Assembly (NCBI GenBank): GCA_021107945.1
Contig: JAIORV010000157.1
Span: forward strand, 78,774-142,773
DNA: 64,000 nt
Reading direction: 5' to 3'
Origin: Vulcanimicrobiota bacterium
Lineage (GTDB): Bacteria; Vulcanimicrobiota; JAJTBE01
Positions 1 through 64,000 of this stretch are shown piece by piece. The position numbers and the translations under genes were made by a program. Each line of letters starts with the position of its first letter. Positions within the stretch are counted from its first letter, which is position 1. The notes below the pieces were generated by a model, which worked only from the letters and a program-made list of their open reading frames with translations, was not told the DNA's origin and did not search any database.

Positions 1-60
1 ATATAAAACACTATTCAGGGACTTTAATACAGCTTTTATCAATGTGACCCAGAGCAGGAC

Positions 61-95
61 AAATAAAAAGCCCCGCCAACTGAAAGTTGCGGGGG
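61..95 (-). terminator. Rho-independent terminator-like hairpin downstream of the minus-strand response regulator
   Basis: CCCCGCCAAC..GTTGCGGGG stem with an A-run at 61-69 (U-run on the minus strand). Confidence 0.6.
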
Positions 96-143
96 AGAAA
101 GTCCGGGTATGTGGTGAATAACGGCAGGATCCGGATCCTGTCT

Positions 144-578
144 TTATCCCATTTGTGGCGGACTGCTGATCTCCATCCAGTAATTTATTACCGACTCGAT
201 CTGTTTTCTGTACATGGATGTCTCTATGGACTTGGCAATATATGAGTTGGCATAGTTTCGATATGCGGTATTGATGTCCAGCGGATCCTCGGAAGATGTC
301 AGAACAACGACAGGTATAAGTTTCAGGTTCTCATCGATCTTTATTTTTTTAATAAGCCCGAATCCGTTCATTTTTGTAAGTTTCAGGTCAATGATAATGA
401 GATCCGGCAACTCGCCCATGGAATTCTTGTTTATACTTCTCGCCTTCAGATATTCGAGAGCTTCTTCTCCGGTTTTAACCCATTTTAAATTTATGGATAA
501 ATCGAGTTTTCTGAGAGTTAATTCGAGAATATGGGCATGATCCTCATTGTCTTCAACATAGAGTAGCGTTTTCTTCAT
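144..578 (-). CDS. Single-domain response regulator (Rcp1-like REC)
   Basis: LLYVEDNEDHAHILEL, DLIIIDLKL phospho-Asp motif, VVLTSS, K at the expected position. Confidence 0.9.
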   Translation of the reverse strand: MKKTLLYVEDNEDHAHILELTLRKLDLSINLKWVKTGEEALEYLKARSINKNSMGELPDLIIIDLKLTKMNGFGLIKKIKIDENLKLIPVVVLTSSEDPLDINTAYRNYANSYIAKSIETSMYRKQIESVINYWMEISSPPQMG

Positions 579-579
579 T

Positions 580-1731
580 CTAATTTTCCTGCTTTATCGG
601 TTTTTTTACAGTAAAGTAAAAAGAGCTTCCTTTTCCTTTTTCAGATTCCACCCAAATTTTTTCCTGGTCCCTGTTAATTATTCTTTTAACAATTGAAAGT
701 CCCACTCCGGTACCCTCAGGGTTTGGTATATCTCCCAACTGTTGAAAGATATCGAATATTTTATTGTGATAGGCTTGCTCTATGCCAATTCCATTATCTT
801 TGATGAAGAAAACGTACTTGTTCTCAATGGAATCTTCATACCACCCCGCTTCCACCCTGGGTTTTGTATTATTATCGATAAAATTAAGTGCATTTGTAAT
901 CAGGTTTTCAAACACCTGTTTCATTTGCCGGGGATTATATAAGACTTCCGGGAAATTATCATCGACTATAATATCCGCATCTTTTCTCTTGATACCGGGA
1001 GGGAGATCCTCGATGATTTCCCGTATTATCTCCTCCGGCTTTACAATTTTTTGCTCCTGTATAATATTTCTCACCCTGGATATTTGCAGGAGATCTTTTA
1101 TATAACTGCCCATTTTTTCCGTTGTCACCTGAAGTCTTTTCATGAACCCTCTCAAATTGGAATCAAGCTCCATCTCGTTAATAAATTGAAGATAGCCCTG
1201 GAATGTAACAAGAGAGCTTTTCAGTTCATGTGACACGGTATAAATGAAAGAAGCCAGGTCATCGTTTCTTTCCTCCAACTCCCTGTTTTGCACCTTCATC
1301 TTCTCATTTGCAACAGTCAACTGCTGCAATAGAAGTTCCTTTTCCATTTTGAAGATTGCGTCCTGAGAAGCCCTGCCAATAGTGATTATCAGTTCCTTTA
1401 TATTAACAGGCTTTCTAAGGTAGGCGAAAGCATCCTGCTCCAGTGCGTCAATGGCGGTTTCCACGCTTGCGTGTGCAGTCATAATTATAACCTGTGTGTC
1501 CGGATAGAGTTTTTTTATTCTTTTTAAAATTGTTGTTCCGGATTGTCCCGGCAACCTGAGATCAAGGAGTACTACGGGGAAAGTGCTATTCTCTATTGCC
1601 CTGTAAGCATCCTCGGCATTCCCCACAATTTTAATTATATAGTTTTCCATTTCCAGAATATCACTCAGGTTATCACAAAGTGCCTCATCATCTTCCACAA
1701 TCAGTATATTTCGCGATAGTTCTGAATTCAC
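580..1731 (-). CDS. Hybrid REC-histidine kinase
   Basis: N-terminal REC (ILIVEDDEALCDNL, VVLLDLRLPG), HisKA motif VSHELKSSL, HATPase NLITNALNF and DNGIGIE / GTGVGLSIV. Confidence 0.92.
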   Translation of the reverse strand: MNSELSRNILIVEDDEALCDNLSDILEMENYIIKIVGNAEDAYRAIENSTFPVVLLDLRLPGQSGTTILKRIKKLYPDTQVIIMTAHASVETAIDALEQDAFAYLRKPVNIKELIITIGRASQDAIFKMEKELLLQQLTVANEKMKVQNRELEERNDDLASFIYTVSHELKSSLVTFQGYLQFINEMELDSNLRGFMKRLQVTTEKMGSYIKDLLQISRVRNIIQEQKIVKPEEIIREIIEDLPPGIKRKDADIIVDDNFPEVLYNPRQMKQVFENLITNALNFIDNNTKPRVEAGWYEDSIENKYVFFIKDNGIGIEQAYHNKIFDIFQQLGDIPNPEGTGVGLSIVKRIINRDQEKIWVESEKGKGSSFYFTVKKPIKQEN

Positions 1732-1863
1732 GGGATCCTCCTTAAAACTTATGAAATTATCAAATTGAAATTATTGTAACTATTCAGCTCCTTATCGTTT
1801 TTCACCGCAAAGTACGCTGAGGACGCTGAGACCCTGAAACAAGTTCTAATCTTTGATGACATT

Positions 1864-2123
1864 TTTAAGACAACACCCGATTTTAATCGGGTGGTTAGCC
1901 GAAGCCCTAAACACTGGGTGTTTAACCGTTTTAACGGTTTACCGGTTCTTTCTCACCCACAGTTTTATACCACCTTTTCCATAATTTGAATGAAGCTTTT
2001 CCTGTTTATTCTTGTTCCCGATACACCGTTAACCTTCAGAATCTGGAAGCCTCTGAAGAGGCTGAGACGGCGTGGCTAAGCCATTCTCCCTCCCACCACA
2101 ATAAATTGTGGTGTTGTCTTAAA
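1864..2123. repeat. Poly-hairpin element, copy 1 (inner element)
   Basis: TTTAAGACAACACC ... GGTGTTGTCTTAAA terminal inverted repeat; internal mini-hairpins CCCGATTTTAATCGGG, AACCGTTTTAACGGTT, CACCACAATAAATTGTGGTG; related copies at 46160 and 58229. Confidence 0.85.
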
Positions 2124-2373
2124 ACCAATTGCTGCCTTATTGTCAATGTTACTCTAAATATCACATCCATTTCAATAGAAATGTATATAAAGATTAGAAA
2201 CAAGTTTAGGGCAGGCAAGTTCAGTGCAGGCACTGAGGATTAGAAGCATTGTCTGCTATTCACTAAATGCTAAATACCGATTTTCGAGTGTAAAAATTAA
2301 ATAATATGAAAGTTCTCCTCTTTTTCTTCTCTCCGCGCTCTCTGCGACCTCTGCGGTGAATAGTTACAAATTA

Positions 2374-4986
2374 TCATAGTGTATCATCAAAGGGTAAAAT
2401 AATCTCCATCATTGTTCCAACTTGAAGTTTGCTTTCCACATTAATTTTCCCTCCATGCGCCTCAATAACTTTGCTGACGTTGGAAAGTCCCAGTCCCACT
2501 CCCCTGGCTTTGGTGGTATAAAGAGGTTGAAATACTTTCTCCAGATCGTCGATGGCAATTCCCACTCCGTTGTCTTTTACTCTGACGGCAACATGCTTTT
2601 CATATTTCCGTGTCTCGATGTTTATATTGCCCTCTTTTCCCACGGCCTGAATTGAATTTTGAACAAGATTTGCTACTACCTGTCTCATTCTTTCGGGATC
2701 CACATTTAATATGGGAATATCGGGATCAAGTTCTTTCTCCAGCTTAATACCCTGTGGGATTCTCATCTCTAAAATTACAGTTTCAATCAATTTATTCAAA
2801 TTCGTCGGAACGGGAATGGGAACCCAGGATTGTGACGAATCCAGGAGATCTTTGATGATATCGTCGCAAATCTGCACCTGCCTTTCCAGCCGATACAGAT
2901 GTTTATCAATTTTTTCTTCTCCACCTTCCAGGCGTCTTTTCAGGTAATATATGGAGCTTTTTATTACCGCCAGGGGATTACGAAGTTCGTGACTTACCGT
3001 TCCCGTGATCTGCCCCATTAACGCCAGCTTTTCCTTTTGTACCAGTTCTTCCTGTGCTTTTTTCAACTCCCCGGTCCGATCTTCCACAAGAATCTCCAGG
3101 TTCTGAGAATAATTCCTCAATTCATCTTCCAATTGCTTGCGGCGACTTATATCTTTCACAATACCCAGCAGTCCTATCAATTCTCCCTCTGCATCATATC
3201 GACGCGACACTTCCAGGATGCCCGGAAATCTTGAGCCATCTTTTCTGACGAAGTTGAATTCTTTTTCCACCGCTCCCTCAACCGGTGCAATGGAGTAAAA
3301 ATACTCGAATCCCATTCCTTCCATTTCTTCATCCAGGTGGAATTTTGTCGGTGATTCCTTCATCACCACTTCATCGGCGTTGTAACCGAATATTTTCTCG
3401 GCTCCACGGTTGAAAACCTCGATGATACCCTCCCTGTCAGTTGCAACAATTGCATAATCAGTCGTAGCATCAAGAACTGACTGCATTTGAAGATTCGCTT
3501 CGACTAATTTATGCTCAAATTTCTTCCCCTCCGTTATATCTACTGCGGTTCCCTGCACGGCAGGCTTTCCCCGATATACTATTCTCGTGTCAAGAACCCC
3601 GATATTAAATGTACTTCCATCCTTTCGGCATCCAACGAAATCATATCGCAACGCACTTATCTCTCCACTGATCCTCTTGCGAAGATTTTTCCGGACCTTT
3701 TCATGATCTGAAGGTGCAATCAGATTAAATGGAGGCTTCCCTATTAATTCCTCAAGTGTATAACCAAAAGATTGGCAAAAAGCGGGATTAACATATTTGA
3801 ACACATTGTCCTGAATAAGATAAACCATACTATGTGAAGTTTCCACGAGAATTCTGTAGTTGTACTCCGATTCCGCAAGTTTTGTCTCAAGCTCTTTTTT
3901 ATGGGAGATATCCTCCAGAAGAATCAGGTGCCCATTTGTTTTTCCGGTGGATTCCATTAACGGATACAGGGATAGATATGCCGTAAACTCACTGCCGTCT
4001 TTATTTATCAGCAGAATCTCTTCTTCATAGAAGTCTTGCTTTTCCTTATTATTTTCCAGAATCTTCCGAATCTTGAATTCACCCGGTGATTTTATTATTT
4101 CCTCAATCGATTTCCCCAGGGTTTCTGTTGAATTATATCCCAGAATATTTTTCGCTCCCGGTGAAAATAAAGTGATTACGCCCTCCAAATCGGTAGTTAT
4201 AAAACCGTGATCCCTGGCAGTTTTAAAAATCTGACTCAGGAAATCCCTGGATTCCCTCAACTCACTTTCTCTCTTCTCAATGGATTCAGCCATATTATTA
4301 AAAGCTTTTCCCAGATCTCCGACTTCATCTTGCGGAAGATTTTCAAGACGTGCTCCCAGATTGCCCGATGAAAAACAATCGGTTGCCTTTATCATGGTCT
4401 CCAGGGGGACAAGAAGCGTCTCGTTTAACAGGAGAGAGCCGAGAATTATTATCCCAAGTGTGCAAACGATAAAAACAAGCAATATAATTAATAATAGCTC
4501 ACGGATTCTTTTCTCTGTGATTTCTTTTTCCAGGCTTTTTAACTTGTCGATTCTTCCCCGGTCAAGATGAATTACAATTGTCCCCGAATAATTTCCGTAC
4601 TTGTTTCTTATGGACTTTGGGAAAATGCTCAGGTTTTTTGATAACTCTTTGTCTCCCCGTGAAAATATTATTTTGTTGTTTCTATTTTTTATTGCCAGAT
4701 ATTTTATCTCCGGATTATCCACCATATAGTCCCCCAGCAACTCCATCTCCCCTGCATCCTCTCTATTGAGATGTTTCAAAGCCTGTCTGCTCAGGAAATC
4801 AAGTTTCTCAAGGGTTCTTATCTCGATATAACTGTTGTAAATCTCTATATTTGCCCGGGAGACATCCATAAGAGAAGATCTATAAAGGGATATGGTGATA
4901 ATTCCAAGAAGGATTGTAAATATTGTCGGCACCAGGAGGAATATTGCCAGGTATTTATTTTTGATATTATATCTGTGAATATTCAT
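2374..4986 (-). CDS. Membrane PAS-sensor histidine kinase (HAMP, several PAS, HisKA, HATPase)
   Basis: Two TM segments, HAMP-like LLVPLETMIKATDCFSSGNLGARL, repeated PAS/PAC blocks, VSHELRNPLAVIKSS, DNGVGI and GVGLGLSNV. Confidence 0.92.
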   Translation of the reverse strand: MNIHRYNIKNKYLAIFLLVPTIFTILLGIITISLYRSSLMDVSRANIEIYNSYIEIRTLEKLDFLSRQALKHLNREDAGEMELLGDYMVDNPEIKYLAIKNRNNKIIFSRGDKELSKNLSIFPKSIRNKYGNYSGTIVIHLDRGRIDKLKSLEKEITEKRIRELLLIILLVFIVCTLGIIILGSLLLNETLLVPLETMIKATDCFSSGNLGARLENLPQDEVGDLGKAFNNMAESIEKRESELRESRDFLSQIFKTARDHGFITTDLEGVITLFSPGAKNILGYNSTETLGKSIEEIIKSPGEFKIRKILENNKEKQDFYEEEILLINKDGSEFTAYLSLYPLMESTGKTNGHLILLEDISHKKELETKLAESEYNYRILVETSHSMVYLIQDNVFKYVNPAFCQSFGYTLEELIGKPPFNLIAPSDHEKVRKNLRKRISGEISALRYDFVGCRKDGSTFNIGVLDTRIVYRGKPAVQGTAVDITEGKKFEHKLVEANLQMQSVLDATTDYAIVATDREGIIEVFNRGAEKIFGYNADEVVMKESPTKFHLDEEMEGMGFEYFYSIAPVEGAVEKEFNFVRKDGSRFPGILEVSRRYDAEGELIGLLGIVKDISRRKQLEDELRNYSQNLEILVEDRTGELKKAQEELVQKEKLALMGQITGTVSHELRNPLAVIKSSIYYLKRRLEGGEEKIDKHLYRLERQVQICDDIIKDLLDSSQSWVPIPVPTNLNKLIETVILEMRIPQGIKLEKELDPDIPILNVDPERMRQVVANLVQNSIQAVGKEGNINIETRKYEKHVAVRVKDNGVGIAIDDLEKVFQPLYTTKARGVGLGLSNVSKVIEAHGGKINVESKLQVGTMMEIILPFDDTL

Positions 4987-5101
4987 AAATTTTCTTCGCG
5001 GGTCTCCGGGTTAATTTTTTATCTTTCAAGCGGAGTTTTTTAGAGACCTGCATAAATTATTTTCGATATTTTATAAAAAACACCTGTAAATGGAGTGAAG
5101 A

Positions 5102-5533
5102 TTGATGGAGATGCAAAAAATTGAGTTAAAAGCTTTCCTCGTTTGTCGAGACGTCCTGGTGAACAGCAGAAAAGACAGCGTTATATCCATAATCAATATA
5201 TTCAACGAACTTCGTGTGAATAAATTTCCTGCGGAGTTGGGAACAATTTGCCTTGTGGCTATTTACAGCGGCGCGCCGGGAGAATATACTCATCATTTCG
5301 AGATATGGACCCGGGGAGTGCAGGTTGGTGATACTCCGCTCTCTAAATTTTTTCTTGAAAATTCCGTATCCATGTTTCATGTCGCCTCCTATATGGATGG
5401 AGTTGTGTGCGAGCAACCTCAGCAATTTACATTCAAGAGCTTTCTTAACGGCGAGGAGATGGGAAGCACAAGCCTGGGAATTTTCAAGCCTTTGCATGAC
5501 AGGGATTTTGAGGATGATGAATTTAATATTTAA
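5102..5533 (+). CDS. Conserved hypothetical protein (DUF6941-like)
   Basis: Compact ORF MQKIELKAFLVCRDVLVNSRKDSVISIINIFNELRVNKFPAELGTICLVAIYSG; family recognised tentatively. Confidence 0.6.
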   Translation: MMEMQKIELKAFLVCRDVLVNSRKDSVISIINIFNELRVNKFPAELGTICLVAIYSGAPGEYTHHFEIWTRGVQVGDTPLSKFFLENSVSMFHVASYMDGVVCEQPQQFTFKSFLNGEEMGSTSLGIFKPLHDRDFEDDEFNI

Positions 5534-5729
5534 TACCTCCCAACGTAGCGCGGGTTTTTAAACCCGCCCATCACCTGAAAACAACCTGAAATTATCATAA
5601 TTTATGTGATTGTAAGAATTTTAACATTCTTTTAACATCACCCCCCTTTATTTTTTCTGCCGATTGCTTTATCATGGAAATAAGAAAGAAAATAATTTTT
5701 GGGGGATATTTGCAAGGAGTTGATATTTT

Positions 5730-6677
5730 ATGGATTTCAGCATTAAAGGAACCGGAAGTCAGATAAAACAAGCATCAACGGAGATGCCCAAGAAGTCGAA
5801 GGCAGACAAGCCGCCTGCATCGCCGAAGGACGAGGTCAGCGTTGGCAGAAAGATTGCCAAAGGAGCGGGGACGATTGTCCTTGGAACCGCTATGACGGCC
5901 GTCTATGGAACCGGAAAAGGACTTGTAAAGGGCGCACAAGCATCGAGCAAATCCGCGATTGACGGGCTCGAGCTTGGTGGATTTAAAAAAGACGGCATAA
6001 TAAAGAATGCCGCCCGCGCCGGTCTGCATATAGCCCCCGCGCTGGGAGCGGTGGCAGCTTTGACATTGGGAGCGGGTCCTATCGGGATGATAATTGCAGG
6101 TATCGCACTGCCCGGTGCAGTTGCTGGAACAGCCTCGGGATTGACAGGAGCGGGTGAGGGATTCGTAAAAGGAATCAAGTTTGCATTAAAGGGAGCGGAT
6201 AAGGCCGATAAGGTTGTTGCCAATCGCCTTGGAAAAGTGCTGGGTAAAGTCGCTAAATTCGCGTCAGGAGTCGCCCTGGGAGTCGTTGCAGCGCCCGTGG
6301 GAGCGGCGACGTATGCTTTCATTAAAGGATTTAAATTTGCCGAGAAGGCTATTGGAGTGAAAACTCCCCCGAAAAACACGGGAGATGTTATCGGCAATAT
6401 TCTCAGCGAGAGCATGATAGGAGTCGCCTATGTGAAAGGAGCCCTCGCCGGAGCGAGCGTTTTAGGAGCGGCAACTTTAGCGGGAGCCTCAGCGGGATCA
6501 ATCGCCACGGGAGTCAAGGGAACGGCGGCAGGTCTAAGAGGTTTCTATGACGGCGCAAAAACAAGTTACAAACTCGCAGGAAAGGCAATGGGCAAGGTAT
6601 TCGGCGACGGCGAAAACAACCAACCCGCCGAAAAGCCTGCGGTCAAACCAGAAAACAAGCCCGCACAGGAGAAGTGA
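5730..6677 (+). CDS. Gly/Ala-rich, glycine-zipper-like membrane-associated protein with charged Pro-rich tail
   Basis: Long GAxxLGAGPIGMIIAGIALPGAVAGTASGLTGAGEG-type stretches alternating with amphipathic Lys-rich segments; C-terminal PAEKPAVKPENKPAQEK. Confidence 0.65.
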   Translation: MDFSIKGTGSQIKQASTEMPKKSKADKPPASPKDEVSVGRKIAKGAGTIVLGTAMTAVYGTGKGLVKGAQASSKSAIDGLELGGFKKDGIIKNAARAGLHIAPALGAVAALTLGAGPIGMIIAGIALPGAVAGTASGLTGAGEGFVKGIKFALKGADKADKVVANRLGKVLGKVAKFASGVALGVVAAPVGAATYAFIKGFKFAEKAIGVKTPPKNTGDVIGNILSESMIGVAYVKGALAGASVLGAATLAGASAGSIATGVKGTAAGLRGFYDGAKTSYKLAGKAMGKVFGDGENNQPAEKPAVKPENKPAQEK

Positions 6678-6733
6678 AAATTGTATTGACAATTTTTAAT
6701 GGCAAACAAATTAGTTTTTTAACATGATCATAT

Positions 6734-6780
6734 AATTGCAAAAGGCGAATGAAAAGAAGTATCATTCGCTTTTTGCAATT
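6734..6780. terminator. Strong intergenic hairpin, likely bidirectional terminator
   Basis: AATTGCAAAAGGCGAATG / CATTCGCTTTTTGCAATT, 18 bp stem with one mismatch and an 11 nt loop, just downstream of the 5730-6677 CDS. Confidence 0.6.
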
Positions 6781-6935
6781 ATTCAGGCTATCCACCTTTT
6801 TGGGAGCAGGCCGCCATCTCAAAAGCAGGAAGAAAATTTGGGGTGATAGAACGTATCATCAGCTATACTTACTCGGCCTGTATTATAAAGTTTCTTCCCC
6901 GATAAATCTCCAAAAAAAAAGATTTTATACAGAAT

Positions 6936-8195
6936 ATGATGAAAAAAATCACAAAAAAAATCATAACTCTGCTTCTCTGTATTATTTTAACTCTTATTCT
7001 TTCCGGTTGCGGAGGTGAATCTTCAGAAGGCGGCAGCAATCCCGAACCCGGTCCCGGCCCGGTTTCTCTTAAAAATGGATTCTCCGAATACGATTTTGCA
7101 AGCGATCCGCATGTGCGTGTAGCACCCGGGAATGTTGCCGCCGTATTCCTGGAGCCTCTCAATGCAGTTGACACTAATATGCCGGACACCCAACAGATTG
7201 GCATGGATTGCATTCCCATTATAATTGAAGAGGGCGGTTGCTTCATTTATTCCCTTGATGTTCGCGACAATACGATCCAATCTGCAGTTATGATTTGTTC
7301 TTCAGGTGATGAGGTTTTCAGGATAGACCATTATTCTCCTGAGATTGAAATTTTTCTTTCCCCCGGGAATTATAGTTTGTTGATAACTTCAGGCTACACC
7401 CTTCAGGAGAGCGGCGGTGCAGATCACCGGGTGGTGTTTCTCTGCCCCGATATGGGCTTCAGGTACCCGGCATTTAGTCAGGTGCTCAGGGTGAATTCAG
7501 CTCCTTGGGGCAACCTGTGTGAAATAAACCTTTCCCATGCACATCTTGATTATGCCGACCTTTATTATTCGAACATGGTGGGTGCAAATTTAAGCGCCAC
7601 CTCGCTGAAGGAGGCGAATCTGGAGGGTGCGGATTTGGAAGAGGCCTTGCTTTATGCGGCAAACCTTGAAGAAGTCAACCTCCATACCGCATATCTTTAT
7701 AAAGCCAACTTCTACGCCGCCAACATGGAAAAGGCAAACCTCAGCGCCGCAGAACTCAATGAAGCTTACCTGTATGCGGCAAATATGGAGAACATAAACC
7801 TTGCCGATGCATCGATGCGCGATGCAAATCTTTATGCATCGAACCTGACCGATGCCAACCTCATATCGGCGGATCTTTCCGGAGCAAACCTTTTCTCGGC
7901 ACAGATGGAAAATGTGAATCTTATGGCCGCATGTCTGGACAATGCCTATCTTTACTCTGCAAACCTGGCCTATGGAAACCTCGAAGGGGCGACATTAAAG
8001 GAAGCAAATCTTGGCACAGCATTCCTCTACAGGGCAAACCTACACAACGCAGTCCTCACATCGGCAAACCTTTCTGACGCCGATTTGAGATATGCTGTGC
8101 TCAGGAATGCAATTCTGCGAGGAGCTTTTCTAAGAGGTGCAGATCTAACAGGCGCAGACCTGACAGGAGCCGACACCACAGATGTGGTCTGGTAG
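6936..8195 (+). CDS. Pentapeptide-repeat lipoprotein
   Basis: Lipobox ILSGCGG; about 25 A(N/D)LxxA-type pentapeptides (ANLEGADLEEALLYAANLEEVNL...). Confidence 0.9.
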   Translation: MMKKITKKIITLLLCIILTLILSGCGGESSEGGSNPEPGPGPVSLKNGFSEYDFASDPHVRVAPGNVAAVFLEPLNAVDTNMPDTQQIGMDCIPIIIEEGGCFIYSLDVRDNTIQSAVMICSSGDEVFRIDHYSPEIEIFLSPGNYSLLITSGYTLQESGGADHRVVFLCPDMGFRYPAFSQVLRVNSAPWGNLCEINLSHAHLDYADLYYSNMVGANLSATSLKEANLEGADLEEALLYAANLEEVNLHTAYLYKANFYAANMEKANLSAAELNEAYLYAANMENINLADASMRDANLYASNLTDANLISADLSGANLFSAQMENVNLMAACLDNAYLYSANLAYGNLEGATLKEANLGTAFLYRANLHNAVLTSANLSDADLRYAVLRNAILRGAFLRGADLTGADLTGADTTDVVW

Positions 8196-8264
8196 AATTG
8201 AATACGGTTATTGTCCTGACCCGGGAGGTTACCTTTTCCTGAACGATTTATCCCAAAAAACAAG

Positions 8265-9353
8265 CTAAAGATTCCATTCGTATTTTTCTTTAAGTCCATT
8301 CATATGATTCCTTGGAATGTATTTATCGTGTTGTAATCTACCAACAACAATTCCAGGAGCAACGCCGATTTTACGGGCGAGTTTTATAACTCCCATCTTA
8401 CTCTTGTATTCTCTCCTTGCCAATAGGCTGGAATATTCTTTTGACGGTATCAGAAAATTAGAAGCGAAACGATCCGCCTCGTCTTCTTTCTCTCCCTGGT
8501 AATCAATCTCATCGATAAAACGCTCTCTCTTGCCGTGAAGAAGAATATGCCCCGCCTCGTGAAAGAAGGCAAACCAAAAGAAATCATTGGTTTTATAACG
8601 CAGGCTCAACTGAATTAAAGCTTTTTTTGGAGTTAACCACCGAGTGGCTCCACAAACCCGGGCTTTGGGAAGCTGAGGAGTAAATGCAACTACTACCCCG
8701 CAGGAGGCACATAATTCTTTCATCTCAGGTACAAATTTGTTGGGGGGAAGAGACGTTAGAGATCTGATTTCTTCCAGAACTCCCCTGAATTTCTTTTTAT
8801 CGAAAGGAGAAGTGCGAATTCGCCGGGCATCAATTTCCCCTTTTCGAAGCCAAGCTACAAGAGCATCGGGGTCACTTTTAAAAGCGGTGGATTTACGAAA
8901 AGCAACCGCTCTTTCTTTTATCTCCGGATATTGTTCCGGTGAAGCTATTCCAAAATAATCCAACATCTCTTGAACCTTTTGAACCATTTCTTCCCGCGTC
9001 TCGACAAAACCAAATTTTACCATTTTCTTGTAAGGAAATTTTCTTACCCATTCAATTCCATGTTTAAGCCGCTCCTGTTCTTCCATTCTTGCCAGATATT
9101 CCCGATAATTTTTTTCCCGATTGTTCCAAAATCCGGCGGAAATACTTAGTACCCGCTCCAATCTTAAAGCCGTTTCAGGAGTAATAGGAGCTTTTCCCTT
9201 GATAATTTGATTTATTGTTTTGACTTTCCGCCCTGTTCTCATTGCTAATTCAGCCTGAGTCATTCCTCTTTCATTAAGGACCTCTTCAAGAGTCCCCCCA
9301 GGTGGTGAAACATAATCCGGATTATATTGATTTTTAATATCCATTGAAATCAT
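8265..9353 (-). CDS. HigA-type XRE antitoxin fused to ImmA/IrrE metallopeptidase domain
   Basis: PPGGTLEEVLNERGMTQAELAMRTGRKVKTINQII HTH; HEAGHILLHGKRERFIDEIDYQGEKEDEADRFASNFLIP (HExxH, ImmA/IrrE). The ORF-track start at 9407 overlaps the toxin; MISMDIKNQ at 9353 is a more likely start. Confidence 0.9.
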   Translation of the reverse strand: MISMDIKNQYNPDYVSPPGGTLEEVLNERGMTQAELAMRTGRKVKTINQIIKGKAPITPETALRLERVLSISAGFWNNREKNYREYLARMEEQERLKHGIEWVRKFPYKKMVKFGFVETREEMVQKVQEMLDYFGIASPEQYPEIKERAVAFRKSTAFKSDPDALVAWLRKGEIDARRIRTSPFDKKKFRGVLEEIRSLTSLPPNKFVPEMKELCASCGVVVAFTPQLPKARVCGATRWLTPKKALIQLSLRYKTNDFFWFAFFHEAGHILLHGKRERFIDEIDYQGEKEDEADRFASNFLIPSKEYSSLLARREYKSKMGVIKLARKIGVAPGIVVGRLQHDKYIPRNHMNGLKEKYEWNL

Positions 9354-9688
9354 CTCCCATGATAATCCTGTATATCCAAAATTTTTATTGCTATGACCTT
9401 TTTCCAATCCAATCCTCCGTCTGATTTTTTTGGAGTTGGATTAATTGATGGTGTAAGTATCAATCTGTATGGATGGTCCAGATCAACAGCTAATTTTCCT
9501 GATAATTTTCCAACAAGTTCGTGACAACGACCTGGAAGAAAACGCATTTCCTCTAAATTATCAGCAGCCCTCAAATCATCAAGACGTTGCTTAATCAACT
9601 TAGCTCTTCTCTCTCCGTGCTTCTTTACGAGCTTATCCCAGTTATTACAAGCCTTCTGAAGACTCTTACTCTTAAATTCAATGTCCAT
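9350..9688 (-). CDS. HigB-like / RelE-superfamily toxin
   Basis: Immediately upstream of and overlapping the HigA-like antitoxin; FLPGRCHELVGKLSGKLAVDLDHPYRLILTP. Confidence 0.8.
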   Translation of the reverse strand: MDIEFKSKSLQKACNNWDKLVKKHGERRAKLIKQRLDDLRAADNLEEMRFLPGRCHELVGKLSGKLAVDLDHPYRLILTPSINPTPKKSDGGLDWKKVIAIKILDIQDYHGR

Positions 9689-9801
9689 TCATTTTCCTTG
9701 TTGTTAATTTCATTTACCTGATAGGTTAATAAAACTACAACATATTTTATTGTTATAAATAAAAAATCCTTTGTTCTTATTGTAAATGATTAAAAAAAAA
9801 G

Positions 9802-10003
9802 GAATCGGAAGAAGGCTGGCAGGGGTATCTCGAAGGCAAAGGCCTTCCCTGGGAAGAAGTCCGGGAGGAATTAGCTGATGAATAACCGATGGAAGGTTAT
9901 TGTCCGGGGCAAAGCTTCAAATCACCTTAAAGGCAAGACCGGAATGGAGCCTGAGGGTTGGTCAATGGAGGGGCAAGATGGTTTCCGCCCTTATTTTATT
10001 TGA
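9802..10003 (+). pseudogene. Decayed RelB/RelE-like TA remnant
   Basis: Start-less ESEEGWQGYLEGKGLPWEEVREELADE* (9802-9885) overlapping ATG at 9878: MNNRWKVIVRGKASNHLKGKTGMEP...* (to 10003). Resembles an antitoxin C-terminus and toxin N-terminus, both truncated. Confidence 0.45.
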
Positions 10004-10029
10004 CAAACACACTCATTTGGGTGTACAAT
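10000..10029 (+). promoter_or_regulatory. Sigma70-like promoter with palindromic operator upstream of hicA
   Basis: TTGACA (10000-10005), 18 bp spacer, TACAAT (10024-10029); imperfect palindrome ACACTC-ATTT-GGGTGT at 10009-10024. Confidence 0.55.
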
Positions 10030-10041
10030 TTAATTGGGGAG

Positions 10042-10233
10042 GTGAGGGAGATAACAGGTAAACAAATGATAAAGTTGTTTAAAAGGCATGGCTGGAAGCC
10101 AATAAGGGTCAAGGGTAGTCACTACACTTTTAAAAAGGGAAATTTGATAGAGCAAATCCCCCACCATACAAAAGAACTAAGAAAAGGGCTGGAAATGAAA
10201 TTATTTAAGAAACTTCAGGAAGGAGAAAAGTAA
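10042..10233 (+). CDS. hicA: HicA-like mRNA interferase toxin
   Basis: ITGKQMIKLFKRHGWKPIRVKGSHYTFKKG...IPHHTKELRKGLEMKLFKK. The ORF-track ATG at 9958 lies upstream of the promoter; start probably GTG 10042 or ATG 10066. Confidence 0.85.
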   Translation: MREITGKQMIKLFKRHGWKPIRVKGSHYTFKKGNLIEQIPHHTKELRKGLEMKLFKKLQEGEK

Positions 10234-10234
10234 G

Positions 10235-10657
10235 ATGATAAAATATTCGGGCATAGTTCATAATGATCCTGATGGGTTATGGATTGAATTTCCCGATTTT
10301 CCTGAGTTGTCCGGAACGCAGGGAGACACAATGGAAGAGCTTATAATGATGGCGGAAGATTGCCTCGGAGGATACATTGAATATTTATTGGAACAGGGTA
10401 GAGATATTCCGGAACCGTCAAAGATAGAAGATGAAAATATCATCTATATCCAAGTGCCTGTCGAAACCGCCATTCCATTAATTTACAAAAAAGCAAGGAA
10501 AGAGATGGGATTAACCCAGGGCGAAGTAGCTTCAAGAATGGGAGTAACTTATAGGGCGGTGCAAAATATCGAAAGAAAAAAAAGAAGCCCGTCAATCAAG
10601 ACTTTAACAAAAATCGCAAAGGCTTTGGGCAAAAAACTTGTAGTTGAACTAATATAG
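10235..10657 (+). CDS. hicB: HicB antitoxin with C-terminal XRE HTH
   Basis: YSGIVHNDPDGLWIEFPDFPELSGTQGDTMEELIMMAEDCLGGYIEYLLEQG, then TQGEVASRMGVTYRAVQNIERKKRSPSIKTLTKIAKALG. Confidence 0.9.
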   Translation: MIKYSGIVHNDPDGLWIEFPDFPELSGTQGDTMEELIMMAEDCLGGYIEYLLEQGRDIPEPSKIEDENIIYIQVPVETAIPLIYKKARKEMGLTQGEVASRMGVTYRAVQNIERKKRSPSIKTLTKIAKALGKKLVVELI

Positions 10658-10862
10658 CTGTAATGAATCTCCCCCTTGTAAATAATAAGGATACAATACA
10701 AACACCATCGAAAATTCCGAATCCCCATAGCTTCTGAACATTCAAGACTTTTTCCCGTTTAGCAGTTTGAAGCCTGTTTGAAATCAAGTATCATCCGTAA
10801 TCCAAATACTTCCGCCAGTCGCTCAAGAGTATCGTTTTCTCTTTTCCATCAATAACAAAGCT

Positions 10863-11417
10863 TCATTTGTTCACAAATATCTGCATATAAAAATGTTCTC
10901 CCACGTTCACAAGAGATAAAGCCTGCATCTTTATAAACCATTTCATTTCTTCAGGTGAAACTCTATTTTTTTGAGGGGGCCCAATATCTATTTCTTTCTT
11001 TTCGAATTCCACAATCGCCAACTTCCCATTTGGTTTTAATAAGCGTTTTGCTTCGTTTTGAAAATTCTCTTTTTGTTCATCTGAAAAAATATGAAATACC
11101 TTTGAAAGATATATAAGGTCGATGGAAGAATCCTTTATTTCCGTTCTTTTTGTTATATCCGCTTCTATCGGTAAAATATTGGTTCCTTTTGTCTCTTTTT
11201 TAAGCTTTTCTATTGCTTCCCCTGCCTGATCCAGGGCGTAGACTCTCCCGGAATTATTCAGCAATCGGGAGAATTCCCTTGACATATAACCGTTCCCACA
11301 ACCGACGTCGAGGATTGACTGTCCCGGTAATATGTTGAGTTCTCTAAGAATAATTTCTTTATTCAGGCAACTTTCTGATGAATTTCCCTTGTGATGTCCG
11401 GTTTGATTGTTTTTCAT
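10863..11417 (-). CDS. Class I SAM-dependent methyltransferase
   Basis: ILDVGCGNGYMSREFSRLL motif I, VYALDQAGEAIEKLK, DLIYLSKVFH. Confidence 0.88.
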   Translation of the reverse strand: MKNNQTGHHKGNSSESCLNKEIILRELNILPGQSILDVGCGNGYMSREFSRLLNNSGRVYALDQAGEAIEKLKKETKGTNILPIEADITKRTEIKDSSIDLIYLSKVFHIFSDEQKENFQNEAKRLLKPNGKLAIVEFEKKEIDIGPPQKNRVSPEEMKWFIKMQALSLVNVGEHFYMQIFVNK

Positions 11418-11447
11418 GTAATATCTCCTTGTGTTTATTCAACCTAT

Positions 11448-12128
11448 CTACGAACTTAATTCCTTCAAGATCTCTTTCTCTCTCCCGAAAAATTCTGACA
11501 GGCGGGTGTCGAATTTTTTCTTTCTTTGTACGTAAGGAAAAAGCGCATGTAATTTGACGAATACAACTACAAGAATTCCAGGGATCAGAGCAAGTCCGAC
11601 GATAGCTTCAGCGCATGTCATCTCGCCCATTCTCTGCGTCAAGGTGATAAACGCGCCAAATGACATAAGCCAGGTGAAAAGGAGGAGGGAGATAAACCCT
11701 ATCAGTCCCAGTACATATCCTGCCGTCACCGATGGGCGGTTTTTCATTAGTCCGGTTTTTTCATGACGAAGCAGAGTAAGCTCGTTTTTCAACTTGTCGA
11801 GCTTCCCCTGTTTTTCCTTGAATTCATCGATATTCTTACCCGTCTTCTGGCAAAATTCCGTCTCCACGTCATGAATTCCGTTGCAAGCAGGGCATTTGAT
11901 GAGTATCGCTATCCCACAGGATTTACAATAGAGAGGCTCCTCATTACTGACTATAGCATTCCGCTCCTTGCAGTTGGAGCATATTGCGGTGTCGCCGTCC
12001 TCGGACAGGTCGAAGAATAATTCCCTTGCGCAATACTTGCAGTTTATATCTTCTTTATTAACAGGTGCGCCGCAACCGGGGCATTCAAAATCAACGGGTC
12101 CGGTGCCGGATTTTTTTTCTTCTCCCAT
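11448..12128 (-). CDS. Zinc-ribbon membrane protein
   Basis: Several CxxC pairs (CPGCGAPVNKEDINCKYC, CSNCKERN...YCKSCG) followed by two TM helices. Confidence 0.75.
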   Translation of the reverse strand: MGEEKKSGTGPVDFECPGCGAPVNKEDINCKYCARELFFDLSEDGDTAICSNCKERNAIVSNEEPLYCKSCGIAILIKCPACNGIHDVETEFCQKTGKNIDEFKEKQGKLDKLKNELTLLRHEKTGLMKNRPSVTAGYVLGLIGFISLLLFTWLMSFGAFITLTQRMGEMTCAEAIVGLALIPGILVVVFVKLHALFPYVQRKKKFDTRLSEFFGREKEILKELSS

Positions 12129-12186
12129 AAATCAATTCTCCTTGTAGTGGGATTTGTAACTATGCGGTGAAAACAATTCTCGCAAA

Positions 12187-13383
12187 TTATCGCATTAGAA
12201 TTTCATGCTGGTCTATCAATCCCTTCCCGAATCGCCTGAAAAATCTGCCCAATAATCTCAGGTGATGGAAATAGAGGTCGAGAAGTCCGAGAGTGGTTTT
12301 TACATCATCCATTTCCATTTCTCTTCCATCGCGCGCTGTTAAGGACGCATTTGCATACCACATGAAGAATATAGGCAGGAAATTTACCGTTACAAGACCT
12401 GTAAAAACAGTATCATACGTGAGAAGATATTTCCTCCAAAGGAGATGTTTCACATATTTGTCGAATTCAGTTTGAAATTCTTCTTGTAAGTGAGATTTAA
12501 CGTATTCCTCAATAGGTTTTATCTCAATCTCCTTTTCAAACGAATCGGACTGAAGAGATCCTCCCTTCAGGATTATGTCCGCATTTCGCTCCTCCATCGA
12601 GCCCGCCCATAACTCCAGGATAGAGAGAATTGACGAAGCATACTCGAACTGATATTCATGGAACCATCTCTCCCTCTTCAAGGGTGGTAAAGGCGGAGAC
12701 GAAAGAAGATTTTCCATTTCATTCACAGAGATAGCTTTATCGCCGATATTTTCACCGATTATTCCAAGAGAGATTATCATTCCCATCATTTTCCAGGTGG
12801 CATCAGAAACACCCGTTGTGTCAACCCAATCGGTCAGTTGTTTCTCCAGAAAAAGATAGCCCTCCCATGTAACACTGATATTATCGGTAAGTTTAATGAT
12901 ATTGTCTGCCTGATATTTGGGCTTGAATGTTTCAAGTAGTTTTTTTATATCCTGAATATATTCACTGACCCTGATTCCTTTATTGCGCTGTATCGACAAG
13001 CAGTGATATGATACCCCCGCGTATATTCCATCAGGTGTTGAGGTTAAAACAAATGGAAATTTCCTGCATACGTCAGGCTTAAAATCACAACCCATTTCAC
13101 TGTGAATCATACAGAGGTTGTCATCAAGCATTATGCAGTTGTTATTGATTTCTCCAAGAACTCCCACTTCTTGATCAGAATAAAACTTGACCATATCGCT
13201 TTCGGGGAATTTCTTCTTCATTTTTAGTATAAACGGTGTATTTATTAACTGCTGATACTTGTTTTTATCTATTACAATTTGCCAATTCCTGCAACATTTT
13301 CCACACTGTAGGCATTCATGGCAGTAACCTTCCGGGAAGAAAATATCCTTCTCTTCCTGTATGTTCTTGTCGTCTTTCTCCAT
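12187..13383 (-). CDS. YkgJ/FliB-like Cys-cluster protein
   Basis: CHECLQCGKCCRNWQIVID ... CxxHSEMGCDFKPDVCRKFPF pattern typical of the CxxCxxxCC family. Confidence 0.8.
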   Translation of the reverse strand: MEKDDKNIQEEKDIFFPEGYCHECLQCGKCCRNWQIVIDKNKYQQLINTPFILKMKKKFPESDMVKFYSDQEVGVLGEINNNCIMLDDNLCMIHSEMGCDFKPDVCRKFPFVLTSTPDGIYAGVSYHCLSIQRNKGIRVSEYIQDIKKLLETFKPKYQADNIIKLTDNISVTWEGYLFLEKQLTDWVDTTGVSDATWKMMGMIISLGIIGENIGDKAISVNEMENLLSSPPLPPLKRERWFHEYQFEYASSILSILELWAGSMEERNADIILKGGSLQSDSFEKEIEIKPIEEYVKSHLQEEFQTEFDKYVKHLLWRKYLLTYDTVFTGLVTVNFLPIFFMWYANASLTARDGREMEMDDVKTTLGLLDLYFHHLRLLGRFFRRFGKGLIDQHEILMR

Positions 13384-13532
13384 TCAGGATATCTCTTCTA
13401 AAGTAGAAAGATTTGACAAAGCGAAGATTTTATTATAAACCATCCAAATTACCTTCTCTCGCGTCCCATTTCCCGTTTCTCATTTCTCTTTTCTGAGAAT
13501 TTTTTTTCTACAACTTATGGCGGTATTTTTTC

Positions 13533-15113
13533 TTACGAAAAAAGATTCTCCTTGTGAAACCCCACGGACACCTCGAAAAGTCTTCCCCATGGAAGCTTGA
13601 TTGACGGCGTGTCAAGAGGTGAGAAAAACAAGGATTTTTCGGGACTTATCTTTCCTATTTCATTGCCCCTCATAGACTCCATTAATTTGACCGCGCCTTC
13701 ACTGAGTCTGTCCTGAATTCTATTCTCAAAATACTCCGTTTGCTCGTCCAGGTGATATATGGAGACTCTTTTCCATAGCGCCTCGGTACACATCCGGGGG
13801 CGGACGTTGGATTGGTAGAGCCAGTCATCGACAAACCTTTCAAGGAGAAGAAACACATGCGATCTCAGAGAACTCTCTCTTTCCTCCTCATCAACAACGA
13901 TTTTGCCGGCGATTGTTTTTACAATTCCATGTGCTATAGCGGTTCCCAGGGAATTACCTGCTGTGTTCCATGCCGCAAACCCCGACAGGGACAGGATATT
14001 TATATTATCGACAAGCGCCCTGGCAAATATATTGTCCGCTCCGTTGGCATAGAATACATCCGCAATTGTAGCGGATATCCCGGATTTTAAAGACATGTCA
14101 ATTGAGCAGGTGAAATCCATCAGGTTTTTCCTGCCCCCCAGGTGAAGTGTCTGCCCACCGGCTTCTTTTTGCCTTCCTGACGGTGTATGAACATACAGAT
14201 GCATATCCGCGTCTTCATCTGGCGCTGTCAATACTCCACCGGCGGTACGTACCTGGAGTTTTATTACATCTTCAAAGGAGCGATCCTCATATCTTCCCGT
14301 TATCTTTTTTCCCTCGGGATTCGAATAAACAGGGAGGACCCGGGGATTGATTCCCGTCATATCGCATAACAGGCGGGAGAGAAGCAGTGATGTAGCTTCA
14401 TCGGTTCCCGTGGATATCATTACTCTATCGTTTACATCCTCCGATTCGATTATTGCCTGGAGTTTTTCTTTTTCCTGTATATTAAGTCCCACGATTTTGC
14501 TGTCATCAATTCCGATAAGAAGAAAATCAAAAATCCCATCTTTTGCCTTCTCAATCAGGATTTTATTTACAGAGAAATTCCTTCGCCTCACCGAGAGATA
14601 TTCGTTTAGCATTTTTGGGGGTATGTCCTTTTTCAGCTTTTCGATCACTCTTTTTGCCCTGTCGTCTCCCTTGCCGGCATGATAGCTTTCAACGGAGAAC
14701 TTAATAACTTTTTCTATCAAGGGAATGAAAGACTCGTCCAAATAAGTGGGAGCGTTTCTAAAAAGAGAACTGAAAAGATAAACTTTTCCAAGTTTTTCTT
14801 TTTTCAACTTGATTGCATGCAATAATTTCTCAAGTCTTGTTTTTGCAGTTTCCTCATTTGCAATCATTTTCCGGGAGGCGACAAGTCCCCCATATATGGG
14901 CATATCGGTGGAAATAATCGCTCCCAGGAAATTGCCTTCTATTTCCTGGATCCATTTTATTATTTCTTCACAATCTCCAGGCTTATGGAATCTTCCCAGC
15001 AGTTTTTCCGGTGGTGTTATAAGCTCCAGGTTCGCCACCCGCCCCACTCTGATGGGCATTTTGTAAGTACAGGGACGGTTATCAAGAGGAATGAATAGAA
15101 CTCGTTTTTTCAT
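13533..15113 (-). CDS. DUF4127-family protein
   Basis: MKKRVLFIPLDNRPCTYKMPIRVGRVANLELITPPEKLLG...AIISTDMPIYGGLVASR. Confidence 0.85.
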   Translation of the reverse strand: MKKRVLFIPLDNRPCTYKMPIRVGRVANLELITPPEKLLGRFHKPGDCEEIIKWIQEIEGNFLGAIISTDMPIYGGLVASRKMIANEETAKTRLEKLLHAIKLKKEKLGKVYLFSSLFRNAPTYLDESFIPLIEKVIKFSVESYHAGKGDDRAKRVIEKLKKDIPPKMLNEYLSVRRRNFSVNKILIEKAKDGIFDFLLIGIDDSKIVGLNIQEKEKLQAIIESEDVNDRVMISTGTDEATSLLLSRLLCDMTGINPRVLPVYSNPEGKKITGRYEDRSFEDVIKLQVRTAGGVLTAPDEDADMHLYVHTPSGRQKEAGGQTLHLGGRKNLMDFTCSIDMSLKSGISATIADVFYANGADNIFARALVDNINILSLSGFAAWNTAGNSLGTAIAHGIVKTIAGKIVVDEEERESSLRSHVFLLLERFVDDWLYQSNVRPRMCTEALWKRVSIYHLDEQTEYFENRIQDRLSEGAVKLMESMRGNEIGKISPEKSLFFSPLDTPSIKLPWGRLFEVSVGFHKENLFS

Positions 15114-15128
15114 ATAAGCTCCTTCCTG

Positions 15129-15905
15129 TCAAGACATATCGGCCGCTTGAAAAAAAGACTTTATAAAAGCTGAAATCGTGCCAAACAATAGGTCGCCCGC
15201 TTCCCTTCTCCTTTGCCTCGTGAATCCCATAGGTGAGACGTCTTGCATGATGGGACTCCCCATTGTTGAGGGAATTCTCCCCGTGGGTGACCCCAGGGAA
15301 AACTTTTTTTCTTGTACTGCCGATTTCGGTATTGCTTCTGCAATAGCCTCTTTTGAGCCTGCCGACATTAATTCCTGCAAAATCGGATCAATGGAAGATT
15401 CATCCGGGTAACCGTTAGCTTCACTTTCTTCTTCCTCTTTTCCATGTTTTTCCGATTCGATATATTCAAAAACACCTTCATCCGTTATACGGATCATTTC
15501 CTGTCCGTCATCATCAACCTGCTGCTGCCTATTCACTCTTGACCTGACGGATTTTCCTTTTTTCTTTATTTCGTCGTAATAGCTTTTTACAATCTTGAGT
15601 AACTCCCCGCGGTCGAACCAGATGCCCCTGCATCCGTTACAATATTCGACATCCACATCCCTGTGCCTGACAATTTGTAAGGATTTTCTACAGTTTGGAC
15701 ATTTGCGCTCCCCTTCTTTTACCATTTTTTTCCGGTCGTCCAGGCAATATGTCGTAAGGAGCCGTTTGGGAATTTTCCCTTTCTGAATAAATGCGCTCAA
15801 CTCGTTTCCGTCAAGCCATAATCCGCCGCAAAAACGACATGTATCAATCTCAACCTCGAATAACTTGAGTTTATCCATCTGCAAAATACATACGGGACAA
15901 TCCAT
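15129..15905 (-). CDS. zf-TFIIB domain protein
   Basis: MDCPVCILQMDKLKLFEVEIDTCRFCGGLWLDGNEL and a second CPNC...YCNGCRGIWFDRGEL. Confidence 0.88.
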   Translation of the reverse strand: MDCPVCILQMDKLKLFEVEIDTCRFCGGLWLDGNELSAFIQKGKIPKRLLTTYCLDDRKKMVKEGERKCPNCRKSLQIVRHRDVDVEYCNGCRGIWFDRGELLKIVKSYYDEIKKKGKSVRSRVNRQQQVDDDGQEMIRITDEGVFEYIESEKHGKEEEESEANGYPDESSIDPILQELMSAGSKEAIAEAIPKSAVQEKKFSLGSPTGRIPSTMGSPIMQDVSPMGFTRQRRREAGDLLFGTISAFIKSFFQAADMS

Positions 15906-16245
15906 ATCATCACTCCTATCAAGCTCAGGCTATATCAATAATACTTCAATAATGATCATCAAGATCCTATAAGAACCTGTCTTAATTCCGGGAAAAAGTT
16001 CAGTAATTATTCAGCGCAGAGGGCGCAGAGTAAAACCTGTCGGGTTCAATGCGTGCTGAATAGTTACAAAGCTCAGAATGATGATCTTTATATAAATTTA
16101 TGATAAAATATAAAAATATCGGTTATAATTCCGACATGATGCAGTAGCAATGACATGGTATATGGAAGGGGTTTTCAGGTGGGAATAGAAGTCATATATG
16201 CATGTATATCAGTGGTGAAAGACAGGTTGATGTGGTGAAGAGATT

Positions 16246-19200
16246 ATGATATGTCCCGATTGTGGTCAAAATAATAGCGACAGAGCGACTTTCTGCGTCA
16301 TCTGCGGCGCTCAGCTTGCAGGCGGTGACAGTGTTTTTGTCGCTCCGGGCAAAGAAAAGGAAGAGCCTCCGGGCATGGCCGCAAAAAGTCTTCGAGATGG
16401 TAGATACTCTATCCTGAAAGTGCTTGGCGAGGGAGGAATGGGAAGAGTATATCTCTCGAAAGACACAAAGATGGATTATCTTATCGTCATCAAGGAAATG
16501 CTTCCTTATTTTATGTCACCCGCCGAGAAAGAATACATCGAGAAAAGGTTCAAGGAAGAGGCAAAGCTATTATTCCGCCTGGATTTCCACGGTCTGCCGA
16601 AAGTTATAGATTTTTTCTCCGACAGGAGCAATCTGTATATTGTAATGCAATTTGTCGAGGGAGATAACCTGCAGGTAATTGCTGATAAACGCCCCGACAG
16701 CAGGATTTCAATTGACGAATGTCTTGTCTGGATGGATGAAATGTTGGATATCGTAGGCTATCTCCACAATCAGAATCCTCCTATCATCCACAGGGATATC
16801 AAACCTAAAAATATTATGCTCAATAATCGCGGGGAGATCTACCTTGTTGACTTCGGGCTTGCAAGAACAATTGGAATGCATACAAAAACAGGTACATCAG
16901 TCGGAACATACGGATACTCCTCACCGGAGCATTACTCGGGTAAGTTTGAATTATCCTCCGACATTTTCAGTATCGGCGCAACATTCCACCACTTGCTGTC
17001 TGGAGACGACCCACAGGGCAGAGATACGTTCGATTATCCTCCTCTGAAGAAATATATTAAAGATTTTCCGCAAAAACTGCAGGATATATTCGATAAAATG
17101 CTGGCAATGAGAAAAAGTCAGCGTTTCCAGAGAGTTGAATTTGTACGACAGGCGCTGGATATATTCATCAAAGAATACAGACTTCAACAGCAGGTGAAAC
17201 CTACCGGGATTCCACAAAAGGCAATTGAGCAATTAAAACTTGTGTCCCAGAGTGTTGTTACTCCTGAGAATATTGTCATACCTGAAGTAAAGTCCCCGGA
17301 AGTTTCAAGAATTGTTCAAAAAGCCGACAACAAACAATCTCCTCCTGAAATATCGCCGCCTGCTTCTCCACCATTGGAAATTGGAATGAAAAAGCAAGTT
17401 CCATCGGAAAAAGTGGAGAAAAAATTTGTTGTTAAGCAAGAAAAAGATTCCGTGAAACCCGATAAAAAACAGGCTGACAAAAAACCTTCACATGCCGCCA
17501 TGCAGGAAAAGCTCACAAAGCTTACCCACCCGATTAAACATAAAACATCGGAAGAACTGATCGGAAAAAGTGAAGAAAAGCAAAAAGTTCCCCCATCTCT
17601 AGGTAAATCCGAAACTTATGTAAAACTCGAAATTCCCTCAAAAGCTCGGGAAGAGAAGCCGTCAAAGAAACCTGAAGAAAAGCCGGGCAGGAAACCCGAA
17701 GATTTCAAGGTAAAACCCACAACAATAAGACCCTCAGGGATTACCGTGCAGGAAACCGATGACGACAGTCCCCTGGTAATTACTATTGAAGATGAAAGCA
17801 AGAAAGAAAGAATAAATAACAGGGAAACCGAGAAAGAGATTGACAAGTTTTCACTGGGGTTCTTAGATAAAGAGGATGGCGATACTCCGCCTGTGCCGAT
17901 ACCGGAGGAGCAGGCTGAACAGGTGATGAGCTTCTTAAAGGATATAGAAAACGGGATCACGCAGGATAAGAAAGACGCAGTACCGCCTGAGCAGACTAAA
18001 GTATTTAAAATTGAAAAATCCCCGGAATCAAAGATTCAGGAACCACGGGAGAAAAAGCTGCCGGAATTAAAAATTCATGAGCCGGAAAAGGATAAATTAC
18101 CGGAACAGATTTTGGAAAAAGCTGAAGAAAAATCAGACAAAGAGACGATCAAATCCATACCAGGTAAAAAAGATAAAAAGCCCATCCCTGCAGCTATTAA
18201 GCCGGCAGTGAAGAAATCGTCGAAACCGGAAGAAAAGAAACCGCCGGTCAAAAAGCCTGTGGAGCAAAAAGCAGTTGTGAAACCGGTAGTGAAGAAACCA
18301 TTGGAACCGGAAGAAAAAAAGCTGCCGGTCAAAAAGCCTGTGGAGCAAAAAGAGAAGAATAAAGTTGAGTCTCCCCGGAAAAAGTCTGCCCCGATAAAGC
18401 AGAAGGCAGTCAAACCTCCCGTGATAAAACCGGAAGTAAGCAAGCTTCCTGTAGTGGAGCCGAAAGTAATAAAGCCGCCGGTCAAAAAGCCTGTGGAGAA
18501 AAAGGAGAAGAAAAAAGTTGAGCCTCCCCGGGTAAAATCAGATGCCCGAAAAAAGCCTGCCCCGATAAAGCGAGAGGCTGCCAAACCTGTTACAAAAGTT
18601 TCTAAAAAATTCCCTGTAATACCTGTTGTAATAATAGCGATAATAGCTTTGCTGGGAATACTTGCGGTAGTATTCGGGGGTAAGTTTCTCCGCAGGAAAG
18701 CAAGACCTGTTTCATCTCCATTGCCCACGAAAGTGAGACCGACTCCCAAAAAGACGGTGAAGCCCACGAAAAAGCCAGTAATAACGCCTACGAAGCCTGT
18801 TAAACCGCCGGAGGCAAAGCCGGTCAAATTGATAGTCCCCCCTGAATCGGGAGCGGATCAAATTTCAGTAAAAAAGAACGGTGTGGATGTTGCAGTTCTG
18901 TCGGGAGAGGAAACAAAGGAGATAAAGCCCGGCACATACGATATTTATTTTGTCAAGGAGGGGTACGAGCAGATTGAGAAAAAGGATGTTTCAGTCAAAT
19001 CACCGGACGATTTCAAGTCTGTTGTCGTTGGGTTGAAATGGGTAGAGACTCCACCCGAGACGCCTACTATGACTCCTCCTGAAAAAACCGCCCTGGAGGT
19101 TGCCATACCCGCCAAATCGGGAATCAAGAAAATAGAGTTCTTCAAGGCCGGCGAAAAGAAGGCTTCTGCAACATTGGTCGGTGAAAATTCCGGAAGTATT

Positions 19201-19689
19201 GAGCCCGGCACATATATGATCAAATTTTACAAAACCGGTTTTGTCCCGTTGAAAGAGTTTAATGTCAAGATCGAAGATTCAGGCGGTCTGGAAAAAATCG
19301 CCGGCGACCTGTCTTCAAAATGGAAGCCCAGGACAATTTCAATAAGCACCAATATAAAGGCAAAGGTCTATTTGAAGAATGAAGACACGAAAGCGATGAT
19401 TATTAACGGTGATGAGACATCAAAGAACGGAGATCTTTATACAATATCGAAAAATGAAATTGCCGACGGTTCGTATTCTGTGACCGTAAAACCTGTCGCG
19501 TCGGGATGGAGAGACAAGAAATGCAATGTCAGTATTGGTGAATCCATGGACAGGAAAAATATCAAGTTCACACTTGAAAAAATACCGGTAAGTCGGCCCG
19601 CATACACCCCGACAAGATATACTCCCCCGCCAAGGCGCCCGGTAACACGTCCCCCGGTAAAGCCTTATAATCCTGTGGATGGGCACTAG
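16246..19689 (+). CDS. Membrane Ser/Thr protein kinase: N-terminal zinc ribbon, kinase, long K/P/E-rich linker, TM, PEGA-like repeats
   Basis: CPDCGQNNSDRATFCVICG; GEGGMGRVYLS, HRDIKPKNIM, VDFGLAR; linker with repeated PVKKPVEQK/KKPxEPEEKK; TM FPVIPVVIIAIIALLGILAVVFGG; then about three PEGA-like modules. Confidence 0.92.
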   Translation: MICPDCGQNNSDRATFCVICGAQLAGGDSVFVAPGKEKEEPPGMAAKSLRDGRYSILKVLGEGGMGRVYLSKDTKMDYLIVIKEMLPYFMSPAEKEYIEKRFKEEAKLLFRLDFHGLPKVIDFFSDRSNLYIVMQFVEGDNLQVIADKRPDSRISIDECLVWMDEMLDIVGYLHNQNPPIIHRDIKPKNIMLNNRGEIYLVDFGLARTIGMHTKTGTSVGTYGYSSPEHYSGKFELSSDIFSIGATFHHLLSGDDPQGRDTFDYPPLKKYIKDFPQKLQDIFDKMLAMRKSQRFQRVEFVRQALDIFIKEYRLQQQVKPTGIPQKAIEQLKLVSQSVVTPENIVIPEVKSPEVSRIVQKADNKQSPPEISPPASPPLEIGMKKQVPSEKVEKKFVVKQEKDSVKPDKKQADKKPSHAAMQEKLTKLTHPIKHKTSEELIGKSEEKQKVPPSLGKSETYVKLEIPSKAREEKPSKKPEEKPGRKPEDFKVKPTTIRPSGITVQETDDDSPLVITIEDESKKERINNRETEKEIDKFSLGFLDKEDGDTPPVPIPEEQAEQVMSFLKDIENGITQDKKDAVPPEQTKVFKIEKSPESKIQEPREKKLPELKIHEPEKDKLPEQILEKAEEKSDKETIKSIPGKKDKKPIPAAIKPAVKKSSKPEEKKPPVKKPVEQKAVVKPVVKKPLEPEEKKLPVKKPVEQKEKNKVESPRKKSAPIKQKAVKPPVIKPEVSKLPVVEPKVIKPPVKKPVEKKEKKKVEPPRVKSDARKKPAPIKREAAKPVTKVSKKFPVIPVVIIAIIALLGILAVVFGGKFLRRKARPVSSPLPTKVRPTPKKTVKPTKKPVITPTKPVKPPEAKPVKLIVPPESGADQISVKKNGVDVAVLSGEETKEIKPGTYDIYFVKEGYEQIEKKDVSVKSPDDFKSVVVGLKWVETPPETPTMTPPEKTALEVAIPAKSGIKKIEFFKAGEKKASATLVGENSGSIEPGTYMIKFYKTGFVPLKEFNVKIEDSGGLEKIAGDLSSKWKPRTISISTNIKAKVYLKNEDTKAMIINGDETSKNGDLYTISKNEIADGSYSVTVKPVASGWRDKKCNVSIGESMDRKNIKFTLEKIPVSRPAYTPTRYTPPPRRPVTRPPVKPYNPVDGH

Positions 19690-19731
19690 ACCGGTTATAA
19701 AAATTCAGTTTTTTCCAGGAAATATTGTATC

Positions 19732-19783
19732 TTTTGGCTCCCCCCTTCATCCCCCCTCGAAGAGGGGGGAAATCACATCCTCC
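19732..19783. repeat. C-rich direct repeat, left copy
   Basis: TTTTGGCTCCCCCCTTCATCCCCCCTCGAAGAGGGGGGAAATCACATCCTCC; matches 20794-20845 with only a few differences. Confidence 0.85.
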
Positions 19784-20006
19784 ACTACAGGGAATTTTGG
19801 TTGTTCAGAAAATTATCTATATGAGGATTCTGACAAATGAGGACTTTAAAGAATGAGGGTATTGACGAATGGGTGTTTTAGGGGAAACGCAAATACCGGT
19901 TTATACAGGGAATTCACTTTCATCCCATGGCAACAACTCCCAGTCAGATGATGGTAACTCCCTCTCCGCTTGCGGGGAGGGTTGGGGAGGGGTCAATCAG
20001 GGAACA

Positions 20007-20789
20007 ATGAAGGGGCAATTTGGGGTCAGGAAAATTCCTATTCAATTTCTCAGAAAAGGACATCTCATATTTGACAGAAGAAAAAAATTACACAAAGTCA
20101 ACAAGATAGTCCAAAGACATTATAAAGGTCAAATAATCATTATAAATCTTGAAAAATCTTACAACTCTATCATTACTACTCCCACTCACTTGATATTATC
20201 AAGAAGAATTAAGCCTTTAAAAGTCAGGTTTAATTCTGACAAAAGACTAAGAGAAAAAACAAGAAAAAGGGCAAAAGAACTACGAAAAAATCTGACTCAC
20301 ACCGAAAGGCTTCTATGGAATGCGCTTCGCAACAGAAATCTTGGGGTTAAATTCAGACGTCAACATCCGGTAGGTCCTTATATCGCTGATTTCTATTCTC
20401 CTGAAATCGCCCTTGTTATAGAAATTGACGGTGATTCACATTCTATTCCTGGAAGAAGAGATAAAGATATAATAAAAGATAAATTTTTAAAAGATCTCGA
20501 CATTGATGTAATAAGGATTTTTGATTCCGAAATAATAGATAATCTTGATGGCGTAATCTGGAGGATAGATTCGATTATAAAAAAAAGGGGGGAGAGAGTT
20601 AAAAGACTCATCAGATGGTGTGGCGCCAGAAAGCTCAGAACAGGAGACCGGATTATCTCCGGTGAAAAACTCGAAAGTGTAAGAATATCCGGAATAGAAA
20701 ACATGTTTGCGGACGAAGAAGTCTATGATATAGATGTTATTTCTTCTGATTCAATTATCACAGAAGCATGTGTGATTCATGCATTATAG
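20007..20789 (+). CDS. Hint (intein-like) domain interrupted by a DUF559/Vsr-like endonuclease domain
   Basis: Hint N-part ...KVNKIVQRHYKGQIIIINLEKSYNSIITTPTHLILSRRIKP; DUF559 LRKNLTHTERLLWNALRNRNLGVKFRRQHPVGPYIADFYSPEIALVIEIDGDSH...; Hint C-part RWCGARKLRTGDRIIS...EEVYDIDVISSDSIITEACVIHAL. The ORF-track start at 19869 translates repeat DNA; M at 20007 is more likely. Confidence 0.8.
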   Translation: MKGQFGVRKIPIQFLRKGHLIFDRRKKLHKVNKIVQRHYKGQIIIINLEKSYNSIITTPTHLILSRRIKPLKVRFNSDKRLREKTRKRAKELRKNLTHTERLLWNALRNRNLGVKFRRQHPVGPYIADFYSPEIALVIEIDGDSHSIPGRRDKDIIKDKFLKDLDIDVIRIFDSEIIDNLDGVIWRIDSIIKKRGERVKRLIRWCGARKLRTGDRIISGEKLESVRISGIENMFADEEVYDIDVISSDSIITEACVIHAL

Positions 20790-20793
20790 ATTT

Positions 20794-20845
20794 TTTTGGC
20801 TCCCCCCTTCATCCCCCCTCGAAAAGGGGGAAAATTACATCCTCC
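20794..20845. repeat. C-rich direct repeat, right copy
   Basis: TTTTGGCTCCCCCCTTCATCCCCCCTCGAAAAGGGGGAAAATTACATCCTCCT; see left copy at 19732. Confidence 0.85.
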
Positions 20846-20902
20846 TCGCTTGCGTGGGAGATTAAGAGGGGGTAAATTTCGACAGAACCTGATAGAAATA
20901 GC

Positions 20903-21946
20903 TTATATAATCCCCATCCTGATCACCTCTTCCAAAATCTGCACAGCGTTTAACGCCGCTCCCTTTCTGAGGTTGTCCGAAACGACAAACATTTCTATAC
21001 CCCTGTCTGTGGAAATGTCTTCCCTGATCCTTCCCACATAGACAGCATCCTTATGGGCGGACATTGCCGGGTATGGATATATGTTATTAAACGGATCATC
21101 ACAGACCGTAACTCCCGGGGCGTCTTTCAGAATTTCTCTCACCCTGTCCGCCGTAATCTTCTTTTTCGTTTCAATATTGACAGACTCGGCGTGCCCGATT
21201 AGAACCGGAACTCTGACCGTTGTTGCGGTTATTCGCAATGAATCGTCGCCCATAATTTTGCGGGTTTCATATACCATCTTCAGCTCTTCCGTGCTATATC
21301 CGTTTTCCGTGAAACTTCCGATGTGAGGAAGCAGGTTGAAGCCTATTTGGTGGGGATAAACCTCGGCGTTTGTATCTTTACCGTCCAGGACTTCCCTCGT
21401 CTGTTTATTTACTTCCCGGACGGCCGCTTTCCCCGTGCCTGAGACCGCCTGATATGTGGCTACAACCACGCGTTCTATCCCAGCTTCATCATAAACGGGT
21501 TTTAGCGCCACAACCATCTGTATCGTGGAGCAGTTCGGGTTTGCAATTATTCCTTTGTGCAGTTTGATGTCCTCTGGATTCACCTCGGGAACCACAAGAG
21601 GCACATCGGGATCCATGCGGAATGTTTTCGAATTATCGACAACGATCGCGCCGGCCTCAACAAATTTATACGCATATTTTTCACTGGCGATATCACCGCC
21701 GGCAAAGAGAGCGAGCTCCACACCGGCAAAATCGGATTTCTCTATATCCTCAACAACGATTTTTTTATCTCTCACGGGGATCTTTCTTCCCGCTGACCGC
21801 GATGTGGCGAAAAGCCTGAGGTTGTTGACGGGGAAATCTCTTTGCAGAAGCACCTTTAACATTTCTCCGCCGACAAGTCCCGTAGCCCCGACAATTGCAG
21901 TGTTATATTTTTTCATAATTAATCCTCCAGGTAGCGGTTTGTTCAT
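20903..21946 (-). CDS. asd: Aspartate-semialdehyde dehydrogenase
   Basis: AIVGATGLVGGEMLKVL, NPNCSTIQMVVALKP active-site Cys, RVPVLIGHAESVNIE. Predicted start M at 21916 (MKKYNTAIVGATG). Confidence 0.93.
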   Translation of the reverse strand: MNKPLPGGLIMKKYNTAIVGATGLVGGEMLKVLLQRDFPVNNLRLFATSRSAGRKIPVRDKKIVVEDIEKSDFAGVELALFAGGDIASEKYAYKFVEAGAIVVDNSKTFRMDPDVPLVVPEVNPEDIKLHKGIIANPNCSTIQMVVALKPVYDEAGIERVVVATYQAVSGTGKAAVREVNKQTREVLDGKDTNAEVYPHQIGFNLLPHIGSFTENGYSTEELKMVYETRKIMGDDSLRITATTVRVPVLIGHAESVNIETKKKITADRVREILKDAPGVTVCDDPFNNIYPYPAMSAHKDAVYVGRIREDISTDRGIEMFVVSDNLRKGAALNAVQILEEVIRMGII

Positions 21947-22167
21947 CGAATAGTTCGCATAGTTCGCGCATGGTTCGTGTAGTTGTTCGTAAAGTCTGTA
22001 AAGTTCGCAGAGTCTGTCGGCATGGGGTTGGCTCTGCCTGCCCTGAATTTATATCGGGGAATTCGTATCAGTGTTCGCATAGTTCGCAGGGGATAAACGG
22101 AGAAAAACCATTGATACCTCCGTGTTCTCCGTGTCTCCGTGGTGAAAAGCCTCCGTCACCCGTTCGC

Positions 22168-23796
22168 CTATTTCAATGAAAAGAAGCTCTTTATCTTTGA
22201 GAGTATCTGCTTGCTAAGTGATTCCACCTGTTTCTGTGCATTTTCCATTGCTTCCTTCCTGGAAGAAGCGTGTTTTGCCAACTCCAACTGCTCGATGGAA
22301 TGCCTCTGGCGATACGCAATTTTATCACTTATCTTTTCTGCAAGTTCGGGATATTTGCTGAGGATTATCTTGAAGTCGTCTTTGTTTAACATTAAAAGCT
22401 GAACAGGAGTAATTGCTTTAATCGATGCAGATCTGGGTTCGCCGGTGAGAACTGATATTTCACCAAAGAAGTTACCGCTTGAAAGGTCTTTTGAAAGGAA
22501 AAGATGACCTTCCTCATTTTTCGCCATAACCTTGACATCGCCCGATTGTAGAATATAAAATGTGTCTCCCGTATTTCCCTGGCGAATAATCAATTCTCCA
22601 TCGCTGTAAAGCTGAATTTTCAGTCTCTCGACAATATCCCATAACGCTTCCTCACCCAGTTCCTGCAGGAAGTCAATCGTGCGAAGAATATTGAACATCT
22701 CCTGCTTCGCGAGTCTTGGCTTCGATTCTTTCATATAAACATCCCTGATGGGAAACGGTATCTCTACATCATTTCTCTGGAAAACATACCATATTTTCTC
22801 CATCACCTCTGCCCGAATCCTGGGAACCAGGGAATATTCCCTGACGTAAAATCTCATTCTATAGTCAACGGAAAAATCGTTGTATTTTTCCAGGAATACC
22901 TGGGGAATAATCTCCTTTATAACTCCATCGCTCATAAGCGCGGATTCAATAAGAAACCTCTTTATGTTTTCCGGGGGATATTTATAGCGAACCCCCACTT
23001 TGACATAAACGCCATGAACCGTGGTTGGTGCTGAAAAGTTGAAAAAATCAACTTTAGAAAGCTCAGAATTGGGAATCGTGACATAGTCTTCCTCTCTTGA
23101 TTTTATAGTGATCGCTCTCCACTCAATCCTTATAACCGAGCCCTCAATATTACCCACTTTAATCCAGTGCCCTATATCAAAAGGTTTCGATATATTCAGT
23201 GTAAGTCCGGCAAAAAGATTACCCAGAGTATCCTGAAGTGCAAGACCGATGACCGCCGTGATGATAGCCGAACCTGTTAAAAAAGGCTGACGTATATTGA
23301 CTCCGAGAATAACGCTTAAAATGAAAAGCACAATCCCTAAAAAATAAACTGTCCTGGTTATATTGCTGACAATCTGGGGAACCTTGAAACCTCTAACCCG
23401 GGGGTAGTAGATGTTCAGGAGTACAAATATAATTACATCAAAAATAAGCATAAAAGAAAAGAATATAACAAAACACCATACCGCCTTAACAAGATGTGGT
23501 CTGAATTGCTCGGATTGTGAAGGAGGGGCATCCAGCAGGAACCACCACAGAGTGAAAGATGTGATGAATCCCCAGATAAGGAGTTTGATTTTTCTTCCTA
23601 TATGTTGCGCTTCGGGTGAAGACCAACTCAGGATTTTATAAACGAGAAGAAGTATTATATAAAGTCCCAGAAATACAAAAATTGCCGAGAAATGGTCAAG
23701 CACCCCACCGTTTGGACTTTTCATCATCTCGGTAATTTGGGAGGGAAATATGCTGTTTTTAAGTAATAATTGATTCTCCCACATGATAAAACCCAT
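22168..23796 (-). CDS. MscS-family mechanosensitive channel with C-terminal cyclic-nucleotide-binding domain
   Basis: MscS core AVIGLALQDTLGNLFAGLTLNISKPFDIGHWIKVGNIEGSVIRIEWRAITIKS; cNMP domain GELIIRQGNTGDTFYILQSGDVKV...GNFFGEISVLTGEPRSASIKA. Confidence 0.92.
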   Translation of the reverse strand: MGFIMWENQLLLKNSIFPSQITEMMKSPNGGVLDHFSAIFVFLGLYIILLLVYKILSWSSPEAQHIGRKIKLLIWGFITSFTLWWFLLDAPPSQSEQFRPHLVKAVWCFVIFFSFMLIFDVIIFVLLNIYYPRVRGFKVPQIVSNITRTVYFLGIVLFILSVILGVNIRQPFLTGSAIITAVIGLALQDTLGNLFAGLTLNISKPFDIGHWIKVGNIEGSVIRIEWRAITIKSREEDYVTIPNSELSKVDFFNFSAPTTVHGVYVKVGVRYKYPPENIKRFLIESALMSDGVIKEIIPQVFLEKYNDFSVDYRMRFYVREYSLVPRIRAEVMEKIWYVFQRNDVEIPFPIRDVYMKESKPRLAKQEMFNILRTIDFLQELGEEALWDIVERLKIQLYSDGELIIRQGNTGDTFYILQSGDVKVMAKNEEGHLFLSKDLSSGNFFGEISVLTGEPRSASIKAITPVQLLMLNKDDFKIILSKYPELAEKISDKIAYRQRHSIEQLELAKHASSRKEAMENAQKQVESLSKQILSKIKSFFSLK

Positions 23797-23964
23797 CCTC
23801 TGTGATCTCTGCAGCGAATAGTTGCCGGTGAATAATAATCTTTCGACAACTGATCCGGTTTTACCTACCTCTTCTTTTTATAACTGTTCAACAAGGATAA
23901 TCATCATGAAACTCTGCGCCTTCCGTGGTGAATAATTACTTTTTTTCAAATGGGAATATTATTT

Positions 23965-24393
23965 CTAAACAATTTCCATAAGTTGAATCTGAAATGTCAA
24001 ATCCTTTCCGGCCATCGGGTGATTGGCATCAAGAAGGATGTTGCCGTCGCTGGATTCCAGGACTGTTGCAACAATTACTTTTCCATTGGCCATTTCCAGA
24101 TCGAGTTTCTCTCCCGGTTTTGGCTCCATCCCTTCAGGAAAGTGGTCTTTTTTAAAATTAAATTTCAAATTGCTTAAATAAGGACCATACGCCTTATCTA
24201 AAGGAATCACGACCTTTTTTGATTTTCCCTCTGCCATGCCTGGAATAGCTTCCTCAAACCCGGGAATAACCTCTCCCTTGCCCAAGGTAAATTGAAGCGG
24301 ATCACGGCCTTTTGAAGAATCAAAAACGGAGCCGTCATTAAGAGTCCCTGTATAATGGACTTTTACCCTGTCGCCATTTTTTGCAACGGTCAT
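23965..24393 (-). CDS. FKBP-type (SlyD-like) peptidyl-prolyl isomerase
   Basis: MTVAKNGDRVKVHYTGTLNDGSVFDSSKGRDPLQFTLGKGEVIPGFEEAIPGM; start set at M 24393 rather than 24474. Confidence 0.93.
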   Translation of the reverse strand: MTVAKNGDRVKVHYTGTLNDGSVFDSSKGRDPLQFTLGKGEVIPGFEEAIPGMAEGKSKKVVIPLDKAYGPYLSNLKFNFKKDHFPEGMEPKPGEKLDLEMANGKVIVATVLESSDGNILLDANHPMAGKDLTFQIQLMEIV

Positions 24394-24481
24394 TTCCCCA
24401 ACCTCCTTTTTATTGTAAATCACAAATCTTGCGAAAATGAAAGCTATATATCGCCAGCTTCCCAAATCACTCAAATAACAA

Positions 24482-24503
24482 GGGGAGGCTTTAAATCCTC
24501 CCC
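24482..24503 (-). terminator. Hairpin between rpoC and the FKBP gene
   Basis: GGGGAGG-CTTTAAAT-CCTCCCC; weak U-tract. Confidence 0.4.
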
Positions 24504-24546
24504 AAATATTAACTTGATGTTAGTTTTATTATTACTGGATGAAAAA

Positions 24547-27500
24547 TCAATTAATTTCTTCTACTTCTTCTTCATCTTCTTCTTCAAGTATTGGAATTAT
24601 GGGCTTTATATTAATTTGCCGATATCTTCTCATACCGGTTCCGGCCGGGATAAGCTTTCCGATAATAACATTTTCCTTAAGTCCCACGAGGTAATCAGTT
24701 TTTCCCTTGATAGCGGCGTCGGTCAATACCCTTGTGGTTTCCTGGAAAGATGCCGCTGACAGGAAAGAGTCCGTTGCAAGTGAAGATTTGGTAATGCCAA
24801 GAAGCATGGATTTTGCTATTGCCGGTTCCTTGCCTTCCTGTTTCATTCTCAAGTTTTCTTCCTCGAATGTGAATGTGTCAACAAGACTTCCGGGTAGGAA
24901 GTTGGTGTCTCCGGCTCTTTCAACTTTGAGCCTGCGCAGCATCTGTCTTACTATGACCTCAAGATGCTTGTCATTGATATCAACACCCTGTGAGCGATAT
25001 ACATCCTGGATTTCATCCACCAGATATCTCTGAACCGCCTTGATTCCCTCGACCCTGAGAATATCATGGGGATTCCTATTGCCATCGGTCAATTCCTGAC
25101 CAGGCTTCACGTGATCTCCCTCGTTGACCAGCAGTTTTGTAGGAAGAGGAATCTTGTCATGTACATCGTTTTCCTTTTCGTTTCCTGTTAAAGATTCAAC
25201 GGTAATCACCCGGGTATTTTTCTTCTGGTTTATTGACAGTCTTATAATTCCCTCTATGCTTGCAATCTCGGCAAAACCCTTGGGCTTCCTCGCCTCGAAC
25301 AGTTCTTCCACCCTGGGAAGTCCCTGAATAATATCCTCAACAGCCACACCACCGAGGTGGAATGTCCTGAGTGTAAGCTGGGTTCCCGGTTCACCGATAG
25401 ATTGGGCGGCGATTATGCCTACTGTCTCACCGATTTCAATAATTTCTCCCGAGCCCATGTCTCTTCCGTAGCAGTTTGAGCAGACTCCATGCCTCGTTCT
25501 GCATGTCAGAACGGATCTGATTCCCACTTTACGCTTTTCCTCGGGCATCTTATTGATGAAAATTTCGAATTTGTCGGTATCGTCCAATTCGATGGAATTT
25601 TTCTTGCAATATTTTTTCCATTCGGAGCGGATATAGTCTTGAAATACATTCATGACCTTTTCGGCAGTTATATCCGAGATAAGCGCATCTTTCTTTAAAA
25701 TAACTTCTTCGGTTGCCGGGTTTTTAATATCGCTTGCCAATGTTCTTCCGCGAATTCTCTGGTATAGTAAGAAATTCTCTTCAATGTCTTCATTGGGCCT
25801 GATTGCATCCATCCATATATAATTTCCGTCCATAGATATAATATTTTCGGGTATTTCCAAATCAAGCACAGCGTCGCAGTTTGTGCATTCTATCATTCCA
25901 TAGTGATTGATGTGACCACAACTCTGGCATACAACCCTCTTGAGGCAATCCCACTCACGAACAATAATGTCCTGCGCCACGTCGATAAGACGTCGGGTGA
26001 GATAACCTGAGTCTGCAGTACGAAGAGCGGTGTCTGCAAGTCCCTTTCTTGCTCCGTGAGTTGAAATGAAATACTCGAGAACCGACAGTCCTTCCCGCAG
26101 GTTTGCCTTGATTGGAAGGGGAATAATTCTTCCGGCGGGGTCCGACATCAAGCCTCTCATTCCGGCAATCTGCTTGACCTGTGAAGGATTACCCCTTGCT
26201 CCCGATGTAGCCATCAAATAGATAGGATTCAACGAACTGAGGTTCTTCATCATTGCTTTTTCCACTTGTCGCGTGGCGTCAGCCCAGACCCGGATAACCT
26301 GTTCGTTTTTTTCCTCCGGGTTTAAATATCCATGAAGGAAAAATTCTTCTATTCTCTCGACAACTTTATCTGCGACGTGAAGTATGTCTTCCTTATCAGG
26401 CGGTATTTCAACATCTACGATTGAAATGGTGGTTCCGGAGCGTGTTGCATACTTAAATCCTAACGACTTGACATTATCAAGGAGATAGGCTGTGAACTTA
26501 TTTTTGAAATTGCTGTGGAATTCAGCAACAAATTTATTGAGTTTCTTTTTATTAATTACATAATTCAGGAATGGCACTTTTTCCAGCGGATTTATTCTAC
26601 TTCTCACTGAAGAGCCAAATCTGAATTCACCCGGGATAGCTTTATAGAATATAATCCTACCTACTGTGGTGGTTTTGATTACATCTTCTACCGGGTCCTT
26701 ATAGTAACCGTTTTCATCCGGTATAATTTCTTCATCTGTTTCCTTAAATACGGAAACTCTGACATTTATAGGAGCCTGTAGCTCAATAAATCCTTCTTCA
26801 TATGCGAAAATCGCCTCATCCATCGTGGAGAAGGTCATTCCTTCCCCTTTCATTTTCCTTCGTGTTTTAGCTTTTTTCGTTTTGGAGCGGGGATCATCGA
26901 TATGGCAGTATGTCAGATAATATATTCCCAGAACCATATCCTGCGTGGGAGTTGTCGCCGGGCTTCCATATGAAGGCTGGAGTATGTTGTTTGCCGACAA
27001 CATCAGAATTCTCGCCTCGGCTTGTGCGTTTGCTGAAAGTGGAAGGTGTACAGCCATCTGGTCACCGTCAAAGTCAGCATTATAGGGTGCACAAACGAGG
27101 GGGTGAATCTGAATTGCTTTTCCCTCAACAAGTATCGGTTCAAAAGCCTGGATTCCCAGACGGTGAAGAGTCGGAGCACGGTTCAGAAGCACCGGGTGGT
27201 CAGTGATAACCTCTTCGAGAACATCCCAGACTTCAGGGCGAACACGTTCGACCATTTTCTTCGCGCTCTTTATATTGTGAACAAGATCACGTTCTACAAG
27301 TTTCTTCATTACAAAGGGTTTGAACAACTCTAATGCCATTTCCTTGGGAAGTCCGCATTGATGAAGCTTCAGGTTGGGACCCACAACAATAACTGAACGC
27401 CCCGAGTAGTCAACTCTCTTACCCAACAGGTTCTGTCTGAATCGTCCCTGTTTTCCTTTTAACATATCGGAAAGTGATTTCAGCGGTCTGTTATTGGGAC

Positions 27501-28419
27501 CCGTAACAGGTCTTCCTCTTCGACCGTTGTCTATCAGGGCATCGACAGCTTCCTGCAACATTCTCTTTTCATTTTTGACAATGATTTCAGGAGCTCCCAA
27601 CTCCAGTAACCTCTTCAGACGGTTATTTCTGTTGATAACTCTCCTGTAAAGGTCATTGAGGTCAGATGTTGCAAAACGACCTCCGTCCAATTGCACCATC
27701 GGTCTCAATTCGGGAGGTATAACTGGAACTCTCTCAAGAATCATCCATTCGGGCATGTTACCTGAACTGCGGAATGCATCAACCACTCCCAGTCGCTTTA
27801 TTGCCTTTGCATGCTTCTGTCCGGAAAGAGTTCTTACATCCTCGCGAAGTTGCGTATATAATTCATCAAGATCAATTTTCTTGAGAAGCTCACGAATTGC
27901 TTCCGCTCCCATCATTGCAACGAAATCATTCCCCCATTTTTTCCTTGTCTCGCGGTATTCCATTTCCGTTAGTAATTCCTTGTATTTCAGGGGAGTATCT
28001 TTGGGATCAATTACAACATAAGCAGCGAAGTAAATAATTTTTTCAAGTATCCGGGGAGACATCTCAAGGAGTAATCCTATACGGGAAGGAACACCCTTGA
28101 AATACCAGATATGCGTCACAGGGGACGCCAACGATATATGACCCATTCTCTCTCTTCGAACCTTGGAACGGGTTACTTCAACTCCACATTTGTCACATAT
28201 TACGCCCTTGAAACGGACACGTTTGTATTTGCCACAATGGCATTCCCAGTCCTTAACGGGTCCGAAAATCTTCTCACAGAACAGCCCGTCTCTTTCGGGC
28301 TTTAATGTTCTGTAATTGATTGTCTCAGGCTTCTTGACCTCTCCATAAGACCATTCTTCTATTTGTCCCGGCGAGGCCAGGCCGATTTTCATAGCCTCAA
28401 AATTATTGACATCAATCAA
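24547..28419 (-). CDS. rpoC: DNA-directed RNA polymerase subunit beta'
   Basis: [23 protein letters not shown] zinc-binding domain, [16 protein letters not shown] catalytic loop, [24 protein letters not shown]. Confidence 0.98.
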
Positions 28420-28459
28420 GATTCAAACCTCCCAGATGGATATTAGAAATTGACAATGT

Positions 28460-31400
28460 TTATCTTCCGCCGCCGGTCATTTTCAGGACTTCCTGTCCCA
28501 ATTCCTGGCTCAACTCGAGTCCCAGTTCTTTTGCGGCGGATGTACGTGCATCATCAACCTCAACGCTTTTTATATCAATTTCTTTGACTGCTCCGTCCTT
28601 GGTGCCGGATAGGATCTTCACATCAAGGCAAAGACTTTGCATTTCTTTTATAAGTACTTTAAATGATTCAGGGACTCCAGGCTCCATAACATTCTCGCCC
28701 TTGACTATCGCTTCGTATGTTTTGACTCTTCCAACCACGTCATCGGATTTGACTGTCAGGAGTTCCTGTAATGTATATGCGGCACCATAGGCTTCCAGTG
28801 CCCAGACTTCCATTTCCCCAAATCTCTGTCCTCCAAATTGCGCCTTTCCACCAAGAGGCTGTTGGGTAATAAGGGAATATGGGCCCGTCGAGCGTGCGTG
28901 AATTTTATCATCAACCAGGTGAGCAAGTTTCATCATATAAATCTGTCCCACCATAACCATACTGTCGATAGCGTCCCCGGTTCTTCCATCGAAGATGATG
29001 GTTTTACCTGTTTCCTTGACGGTCTTGTATTTTTCCACATACTGGGTATAGTCTTTCAGCAGTGCATTGTCATAGTTAATATTATCGTGCTCCAGGGAGC
29101 TCTTACAGAAGTCTTTGATAGACTTCTGAGTCAGTATTTCCTTTATTTCATCCTTGGTAACCGGGACATTATTATTCTCGCAAATTTTTCTTATCTGCGC
29201 TGGAAGTTGTTCCTTGTTTCGACTCATTTCTTCGATGGATTCACGGGAAATGTATATATGCCTTTCCCGGAAGAATTTACCAAGTCTCTCATCGACTGTG
29301 TCGTACCCGATTACTTTTTCCATATCCTGACGGCTGACTTTGATTCCCTGGCGTGCCAGGTCTCTCTTGAGGTGAGCCATCTTTTCAAACTCGATTATCT
29401 CCTCTTCCTTTGCGGAGTCAAAAACCGGACACTCGAACGCGAGTCCCAGTTCTTTTGCGGCGTAACCCAGGTGTGTTTCGAGGATTTGGCCGATGTTCAT
29501 ACGAGAAGGAACTCCAAGGGGATTGAGGACGATTTGGACCGGCGTGCCATCAGGCAGATACGGCATATCTTCTACGGGCAATATCTTGGCGATAACTCCC
29601 TTGTTGCCGTGACGCCCTGCCATCTTGTCGCCCTGCAGTATTTTCCTCTTCTGCGCTACATAAACTCTGACAAGTTTGTTTACGCCCGGAGGAAGTTCGT
29701 CCCCTACATCACGGGAGAATACTTTCGTATCAATAACCTGTCCCTTTTCACCGTGGGGAACCTTGAGAGATGTGTCTCTAACGTCTCTTGCCTTTTCGCC
29801 GAATATTGCCCGCAGGAGTCTCTCCTCCGCTGTCAATTCTGTCTCTCCCTTTGGAGTGACCTTGCCAACAAGGATATCTTCCGGCCAGACATCGGCGCCG
29901 ATTCTGACAATTCCCTGTTCATCCAGATCTTTGAGTGCATCTTCGCCGACGTTGGGAATATCCCGGGTTATCTCTTCCGCTCCCAGTTTTGTGTCACGGG
30001 CTTCACATTCATATTCTTCAATATGTATTGATGTGAAAACGTCATCCATAACAAGAGCTTCGCTGATGAGGATTGCATCCTCGTAATTGTAGCCTTCCCA
30101 GGGCATGAAAGTACAGAGTACATTTCTTCCCAGAGCAAGTCTTCCACCCACACTGGAGCTTCCGTCCGCGAGAACGTCTCCGATTTTTGCCATAGTACCC
30201 TTTTTTACAAGGGGCCTCTGGTTAATACATGTTCCGGCGTTGGATCTCTTGAATTTCGACAGACTCTCTCTCTGGAATACGCCCTTCTTGTTCCTGTAAC
30301 ATCCACATTCAGGACATTCAATGTCCGGAGTTTTACGATCTACCTTTTTCTTGTCCCATTTATGTCCGCATATGGGGCAGATAAAATTGCCGCTCTCAAC
30401 AAGTTTAATGCTCTCAAGATCATTCTTGTCAAGTAGCTTTGTAGTAACGGTTTTTGCATTTACACTTACAATCTCCCCATTTCTCCTGGCTATGAGGAGT
30501 GAACCGGAATCTTTAGCAGATCGGAATTCCATTCCCGTTCCCACCAGCGGGGCTTCCGGGCTGATAAGAGGAACCGCCTGACGTTGCATATTTGCGCCCA
30601 TAAGCGCTCTGTTTGCATCATCGTGCTCCAGGAAGGGGATCAATCCCGACGCGATACTGATAACCTGCTGGGGTGAGACGTCCATATACTGCACATCTTC
30701 ACGCCTGACCATCAGGGTCTCATCTTTATAACGACATACAACCCTGGGGTTAATCATATAGTAATTCTCATCTAGAATCGTGTTGGCCTGCGCCACGATG
30801 AAAACATCTTCCTCGTCGGCTGCAAGATAATCCACCTCGTTGGAGACAAAGCCTTTCTCTACTTTTCTGAAAGGCGACATAATAAATCCGAATTCATTGA
30901 CCTTCGCATATGTTGCCATATAGACAACCAACCCGATATTGGGACCTTCCGGAGTTTCAATGGGGCAGATCCTGCCATAGTGAGAATAATGCACATCCCT
31001 GACTTCAAACCCGGCTCTCTCTCTGGAGAGTCCTCCGGGACCCATAGCGGAAAGTCTTCTTTTATGCGTCAACTCGGAAAGTGCATTTGTTTGATCCATG
31101 AACTGACTGAGTTGTGAAGAGCCGAAGAATTCTTTAATAGACGCTACCACGGGTCTTATATTAATGAGTACCTGGGGTGTAACCGTCTCGACATCCTGAA
31201 CGGTCATCCTTTCTTTTACAACCCGCTCCAGTCTGAGAAGTCCCACTCTGAATTGATTCTGTAAAAGTTCGCCGACCGCTCTAATTCTGCGATTCCCCAG
31301 GTGATCAATGTCATCTTTTTTCACGGGAATGCTATATGTAAGCGGGGGCTCTTCCACAGTCATCTTTTCACCCTTCATAAGGGCGACAATATATTTGAGC

Positions 31401-32365
31401 ACAAATAATATATCTTCCGGAATTAAGGTTCTCCTGTATTCGAGAATGTTGTCACACTCAACACATTTGAGACTTCCGGATTTATTCAACCCACCACAAT
31501 GGGAGCATGTAATGTTTATGCCAAGTTTCTTGTTTAGCTTGTATCTTCCAACCCTTGCCATATCATATCTTTTTGGATCAAAGAACAGGCTTGTCAGCAG
31601 TGTTCTGGCGCTATCCACCGATGGAGGATCGCCGGGACGAAGTTTCCTGTAAATCTCAACCAGGGCCTCATCCATACTCTTGACATTGTCTTTTTTCAAT
31701 GTAGCTTCAAGGAGTTCTTCCTCGTTGAAAAGCTCATGAATATCCTGGTCGGTTTCATATCCCAGCGCTCTGACCAGAACTGTGACTGGAGTTTTTCTTG
31801 TCTTGTCGATACGACAACTGATTACACCATGTGAATCAGTTTCGAACTCCATCCAGGCTCCCCGGTTAGGGATAATCTGCGCCGTGTAGAGAGGTCTGCC
31901 CGATGGGTCATAAGAAATTTGAAAATAGACCCCGGGTGAGCGTATAAGCTGACTTACGATTACCCTCTCCGCTCCGTTAATTATGAAAGTCCCCTTCTCG
32001 GTCATGTAGGGGAAATCACCCATGAAAATTTCCTGTTCCTTAACTTCCTTAACCTCTCCGTCTTCCTTGGTGATCAGTCTCACCTTTACCTTGAGAGGCC
32101 TTGCATATGTCATGTCCCTATCCCTACAATCCTCTACAGAATATGTAGGTGGATCAAGCGAATGCTCCATGAATTCCAATACAAGGTTTCCGGTAAAATC
32201 CTCGATGGGAGAAATTTCATTAAATATTCCCTTCATTCCCTCGCTCAAGAACCACTGAAAAGAATCTTTCTGTAATTGTATGAGATCAGGAATCTCCAGA
32301 ACATTTGGAATTGTCTGGAAGCTGAGAAGCTTGGAAGTACTTGTTTGGTCAGTAAGATTAGACAT
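28460..32365 (-). CDS. rpoB: DNA-directed RNA polymerase subunit beta
   Basis: [64 protein letters not shown] (rif region), [19 protein letters not shown]. Confidence 0.98.
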
Positions 32366-32932
32366 ATAGATCCTCCTTACAAAAAAAGAAAAAGTGGGGT
32401 GAACATAAGCATCCTGCTCACATATTCTTTATATCCCACATTGATAATATGTTTCCACCCGCTTATATGTTAGTGTAATTATCACCCTAAGAAGAACAAG
32501 AAAATAATAATATCACATTAGTAATTACTTGTCAACTAAATTGACAACCCGATATTTAAAAAAAAACTTTTTATCAAATGAATTGATCCTGAGTATATTC
32601 GGGTACTTATTTAATTTTATTACTTCTGTAAACCTTATCAGAATATAAAAACCCTCCATGATTTTCTTCAACTTATATTAGTACACGGATTCGTTTTTCC
32701 TTCTTCATTTTGGCAAATATAAAGTTTATTTTTTGCCAAATTTCTAAAGGGCAGAAATACAAAAAACATGAAGAACTAAAGTCCAGGTATTTCTTCGCTC
32801 TTCATATCTTTTGTGAAACCGCCGGCAGGGAAGCGGAATTCGTCCCCCATAATCCGTCCTGAGGGTATCGAAAAAGACCTTTAATATGTTTTATCGATGG
32901 TCTCGCATCCCTGTTCCAATATTCAACCGGGC

Positions 32933-33574
32933 TTAAATCAGTTTCATTACAGTTTTTCCGAGTCGTATCTCATCTCCCACATTCAGGAATTGCTGAACTC
33001 CCTGAGCGATGCGGACGTTATTGATGAAACTTCCGTTTGAAGAGCCTACATCCTCAAAGAGGAATCCGTCGTCCTTGCGTATGATTCTGGCATGACGCCT
33101 GGAGATATAGGCTTCCTGATCGATGTCCGTCATGTCTATCTCCGGGAATATCCCGTCAGCGGGACTCTGTCTTCCTATGTTTACTATATCCTTGTCAAGG
33201 ACATATTCCTCACCGGTACTCTCGAGGACAAGCTTTGCCACGCCGATGGGAGTTTCCGGAGGTCCTTCTTCTTCTCCCTCTTCTCCCTCTATCACTTCTA
33301 CCTCTTCTTCCATCTCCTCTTCAGCGGCAATGGTATCGAGGCTGGCGCCACAGTCGTCGCAGAATTTTGACCCGGCAGGATTCTCGGAGCCACATGCGGG
33401 GCAAATTATCTCACCCGTGGGAGTTTCCTCGGGCTCACCAAGAGGCTCCTCCTCTTCAATTATTTCTTCCACTTCCTCCATTTCAGGGGATGGAGCGGTG
33501 GGTAACTTGGATCCACAATCTTCACAATAGGCTGCGCCCTCAAGGTTCTCCGCCCCGCAGATCGTACACTTCAT
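32933..33574 (-). CDS. Double zinc-ribbon + FHA domain protein
   Basis: CTICGAENLEGAAYCEDCG, CPACGSENPAGSKFCDDCG; FHA VNIGRQSPADG...ISRRHARIIRKDDGFLFEDVGSSNGSFINN. Confidence 0.92.
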   Translation of the reverse strand: MKCTICGAENLEGAAYCEDCGSKLPTAPSPEMEEVEEIIEEEEPLGEPEETPTGEIICPACGSENPAGSKFCDDCGASLDTIAAEEEMEEEVEVIEGEEGEEEGPPETPIGVAKLVLESTGEEYVLDKDIVNIGRQSPADGIFPEIDMTDIDQEAYISRRHARIIRKDDGFLFEDVGSSNGSFINNVRIAQGVQQFLNVGDEIRLGKTVMKLI

Positions 33575-33633
33575 GGTTACTCCTCCTTGTATAATTCTAT
33601 GTTTTCATATAATAAAAAAATGCTATTTCATAA

Positions 33634-34914
33634 TCAGTTAATGGGTGGAACCTGATCCAGTAGTTGGGTGAGTTTTCTTGTGCCGTATTCCAACTTCTTT
33701 GTTCCACGAGAGGTCATTCGCGCACCGCCTTCGATACGCTTTGCCTCTTCCATTGCCTGATCGGCAAGATCCTTCTGTCCATGTTGCAGGAGCGTCGTGG
33801 CGGCGGAGCGTAAAAGCCTGGTGGCTTTTGTTCTGTCACCGGCCTGGGCAAATTCGAGGGCTTTGGTCTGTTGCCTGAATACAGATACAAGATCCACAAT
33901 CTGAATGACCTTCGGATTGACCCGGGACGCAAGCCTGCTGTCAGTTGTATAAGTTATTGTAATGTCTTTTTCAAGAGTCTCTTCCCTCATTCCTTCCAGG
34001 GGAATTTCATATGAAAGCTTGACCTGCGCAACTCTGTATGTACCTGCCCGACGAGAGGGAAGCACCAATTCGTACATGACCGATTGAACTTCGTTCTTCT
34101 GAAGATCCTGTAATTTTATTGTTGCAACCCTGTCAACAGTGGGAATAGAGCCCAGGTCATTTATAAGGGGCTTTACTTTATGAGCTCTTCGAATATCAAC
34201 ACCCTTTGCCACTTTCACAGAGATCTTTGGGTTCAGGACAGTTACAGACTGTACACCTGTCAATTCCTGGGTGAAGATTTCGGGGATATCCCGGGGAATA
34301 TCAATGTAGTATGATTTACCCCTGCAACCATTGGCGATATCAAGTAACAACTTCTCATTGAAATCGTCTCCCACGCCGATTGTCGAAAATGATATCCCAC
34401 GCTCCGATCCCTCTATACACCTGGTCTTACATTTTCTCTCATGTAGCGTAAGTCCGTCGGTGAGAAGAATGCAGTGATTTGTCCTGTCTTTTGAGAAATT
34501 TGTTGATATCTGCTCCATGGAGGCATTTATACCTCTTAGCATTTCCGTGCCGGAACCTACATCTATATGATCAATATTTCTTATTATTCTCTTTGCCGAT
34601 TCTTTATCATGAATAGGACCGGCAGGAATTACAACCCGTGCCTTGTCGGCAAAGGCGATAATTGAGCATATATCATTAGGTCTGAGCTGATCTATAAGAT
34701 GTTGTACCGCAGAAACCACATACTCAAGTTTTTCCGCCGCGTACATGGAGCCACTCTTGTCCAGAACAACTGCAAGATTCATCGCAGTGGTACCTTCCGT
34801 AGTTGTGGTCTTCCCCGGAAGTACATCCGCCAGAAGATAAACAAGCTTGTTCTCGCTGGTTACCATTACATTTTGATAACTGACCTGGCAATCAAGTATA
34901 GCTGGAGTACTCAT
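33634..34914 (-). CDS. von Willebrand factor A (VWA) domain protein
   Basis: MIDAS AVVLDKSGSMYAAEKLEYV; LLTDGLT; SFSTIGVGDDFNEKLLLDIA. Confidence 0.92.
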   Translation of the reverse strand: MSTPAILDCQVSYQNVMVTSENKLVYLLADVLPGKTTTTEGTTAMNLAVVLDKSGSMYAAEKLEYVVSAVQHLIDQLRPNDICSIIAFADKARVVIPAGPIHDKESAKRIIRNIDHIDVGSGTEMLRGINASMEQISTNFSKDRTNHCILLTDGLTLHERKCKTRCIEGSERGISFSTIGVGDDFNEKLLLDIANGCRGKSYYIDIPRDIPEIFTQELTGVQSVTVLNPKISVKVAKGVDIRRAHKVKPLINDLGSIPTVDRVATIKLQDLQKNEVQSVMYELVLPSRRAGTYRVAQVKLSYEIPLEGMREETLEKDITITYTTDSRLASRVNPKVIQIVDLVSVFRQQTKALEFAQAGDRTKATRLLRSAATTLLQHGQKDLADQAMEEAKRIEGGARMTSRGTKKLEYGTRKLTQLLDQVPPIN

Positions 34915-35252
34915 ATACTCTCCTCCTTATATTAAATGAGTTACTTCCCCAAGAAAAACAGGATTTCTCCAGTAATTCAGACCATTGTAAAGTTGAAAGA
35001 ATAATTCCAATATTTACAAGGATTTTTTATTAGAACAGAAAAAATGTAACATACACAATAATAATTTTACTATTGACTAAAAAAAGCATTCTCGACAAAA
35101 CCATTGTTTTCCTTCAAATATTCTTGGAATTTCTCCTCTTTGCGTTTTTTATAGCCATTCAACACAGAGGACACCGATAAGTTTCCCGGATCCCAATGTG
35201 AAATGGGCAAGATAACTGGAAAAACATAAATAAAAAGAAACTGCTTTTCGGT

Positions 35253-35281
35253 TTGAGGTGAAATCTTTTTTGGTGTATAAT
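35253..35281 (+). promoter_or_regulatory. Sigma70-like promoter upstream of speD
   Basis: TTGAGG-N17-TATAAT; followed by SD GGAAGGAG (35298-35305) and a TTG start at 35316. Confidence 0.55.
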
Positions 35282-35315
35282 AGAAAATATTATTCCCGGA
35301 AGGAGCGATTATAAA

Positions 35316-35735
35316 TTGGAAACTTACAGCCGCCATATCATATCGGAATTGTCAGGCTGCAATTCCGACTACCTCGAAGATACGGATAAAATCCGCGAAA
35401 TAATTATTAACGCGGCAATTTCAGCTAACGCCGAGGTAAGAGAAGTGGCCGTACACAAATTCAGCCCCCAGGGGGTAAGTGGAGTTGTTGTAATTGCGGA
35501 ATCGCACCTTTCCATCCACACATGGCCTGAAGTGGGATATGCCGCCATAGATATTTTCACCTGCGGCACGACAACAAAACCACAAGAAGCCTGTAAATAC
35601 CTGGCCGAGCAACTGGAGGCCGATGAAATATATCAGACAGAAATAAAACGCGGAATACCGGGACAGAATGGCAGATTTTTTCACCAAAAAGCCAACGAGT
35701 CAAGATCTGTAGGAGGGGTTTCCCAACCCCGATAA
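35316..35735 (+). CDS. speD: S-adenosylmethionine decarboxylase proenzyme
   Basis: ESHLSIHTWPEVGYAAIDIFTCG cleavage/active-site motif; TTG start. Confidence 0.92.
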   Translation: METYSRHIISELSGCNSDYLEDTDKIREIIINAAISANAEVREVAVHKFSPQGVSGVVVIAESHLSIHTWPEVGYAAIDIFTCGTTTKPQEACKYLAEQLEADEIYQTEIKRGIPGQNGRFFHQKANESRSVGGVSQPR

Positions 35736-35794
35736 ACACAGACCGGAAAACGCAACCGAATCTGTAGGAGGGACGTCCCCGTCCCGATAAACGG
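35705..35794. repeat. Two adjacent GTAG-hairpin (REP-like) units
   Basis: TCTGTAGGAGGGGTTTCCCAACCCCGATAAAC and TCTGTAGGAGGGACGTCCCCGTCCCGATAAAC. The first unit overlaps the speD 3' end. Confidence 0.7.
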
Positions 35795-35817
35795 ATGGCG
35801 AGGATTCCATAAGATTA

Positions 35818-35886
35818 ACCCCCAGCTTTAGCTGGGGGCATAGCAGAAATCTCCTGCCGCAGGCAGCCACTTCAGTGGCTGCCCCA
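35818..35886. repeat. Cluster of mini-hairpins
   Basis: CCCCCAGCTTTAGCTGGGGG, CTGCCGCAGGCAG, GCAGCCACTTCAGTGGCTGC. Confidence 0.6.
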
Positions 35887-35948
35887 TACATATTCTTCGT
35901 GTACTCCGTGTCTCCGTGGCTAATACCCATTCACAGAGAGGATCCAAA

Positions 35949-37319
35949 TTGACCAAAAAATCAGCCTGCAAAAATATATTAATCGTAAACCCCTGGATTG
36001 TCGATTTCAAGGCGTTTGACTTCTGGATAAAACCGCTGGGACTGCTCTACATCGCATCAATCCTGAAAAAGAATCATTATAATATTAACCTTATAGATTG
36101 CATCGATCGTCATCACCCTTCCGTCGAAGGGAAAACCAGGTTCAGACCCGACGGAACGGGCAAATTTTATGATACGAGAATCGACAAACCCGCCTTTTAT
36201 AGGGATATTCCAAGGCGTTACAAAAGATACGGCCTGCCAATTGATACCTTCAGGAAAGAGCTGGAAAGGATACCCGCACCCGACGTTATCCTTGTCACGT
36301 CGGTTATGACATACTGGTATCCCGGCGCACATCTCGCCATTGAGATTTTGAAACGGCGATTTCCAGAAACACCGGTAATGCTCGGTGGAATATACCCGAC
36401 GCTTTGTCCCGATTTTGCAGAGAAAAAATCTGGCGCAGACATTGTCATCAGCAAATTTAACATTGCCGACTTTTTAGAGATTATCGGCGATATCACGGGA
36501 ACAACTCCCGACTTCATCCCGAACGGTTTTCCGGAATTTCCATATCCCGCATTCCAACTATATGAAAAAATCAGTTATGGCACAATCCTCACATCAATGG
36601 GATGCCCTTTCAACTGCTCATATTGCGCCTCAAAACGCCTCTACCCCGGTTTTATACAGAGAAACCCGCAAGATGTGGCAGATGAGATTATATATATGGC
36701 GGACAATTTCAATATCGACAAATTTGCATTCTACGATGACGCCCTTCTTGTGAACGCAGGAAGTCATTTAATACCTATGCTGGAAAGAATACTCAATTCC
36801 GGTAAAAAGCTAAGGTTCTTCACGCCCAACGGGCTTCACGCAAGATTTATAACGCCGGAGGTCGCTTCTCTGATGTGCAAAACCGGGTTTGAGGATATAA
36901 GGCTCAGTCTGGAAACATCCGATGAGGAAATGTTGAGAAAAACCGGCGGCAAAGTAACGGCGGGGGAATTGACCGGCGCGCTGAATCGATTGGAGAAGGC
37001 GGGGTACAATTCCGGGGACATAGCGATATATATAATGATGGGACTTCCGGGGCAGACGGTTGAAGAATGTAACAGGACACTCGATTTCATCCACAACGCC
37101 CGCGCCCAGGTCAGGCTTTCCAATTACTCACCCGTACCAGGAACCGCCGACTTCGAGAACCTCAGAGGATCATACGGGGACAAGCCGGACAACCCTCTCT
37201 TCCATAATAATACATATCATCATTACAAGGGACCGGGAATGTCGTTCGAGGAGAGGGAGTATTTGAAGAAAAGGTCGTTTAAATTAAACTCAAAGATATT
37301 GAACAGGACATCTGTGTAA
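35949..37319 (+). CDS. B12-binding-type radical SAM protein
   Basis: ILIVNPWIVDFKAFDFWIKPLGLLYIASIL N-domain; TSMGCPFNCSYCASKRLYPGF (CxxxCxxC). TTG 35949 is a likely alternative to ATG 35916. Confidence 0.88.
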   Translation: MTKKSACKNILIVNPWIVDFKAFDFWIKPLGLLYIASILKKNHYNINLIDCIDRHHPSVEGKTRFRPDGTGKFYDTRIDKPAFYRDIPRRYKRYGLPIDTFRKELERIPAPDVILVTSVMTYWYPGAHLAIEILKRRFPETPVMLGGIYPTLCPDFAEKKSGADIVISKFNIADFLEIIGDITGTTPDFIPNGFPEFPYPAFQLYEKISYGTILTSMGCPFNCSYCASKRLYPGFIQRNPQDVADEIIYMADNFNIDKFAFYDDALLVNAGSHLIPMLERILNSGKKLRFFTPNGLHARFITPEVASLMCKTGFEDIRLSLETSDEEMLRKTGGKVTAGELTGALNRLEKAGYNSGDIAIYIMMGLPGQTVEECNRTLDFIHNARAQVRLSNYSPVPGTADFENLRGSYGDKPDNPLFHNNTYHHYKGPGMSFEEREYLKKRSFKLNSKILNRTSV

Positions 37320-37569
37320 GTCATTTATACACCACAGAGGACACAGAGTTTCTTAATGAAGTTAACACTTTTGACAGTTATGTATGAGCGGTTTCCTGAC
37401 CGCGATAAATCCACTGCACAGGCTCAAATACAAAATCCCCGTACAGACTATAATTTCATTCTATGCAAAGGAATTTCGAGACAAAACAGCGTAATTAATA
37501 AGCAAATCCCATGTTCCATTAATCGGAGGCAAAAATGCTATTAATTTATTATCTCCGGAAGGGTGACCT

Positions 37570-38490
37570 ATGTTTGCTATAAAAGTGGAGAACCTTCGAA
37601 AGCGATTCGGAAATGTTGTTGCCGTTAGCAATGTCAGCTTCAGTGTTGAGAAGGGAGAAGTCTTTGGCTTTTTGGGACCTAATGGGGCTGGAAAGACCAC
37701 AACCATAAGGATGCTTACAGGTATATTGACACCCGATGTCGGCAAAGTAGTAATCGAAGGGATAAATCTAAGAGAGAATCAGATCCGGGCAAAGATGAAA
37801 ATGGGCGTCGTACCCGAAACCGGGAATGTGTATATTGATTTGACTGCAAAGCAGAATCTGTATTTAGCTGGTAGGTTCTATGGGTTACCAAAGAATATAC
37901 TGGAGAAAAAATCAGAGGAGCTTCTTTCCACTCTTGGACTGCATGAAAGAAGAAATGACTTTGTCAGAACTTTCTCTAAGGGGATGAAACAGCGAATAAG
38001 TATCGCATGTGCGATAATACATAATCCGCAGATACTTTTTTTAGATGAACCTACAGAAGGATTAGATGTTCAGAGCCGAAGGCTGATACTTGATATAATA
38101 ACTGATCTGAATAAAAAAGGGAGCACCATTTTCCTGACAACCCATAATATTGAAGAGGCGAATAGGTTATGTGAGAGGGTATGTATCATCAACAAAGGAG
38201 AGATTGTAGCTATAGACAGACCTGAAAAATTGAGAGGCACTTTTGATAAGACTCAATCTATTGAGGTATCCTTTGACAGAAGCGTTAACAGCGATTTGTT
38301 CACTTCCGGGTTCATATCTAAGATTGAAATGTATGGGGATAAATTGCGATTATACACAAACGACCCGGATAAAACAGTCAAACATATTGTAGCTTTGGCG
38401 GAAAAGAAAGACTTACGGATAATTTCTATGACCATCTGTGGCGCCAGTCTTGAAGAAGCATTCGTCAGGCTTACCGGGGGTGAAAAATGA
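37570..38490 (+). CDS. ABC transporter ATP-binding protein
   Basis: Walker A GPNGAGKTT, signature FSKGMKQRI, Walker B ILFLDEPTEGLD. Confidence 0.95.
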   Translation: MFAIKVENLRKRFGNVVAVSNVSFSVEKGEVFGFLGPNGAGKTTTIRMLTGILTPDVGKVVIEGINLRENQIRAKMKMGVVPETGNVYIDLTAKQNLYLAGRFYGLPKNILEKKSEELLSTLGLHERRNDFVRTFSKGMKQRISIACAIIHNPQILFLDEPTEGLDVQSRRLILDIITDLNKKGSTIFLTTHNIEEANRLCERVCIINKGEIVAIDRPEKLRGTFDKTQSIEVSFDRSVNSDLFTSGFISKIEMYGDKLRLYTNDPDKTVKHIVALAEKKDLRIISMTICGASLEEAFVRLTGGEK

Positions 38491-39233
38491 AGCATTCTGT
38501 CTTTCTACGGGGCGTCATCGTTACCGCTGAGAAAAACATAAGAATATATTACAATAAAGCTCCGGTTATCATATTCGGTCTCCTTTTCCCGCTCTTCATG
38601 TTTTTTGCCTTTTACATGGGAAGGAAAATCGACGTCTCAGTATTTTTCCCCGGGTTCCTTGCTATGGCTTTATTTTTTACCGCATCATCTGTAGGCCCAC
38701 TAATCACACCATGGGAAAAGCAGGCGGGAACTTACGAAAGATTACTATCCTTTCCTGTCAGCATCAATACCATAATACTGGGCGATGTACTGGCAGGAGC
38801 GCTTTTCGGACTGATCATCACATCCATCGCCATGACAGTTGCTGTCTTTTTTCTTGAGATTGCCGTCAACAACCTCATACTTTTGGCAATTACTATCATC
38901 CTGGGAAGCCTGTGTTTCGCATCACTGGGCGTTCTTTTGGCATCACCGTCGGTTCGCTCCCCCTCCCATATAATGATGTTCTCAAGTTTGATACGTTTCC
39001 CATTGATCTTTATTAGTGGTGTTTTCATTCCTCTGACGGAACTACAAGGAGGAGGAAGGATTCTCTCATATATCTCTCCCCTTACCTATCTTGTTGATTT
39101 GTTCAATGCAAGCCTGACCGGAACCTCAGTATTTTTCCCGGTTTTGGATATATTTGCTTTGATTCTATTTACCTGTGGGTTCTTATTCATAGCTAACAGA
39201 TTTCATAAGAGGAACTTGATGAAGGGACTGTAA
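38487..39233 (+). CDS. ABC-2 type transporter permease
   Basis: Six-TM profile, 4 bp overlap with the ATPase gene. Confidence 0.9.
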   Translation: MKHSVFLRGVIVTAEKNIRIYYNKAPVIIFGLLFPLFMFFAFYMGRKIDVSVFFPGFLAMALFFTASSVGPLITPWEKQAGTYERLLSFPVSINTIILGDVLAGALFGLIITSIAMTVAVFFLEIAVNNLILLAITIILGSLCFASLGVLLASPSVRSPSHIMMFSSLIRFPLIFISGVFIPLTELQGGGRILSYISPLTYLVDLFNASLTGTSVFFPVLDIFALILFTCGFLFIANRFHKRNLMKGL

Positions 39234-39483
39234 GCGGAAAAAAACGAATCCGACATCCATTTATCCTTCTTTTCTTACCGGGAAGACGCTGAAGCGTCTG
39301 AAGCAGTGAGGGTTGTGTGTATTCTCTTCTTCCCCCGGATGAATCCGGGGTTATTCTCATGGGAGGTTTAAAAATCTCCGCTACCATTTTGGAAGTGAGA
39401 AATGAGAGGCGGGAAGCGGGATCCGACCTCCGCCCTCCGCTCTCCGTATCTCCGTGGTAAAAAAAACCGACAACTGACCTCCG

Positions 39484-42321
39484 TCATCCGTCATCCGGTT
39501 CCATCTCTATATCATGTTCCGTCGTCTGTCCTGCGACCACGGAAACTGACGCCGAATAATCCTGATATCCTGATTTTACGGCATGAATCGTTTGGTTACC
39601 CTCGTCAATTCCGTTGAGCTTGAAGCTCCCGTTTCCTCCGGTTTTAACCTCGGTGTCTCCGATGAATACAAGGACATCCTTTACAGCGTTCCCGGAAGTG
39701 TCGGTTACAACTCCTTCGACGGCTCCGTTTGTATGTTTCCTGGTCATTTGGATGTTTTTGGTTACTTCTTCTCCGGCATTTACATCAACGCGATCCGAGG
39801 AGTTAAAATAGCCTGTTTTTTTGGCGGTTATGGTTGATGTGCCCTCCTTGACACCTGTCAACTTGTAATTTCCGTCAGCGTCAGTGAATGTTTCAACCGA
39901 TCTTATCTTAACGCGGACATCTTCCAGAGGATCTCCTGAATCAGCATCGGTTACCATACCCGACACTGTCCCGGTTGTAGAAACCGGTGTCATGGAGAAG
40001 TCATAATCGGTTGTCTGCCCGGCCGCAATGGAGATATTTGCGGTATAGTATTCGTAACCACATTTTTTGGCGGAGAGAAGGCGGTTCCCGGCCTTTATAC
40101 CGGTCAGCGAGTAATTGCCCTGCTTGTCCGTTTTCGTGTCAGAGCTTCCGACCACGATATTCACACTTTCGATGAGATCGCCGGAAACAGAATCGGTCAC
40201 GGTTCCCTGCACATTACCCCTCGATATTTTGGGATCCATCTTGATATCCCTGATAACGGTTTCGCCTGCCTTCACATTCACGGTTCCCACATAGAACTTG
40301 TAGCCTGATTTATCTGCAAAAATGAATCTGGGACCGAAAACAGCCCCGGTCAGCTTATACCTACCGTCGGAGTCGGTTTTTGTCTCATTCAAACCGATTA
40401 AAACCGTAACATCCTCAAGGGTTGCGCCGGTCTGACTGTCGGTTACGACTCCTGTTACAGTTCCCTTTATGGTAAAAGGCTTCATTTTAATATCGTGTGA
40501 GACCGTCTCTCCAGCTTTAATATCCACATTTCCGGAATAAATGAAGTAGGCATGTTTTAACGCATAAATTTTATGGCTTCCCGCTTTAATGCCGCTTATA
40601 TCGTAATAACCGTGCCTGTCTGTCCTGGTGAATTGGAATCCCACAATGATCCAGGCTTTTTCTATCTCATCGCCGGTTTCTTCATCGGTTACAACGCCTT
40701 CAACCGCTCCGATGGTAGAGAGAGGTTTCATCACTATGTCATGGGATACCAATTCCCCGGCCTTCACATCCACGGTTCCTGAATAATTCTCATACCCGGA
40801 CAATTGGGCATGAATAGTTCGGGATCCGGCATTGACGCCCGTCAACTGGTAATGTCCGTCTTCATCGCTCTTTGTCTCCGCCGAGCCGATGGTTACCAGC
40901 ACATTGTCCAGAGCATATCCAAAATCGCTGTCGGTTACGATTCCCCGGACAGAGCCGGTGGCAGGATTCGGTGTAAGCTCAATGTTATGGGAGACAACCT
41001 GGTCGTTAATCACATCGACGGAGCCTGTGTAAAATTCATAGCCGGTTTTTTGTGCCACTATCGTTCTTTGCCCGGCCCCAACTCCGGTCAATTGATATAT
41101 GCCCTCGTGGTTTGTCCTTGTGTCGATTGAGCCTATATATACAAGAGCATTTTCAATCTTATGCCCGCTTGAAGCGTCGGTAACAATTCCTCTTACGGTT
41201 CCGATGTTTGATTTTTTTGTCATCTCGATATTGTTTTCCGTGACTTCTCCTGCGGAAATATTTATGGAGGAGGAATAGTTTTCATAGCCTGCTTTTTGTG
41301 CCGTAATTGTATATTCGCCGGAAGAGATTCCTGTGACAATATACTTGCCCTCACTGTCTGTATATGTCTCGAAGGATCCCACGGTAATAATTACATCTTC
41401 AAGGGCATGCATCGAGTCCTTGTCGATTACAAAGCCTGCTATCGCACCTTTTTCTGATAGTGGAGACATTGAGATATCATGAAAAACCGTCTCGTTTGCA
41501 CTTACTTCAACACTTGCAGAGTAATAGGAATACCCAGATCGAGCCGCCGTGACGGTCTGAGTGCCTGCCGGAATGCCTGTAAGCCTGTATAATCCGTTAT
41601 GATCCGAGAATGTACTGACGGACCCGATGACAACAGATACACCTGAAAGGAAAGCTCCACTATCGGCATCCGTTACTTTTCCCTTCACGGAACCTGTTGA
41701 TGATTGATGCTTCAGGTTGATTTCCAGGAATATAGCCTTTCCCGCCTTTACATCGAGGGTGTCGGTGTATTCCTCAAATCCCTGCTTGTCTGCTATTAAT
41801 GTATGATAGCCTGAAGAAACTCCGGTAATTAGAAAGGTTCCCCAGGAATCGCTATATGTAGTATGTGAATCGATGGAAACTTTTGCGTTTTCAATCGGAC
41901 TGCCGGTATCCTTATCTATAACCATACCAAGGATGGATCCCGATGGGACTGAAGCGGTCATCTCGATATCCTTGAAGTTGACCTGTCCCTCATCGACCTG
42001 TACACTGCTCGAATATTCCTGGTATCCTTCTTTTGTTGCGGCAATTGTCTGCGACCCCGTTGGGACGTTCGTCAACCTATATTGCCCCTCGCTGTCGGAA
42101 TCCCCCTGTATCTCTCCAATCCTGACAACGACGTTGGCTATATGCTCCCCGGTTTGACTGTTGAATATAAGTCCTGTCACAGTCGCCGTATTGCCGACTT
42201 CTCCGCCGCCTCCATCGCCTCCTGAAGTGCATCCTGTTTGGAATATGGAGAAGAACAGGAATATAATGATAAGTGTGAGGATCTTGTAATGGGAGGATTT
42301 CTTGCAAGGTAATGTCATCAT
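39484..42321 (-). CDS. Lipoprotein of 11 tandem carboxypeptidase-regulatory-like (CarboxypepD_reg) domains
   Basis: Lipobox FQTGCTSGG; 11 repeats of about 82 aa: GxVxGxVTDxxSGxxIExVxVxIGSxxTxTDxxGxYxLTGVxAGxxTIxAxKxGYExYxxxVxVxAGxxVxxDIxMxP. Confidence 0.92.
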   Translation of the reverse strand: MMTLPCKKSSHYKILTLIIIFLFFSIFQTGCTSGGDGGGGEVGNTATVTGLIFNSQTGEHIANVVVRIGEIQGDSDSEGQYRLTNVPTGSQTIAATKEGYQEYSSSVQVDEGQVNFKDIEMTASVPSGSILGMVIDKDTGSPIENAKVSIDSHTTYSDSWGTFLITGVSSGYHTLIADKQGFEEYTDTLDVKAGKAIFLEINLKHQSSTGSVKGKVTDADSGAFLSGVSVVIGSVSTFSDHNGLYRLTGIPAGTQTVTAARSGYSYYSASVEVSANETVFHDISMSPLSEKGAIAGFVIDKDSMHALEDVIITVGSFETYTDSEGKYIVTGISSGEYTITAQKAGYENYSSSINISAGEVTENNIEMTKKSNIGTVRGIVTDASSGHKIENALVYIGSIDTRTNHEGIYQLTGVGAGQRTIVAQKTGYEFYTGSVDVINDQVVSHNIELTPNPATGSVRGIVTDSDFGYALDNVLVTIGSAETKSDEDGHYQLTGVNAGSRTIHAQLSGYENYSGTVDVKAGELVSHDIVMKPLSTIGAVEGVVTDEETGDEIEKAWIIVGFQFTRTDRHGYYDISGIKAGSHKIYALKHAYFIYSGNVDIKAGETVSHDIKMKPFTIKGTVTGVVTDSQTGATLEDVTVLIGLNETKTDSDGRYKLTGAVFGPRFIFADKSGYKFYVGTVNVKAGETVIRDIKMDPKISRGNVQGTVTDSVSGDLIESVNIVVGSSDTKTDKQGNYSLTGIKAGNRLLSAKKCGYEYYTANISIAAGQTTDYDFSMTPVSTTGTVSGMVTDADSGDPLEDVRVKIRSVETFTDADGNYKLTGVKEGTSTITAKKTGYFNSSDRVDVNAGEEVTKNIQMTRKHTNGAVEGVVTDTSGNAVKDVLVFIGDTEVKTGGNGSFKLNGIDEGNQTIHAVKSGYQDYSASVSVVAGQTTEHDIEMEPDDG

Positions 42322-42503
42322 TTTTTCTCTCCTTTTATAATGCGTCTATCATAATAATTATAGTTTAAAGGAGGATTGTTTGCCACTGTTCAGACCGCCC
42401 CGCTATTTGGGTAGAGGCTGGTCTCCCGACCAGCCTGGGAACGGCATGAAATCGAGCTCGGAGAGTTCTTCGTCCATGCCAATCCGACACCACTCAAAAT
42501 GCC

Positions 42504-43223
42504 CTACGGACCTCTTGTAATAGTATTATTACTTCCAAGATTAATGATTTCAGGGGTTTTTGGGTTCCGTTTTCGCGACCATGATACACGGTTTTTATTT
42601 CCATTGACTATGATGGATTCGATCGTCGAATTTACCTTGATGGTATTACTGTTACCGTTGACCGTCAGCATCTTGCAGACGCCCAGCAATGCAAGATTAT
42701 TTGAGTTGCTGTTGACTATAAAGTCGTTATTGGAACACTTATATTTGGCAGTAACATTATTCTCGTTAATTATCAGGCTTTCCCCCGAAGAGATAACCTT
42801 TGCCCCGCCGGGAGATTCTGTGACCTTTGTCGGCTGTGTAGTTCCGTCTTTTTTGATGGCAACATTCATAATGGCGGCAGTACCCGAGCTTTTCATGGTG
42901 ATTGTGATCTTCAAGCTGCCCTTGGTGGCATATATAGTGCTCACTTTTGCCGTTCCTGATGTGACCCCGTCAGTCTTATCAAATTTCCAGCCTCGCTTCT
43001 TGAGTCTTGAGCGAACCGCCTCTATGACTTTGGAGGGCTTGGTGCTGACATTATAGTTTCGCACGGATTTATTACTCTTATTGACATAAGAAATAAGTGA
43101 AATGTCTGAAAGTTTGTCTATCCATTTGATTTCCGATTCAAGAGATGAAGCTGCAAGGGCAAGAAAACCCATGCCAAGGATTATCCCAAGAACTAATGAA
43201 AAAATTAAAATACTCTTCTTCAT
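42504..43223 (-). CDS. Secreted DUF3060-like protein
   Basis: Signal peptide MKKSILIFSLVLGIILGMGFLALAA; repetitive SLIINENNVTAKYKCSNNDFIVNSNSNNLALLGVCKMLTVNGNSNTIKVNSTIESIIVNGNKN. Confidence 0.7.
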   Translation of the reverse strand: MKKSILIFSLVLGIILGMGFLALAASSLESEIKWIDKLSDISLISYVNKSNKSVRNYNVSTKPSKVIEAVRSRLKKRGWKFDKTDGVTSGTAKVSTIYATKGSLKITITMKSSGTAAIMNVAIKKDGTTQPTKVTESPGGAKVISSGESLIINENNVTAKYKCSNNDFIVNSNSNNLALLGVCKMLTVNGNSNTIKVNSTIESIIVNGNKNRVSWSRKRNPKTPEIINLGSNNTITRGP

Positions 43224-43327
43224 AAAAAACGCCTCCCCCACCGCCTCCTTCCACCGGCTGTTACAGGTTAGCCGGTGGCTGCGGCGTTACGTCGCTATGG
43301 AAACAGACTTGTTAAATTGTAACCCGA

Positions 43328-45691
43328 TTACTTTGTTTTTTCATTCTCCTTGCTCTCGGGCTTTTTCTCTTCAGTCTTTTTGGTTTCCGGTTGGGTTGTG
43401 GGCTTCGTCTCCGGTTGAGTTGCGGGCTTCGCCTCTGTTTTTACTCCCTCGTCGAGTACTTTCCATTCGAACATTCTCAGGATAATGTAATCACCCATGT
43501 ATGAAGGCACGAATTTGAGTCTGACCTTTCCTTCCACTTCTGCAGTTGTTATCTTGTAATATCCTGTTATGGGAATTCGTTTTACGATTACTCCGGCATG
43601 GTTGTAAAATCTCAAGTTAAAGAACTGTCCGTCCTTTTTAACCATGAGTTTTAATGTTTTTGAGACGGGCATTTTGGATTCATCCGGTGTAATCTCCACA
43701 TCGGCGGGTCTTATCACCAGGAATTTTGCAGTTTTGAGCTTGTCCAGGTCCATCATCTCTTTTACCCGGTCCGGTCCAAGTGAGAACCTGACCTCAACCG
43801 GCGGTCTCCAAAAAATCGTTTTCATATCATCGTCAGCGCCGTCAACCCAAGCGACTCCGAGATCTTTCTCTTCGACCACATGGGGAAACTCGATTCTTCT
43901 AGAATGTACATCACTCATTGTATATATAGGCATAGTAACATCGAAGGGAACCCATCCCCATTTATTAATATACGCCTCGCCCCATATATAGGGTCCGTTT
44001 TTGAATATTAACCTTGCGGGGATTCCCACAGATCTGAGCATTGTAACGGCGACGCGGTTCTTTGAATAGCATACGCCCATTTTATCGTCAATTATTTGTT
44101 TCGGTGTACGGATTATTATTTCCCTGGGATCGGTCGAAGTTTCGCCATTGGAGATAGCGTTCTCACGTCTGGAATAGTCAAAGGGCATGGTGGTAAAGAA
44201 CTTGGAAAACAGTATGTCTTCCGCTGTTTTCACCATATCTCCCTCGGAAGATCTTTTAACAAAAGCTTTTGCCATTTTCTTTATTTCCGGGTTGTCGCTG
44301 GGGAAGAATTTACCGGGCATGAGATACACCTGTACTTCTCTTGGAAATTTATTGGGGAATGGATAGAGTTTGTCCCTGTCAACGGCGTAATGTCGGGTGA
44401 TTTTGCCCTCGGTGGAGCAAACCTGTAAAAACTCTCGCTTTGTTGATTTGTCGGTGATAGTCAACCAGCGGTTGTCGAAAATATTCCAGTCTATCGTTAC
44501 CTTGGGATCCATCTCCATGAATCCCTCGCCGGCAAAATATGCCGCATACGCCCAGGTAACATACCCGTACCTGTTCATTGCAAGGGCGAACATTGTTGTA
44601 ATATCCTTACCATCCGCGCCCTCGCTTTCCCATCGGAAAGCTTGCTTGTTTACGGCCTGAACAACTTCCGGCACAATTTCCTTTGGGTTTAGTATCATAT
44701 ATGATACTCCCCTTGTTGTGGCGACCCACATATTGCCGGTTTTGTCTTCCGCCATTGATGTAACCTGGTTGTCGAGAATGTTGGAATTTTTTCTGTTAAA
44801 TATCCAGACTTTCTCGCGTTTGGGATCGAATTTTACAAGGCCGCCTCCGAGAGTAGCCACCCAGAGATTTCCCTTGCCGTCAACGAGGAGTGATGTTGTA
44901 TGATCAACTGGAAGCTTGCTGTTTTTGGAGTCTATAGTATTCCAGCTTATTCCGTCGAAAACGGAGAGTCCCCGGTTGGTAGCGGCGATTATATGTCCCT
45001 CGGAACCTTCAGCTACTTCATATACCCGATTTGAAGGAAGCGTTGAATTCTCGGTGTTATATGGGACCCAAATCGTATCTTCCTTGTATGTTACTCCCTC
45101 AAACGCGCTGACCCAGAGGCGCCCCTTCTTGTCAATAATAACCGAGGTAACCTTGTCCATGGGACATTTCACCCGTTCGATTTTGGTATCTTCTGCGATT
45201 ATCCGGTAAAGTCCGCCTCCGTGAGTTCCTATCCAGCGGTTATTATCTTTGTCTATATAGACAATATTTATATCGTTTGTTTTCAATTCGCTGTTTGACT
45301 TGTTGAATGTCTCCCATTTTCCCGTTTTTCCGTCCCAGCGCGACAACCCATTGCTTGTTGCGATCCATACACAATCATGCTTGACATCTATAGTTATGTC
45401 ATTAACAGGATTCGCCGCCAGGCCGTCTTCTTTATAAAAAGTGAGTACTTTCCTGTTCCTGGTGATTATTGATAACCCGCCCACGCCTTCGACATCAATA
45501 GAGGAATTGCCGATCCATGCCCAACCCCCGGGATCTACGGTCACGGTAACGGGTGTTCCTTTTGCCAGGCCGTCCTCGTATATAAAATTAATAATATCCG
45601 GATTTGTCTGTGCTCCGACACCTGTAGTCAGGATGAGAATAAAAAGCCCTATGACGGCAAGCAGAACAATTTTTTGGTTTCCAGGTTTCAT
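43328..45691 (-). CDS. Secreted two-component-regulator-type propeller + transglutaminase-like fold protein
   Basis: Propeller repeats (DVKHDCVWIATSNGLSRWDG, DKDNNRWIGTHGGGLYRI, DGKGNLWVATLGGGLVKFD, DKTGNMWVATTRGVSYM); C-terminal MGVCYSKNRVAVTMLRSVGIPARLIFKNGPYIWGEAYINKWGWVPFDVT. Confidence 0.85.
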   Translation of the reverse strand: MKPGNQKIVLLAVIGLFILILTTGVGAQTNPDIINFIYEDGLAKGTPVTVTVDPGGWAWIGNSSIDVEGVGGLSIITRNRKVLTFYKEDGLAANPVNDITIDVKHDCVWIATSNGLSRWDGKTGKWETFNKSNSELKTNDINIVYIDKDNNRWIGTHGGGLYRIIAEDTKIERVKCPMDKVTSVIIDKKGRLWVSAFEGVTYKEDTIWVPYNTENSTLPSNRVYEVAEGSEGHIIAATNRGLSVFDGISWNTIDSKNSKLPVDHTTSLLVDGKGNLWVATLGGGLVKFDPKREKVWIFNRKNSNILDNQVTSMAEDKTGNMWVATTRGVSYMILNPKEIVPEVVQAVNKQAFRWESEGADGKDITTMFALAMNRYGYVTWAYAAYFAGEGFMEMDPKVTIDWNIFDNRWLTITDKSTKREFLQVCSTEGKITRHYAVDRDKLYPFPNKFPREVQVYLMPGKFFPSDNPEIKKMAKAFVKRSSEGDMVKTAEDILFSKFFTTMPFDYSRRENAISNGETSTDPREIIIRTPKQIIDDKMGVCYSKNRVAVTMLRSVGIPARLIFKNGPYIWGEAYINKWGWVPFDVTMPIYTMSDVHSRRIEFPHVVEEKDLGVAWVDGADDDMKTIFWRPPVEVRFSLGPDRVKEMMDLDKLKTAKFLVIRPADVEITPDESKMPVSKTLKLMVKKDGQFFNLRFYNHAGVIVKRIPITGYYKITTAEVEGKVRLKFVPSYMGDYIILRMFEWKVLDEGVKTEAKPATQPETKPTTQPETKKTEEKKPESKENEKTK

Positions 45692-46035
45692 GTATAATAC
45701 CCCTTTCATGCTGGATTCGGAATGTAAGAAACGGAATCGGGAAAAGAAAAATTATAAGTGGAAATTGTATGGTAAAACACCCTTATCCTTACCCCTGTCC
45801 GCAATTCTCCTGATCCTTCTTTTTCCAAATATATCAAGTTATATTTCGAAGAACATATCCATTCTTCCTTTATGTAAGAAGATATATAATAAGAATTTTT
45901 TGTGTAAAATAGGATGGTGGATGTGTTTTATTCACCGCAAAGATCGCAAAGACCACAAAGAAGAAATTCCTGTTTTCTTCATTTCCCTGGCGGTAAAATT
46001 CTGTATATTCCTTCGGTAGCGTCCAAAGAACTTAT

Positions 46036-46457
46036 TTCTTAGATTTCGCACGCCTGACATCTTTTAATTAAATCACTCAATTTGTCAAAAAAGCGATTGA
46101 ATTACTATCTTTAATTGCCTTATAATCTTATGTCATAATATTTATATACTTTTCGAGTTTTTAAGACAACACCCGATTTCAATCGGGTGGTTAGAAGCCT
46201 ATAAAACCTACCTCCCACGGTGGGGGTGGCGTCTCGCCACCCGTTTAACTTTTCAACGGTTTCCTTATGAGATAAACCACTGAAGTGGTTGGGACGCTGT
46301 AGCGGTGGGGTTTACGCTCAATTCACCACAATAAATTGTGGTGTTGTCTTAAAGACCTTAAAACACCTGTTATTATCTTAATGCACCTGTTATCACCTTA
46401 AGGTATTTGAAAATAATTCTATTGCTTCTTAACAAATTCGCATGTGCCTAATGTGAG
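46036..46457. repeat. Composite intergenic element, copy A
   Basis: TTCTTAGATTTCGCAC... to ...GTGCCTAATGTGAG outer imperfect TIR; contains poly-hairpin inner element 46160-46353. About 420 bp similar to 58106-58515. Confidence 0.8.
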
Positions 46458-46469
46458 TATTTAATATAG

Positions 46470-46761
46470 CAGGACTTACGCAATTGTCATTCTGAGTGGA
46501 TCACAAAAGACTTACTTTACTCCAATGACTTTCTCAAAGACTGAATTTTCTTGATCTACGGAGATTTACATAGCGAAGAATCTATTTAATAATTGCCTGT
46601 AGAAGATCATTTATCGTGGGTAGAGATCCTTCGCTGTGGAAGACATCGAAGGCAAGTAAAATCCGTTCTTGCCAAGGTTGATCGCAACAAAGTAAATTGA
46701 TCGTATTCCACTCAGGATGACAGTTTCATGCATTTCTTAAATGGAAATGCGTAAGTCCTAA
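46470..46761. mobile_element. MITE-like element with AGGACTTACGCA termini
   Basis: AGGACTTACGCAATTGTCATTCTGAGTGGA at the left; TCCACTCAGGATGACA...AAATGCGTAAGTCCT at the right (inverted); internal GCGAAGAATCT...AGATCCTTCGC. Confidence 0.75.
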
Positions 46762-46768
46762 TATAATT

Positions 46769-46806
46769 TATCGGGGAAGAAACTTTAAAAAATCTCTTCC
46801 CCGATA
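46769..46806 (-). terminator. Hairpin downstream of the paralog gene array
   Basis: TATCGGGGAAGA...TCTTCCCCGATA, about 12 bp stem; weak U-tract. Confidence 0.4.
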
Positions 46807-46862
46807 AATATCTTCAGAAAATTTTAAACCTGCAGTTCTATTACTCCTTAATTCTTAAACAT

Positions 46863-47591
46863 TTAGTCTCTTTCCTTTACCGTTGAGGGAATTTCCTTCC
46901 ACCTTGTAATTTTCAATCTCAGGTTGGGCGGTGTCATTTTTTTGTTTCTGTAATCTGGATTGGTTGTCAGCATTGCGCCTCTTTCAATTTTGATTAATTT
47001 GGGCGTCTGGGAAGGATCCGTAGGATCTTTTCTCTGAGAAATTATTCCACCGATAACCCTGATAGGACCCAGCGCCTGGACATTCCCGTTCGAGTATATT
47101 ACTCCCTGGAAATAGGCGTAACCGGGGATGTAAAGCTTCAAATCCTTGTCGCTGGGATTGTTAAAGAACATATCCATAAAGTCATCAGTGCTCATGCCCT
47201 GGGCTGTTTCGGTTGTATTAATCTCCTGCGGATCGGGAAGGGGAGGGAGAGCAACTGGTGGAGGTGCCTGTGCCGGCTCTAATATTGGTGCTGCTTCTGG
47301 TACTGGTGCTGGTGCAGGTGCTGGTGCAGGAGCAGGTGCAGGAGCAGGTGCTGGAGCAGGTGCAGGTGCAGGTGCAGGTGCAGGTGCAGGAGCAGGTGCA
47401 GGTGCAGGTGCAGGAGCAGGCGCCGGAGCTGGCGCTGGTGCAGGTGCTGGTGCTGGTGCAGGAGCTGGCGCTGGTGCAGGTGCTGGTGCAGGAGCCGACT
47501 CCTGTGGATCGCCTTCATAGCATCCCATGAACATTATGGTGAAAACCAGAATCATGAGAATAGCGATTACTCTAAAAACCTTGTTTTTCAT
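46863..47591 (-). CDS. Paralog array member 1: lipoprotein with (PA)n linker and conserved C-terminal domain
   Basis: Lipobox MFMGCYEGD; long PAPAPAPA run; [69 protein letters not shown]...VKERD. Confidence 0.85.
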   Translation of the reverse strand: MKNKVFRVIAILMILVFTIMFMGCYEGDPQESAPAPAPAPAPAPAPAPAPAPAPAPAPAPAPAPAPAPAPAPAPAPAPAPAPAPAPAPAPAPAPAPVPEAAPILEPAQAPPPVALPPLPDPQEINTTETAQGMSTDDFMDMFFNNPSDKDLKLYIPGYAYFQGVIYSNGNVQALGPIRVIGGIISQRKDPTDPSQTPKLIKIERGAMLTTNPDYRNKKMTPPNLRLKITRWKEIPSTVKERD

Positions 47592-47730
47592 TTTTTACCT
47601 TCCAATTTTGTTAATTACACAATTGCTTTATGGTTGCAACTCCAGGCAGAGAAGCAAGAAAGGTAATCACTATCATCTATAAAATTGATATATCATCCTC
47701 GTGTGTGCCTGAAAATAAATTATAGTTATA

Positions 47731-48753
47731 TCAATTTCTTTCCTTTACTGTTGTGGGTACTTCCCTCCATTTTGTAATTTTCAGTCTCACGTTGGGCGGT
47801 GTTAATTTTTTGCTCAGGTAGTCAGGGTTAGTTGTAAGCATTGCGCCTTTTTCCATCTTGATTGACTTGGGTGTCTCGGAAAGATTCGCAGGATCCTTCC
47901 TCTGGCATATTATTCCACCTATAATCCTGATGGGACCAAGTGCCTGGACATTTCCGTTCGAGTAGATTATTCCCTGGAAATAGGCGTAACCGGGGATGTA
48001 AAGATCCAGATCCTTGTCGCCGGGATCGTCAAAGAAAATATCCATAAAATCATCAGTGCTTATGCCCTGGGATGTTTCGGTTGTAGTGATCTCCTGAGGA
48101 TCGGGAATAGGCGGGACAGGAGGCGGGGTAGGTGAAGACGTGGGTGAAGGCGAGGGTGAAGGTGAGGGCGGAGGTGGTGATGAAGGTGAAGGCGATGGGG
48201 ATGGTGGTGCCGATGGTGAAGGCGATGGCGAAGGCGATGGCGATGGCGAAGGAGAAGGCGATGGCGATGGCGATGGCGAAGGAGAAGGCGATGGCGATGG
48301 GGATGGGGATGGAGAAGGGGATGGAGAAGGGGATGGAGAAGGGGATGGAGAAGGGGAGGGAGAAGGTGAGGGTGAAGGCGACGGAGAAGGATCCGGGGTG
48401 GGACCGTCATAAGCCCAGACCTCACTTCCATAGAGATCTTCCCAAACCCAGCTATTGAGATCAAGAACAAAAATACTCTGGTACCATACTTCTATTTCTA
48501 CCCATCCGAGAAACGGTACATAATAATATTCATATACAATTTCATATATCTCAAAATATCCAATCATTGAAGAATAGTCAAGAAATCCATAATAAGCCCA
48601 GTATTCATATCCCAAATAATTCTCCATAAAATCGTCAGCAGCGTTTTCAGCAGTATCATATATTTCATCAGCGAAACATGGCGAGATGGTAAGCGCAAGG
48701 AACCCTAATATCACTGCGATTATTACCAGGTTTTTGTGTTTATTCAACATAAT
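47731..48753 (-). CDS. Paralog array member 2: secreted protein with (PS)n linker and conserved C-terminal domain
   Basis: Signal peptide (start M 48750-48753 region or 48792); SPSPSPSPS linker; same C-terminal domain ending VKERN. Confidence 0.85.
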
Positions 48754-48885
48754 GATCTTCTCCTCTTGAGAATTTCCTATTTTTTTTACCATTGCACCAG
48801 GATGTCGAAAAACCTTAAAATCCGGTTCATATTTCGACAGCCTCCTGCTTGCACCAAATATATAAAACCGATGAATCCTGGTTTA

Positions 48886-49815
48886 TCAGTCTCTTTCCTT
48901 TACCGCTGTGGGAATTTCCCTCCATTTTGTAATTTTCAACCTCACGTTGGGCGGTGTTAATTTTTTACTAAGGTAGTCCGGGTTAGTTGTCAGCATTGCG
49001 CCTTTTTTCATTGTAATTGACTTGGGTGTCTCGGAAAGATCCGCAGGATCCTTCCTCTGGCAAATTATTCCACCTATAATCCTGACAGGCCCCATTGCCT
49101 GGACATTTCCGTTCGAGTAGATTATTCCCTGGAAATAGGCGTAACCAGGGATGTAAAGGTCCAGATCCTTATCGCCCGGGTTATCGAAAAAAATATTCAT
49201 ATAACTGATAGTGCTTATGCCCTCGGCAGTCGCGGTTGTAGTGATCTCCTGTGGATTGGGAAGGGGAGGGAGAGGATTTGGGGGAGGAGGAGACGGTGAA
49301 GGCGAAGGGGACGGGGCGGGAGACGGTGATGGTGAAGGAGACGGAGGCGAAGGCGGAGACGGTGAAGGTGTTGGTGAGGGTGGAGACGGAAGTGATGGAG
49401 AAGGTGACGGAGATGGCGATGGCGATGGGGATGGTGACGGGGTGGGAGATGGTGGATCGGGTGTGGGACCGTCGTAGGCAAATAGCTGGTTACCATCCAA
49501 ATCTTCCCATACCCAACTGTTCATGTCAAGGACATACCAAGTAGTGGGGTTCCAATAATAATTAACCGGTAAAGTCCATGTCATTGTATCAAAATCGAAT
49601 TGGTCAAAATCTCCTTCCTCGAAATACCCGGCACCTAGAAAATCGTAGCAAGCATCTATAGCTGTCATCAATACTTGTTGCTGATAGTCGTTTAAGGTAT
49701 CATAGAAATCTTGCCAGATTCCTGCCTGGCAAGGTGAAGATATAAGCATAATGAAAGCCAGAAACACTACCATAATCAAAAGGTTCCTGTAATTTCTTAA
49801 CATAATAATCTCCAC
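48886..49815 (-). CDS. Paralog array member 3: secreted protein with PS/PPSP linker and conserved C-terminal domain
   Basis: [36 protein letters not shown] linker, same C-terminal domain ending VKERD. Confidence 0.85.
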   Translation of the reverse strand: MEIIMLRNYRNLLIMVVFLAFIMLISSPCQAGIWQDFYDTLNDYQQQVLMTAIDACYDFLGAGYFEEGDFDQFDFDTMTWTLPVNYYWNPTTWYVLDMNSWVWEDLDGNQLFAYDGPTPDPPSPTPSPSPSPSPSPSPSPSLPSPPSPTPSPSPPSPPSPSPSPSPAPSPSPSPSPPPPNPLPPLPNPQEITTTATAEGISTISYMNIFFDNPGDKDLDLYIPGYAYFQGIIYSNGNVQAMGPVRIIGGIICQRKDPADLSETPKSITMKKGAMLTTNPDYLSKKLTPPNVRLKITKWREIPTAVKERD

Positions 49816-49903
49816 CTCTGTAAAATTTCTTAATCACTATAACAAAAAACTAAGGACGCAAAGACTATATAAAAAACTTATAAAATCAATAAACTCCGGT
49901 TTA

Positions 49904-50923
49904 TCAGTCTCTTTCCTTTACCGCTGTGGGAATTTCCTTCCATTTTGTTATACGAAGCCTGGTGCTGGGCGCCGGAAGCTTTCTTTTTTCAAAATACTCC
50001 GGGTTTGTAGTAAGCATCGCTCCTTTTTCCATAGTTATGGAGCCCGGATTGGTAGATTCCGGGGTCGGTCTCTGTGAGATAATTCCTCCGATTACCCTGA
50101 TAGGCCCCAGAGCCTGTACATGTCCGTTGGAGTAGATTATTCCCTGGAAATAGGCGTAACCGGGGATGTAAAGCTTCAAATCCTTGTCGCCGGGATCATT
50201 AAAGAAAATATCCATAAAATCATCAGTGCTTATGCCCTGGGCGGTTGTTGTGGTAGTAAAGGTCTGTGGCGCGGGAAGTGGTGGTAGTACTGGCGGGTCA
50301 ACTGGCGGATCAACCGGCGGGTCAACCGGCGGATCAACCGGCGGGTCAACTGGCGGATCAACTGGCGGGTCAACCGGCGGATCAACCGGCGGGTCAACTG
50401 GCGGGTCAACCGGCGGATCAACCGGCGGGTCAACCGGCGGATCAACTGGCGGATCAACTGGCGGTTCCTCTTCTGGCGAGAAGGGATCCGGAGTGTCGCC
50501 GCCATAAGCAGAAACTATATTTCCATTCGCATCCGACCATGCCCATGTATTCAGATCGAGCATCCATGTTCCGATTTCGCCAATAACAGGAATAATACCG
50601 AAGAAAATATAATCTGTTATGCCGGTAACATCAAATGTGGCAGTAGCATTATCCCAGTCAAAATTTATAGGGGATAGGAGAAGAGCAGTAAGAGTTTCTA
50701 TAGTGCTCATATCAAGATAATCATCCAAAAAGTCATAAACTGCAAAAGGCGACGTAAGAAGTACCTCGACCTGCCAGGCGAGGAAGTCAAGATCTTCCTC
50801 CCAGCCGTTCAGATGTCCACCTGTTACATTAATCGGTATGGCTGTAGCCGATGAGGATATCACCATAATAAAAGCAAAAATCAGTATCAGGGCAATTAAC
50901 ATTTTTGAATTTCTAATATTCAT
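49904..50923 (-). CDS. Paralog array member 4: secreted protein with (DPPV)n linker and conserved C-terminal domain
   Basis: WMLDLNTWAWSDANGNIVSAYGGDTPDP; PPVDPPVD repeat; same C-terminal domain ending VKERD. Confidence 0.85.
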   Translation of the reverse strand: MNIRNSKMLIALILIFAFIMVISSSATAIPINVTGGHLNGWEEDLDFLAWQVEVLLTSPFAVYDFLDDYLDMSTIETLTALLLSPINFDWDNATATFDVTGITDYIFFGIIPVIGEIGTWMLDLNTWAWSDANGNIVSAYGGDTPDPFSPEEEPPVDPPVDPPVDPPVDPPVDPPVDPPVDPPVDPPVDPPVDPPVDPPVDPPVDPPVDPPVLPPLPAPQTFTTTTTAQGISTDDFMDIFFNDPGDKDLKLYIPGYAYFQGIIYSNGHVQALGPIRVIGGIISQRPTPESTNPGSITMEKGAMLTTNPEYFEKRKLPAPSTRLRITKWKEIPTAVKERD

Positions 50924-51000
50924 TATTTCTCCTTTATCGAGAGAAAGACATGGTCCTTTCTCGATGAAAAACTCAGTTTATTATTAAATTTAACACATTA

Positions 51001-52251
51001 TTAATTTGTATGATTTCCAATTGCATCGACAAGTCCCTGATTGCCCACAAGGTTATTCAGCCATTCTTTGACTTCCGGCGAAAGCCCGGGGTTGGCCGCT
51101 GTCCCGTCACCGTTCAACCACAACTGGAACTCTGCATCCTGGCTGTTTTGATTGTTTGCATACCATTCAAAGAATTCCGTTCCCTCGGGAGCGTTTTCCG
51201 GCAGGCTGTGAGTGATGTAGAGAGGGGCGAATTCAGGCATTTCGGCGAAGAATCCCGACACTTCATCATTATACCCCGGGTCCGTCACTATCATCGGGTG
51301 AGCGACCGTTACATCTCCCTCCGAATAGAAGACAATTCCATCGGTGTTATCGGTTTTTAATTCCATTGACCCCTTGACTGTGGAGTTACCCTTGATATAT
51401 GTTCCCGGGTTTTCCGGGTCCTCTACCTGGGCAACAACCACGGTGCCGCTTCCCACTATACCGCCGTTGATTGTAAGATCTCCCTCAACATATAATACGG
51501 ATCCTTCCTGTAGCTCAAGCAATCCGTTAATCGTGAGATCTCCCACTATATGTGTGTTTTGGGTAACGATTCCACTTGAATCTATTGTTTCGCCGGGGAA
51601 AGAGACAGGATTTCCGTTTTCATCCTGTAACAACTCTTCCTTGGTCATTGTCCCGAAGGTTTGTTCCACTCCCTCTTTCTTGTGTTCATCGGGAATCTGA
51701 CTGGATATTGTTCCTCTTGCGCTGATAATTCCTGTGATGTCGAGGGTGAAATCCTCTCCTGTTTCAACGGCTGGACTACCCCCGAAATTTGTATGCACAT
51801 TTCCTGTTTCAAGGCGAGGATACATAACCGAGCTTATGGCGTTTATGAAAACATTTCCGTCCAAATCAATCTTGCCGTCACATGATACTGAATTATATGA
51901 GCCTGCTTCTTTCTCGGCCTCAACTTCTATTTTTCTCTGAAACATTCCCACTTTCCCGGTTGAATGAAATGTGTATTTCCCCGAGGTTGAGTTGCATTGC
52001 ATATCCACCGTGTATTCTCCGGGAGAATTTGCCATATCTCCCGTGAGTTGGGTTAAACTGCTTGTCCGCTCAACCTGGTCAATGGCGCAGGCAAGTCCCG
52101 CTTCCGCCGCATATAATGCCGCCGTTCTATGCTTAAAGTTACCTATGAAGAGAATTGTCTGGGAGGTCATGGACATGGCTCCGAACAACAGAACCATCAT
52201 AATCAAGACAATAAGAATCACAGTAACAAGGGCAAATCCTCGCTTTTTCAC
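51001..52251 (-). CDS. PilX-like type IV pilus-associated protein with polymer-forming-like C-terminal region
   Basis: Prepilin-like KKRGFALVTVILIVLIMMVLLFGAMSM; GDLTINGLLELQEGSVLYVEGDLTINGGIVGSGTVVVAQ. GTG 52251 start inferred (ORF track extends to 52329). Confidence 0.75.
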   Translation of the reverse strand: MKKRGFALVTVILIVLIMMVLLFGAMSMTSQTILFIGNFKHRTAALYAAEAGLACAIDQVERTSSLTQLTGDMANSPGEYTVDMQCNSTSGKYTFHSTGKVGMFQRKIEVEAEKEAGSYNSVSCDGKIDLDGNVFINAISSVMYPRLETGNVHTNFGGSPAVETGEDFTLDITGIISARGTISSQIPDEHKKEGVEQTFGTMTKEELLQDENGNPVSFPGETIDSSGIVTQNTHIVGDLTINGLLELQEGSVLYVEGDLTINGGIVGSGTVVVAQVEDPENPGTYIKGNSTVKGSMELKTDNTDGIVFYSEGDVTVAHPMIVTDPGYNDEVSGFFAEMPEFAPLYITHSLPENAPEGTEFFEWYANNQNSQDAEFQLWLNGDGTAANPGLSPEVKEWLNNLVGNQGLVDAIGNHTN

Positions 52252-52423
52252 AGGGAACGCCTCGTTTCTTTTATGATTTGGGGTATAATCCCACATGTCT
52301 ATTATAACGACAAAAAGGGTCTTCGACAACAGTCCAAATGTTAAGAAAATTTAATATTTTTCATCTAAATTTTTTATTCGCAATACCATTTAAACACAGA
52401 TTTTATCGGATTCCACAACATAT

Positions 52424-52447
52424 AAAAAAAAAGACCCTCGCGAGTCT
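52424..52447 (-). terminator. Rho-independent terminator downstream of the GspG gene
   Basis: Minus strand AGACTC-GCGA-GGGTCT followed by a T-run; GNRA-type loop. Confidence 0.7.
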
Positions 52448-52492
52448 CACATGACATATCCTGTTAACGTTTTGTACATAATTTGTTAATAT

Positions 52493-52942
52493 CTACTCTT
52501 CTTCCGTCTCTTTTTTCCAGTTGACTATATCATCTTCCGTCTCCTCGGAACCGTCCGGACCCTTTGAATAAAGATCGAAATCCTTATGCTCGCCGGGGAT
52601 AATGTATATGAATTCATTTCCCCAGGCATCATTTGGGATATCGTCCATGTATTGCTTCCATTTCTTTGGAACCGGCTCGTCCTCGGGTTTTTCGAAAAGA
52701 GCTATCAATCCCTGTTCCTGGGTGGGATAATTTCCGTTATCAAGACGATATATCTCCAGGGCTTTCTCCACTTCTTTCAATTGAATCTTCGTGGTATCAA
52801 CTTTTGCTTCCTTTGCCCTGCCGACATACCTTATGCCGATTATGGTGGCAAGAAGAAGGAGTATTGCCACAACCACGATTACTTCGAGAAATGTAAAGCC
52901 TCTCGCATTGCGTCCGTTGAATTTTCTTCTATGTCGTTTCAT
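52493..52942 (-). CDS. gspG: Type II secretion major pseudopilin (GspG-like)
   Basis: RGFTFLEVIVVVAILLLLATIIGIRYVGRAKEAKVDTTKIQLKEVEKALEIYRLDNGNYPTQEQGLIALFEKP. Confidence 0.92.
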   Translation of the reverse strand: MKRHRRKFNGRNARGFTFLEVIVVVAILLLLATIIGIRYVGRAKEAKVDTTKIQLKEVEKALEIYRLDNGNYPTQEQGLIALFEKPEDEPVPKKWKQYMDDIPNDAWGNEFIYIIPGEHKDFDLYSKGPDGSEETEDDIVNWKKETEEE

Positions 52943-52975
52943 TTGACCGACACTCCTCTATATATTTAGTTTGAT

Positions 52976-53911
52976 TTATCTGAATTCAATGGGAATCTTG
53001 ACTATCTGTCCGTTCCTGTCAACTTCCAGCGTCATATGATCCTCGTTCCTGAACATCTGGTATGTTTCGAATGAGTCCTCGACCGACTTTATCTCCTTAT
53101 TGTTGGCCTTAACCAGAATGTCGCCTGCCTTGAGTCCCAACTTGGTGAAGAAAGAATTGTTTTTCAGGTAGCTGATTTTCATCCCGTATGGTTTATCATC
53201 CTTTGAATTCGGAATAAACTTCAGGTCTTTCGCAAGTTTCGAGGGCGGTGTGAGTAATGCGTTAAACTTGCGCCTGTCAACGATTCTCTTTGATCCGCTT
53301 GCCTTGACGATGTCATCCAGATTGTCTTTTTTAGGTTTTTTTAATGTTCTGGCAGGCATACGGCGGATATTTGAAGCTGCCCGGACAGGCGCGTTTTCCG
53401 ACAGGTTCATGGCAAGCATGATTTCCTTTGAATCCTTTTTGAATACCACCGCGTTTTTAAGGATACTGTCAACGGTATAACTTCCTACCTGCTGACCGAT
53501 TTGCAGAGAAAGATCCTTCCCCTCGACGTTAATAATAGCTATTGCAGTATCGGAACCTATCATGGTTCCGTTCAGCCGCATTTGCTCTTGAGCCGTGGGG
53601 ATTAGTTGATCCCAGCTAACCTGATTTACCGGATCTTCAGGCTCATCTGGATTTTCGCCCTCCGGTTTTTTCTTTTTTGGTGACGCCTTCTTTACTTCAC
53701 CGAACATTGGTTGTATATCGTCCCTGTAATCCTTGAAAGGCTTCTTCATTTTTTCTTGTTTCACTTCTTCTCTTGCAAGAACCATTTTCTGTGGAACGGT
53801 CCATTTGCCCTTGAAATAGAGGGATATTACATTACCCAGTAAAAACGCGGTAGAAAATATCCCGACTACCCAGAGAATTGTTGAAACCCAACGGGGAATT
53901 TTTTGGTTCAT
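52976..53911 (-). CDS. GspC-like / PDZ-domain protein of type II secretion
   Basis: Single N-terminal TM, GspC-like LNGTMIGSDTAIAIINVEGKDLSLQIGQQVGSYTVDSIL, C-terminal PDZ GLKAGDILVKANNKEIKSVEDSF. Confidence 0.85.
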   Translation of the reverse strand: MNQKIPRWVSTILWVVGIFSTAFLLGNVISLYFKGKWTVPQKMVLAREEVKQEKMKKPFKDYRDDIQPMFGEVKKASPKKKKPEGENPDEPEDPVNQVSWDQLIPTAQEQMRLNGTMIGSDTAIAIINVEGKDLSLQIGQQVGSYTVDSILKNAVVFKKDSKEIMLAMNLSENAPVRAASNIRRMPARTLKKPKKDNLDDIVKASGSKRIVDRRKFNALLTPPSKLAKDLKFIPNSKDDKPYGMKISYLKNNSFFTKLGLKAGDILVKANNKEIKSVEDSFETYQMFRNEDHMTLEVDRNGQIVKIPIEFR

Positions 53912-54093
53912 TTATTTTTACCTTATCCTATTTTCCTTGAATAGACTCTAACATATATTATGTCGCAAAGTCCAGATATTTCTTTCATTCGGCTTCAAAA
54001 TTTCCCTTTTATTTTTTTGCATGAATATATTTCTTTGTATGCTTCGTGTCTTCGTGGTGAAAACCATATTAATTCTCTAAAATCAAGGATTCC

Positions 54094-54645
54094 GTGGAAT
54101 CAGGAAGAATTTATTTACCCATGAATTCGTCAGCATACATGATTCTGGAGATAACCTTGTTTTTTCTTGTCCCCCTGGTAATTGTACTGATAAGAAGAAA
54201 AATCATTAAAAATTCAATCAAAATCGAAATGTCTGCAGACCCCAGCTTTTTAAGGCGAAATGGAAGCACATTGCTGAGTTTGAAACTAAGAACAGGGTAT
54301 AATTTAATGATAAAAAATCTCCTGGCACTCCTGGTATGTATTAAAAAGACAGAGCCCGATGGAGAAGAAAAAAGATGTGTCGAGGAAAGTTACGGGATCG
54401 AAGAGCAAATCAAGCTTACGAAGAATGAACTTTCAGTATTCAAAAAAAGAATAGAAATTCCTCATTACCTGGGAGAGGAATCCGGGTCAAAGGAAGCTGA
54501 CGGAAAGACGGAAACTTATCAATGGCTTATTGAAGTAAAAATGAGCACCGAAGTTGGAGAGATCAGGGATTCGATCCCAATAAAAGTCAAAGGCTCCCTT
54601 GATGAAGCTGATGTTGAAGAATTAACCGGTAGCGGAAAGCTTTAG
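54094..54645 (+). CDS. Hypothetical membrane-anchored protein
   Basis: N-terminal TM then soluble region; C-terminus runs into a hairpin repeat (54628-54682). Confidence 0.5.
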   Translation: MESGRIYLPMNSSAYMILEITLFFLVPLVIVLIRRKIIKNSIKIEMSADPSFLRRNGSTLLSLKLRTGYNLMIKNLLALLVCIKKTEPDGEEKRCVEESYGIEEQIKLTKNELSVFKKRIEIPHYLGEESGSKEADGKTETYQWLIEVKMSTEVGEIRDSIPIKVKGSLDEADVEELTGSGKL

Positions 54646-54742
54646 CTTTCCCTTGCATGGGAGGTAAAGACCTCCGCTACCATAATATGCAAACTAATTT
54701 AACACTGTCAGAGCGAAGCAAAATTTTGGAGAACAATCTATT

Positions 54743-57442
54743 ATGAATAATATTGAGCAAGTGATAGAAAAAGTTGATATAAAACAAGGATTGACCCCGG
54801 AACAGGTAAAGGAAAATCGCGGGAAATTCGGAAGCAACAGCTTGACTCCGCCAAAAAGAATTCCCCTTTGGCTTCAATTTTTCTATAAATTCAAAGATCC
54901 GACTATAATATTATTATCAGTTGCCGCAGTTATCTCTATACTTCTGGGTTTTCAACCCGGGGGTAGTTTTATCGAGGGAACCGGGATACTTTTTGCTATC
55001 CTCCTTGCCACAGGTGTGGCGTTCTACAGCGAATATAAAAGCGGCAAGGAATTCGAGATATTAAACAGGGTAAAGGAAGAAAAGGCAAAGGTAATTCGTA
55101 ATGGTAAGTTTCAAACAATACCCGTCGGGGATCTTGTTGTAGGCGATGTGGTGCACATCGAGCTGGGGGATAAAGTCCCGTCGGACGGTAAGCTTGCCAT
55201 GGTCAGATCCTTGTATGTTGATCAATCGCCCCTTACCGGGGAATCGGTTCCGGTAAGGAAAAAGTTGGAATCCGGCGGAAACGAGTCCGAATCGGGATTT
55301 GAAATTAATTATGTTTATCGGGGAACGATGATTTCCGACGGAAGTGCGGTTTATATAACAACCGCCGTGGGTGATAATACGGAAATCGGGAAAATCGCTG
55401 CAACACTCACGGAACAGGAAGAGGTACAGACACCCCTCCAGGAAAAGCTCGAGGTTCTATCAAAACAGATTGGCTATGTGGGTATGGCTGTTGCCGTACT
55501 TATTTTTCTTTCTCTGATTTTTCGTGATTATTATATTCTTCATCGCCTCAAATTCGTATGGAATGTCGAAAATTTAAGCCTGTTAGTACAATACCTCATG
55601 ATTGCCGTAACAATTATTGTCGTCGCCGTGCCAGAGGGACTTCCGATGATGGTAGCCATGAGCCTGGCGTTTAATATGCGTAAGATGGCCCGCGCCAACT
55701 GCCTTGTGAAGAAACTCGAAGCATCGGAGGCAATAGGCTCCGTAACGGTTATATGCAGTGACAAAACCGGAACTCTCACTCAGAATAAGATGAAACCCGT
55801 CTGGTTTTATTTTGGCGATAAAATATACGATATGAACGACATCGGGGATATCAGGGACAACCACGAGTTCCATAGCGTGATGGCAAATTGCGCCATAAAC
55901 TCCACGGCCGAGCTTGAATATGACAACGGCGAAGCGAAGCCCGTCGGGAATGCCACCGAGGGCGCGCTTCTACTGCTTCTTCACGGATTAAAAATGGATT
56001 ATGGTGAAATAAGGGAAGAAGCGTCCGTTGTTCGCCAGATCCCGTTTTCCTCGGCACGAAAAAGGATGATTACACTTGTAAAAAGCGATGATAAGTATGT
56101 ATGCCTGGAAAAGGGCGCGCCCGATATCCTTATTGAAGAATGCTCCTATATAATGATTAACGGTAAGAAAGAACCTATCGAAGAACATCGGGAGAGAATC
56201 CAGCAGGCGCTCAGGGACGCAAGCGGCAAGGCATACAGGGTGCTGGCATTTACCAGAAAAGAGATGGATCATCCCTGTGATCCCTCGGCAAAATGCTGTA
56301 ATGAAGCACATGATCACGTGTTGACGGGACTTGTCGGCATTGCGGATCCTTTGCGTCCCAATGTATATGAATCCGTTGAGGCATGCCACAATGCGGGGAT
56401 AGATGTGAAAATGATAACCGGAGACGATAAGGATACCGCCGTTTCCATTGCAAGGGAAAGCAAGATATTGAAAAGCGATGACGATATCGTCCTGACAACA
56501 AAGGAATTTCAGGATCTGGATGATAAAGAGCTTGAAGAGAAGGCGGAGAGAATCAAGGTGCTTGCACGCTCACGCCCCCTTGATAAACTCAGGCTTGTAA
56601 AATGCCTTCATAAAATGAGAGAGACCGTGGGAGTCACCGGTGACGGCACTAATGATGCGCCCGCGTTGAAACAGGCCGACGTCGGGATTTCCATGGGGAA
56701 ATCGGGAACCGAAGTTGCAAAGGAAGCAAGCAAGATTATCCTGCTTGACGACAATTTTAAAAGCATTGTCAACGGGATATTATGGGGAAGAACAATATTC
56801 GAGAACATCCAAAGACTTATTATGTTCCAGCTTACGGTCAATTTCGTCGCTCTCACCGTCGCATTTATCGGCCCCTTCGTGGGAATGGAAACGGATCTGC
56901 CCCTTACGGTTGTTCAATTGCTGTGGGTCAATATTATAATGGACACATTCGCCGCTCTTGCCCTTTCTGCAGAACCTCCCAGGAAAGAAATTATGGATCA
57001 AAAACCCAGACCCAGGGACGAGCATATTATTACGCCGACAATGGGATCGATTATTGTGTTTGTGGGGCTTTATATGGCCACCATTCTCCTTATTCTCTTC
57101 CGTACAAATTTCCTTGGCGGAACGGGGCATGCACAGCACCTTACCATACTGTTTACAACTTTTGTAATGTTTCAGGTCTGGAATGAGTTCAACTGCAGAG
57201 CGTTAAATTTTTATCAATCCCCGTTTAAAAACCTGACCGGGAACCGTATGTTCCTTATAATTATCACTATTATTGTTATCTCTCAAGTGGTTATGGTTTA
57301 TTTTGGCGGTCAGCTTTTCAGGACGGTTCCCATAGATCTGATATCCTGGATAAAAATAATTCTCCTGACTTCAACGGTGATTCCCATGGGATACCTGGCA
57401 AGATATATTGCGCATCTCAAGTTCGGTAAAAAAGCATCCTGA
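54743..57442 (+). CDS. Calcium-translocating P-type ATPase (P2 type)
   Basis: ICSDKTGTLTQNKM, TGDGTNDAPALKQADVGISMGKSGTEVAKEASKIILLDDNF, VAVPEGLPMMVAMSLAF. Confidence 0.95.
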   Translation: MNNIEQVIEKVDIKQGLTPEQVKENRGKFGSNSLTPPKRIPLWLQFFYKFKDPTIILLSVAAVISILLGFQPGGSFIEGTGILFAILLATGVAFYSEYKSGKEFEILNRVKEEKAKVIRNGKFQTIPVGDLVVGDVVHIELGDKVPSDGKLAMVRSLYVDQSPLTGESVPVRKKLESGGNESESGFEINYVYRGTMISDGSAVYITTAVGDNTEIGKIAATLTEQEEVQTPLQEKLEVLSKQIGYVGMAVAVLIFLSLIFRDYYILHRLKFVWNVENLSLLVQYLMIAVTIIVVAVPEGLPMMVAMSLAFNMRKMARANCLVKKLEASEAIGSVTVICSDKTGTLTQNKMKPVWFYFGDKIYDMNDIGDIRDNHEFHSVMANCAINSTAELEYDNGEAKPVGNATEGALLLLLHGLKMDYGEIREEASVVRQIPFSSARKRMITLVKSDDKYVCLEKGAPDILIEECSYIMINGKKEPIEEHRERIQQALRDASGKAYRVLAFTRKEMDHPCDPSAKCCNEAHDHVLTGLVGIADPLRPNVYESVEACHNAGIDVKMITGDDKDTAVSIARESKILKSDDDIVLTTKEFQDLDDKELEEKAERIKVLARSRPLDKLRLVKCLHKMRETVGVTGDGTNDAPALKQADVGISMGKSGTEVAKEASKIILLDDNFKSIVNGILWGRTIFENIQRLIMFQLTVNFVALTVAFIGPFVGMETDLPLTVVQLLWVNIIMDTFAALALSAEPPRKEIMDQKPRPRDEHIITPTMGSIIVFVGLYMATILLILFRTNFLGGTGHAQHLTILFTTFVMFQVWNEFNCRALNFYQSPFKNLTGNRMFLIIITIIVISQVVMVYFGGQLFRTVPIDLISWIKIILLTSTVIPMGYLARYIAHLKFGKKAS

Positions 57443-57587
57443 GAATGTGATTCCGGGGATTAAACCGCAAAGAAGCAAAGCACACAAACCGAGAAAAGGA
57501 TTGTCGGGATATTTCACCACGAAGTCACGAAGTTCACGAAGAATTTTATTTGTAATCTGATTTCCATAAAAGGGAAGTCGGACTATG

Positions 57588-57872
57588 TTACAACTTACTT
57601 ATCGAATTCTTTACTTTTTTATAAATATTCTCTCTTGTTGAGACCATGATAATTCCTGTGATTTCCCCCAATATCTCGTAAAGGATCCTGTAATGCACTC
57701 CTTTATGAATTACCGGGTAAGATCGCAGACCCTTTAAGTCTCCCGTCAATTCATTTCCGCAGAAAGGGTTTTTTTCTATATATGGCAATGTTTGCTCAAG
57801 TATTTTCAGGGCAGATTCTTTTTCCGGCTTTCTCAAGTCCCTTTTGGCGCCCGAGTATATTTCAACCTTCAT
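57588..57872 (-). CDS. RelE/ParE-superfamily toxin
   Basis: MKVEIYSGAKRDLRK...GLRSYPVIHKGVHYRILYEILGEITGIIMVSTRENIYKKV. Confidence 0.8.
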   Translation of the reverse strand: MKVEIYSGAKRDLRKPEKESALKILEQTLPYIEKNPFCGNELTGDLKGLRSYPVIHKGVHYRILYEILGEITGIIMVSTRENIYKKVKNSISKL

Positions 57873-58080
57873 TAATTTCTTTTAAAACCTCCTCGATAGA
57901 GAAAGTTTGCATCTCAGCCAATTCCTTTTTAAATTCTTTTCTTCTTTCACTGATTTCCTTGAAAAGATCCTCCTGAAGCATAATTTCCAGAGTCTCTTTT
58001 TCTCCTGGTGTAAGAAGCGGCACTGATTGCGCTATTTCATTAAAAGTGATTTTTCTTGCAGGTAAAGCCACAGTAATCAC
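57862..58080 (-). CDS. Cognate small antitoxin
   Basis: 72 aa ORF overlapping the toxin start; KEISERRKEFKKELAEMQTFSIEEVLKEINEG. Confidence 0.7.
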   Translation of the reverse strand: MITVALPARKITFNEIAQSVPLLTPGEKETLEIMLQEDLFKEISERRKEFKKELAEMQTFSIEEVLKEINEG

Positions 58081-58105
58081 CTCAAAAATATTATATGATA
58101 CTTGG

Positions 58106-58515
58106 TTCTTAGATTTCGCACACCTGACATCTTTTAATTAAGTCACTCAATTTATTAAAAATGCGATTGAATAATCTTCTTTAATTGCCTTGTAACCATA
58201 TTTTGCAACATTAAGAATATTTCGAGTTTTTAAGACAACACCCGATTTTAATCGGGTGGTTAGAAGCCTATAAAACCGGACTCCCACCTCCCACCTCCAA
58301 TTTAACCGTTTCAACGGTTTCTTGACGTAGATAAACCACTGAAGTGGTTAAGACGAAGAAGTGGTTGGGTTTACGCTCATTTCACCACAATAAATTGTGG
58401 TGTTGTCTTAAACCCCATAATACAACAATTCTTACCTTAATATAACAATTATCACCTTAAAACACTTGAAAAAATTCTATTACTTCTTAACAAATTCACA
58501 TGTGCGAAATGTGAG
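58106..58515. repeat. Composite intergenic element, copy B
   Basis: TTCTTAGATTTCGCAC ... GTGCGAAATGTGAG outer TIR; inner poly-hairpin element 58229-58412 with TTTAAGACAACACC/GGTGTTGTCTTAAA. Confidence 0.8.
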
Positions 58516-58593
58516 TAGTTAATTTACACAAGTTTTCTTGTTACTAACTTCATTAAAAACTCCGCGCTCTCTGCGGTGAATAGTTACGTTTTA

Positions 58594-59415
58594 TCAATAT
58601 TTTTCCATCAAAATAAGTCTCTCAGCGTTGTATAGAACCCCCTGTGCTCCCGAGAAAAGCTCCACCAGAAGCCCGCCGTCGTCCGCAATGTCCAGCGCAT
58701 AACCGTCGGCTTCTCTTATTTGCCCGCTGTTGATTATTTTTACTCTTCTCCCCAATGTTATACACCTGTTTTTGTATTTTTTTATAATATCTGTCGGACC
58801 GTTTTCAAGAAACTGGTTATAATCTTTCTCGAGTCTGTTTAAGATGCCTGCAAGTAACGCCGTGGGTGCGGTGGGCTCTCCCCTCTCATCAAGTATTGTC
58901 GTGGGTGGTATTGGGAATTCGTATCCCAGTTCATGAGCGGGAAAATTCAAATTTATACCCACACCCGCCACGATATAATCAAGGTTTTCCCCTGAATACC
59001 GGCTCTCCATCAATATTCCGCCGACTTTTTTCTCGTTTATATATAAATCATTCGTCCAATGGAAACGGCACGGAACCGATATCTGAGACTCGATAATCAT
59101 CGATATCGCCGCCCCGAATATAACCGTCAGAGGCTGTGGATCAACCGCAGGAGGTCTCAAAATGACTGAAAACCAGAGTCCTCCTTCCGGTGAAAGCCAT
59201 TCTCTATCAAATCTGCCTTTGCCTTTTACCTGATTTTTTGCGATAACAAGTGTCCCGTGAGCCGCTCCCTCGTTTGCCAGTTTCTTTGCCTTGTTATTTG
59301 TGGAATCTATTGTATCTGTAAAATGGATCCTGGAGCCAAACTCTTTTGCCGTCAGAAGAGTTCGCAATAATCGTGGATCCAGTTTGAATTCCTGCATTAA
59401 ATAATCTCCGATCAA
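58594..59415 (-). CDS. birA: Biotin-[acetyl-CoA-carboxylase] ligase (no N-terminal HTH)
   Basis: DTIDSTNNKAKKLANEGAAHGTLVIAKNQVKGKGRFDREWLSPEGGLWFSVILRP; VGGILMESRY; VAGVGINLN. Confidence 0.93.
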   Translation of the reverse strand: MIGDYLMQEFKLDPRLLRTLLTAKEFGSRIHFTDTIDSTNNKAKKLANEGAAHGTLVIAKNQVKGKGRFDREWLSPEGGLWFSVILRPPAVDPQPLTVIFGAAISMIIESQISVPCRFHWTNDLYINEKKVGGILMESRYSGENLDYIVAGVGINLNFPAHELGYEFPIPPTTILDERGEPTAPTALLAGILNRLEKDYNQFLENGPTDIIKKYKNRCITLGRRVKIINSGQIREADGYALDIADDGGLLVELFSGAQGVLYNAERLILMEKY

Positions 59416-59505
59416 TGGAATGAGTATCTGTTAGCTGCAAAAAAAACAGAGGGAAATCGGAAGTAAGAAGTTGAATCAAATTTCCAACCCGACAATTTCA
59501 TCACA

Positions 59506-59532
59506 TAATAAAAAAGAACCGTCAGGGGTTCT
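59506..59532 (-). terminator. Rho-independent terminator
   Basis: Minus strand AGAACC-CCTGAC-GGTTCT followed by TTTTTTATTATG. Confidence 0.65.
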
Positions 59533-59559
59533 CCTGTTTAAACCCTAAACTCCCCGATA

Positions 59560-59934
59560 TTACCAACCCTGTCCGGCGGTTTTCAGGGAAAGCATTTCTA
59601 ATTTTCGGCCGAGGCTCATTCCCTCCTGATTGCTTTTTTCTGGAGGTTTCAACCCCAAATTTTGGAGGAATGCATCCATATTCAGCGGATTATCCTGGTG
59701 ATTCTCGCCGGATTTCGCCATTATCGCCTCTTCCCGGGCTTCTCCGGAAATATTCACCCTGTCCAGGACATTGATTCCTGCAGGCTTCTCAGGTATTTGC
59801 TCCTGATGTTGTTGTTGCTGCTGTTGCTTGGCTAAACCTGTTCTTTGTCCGGTTACGCGGGAAAAATACGAATAAGCGTCTCGGACGCTGTTTTGCGGGA
59901 TTGAAGAATTGTTGGGTCCAACCTTATTAATCAT
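59560..59934 (-). CDS. Hypothetical protein, Gln-rich segment
   Basis: MINKVGPNNSSIPQNSVRDAYSYFSRVTGQRTGLAKQQQQQQHQEQ...VDRVNISGEAREEA-like region; terminator downstream. Confidence 0.6.
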   Translation of the reverse strand: MINKVGPNNSSIPQNSVRDAYSYFSRVTGQRTGLAKQQQQQQHQEQIPEKPAGINVLDRVNISGEAREEAIMAKSGENHQDNPLNMDAFLQNLGLKPPEKSNQEGMSLGRKLEMLSLKTAGQGW

Positions 59935-60038
59935 ATATTCTCCAGACAGGTAAAATAAATATACCGCCTGTTAACAGTATATAAAATGAATGTTACAGAT
60001 TTGTTAAAAACATGTAACATTTTTGTAAAATTTATTAA

Positions 60039-60800
60039 TCAAAGAGTTTCGATTCCTCCGCTGGGAGGTTCTATAGGGGTTGACTTTAACTCCGGCTCTT
60101 TTTTCGGCGCGGGAGTTTTCTCCAGGGGCTTCGATTCGCTGTCGGGAGTTTTTTCCTCTACAGGCGTCTCTTCCGGTGATATTGATTTATCCCCTCCATT
60201 TGAATCCCCGGCAGGGGACTCCTTTTCTTCTTCTCCATTTTCTGTCGGAGTAGTCGGGCTACCGGTGGCGTCGGGAATAACTTCAATCGGGGGCGCGGAG
60301 CTTTTTGAATCGGGAATTATATCAGACTCGCCCGGTTGAAGATCTTCGGGATATTCAAAAGGTTCCTCAATTGGCGATTCGATGGGTGATTCGCTGGGGG
60401 GCGTGCCTTTCACCGTTATTCTGACTTTCACTTTTGCACCTGAGTAATAAAGGGGCTCATCGATAAAGACCTTCAAACATTTCTCACCACAGAAATAAAA
60501 CATTTTCCCGGCATAACTATAATGATACGGAGCATCCGCCGGATCAACAGCTTTACCGCAAACAGGATCAGTAACGGTAATGCCGGAATCGAGATCCTTC
60601 CCGGATTCTCCGGATCTTCCATCGCTATGAGATGGGGAGGAGGTTTGTTTTCCTGTTTTTTTGTTTCCGGTATTCTTCTCGGAATGATGAAGGGCAAGGA
60701 ATATACAAAAAATCATAAGAACAAGTAAAACCGCAAATGATATTACTACCTTAGGCAGAGGTGAACCCGGAGATTTTTCTTTTTTCTTTTCTTCGCTCAA
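60039..60800 (-). CDS. Membrane-anchored YHS-domain protein with long Pro/Ser/Glu-rich tail
   Basis: TM VVISFAVLLVLMIFCIFLAL; YHS DPVCGKAVDPADAPYHYSYAGKMFYFCGEKCLKVFIDEP. Confidence 0.85.
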   Translation of the reverse strand: MSEEKKKEKSPGSPLPKVVISFAVLLVLMIFCIFLALHHSEKNTGNKKTGKQTSSPSHSDGRSGESGKDLDSGITVTDPVCGKAVDPADAPYHYSYAGKMFYFCGEKCLKVFIDEPLYYSGAKVKVRITVKGTPPSESPIESPIEEPFEYPEDLQPGESDIIPDSKSSAPPIEVIPDATGSPTTPTENGEEEKESPAGDSNGGDKSISPEETPVEEKTPDSESKPLEKTPAPKKEPELKSTPIEPPSGGIETL

Positions 60801-60899
60801 AATGTTGACTCCATAAACTTAATAATTTCGATCTATACCCACATGCTAATTTATTATGTTTTGAAGGATGTTTTCCTTTAACTCGAAAAAGATGAAAAT

Positions 60900-62555
60900 A
60901 TGTTTACCATAAGAAAATACAAAGATGAATTTTCATATTACAAATCAAGTCTTATGTCGAAATTGCCTGTTCTCGTCATAATTATTATACTGCTTTTTTT
61001 GTGCAATTGCCATTCCAATTCCGGCAAGGATCTTGTTGATAACACTTTCCGATACGCTATGAAAAGCGATCCCCGGCATCTCAATCCCATACTTGCGTCG
61101 GAAATGGCGTCTATCACCGTCAATAGCTTTATTTTTAACCCCCTTGTAAGATACAACGAGAACCTGGAAATTATTCCAGACCTGGCGGAATCCCGGGAGA
61201 TAAAAGACGGTGGAAGAAGAATTATCTTTCACTTAAAAAAAGGTGTTATGTGGCACGACGGCACGGAGTTTACGGCGGATGACGTTGTTTATACTTTCAA
61301 AAAAATCCTGGATCCAAAAACGAATACATTCAACGCCGGGCTTTTCAAGATGAACAAAAATATTCTCTGGTTCAAATGGGAAGAGAATATTAAATTTAAG
61401 GCGATTGATAAATATACGGTTGAAGCTCGATTACCGTTGCCGTTCGCACCGTTTCTGAACAATCTCACACTTACTCCAATAGCGCCGAAGCATCTTCTTG
61501 AAGGGGAAGACATTAATCTTACCGAGTTCAACAGAAACCCGGTTGGCACGGGACCCTTCAAGTTTAAGGAGTGGAAAACATCAGACAGGATTACCCTCGA
61601 TGCAAACCCCGACTATTTTAACGGAAAGCCAAAACTGGACAGGATCGAGATAAGAATCGTGCCTTCTGCGGAAGGGGCAAGAATTGCACTTATATCGGGA
61701 CAGGTGGACATGGCGGGATTAAGCGCGGAGGATCTTTTCGTGATGAGCTACCTGAAAGAATTCCCCCCTGATCTGAGGATCGAGAAATGGAAGAATTTCA
61801 CATATTTTTATTTCTCATTTGACCTGACCAATCCGTTATTTGCGGATAAAAATGTCAGGTATGCCATAAGTTATGCCGTTGATAAAAAAAACATGGCTAA
61901 ATCGGTACTGCATGGAACGGGATGTCCGATTTATGGACCAATCCCGGCGGCATCCTGGGCATATACGGATGATGTTGAAAAATTTGAGTATAACCCGGAA
62001 AAAGCGAAAAAGTTACTTGATGATGCAGGTTGGAAAATCGGCAAGGACGGCATAAGGGAAAAGAACGGGAAAAGACTTTCGTTCAAGGTGATATATAAAA
62101 ACGGGAGCAGGGCGTCCGAGTCGGCATGCATTCAGCTTCAGAATTACCTGGCGGCGGTGGGGATTGAGCTGAAACTCCAGTCGCTTGATTTCGGGGCGTT
62201 GATAAATTCTTTGTACCCCGGACAATATGAGTCGGTTGTTTTTGACTGGGTGGAGCCTTTCGATCCGGATATTTTCGTGGAATGGCATTCCTCCCAATGT
62301 GGCGATGTGGGGATGAACTTTATGTCATACAAGAACCGGGAGGTTGATATCCTTCTTGAAAAGGCAAGAACAACTCTGGGCAGGGAGGAGAGGAAGAAGC
62401 TCTATTATGAGATACAGCGGAAAATCGCGGCGGACGCTCCATACTTATGGCTGTGGAATCAGGAATCCGCAGTGGGTGTGAATAAAAAGGTGAAAGGTCT
62501 GTCGAAACCCTCGCCTGCGGGTCTCCTGTTATACCCGGAGAAAGTTTATAAATAG
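60900..62555 (+). CDS. Peptide/nickel ABC transporter substrate-binding lipoprotein (SBP_bac_5)
   Basis: LLFLCNCHSN lipobox-like; WHDGTEFTADDVVYTFKKILDP; NPVGTGPFKFKEWKTSDRITLDANPDYFNGKPKLDRIEIRIVP. Confidence 0.92.
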   Translation: MFTIRKYKDEFSYYKSSLMSKLPVLVIIIILLFLCNCHSNSGKDLVDNTFRYAMKSDPRHLNPILASEMASITVNSFIFNPLVRYNENLEIIPDLAESREIKDGGRRIIFHLKKGVMWHDGTEFTADDVVYTFKKILDPKTNTFNAGLFKMNKNILWFKWEENIKFKAIDKYTVEARLPLPFAPFLNNLTLTPIAPKHLLEGEDINLTEFNRNPVGTGPFKFKEWKTSDRITLDANPDYFNGKPKLDRIEIRIVPSAEGARIALISGQVDMAGLSAEDLFVMSYLKEFPPDLRIEKWKNFTYFYFSFDLTNPLFADKNVRYAISYAVDKKNMAKSVLHGTGCPIYGPIPAASWAYTDDVEKFEYNPEKAKKLLDDAGWKIGKDGIREKNGKRLSFKVIYKNGSRASESACIQLQNYLAAVGIELKLQSLDFGALINSLYPGQYESVVFDWVEPFDPDIFVEWHSSQCGDVGMNFMSYKNREVDILLEKARTTLGREERKKLYYEIQRKIAADAPYLWLWNQESAVGVNKKVKGLSKPSPAGLLLYPEKVYK

Positions 62556-62628
62556 GGCTAACTATTCACCGCGGAGATCGTGGAGGGCGCAGAGATGAAA
62601 CAGGAGAAAGGATAAGGATATATTAGCG

Positions 62629-63729
62629 ATGAGCAGATGGATAAAAAAGAACTATAAAAAAATATTGCTCTCACTTGTTGTTCTTTTTTTTATCACAGGA
62701 ATCATATTATATTCCATTCCGATAACAAGGTATATTATCAGGCAGGGATATTGCCAGGCAAAAATAATCCTCAGTCGTCGCTCAATGGATGATATGTTAA
62801 AGGATCCCGGGTTAGATAAAAAGACAAAGGATAAAATACTCCTGGTGGGTGAAATAAAGAAATTCGGTATATCACTTGGACTGAACACCACCGACAGTTA
62901 CAAGACCGTTTATGATACAGGGGGAAAGCCTGTGGTCTGGGCGGTCTCTGCAAGTCCGAAGGATAAGCTGATGCCTGTGAAGTGGAAATTTCCTGTTGTG
63001 GGTGAAGTTCCATACCTGGGTTATTTCAAGAAGAAGGACGCCCTCAGGATGCGTGACAAGTTGAAATCAAAAGGTTACGACACCCTTACCCGCCCGGTTC
63101 AGGCATACAGCACAATAGGAATTCTTCCGGATCCTCTTTTTTCGTCTCTGCTCTTTGGAGGCGAGGAGGGACTTGCAAACACTATCCTTCACGAAATGAC
63201 TCACGAGACCGTTTTTGTAAAAAATGACATACCCTTCAACGAGAGTATGGCCAATTTCGTTGGGAATGTGGGGGGAGTTGAGTTTTTAAAGAAAAAGTAC
63301 GGACAAAACTCGAAACAGGTTAGAAATTCCCTGAATATCAAGCATGATGATGAGGTTTTTTCTGGATTTATGGCGGATTTATATGACGAGCTTGACAAAT
63401 TTTATAAAAGTGACATTACAAAAGAAGACAAGATCGGGGACAGGGAAAAAATATTTGAAAAATATAAAGACAAATTCAGGAAAGATTTAAAACCCCGACT
63501 TCTGACCCGCTGTTTTAACTATTTCCCCCGGTTGAAGCTGAATAACGCGTATGTTCTCTACAACCGCAGATACCACAAGGATTATAATATATTTTACGAG
63601 TTATACGAGTTGCAGGGGAGAGATTTAAAAAAGACAATATCTTTTCTCAAATCCATAAAAAAAGAAAAAGATATAAAAGCGCATATTCAGAAAGAAGTGG
63701 CCGAGTTGGAGACGAGAAGGGAGAAGTGA
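62629..63729 (+). CDS. Predicted membrane-anchored aminopeptidase (PF10023-like)
   Basis: N-terminal TM; LGLNTTDSYKTVYDTGGKPVVWAVSASPKDKLMPVKWKFPVVGEVPYLGYF; HEMTHETVF metalloprotease motif. Confidence 0.85.
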   Translation: MSRWIKKNYKKILLSLVVLFFITGIILYSIPITRYIIRQGYCQAKIILSRRSMDDMLKDPGLDKKTKDKILLVGEIKKFGISLGLNTTDSYKTVYDTGGKPVVWAVSASPKDKLMPVKWKFPVVGEVPYLGYFKKKDALRMRDKLKSKGYDTLTRPVQAYSTIGILPDPLFSSLLFGGEEGLANTILHEMTHETVFVKNDIPFNESMANFVGNVGGVEFLKKKYGQNSKQVRNSLNIKHDDEVFSGFMADLYDELDKFYKSDITKEDKIGDREKIFEKYKDKFRKDLKPRLLTRCFNYFPRLKLNNAYVLYNRRYHKDYNIFYELYELQGRDLKKTISFLKSIKKEKDIKAHIQKEVAELETRREK

Positions 63730-63784
63730 GAAAGGGGAAGTTGGAAATGGGGAAGGACCTTAGTAATATGAGAAGTGAGTCCTG

Positions 63785-64000
63785 TTATACTGAGCGGATC
63801 AAGAATGAAATACTTGATTCCGACGATTTTTTCAAGACGGAGCTCAATTTGTGTTCGCGTTTTTACACAGCGAAGAATCTCAACACAATGGTCTGGAGGG
63901 AGCAAGTCTTAATTAGAAGGAGGATTATTTTGAAGTAGAACTCGTGGAAGAGATCCTTCGCTGTGGAATACATCGGAGATATGTAAAATCCATTCTTGCC
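63785..64000. repeat. Second, window-truncated member of the GCGAAGAATCT/AGATCCTTCGC repeat family
   Basis: TACTGAGCGGATCAAGAA...TTTACACAGCGAAGAATCT...AGAGATCCTTCGCTGTGGAATACATCGGAGATATGTAAAATCCATTCTTGCC, similar to 46490-46672. Confidence 0.65.

Follow-up and report, generated by a model that had tools for sequence, protein, structure and literature searches.

Within the window, by which we mean the whole 64-kb stretch of DNA analysed, one open reading frame (ORF) encodes a two-segment Hint fold with a DUF559-family endonuclease nested inside it (Table 1). We consider this gene to be, more likely than not, a free-standing selfish nuclease gene that descends from an intein, can no longer splice and resides within a dispersed C-rich repeat unit.

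Table 1. The Hint-DUF559 gene of the window, its parts, the repeats around it and its neighbours
Feature	Positions	Strand	Basis or remark
Ser/Thr protein kinase with zinc ribbon, neighbour outside the element	16246-19689	+	PF00069, 5.6e-39
Left C-rich repeat, core 19732-19783, left end CAGGAAATATTGT	19716-19783	+	direct repeat with 20778-20845; other genomic copies
Hint-DUF559 ORF, 306 aa	19869-20789	+	likely start ATG 19869, alternative start 20007
Block-A-like MGVLGETQIPVYTG (MGVLGETQI), Cys1 position = Gly2	19869-19910	+	by-eye comparison with relatives
In-ORF palindrome CCCTCTCCGCTTGCGGGGAGGG, between block A and next Hint strand	19960-19981	none	
Hint N-part, KIPIQFLRKG... to block B TTPTHLILSRRIKP	20025-20216	+	45.9 bits, relatives' profile; best shuffle 6.8
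DUF559 PD-(D/E)xK / Vsr-like nuclease	20256-20573	+	PF04480, 1.1e-25; fold matches; conserved columns
Hint C-part, RWCGARKLRTGDRII ... block F/G VYDIDVISSDSIITEACVIHAL	20613-20786	+	46.0 bits, relatives' profile; best shuffle 8.9
Right C-rich repeat and following palindrome, end GGGGGTAAATTTCGACAGAACCTG	20792-20897	+	weakly inverted relative to left end
asd, aspartate-semialdehyde dehydrogenase, neighbour outside element	20903-21946	-	named from sequence reading

The nested fold is found by Pfam, Foldseek and flank-specific profiles alike. The Pfam match to DUF559 covers residues 130-235 of the ORF and is enclosed by a match to Intein_splicing (PF14890, residues 71-304, E = 1.3e-4), the latter scoring 22.3 bits, below the curated cut-off of 35.8. 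Profiles of the two Hint flanks were made from relatives only, with the window ORF left out, so that the flanks were tested separately from the nuclease; their scores compare with maxima over 2000 shuffles (Table 1), the profile columns being biased in that the source alignment had included the window ORF. No other reading frame in the window exceeds 9.1 bits with these profiles. Chance resemblance of the flanks to Hint was considered, and is ruled out by the shuffles together with the full-length relatives described below. The preliminary description had recognized, from motifs, a Hint domain interrupted by a whole DUF559 nuclease; with relatives that carry this Hint-DUF559 unit as a true intein in a DNA methyltransferase, the motif reading becomes one of homology. 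The structural check that it had suggested gives the same picture: AF2 models of moderate confidence (pLDDT 59 and 76) have Hint-type strands both before and after the nuclease. With Foldseek, the modelled protein matches the DUF559 structure 3hrl and the homing endonuclease I-Bth0305I (3r3p) with a probability of 1.00 each, and also several inteins (RadA 4e2u, 1.00 and 0.97; PI-SceI lower), the E-values of the intein matches being modest and none reaching 0.001.

The nuclease is intact at its motif residues. The PD-(D/E)xK core has its D, E, D and H in invariant columns, and residues E146, D174, E185, D187 and H191, which lie in columns conserved across relatives, are all retained. The EDxHD, or Vsr-like, enzyme I-Bth0305I and the DUF559 protein 3hrl (NGO0050) share the nuclease fold and these motif residues with the window ORF, but unlike it have no Hint domain around the nuclease. 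The G+C content of 20007-20789 is 35%, versus 43% for the whole window, which is consistent with a foreign origin, though the codon usage of the ORF is not unusual. No RNA element was matched by Rfam over 19600-21000. Upstream of asd, short direct repeats of the type GTTCGCATAGTTCGC are found at 21944-22087.

The likely start of the gene is the ATG at 19869 and not 20007, the position from which the preliminary description had read it, thereby missing block A. The 46 added codons hold the block-A-like segment and the in-frame palindrome. In block A, a correspondence of about 10 residues aligned by eye, Gly takes the Cys1 position directly after the start Met; an HMM test with this block alone gave no match, the block being too short. 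Block B retains its TxxH as TPTH, while the block-F His is replaced by Asp. At the C-terminus, the ORF reads IHAL and then stops, so that HN-C has become HAL-stop: the penultimate His is kept, and the terminal His-Asn with a following extein Cys, Ser or Thr is absent. Nor is there an in-frame host protein, the ORF standing alone between the kinase gene and asd. The view that this is an extein-free ORF with neither an N-terminal nucleophile nor a terminal His-Asn, and that splicing is unlikely, thus holds on every point. Judged from the alignments, the ORF most likely begins and ends at the former intein boundaries. The retained TPTH and penultimate His might suggest a Hint part that is still catalytic and processes itself by cleavage without ligation, as bacterial intein-like domains do. 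We regard this as highly improbable, given the replacements at Cys1 and the block-F His, the Ala in place of the terminal Asn and the lack of anything at either end to cleave off.

Relatives were sought in 85,000 genomes, from which 80 loci were kept, selected by nuclease peptide patterns and not by repeats; three of these match the Hint parts too. The closest full-length relatives are inteins in an N6/N4 DNA methyltransferase of Poribacteria and Hydrogenedentota, at the site DPT/C...HN/CGSGTTAYVAE (slashes mark the intein boundaries), with DUF559 in the endonuclease slot. In Hydrogenedentota, a 1311-aa N6_N4 methyltransferase contains an intact intein, L003 (DPT/CARKGTRV ... CAIHN/CGSGTTAYVAEQWGRRW); Poribacteria have this same intein at that site (L002, L153, L154 and L155). 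L003, L154 and L155 carry C1, HN and C+1 and are bona fide inteins; in L155 the Hint_2 match begins at residue 1, and the protein is above the intein_Cterm cut-off. These three share with the window ORF the order Hint-N, DUF559, Hint-C and full-length homology at 33-35% identity. The DUF559 inteins have exteins, Cys1, HN and Cys+1, whereas the window ORF is without all four. Over the whole methyltransferase inteins dN/dS is 0.09-0.13, and it is low in Hint-N, DUF559 and Hint-C alike, so both the Hint parts and the nuclease are under purifying selection there. The usual host methyltransferase has no match anywhere in the window's genome, which is 98.6% complete.

The Hint linker that holds a palindrome in the window ORF does so in most DUF559 inteins, and palindromes are found there in L003, L154 and L129-L132. 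Between DPTC and the strand that follows there are 63 bp in L155, where there is no palindrome; with palindromes, this stretch measures 252 bp in L154, 245 bp in L002 and L153, and 363 bp in L003. Either palindromes invaded the linker after the intein had formed, or L155 has lost them. In the two Poribacteria with the 245-bp linker (L002:2764-3009 and L153), the two halves of the methyltransferase are thereby in different frames, and the C-half still has a dN/dS of about 0.1; this frame offset may reflect a natural split intein or a programmed frameshift in a G-run.

Hydrogenedentota also have stand-alone Hint-DUF559 genes (L004 and L130-L133), whose likely starts lie from a few to about 20 codons from block A. 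These versions are mostly splicing-dead: in an alignment by eye, Cys1 is replaced by Gly in L004 and L132 and by Ala in L131, is not clear in L133 and is still present in L130, which terminates exactly at VVRN-stop. A further locus, L129, retains Cys1, HN and Cys+1 but is flanked by short coding stretches only (up to about 33 and 16 codons) in the interval from menB to menA, an interval that holds no insert in two close relatives (menB about 90% identical). On its 3' side it continues as CGSGATAAALE, which is similar to the CGSGTTAYVAE of the methyltransferase site and, to go by this likeness, could be extein sequence brought along or a target of similar appearance.

In a tree of 87 DUF559 domains, ten of the 12 Hint-borne nucleases form one clade (97/90), within the Hydrogenedentota part of which free-standing and intein forms are intermixed. 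The window nuclease and that of L133 are long branches outside this clade, a placement that the tree does not settle. Forcing the window nuclease into this clade carries no cost in likelihood (p-AU 0.55), and constraining all 12 together is not rejected (p-AU 0.16), which is compatible with a single origin.

The window copy is solitary. No second Hint-DUF559 copy was found in its own genome and none elsewhere among 149 genomes of its phylum, where DUF559 alone occurs; viral, phage and plasmid collections likewise contain DUF559 but no Hint-DUF559. With a single copy in the genome and phylum set, there is no pair of occupied and empty sites and no dN/dS for the window copy. Elsewhere in the same genome, a second, partial DUF559 match (L102, C12:15668-15808) lies within an open frame of 1750 codons. 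A single copy that has lost its splicing residues might be a dead relic, an intein copy that landed by ectopic repair, does not splice and is decaying, its open frame a recent accident. Some kin do have broken frames: L004 has a stop after block A, and L117, a DUF559 match elsewhere in the window's phylum, has six. We nevertheless find decay an unlikely explanation, since all 306 codons are open, the in-frame palindrome included, the nuclease motif is intact despite the lost splicing residues, and the free-standing copies L130-L133 are also intact.

The direct repeats around the gene (19716-19783 and 20778-20845) are 85% identical over 68 nt and 94% over the 52-nt core, in line with their first characterization as near-identical. 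At E <= 0.01 the repeat is found at nine places in the window's genome, the window's two included; the other seven lie elsewhere, without a Hint-DUF559 ORF. A repeat specific to this ORF was considered and is ruled out by these copies. One of them (L084, C40:17301-17351) interrupts the gene of an MtaB-type methylthiotransferase (UPF0004 and Radical_SAM) without breaking its frame and reads FGSPLHPPSKRGE. On contig C45 (41.6-41.8 kb), a match to window 19947-20028 (85%) is followed, after a gap of about 40 bp, by a match to 20792-20882 (80%), and the stretch between reads KIPVKLLR (compare KIPIQFLR in the window), a remnant of only eight codons. By its sequence, the C45 copy looks as if it had arisen by deletion from a further copy of the element. 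As it has the left palindrome, a Hint-like remnant and the right repeat but no ORF, the ends and the ORF seem to have moved together. A motif, CAGGAAATATT, is common to the left end in the window and, when inverted, the right end on C45 (score 25; shuffle maximum 21), other pairs being weak. Clear terminal inverted repeats were looked for, with weak matches only, and no target-site duplication was seen at the ends of the repeat unit.

The preliminary description had pictured a cassette that moves from one C-rich repeat to another and not into protein genes, and had proposed comparing repeats with and without the ORF. The C45 copy, with ends and no ORF, agrees with this in part. Against it, the kin sit in a methyltransferase gene and most genomic copies of the repeat lie elsewhere. 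The association with repeats is general for DUF559 genes. In 77 loci from many phyla (L005-L081), C-rich hairpins occur at 3.11 per kb within 250 bp of DUF559 versus 0.15 per kb elsewhere, an approximately 20-fold difference. At least one such hairpin is near DUF559 in 57 of the 77 loci and hairpins are on both sides in 35, against maxima of 20 and 5 loci in 500 random placements. DUF559 is moreover found in frame, with C-rich palindromes adjoining, inside a YgiQ-type radical SAM gene (L016) and inside QueA (L072, Rickettsiales), and two genomes of Hydrogenedentota (L134 and L142) have DUF559 with palindromes in frame at the same position of HsdM, a type I methyltransferase.

These observations, the in-frame repeat of the MtaB-type gene and the C45 copy with its two ends and Hint-like remnant are what would be seen if DUF559 were the mobility enzyme of C-rich palindromic units that insert in intergenic and in-frame coding DNA. 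The Hint shell would then be a passenger, the nuclease would act at the palindromic ends, and the short repeats would be non-autonomous derivatives. We regard this, the main alternative, as possible rather than probable: no target-site duplication accompanies the weak terminal inverted repeat signal, 20 of the 77 DUF559 loci have no palindrome nearby, the palindrome-free linker of L155 means that palindromes are separable, and co-location could be passive, for example by palindromes entering safe DNA. In form, the C-rich repeat is like the Rickettsia palindromic elements, and like further short palindromic repeats or MITEs of bacteria, which are dispersed and readable in frame in genes; the window unit differs from them in having a nuclease gene inside.

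The descent from an intein that we favour is supported by the lack of a methyltransferase match in the window's genome, the free-standing kin and the intact nuclease motif. The ancestor was an intein of the DUF559 family, the usual host of which is the N6/N4 DNA methyltransferase; the window copy has lost extein, Cys1 and terminal Asn and is a stand-alone gene. The analysis establishes its identity and nested architecture, its kinship with genuine inteins, the loss of splicing residues and the association with repeats. Its product, we infer, would most likely be a non-splicing, site-specific nuclease, with the Hint part as a scaffold or DNA-binding part. The element may spread through repair of DUF559 cuts in which a chromosome that bears the element serves as template, as for yeast WHO elements, and the C-rich repeat unit may supply it with ends or homology. 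We know of no cleavage by a member of the Hint-DUF559 family.

The closest known parallel is in yeast, where HO and the WHO elements are stand-alone descendants of inteins that have no exteins, do not splice and have lost the C-terminal splicing motif (eLife 2020, PMC7282813). The window ORF is likewise stand-alone and extein-free, with the splicing motif lost. HO and WHO, however, combine a LAGLIDADG nuclease with a C-terminal zinc finger, whereas the window ORF has DUF559 and nothing after Hint-C, and the nucleases are not homologous; for WHO the target gene is known. A DUF559-containing gene is mentioned in the intein section of a report on Thermosynechococcus (PMC9403480). In a literature search of incomplete coverage, we found no paper on free-standing Hint-DUF559 genes or on a link between DUF559 and palindromic repeats.

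The window gene would thus be a bacterial parallel to the step taken by yeast HO and WHO, in which an intein drops splicing and persists as a stand-alone nuclease gene, here with a different nuclease family. As living inteins and splicing-dead free-standing forms are found side by side in Hydrogenedentota, the transition is open to experiment. A broader proposal, which we put forward as speculation and think rather improbable as a whole, is that the free-standing Hint-DUF559 genes make up, in bacteria, a class of mobile elements of intein origin that have abandoned splicing and taken palindromic units as their ends, and that DUF559 generally drives the spread of C-rich palindromes, including copies within genes. 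That C-rich palindromes so closely flank DUF559 genes makes this nuclease a candidate enzyme for widespread short palindromic repeats.
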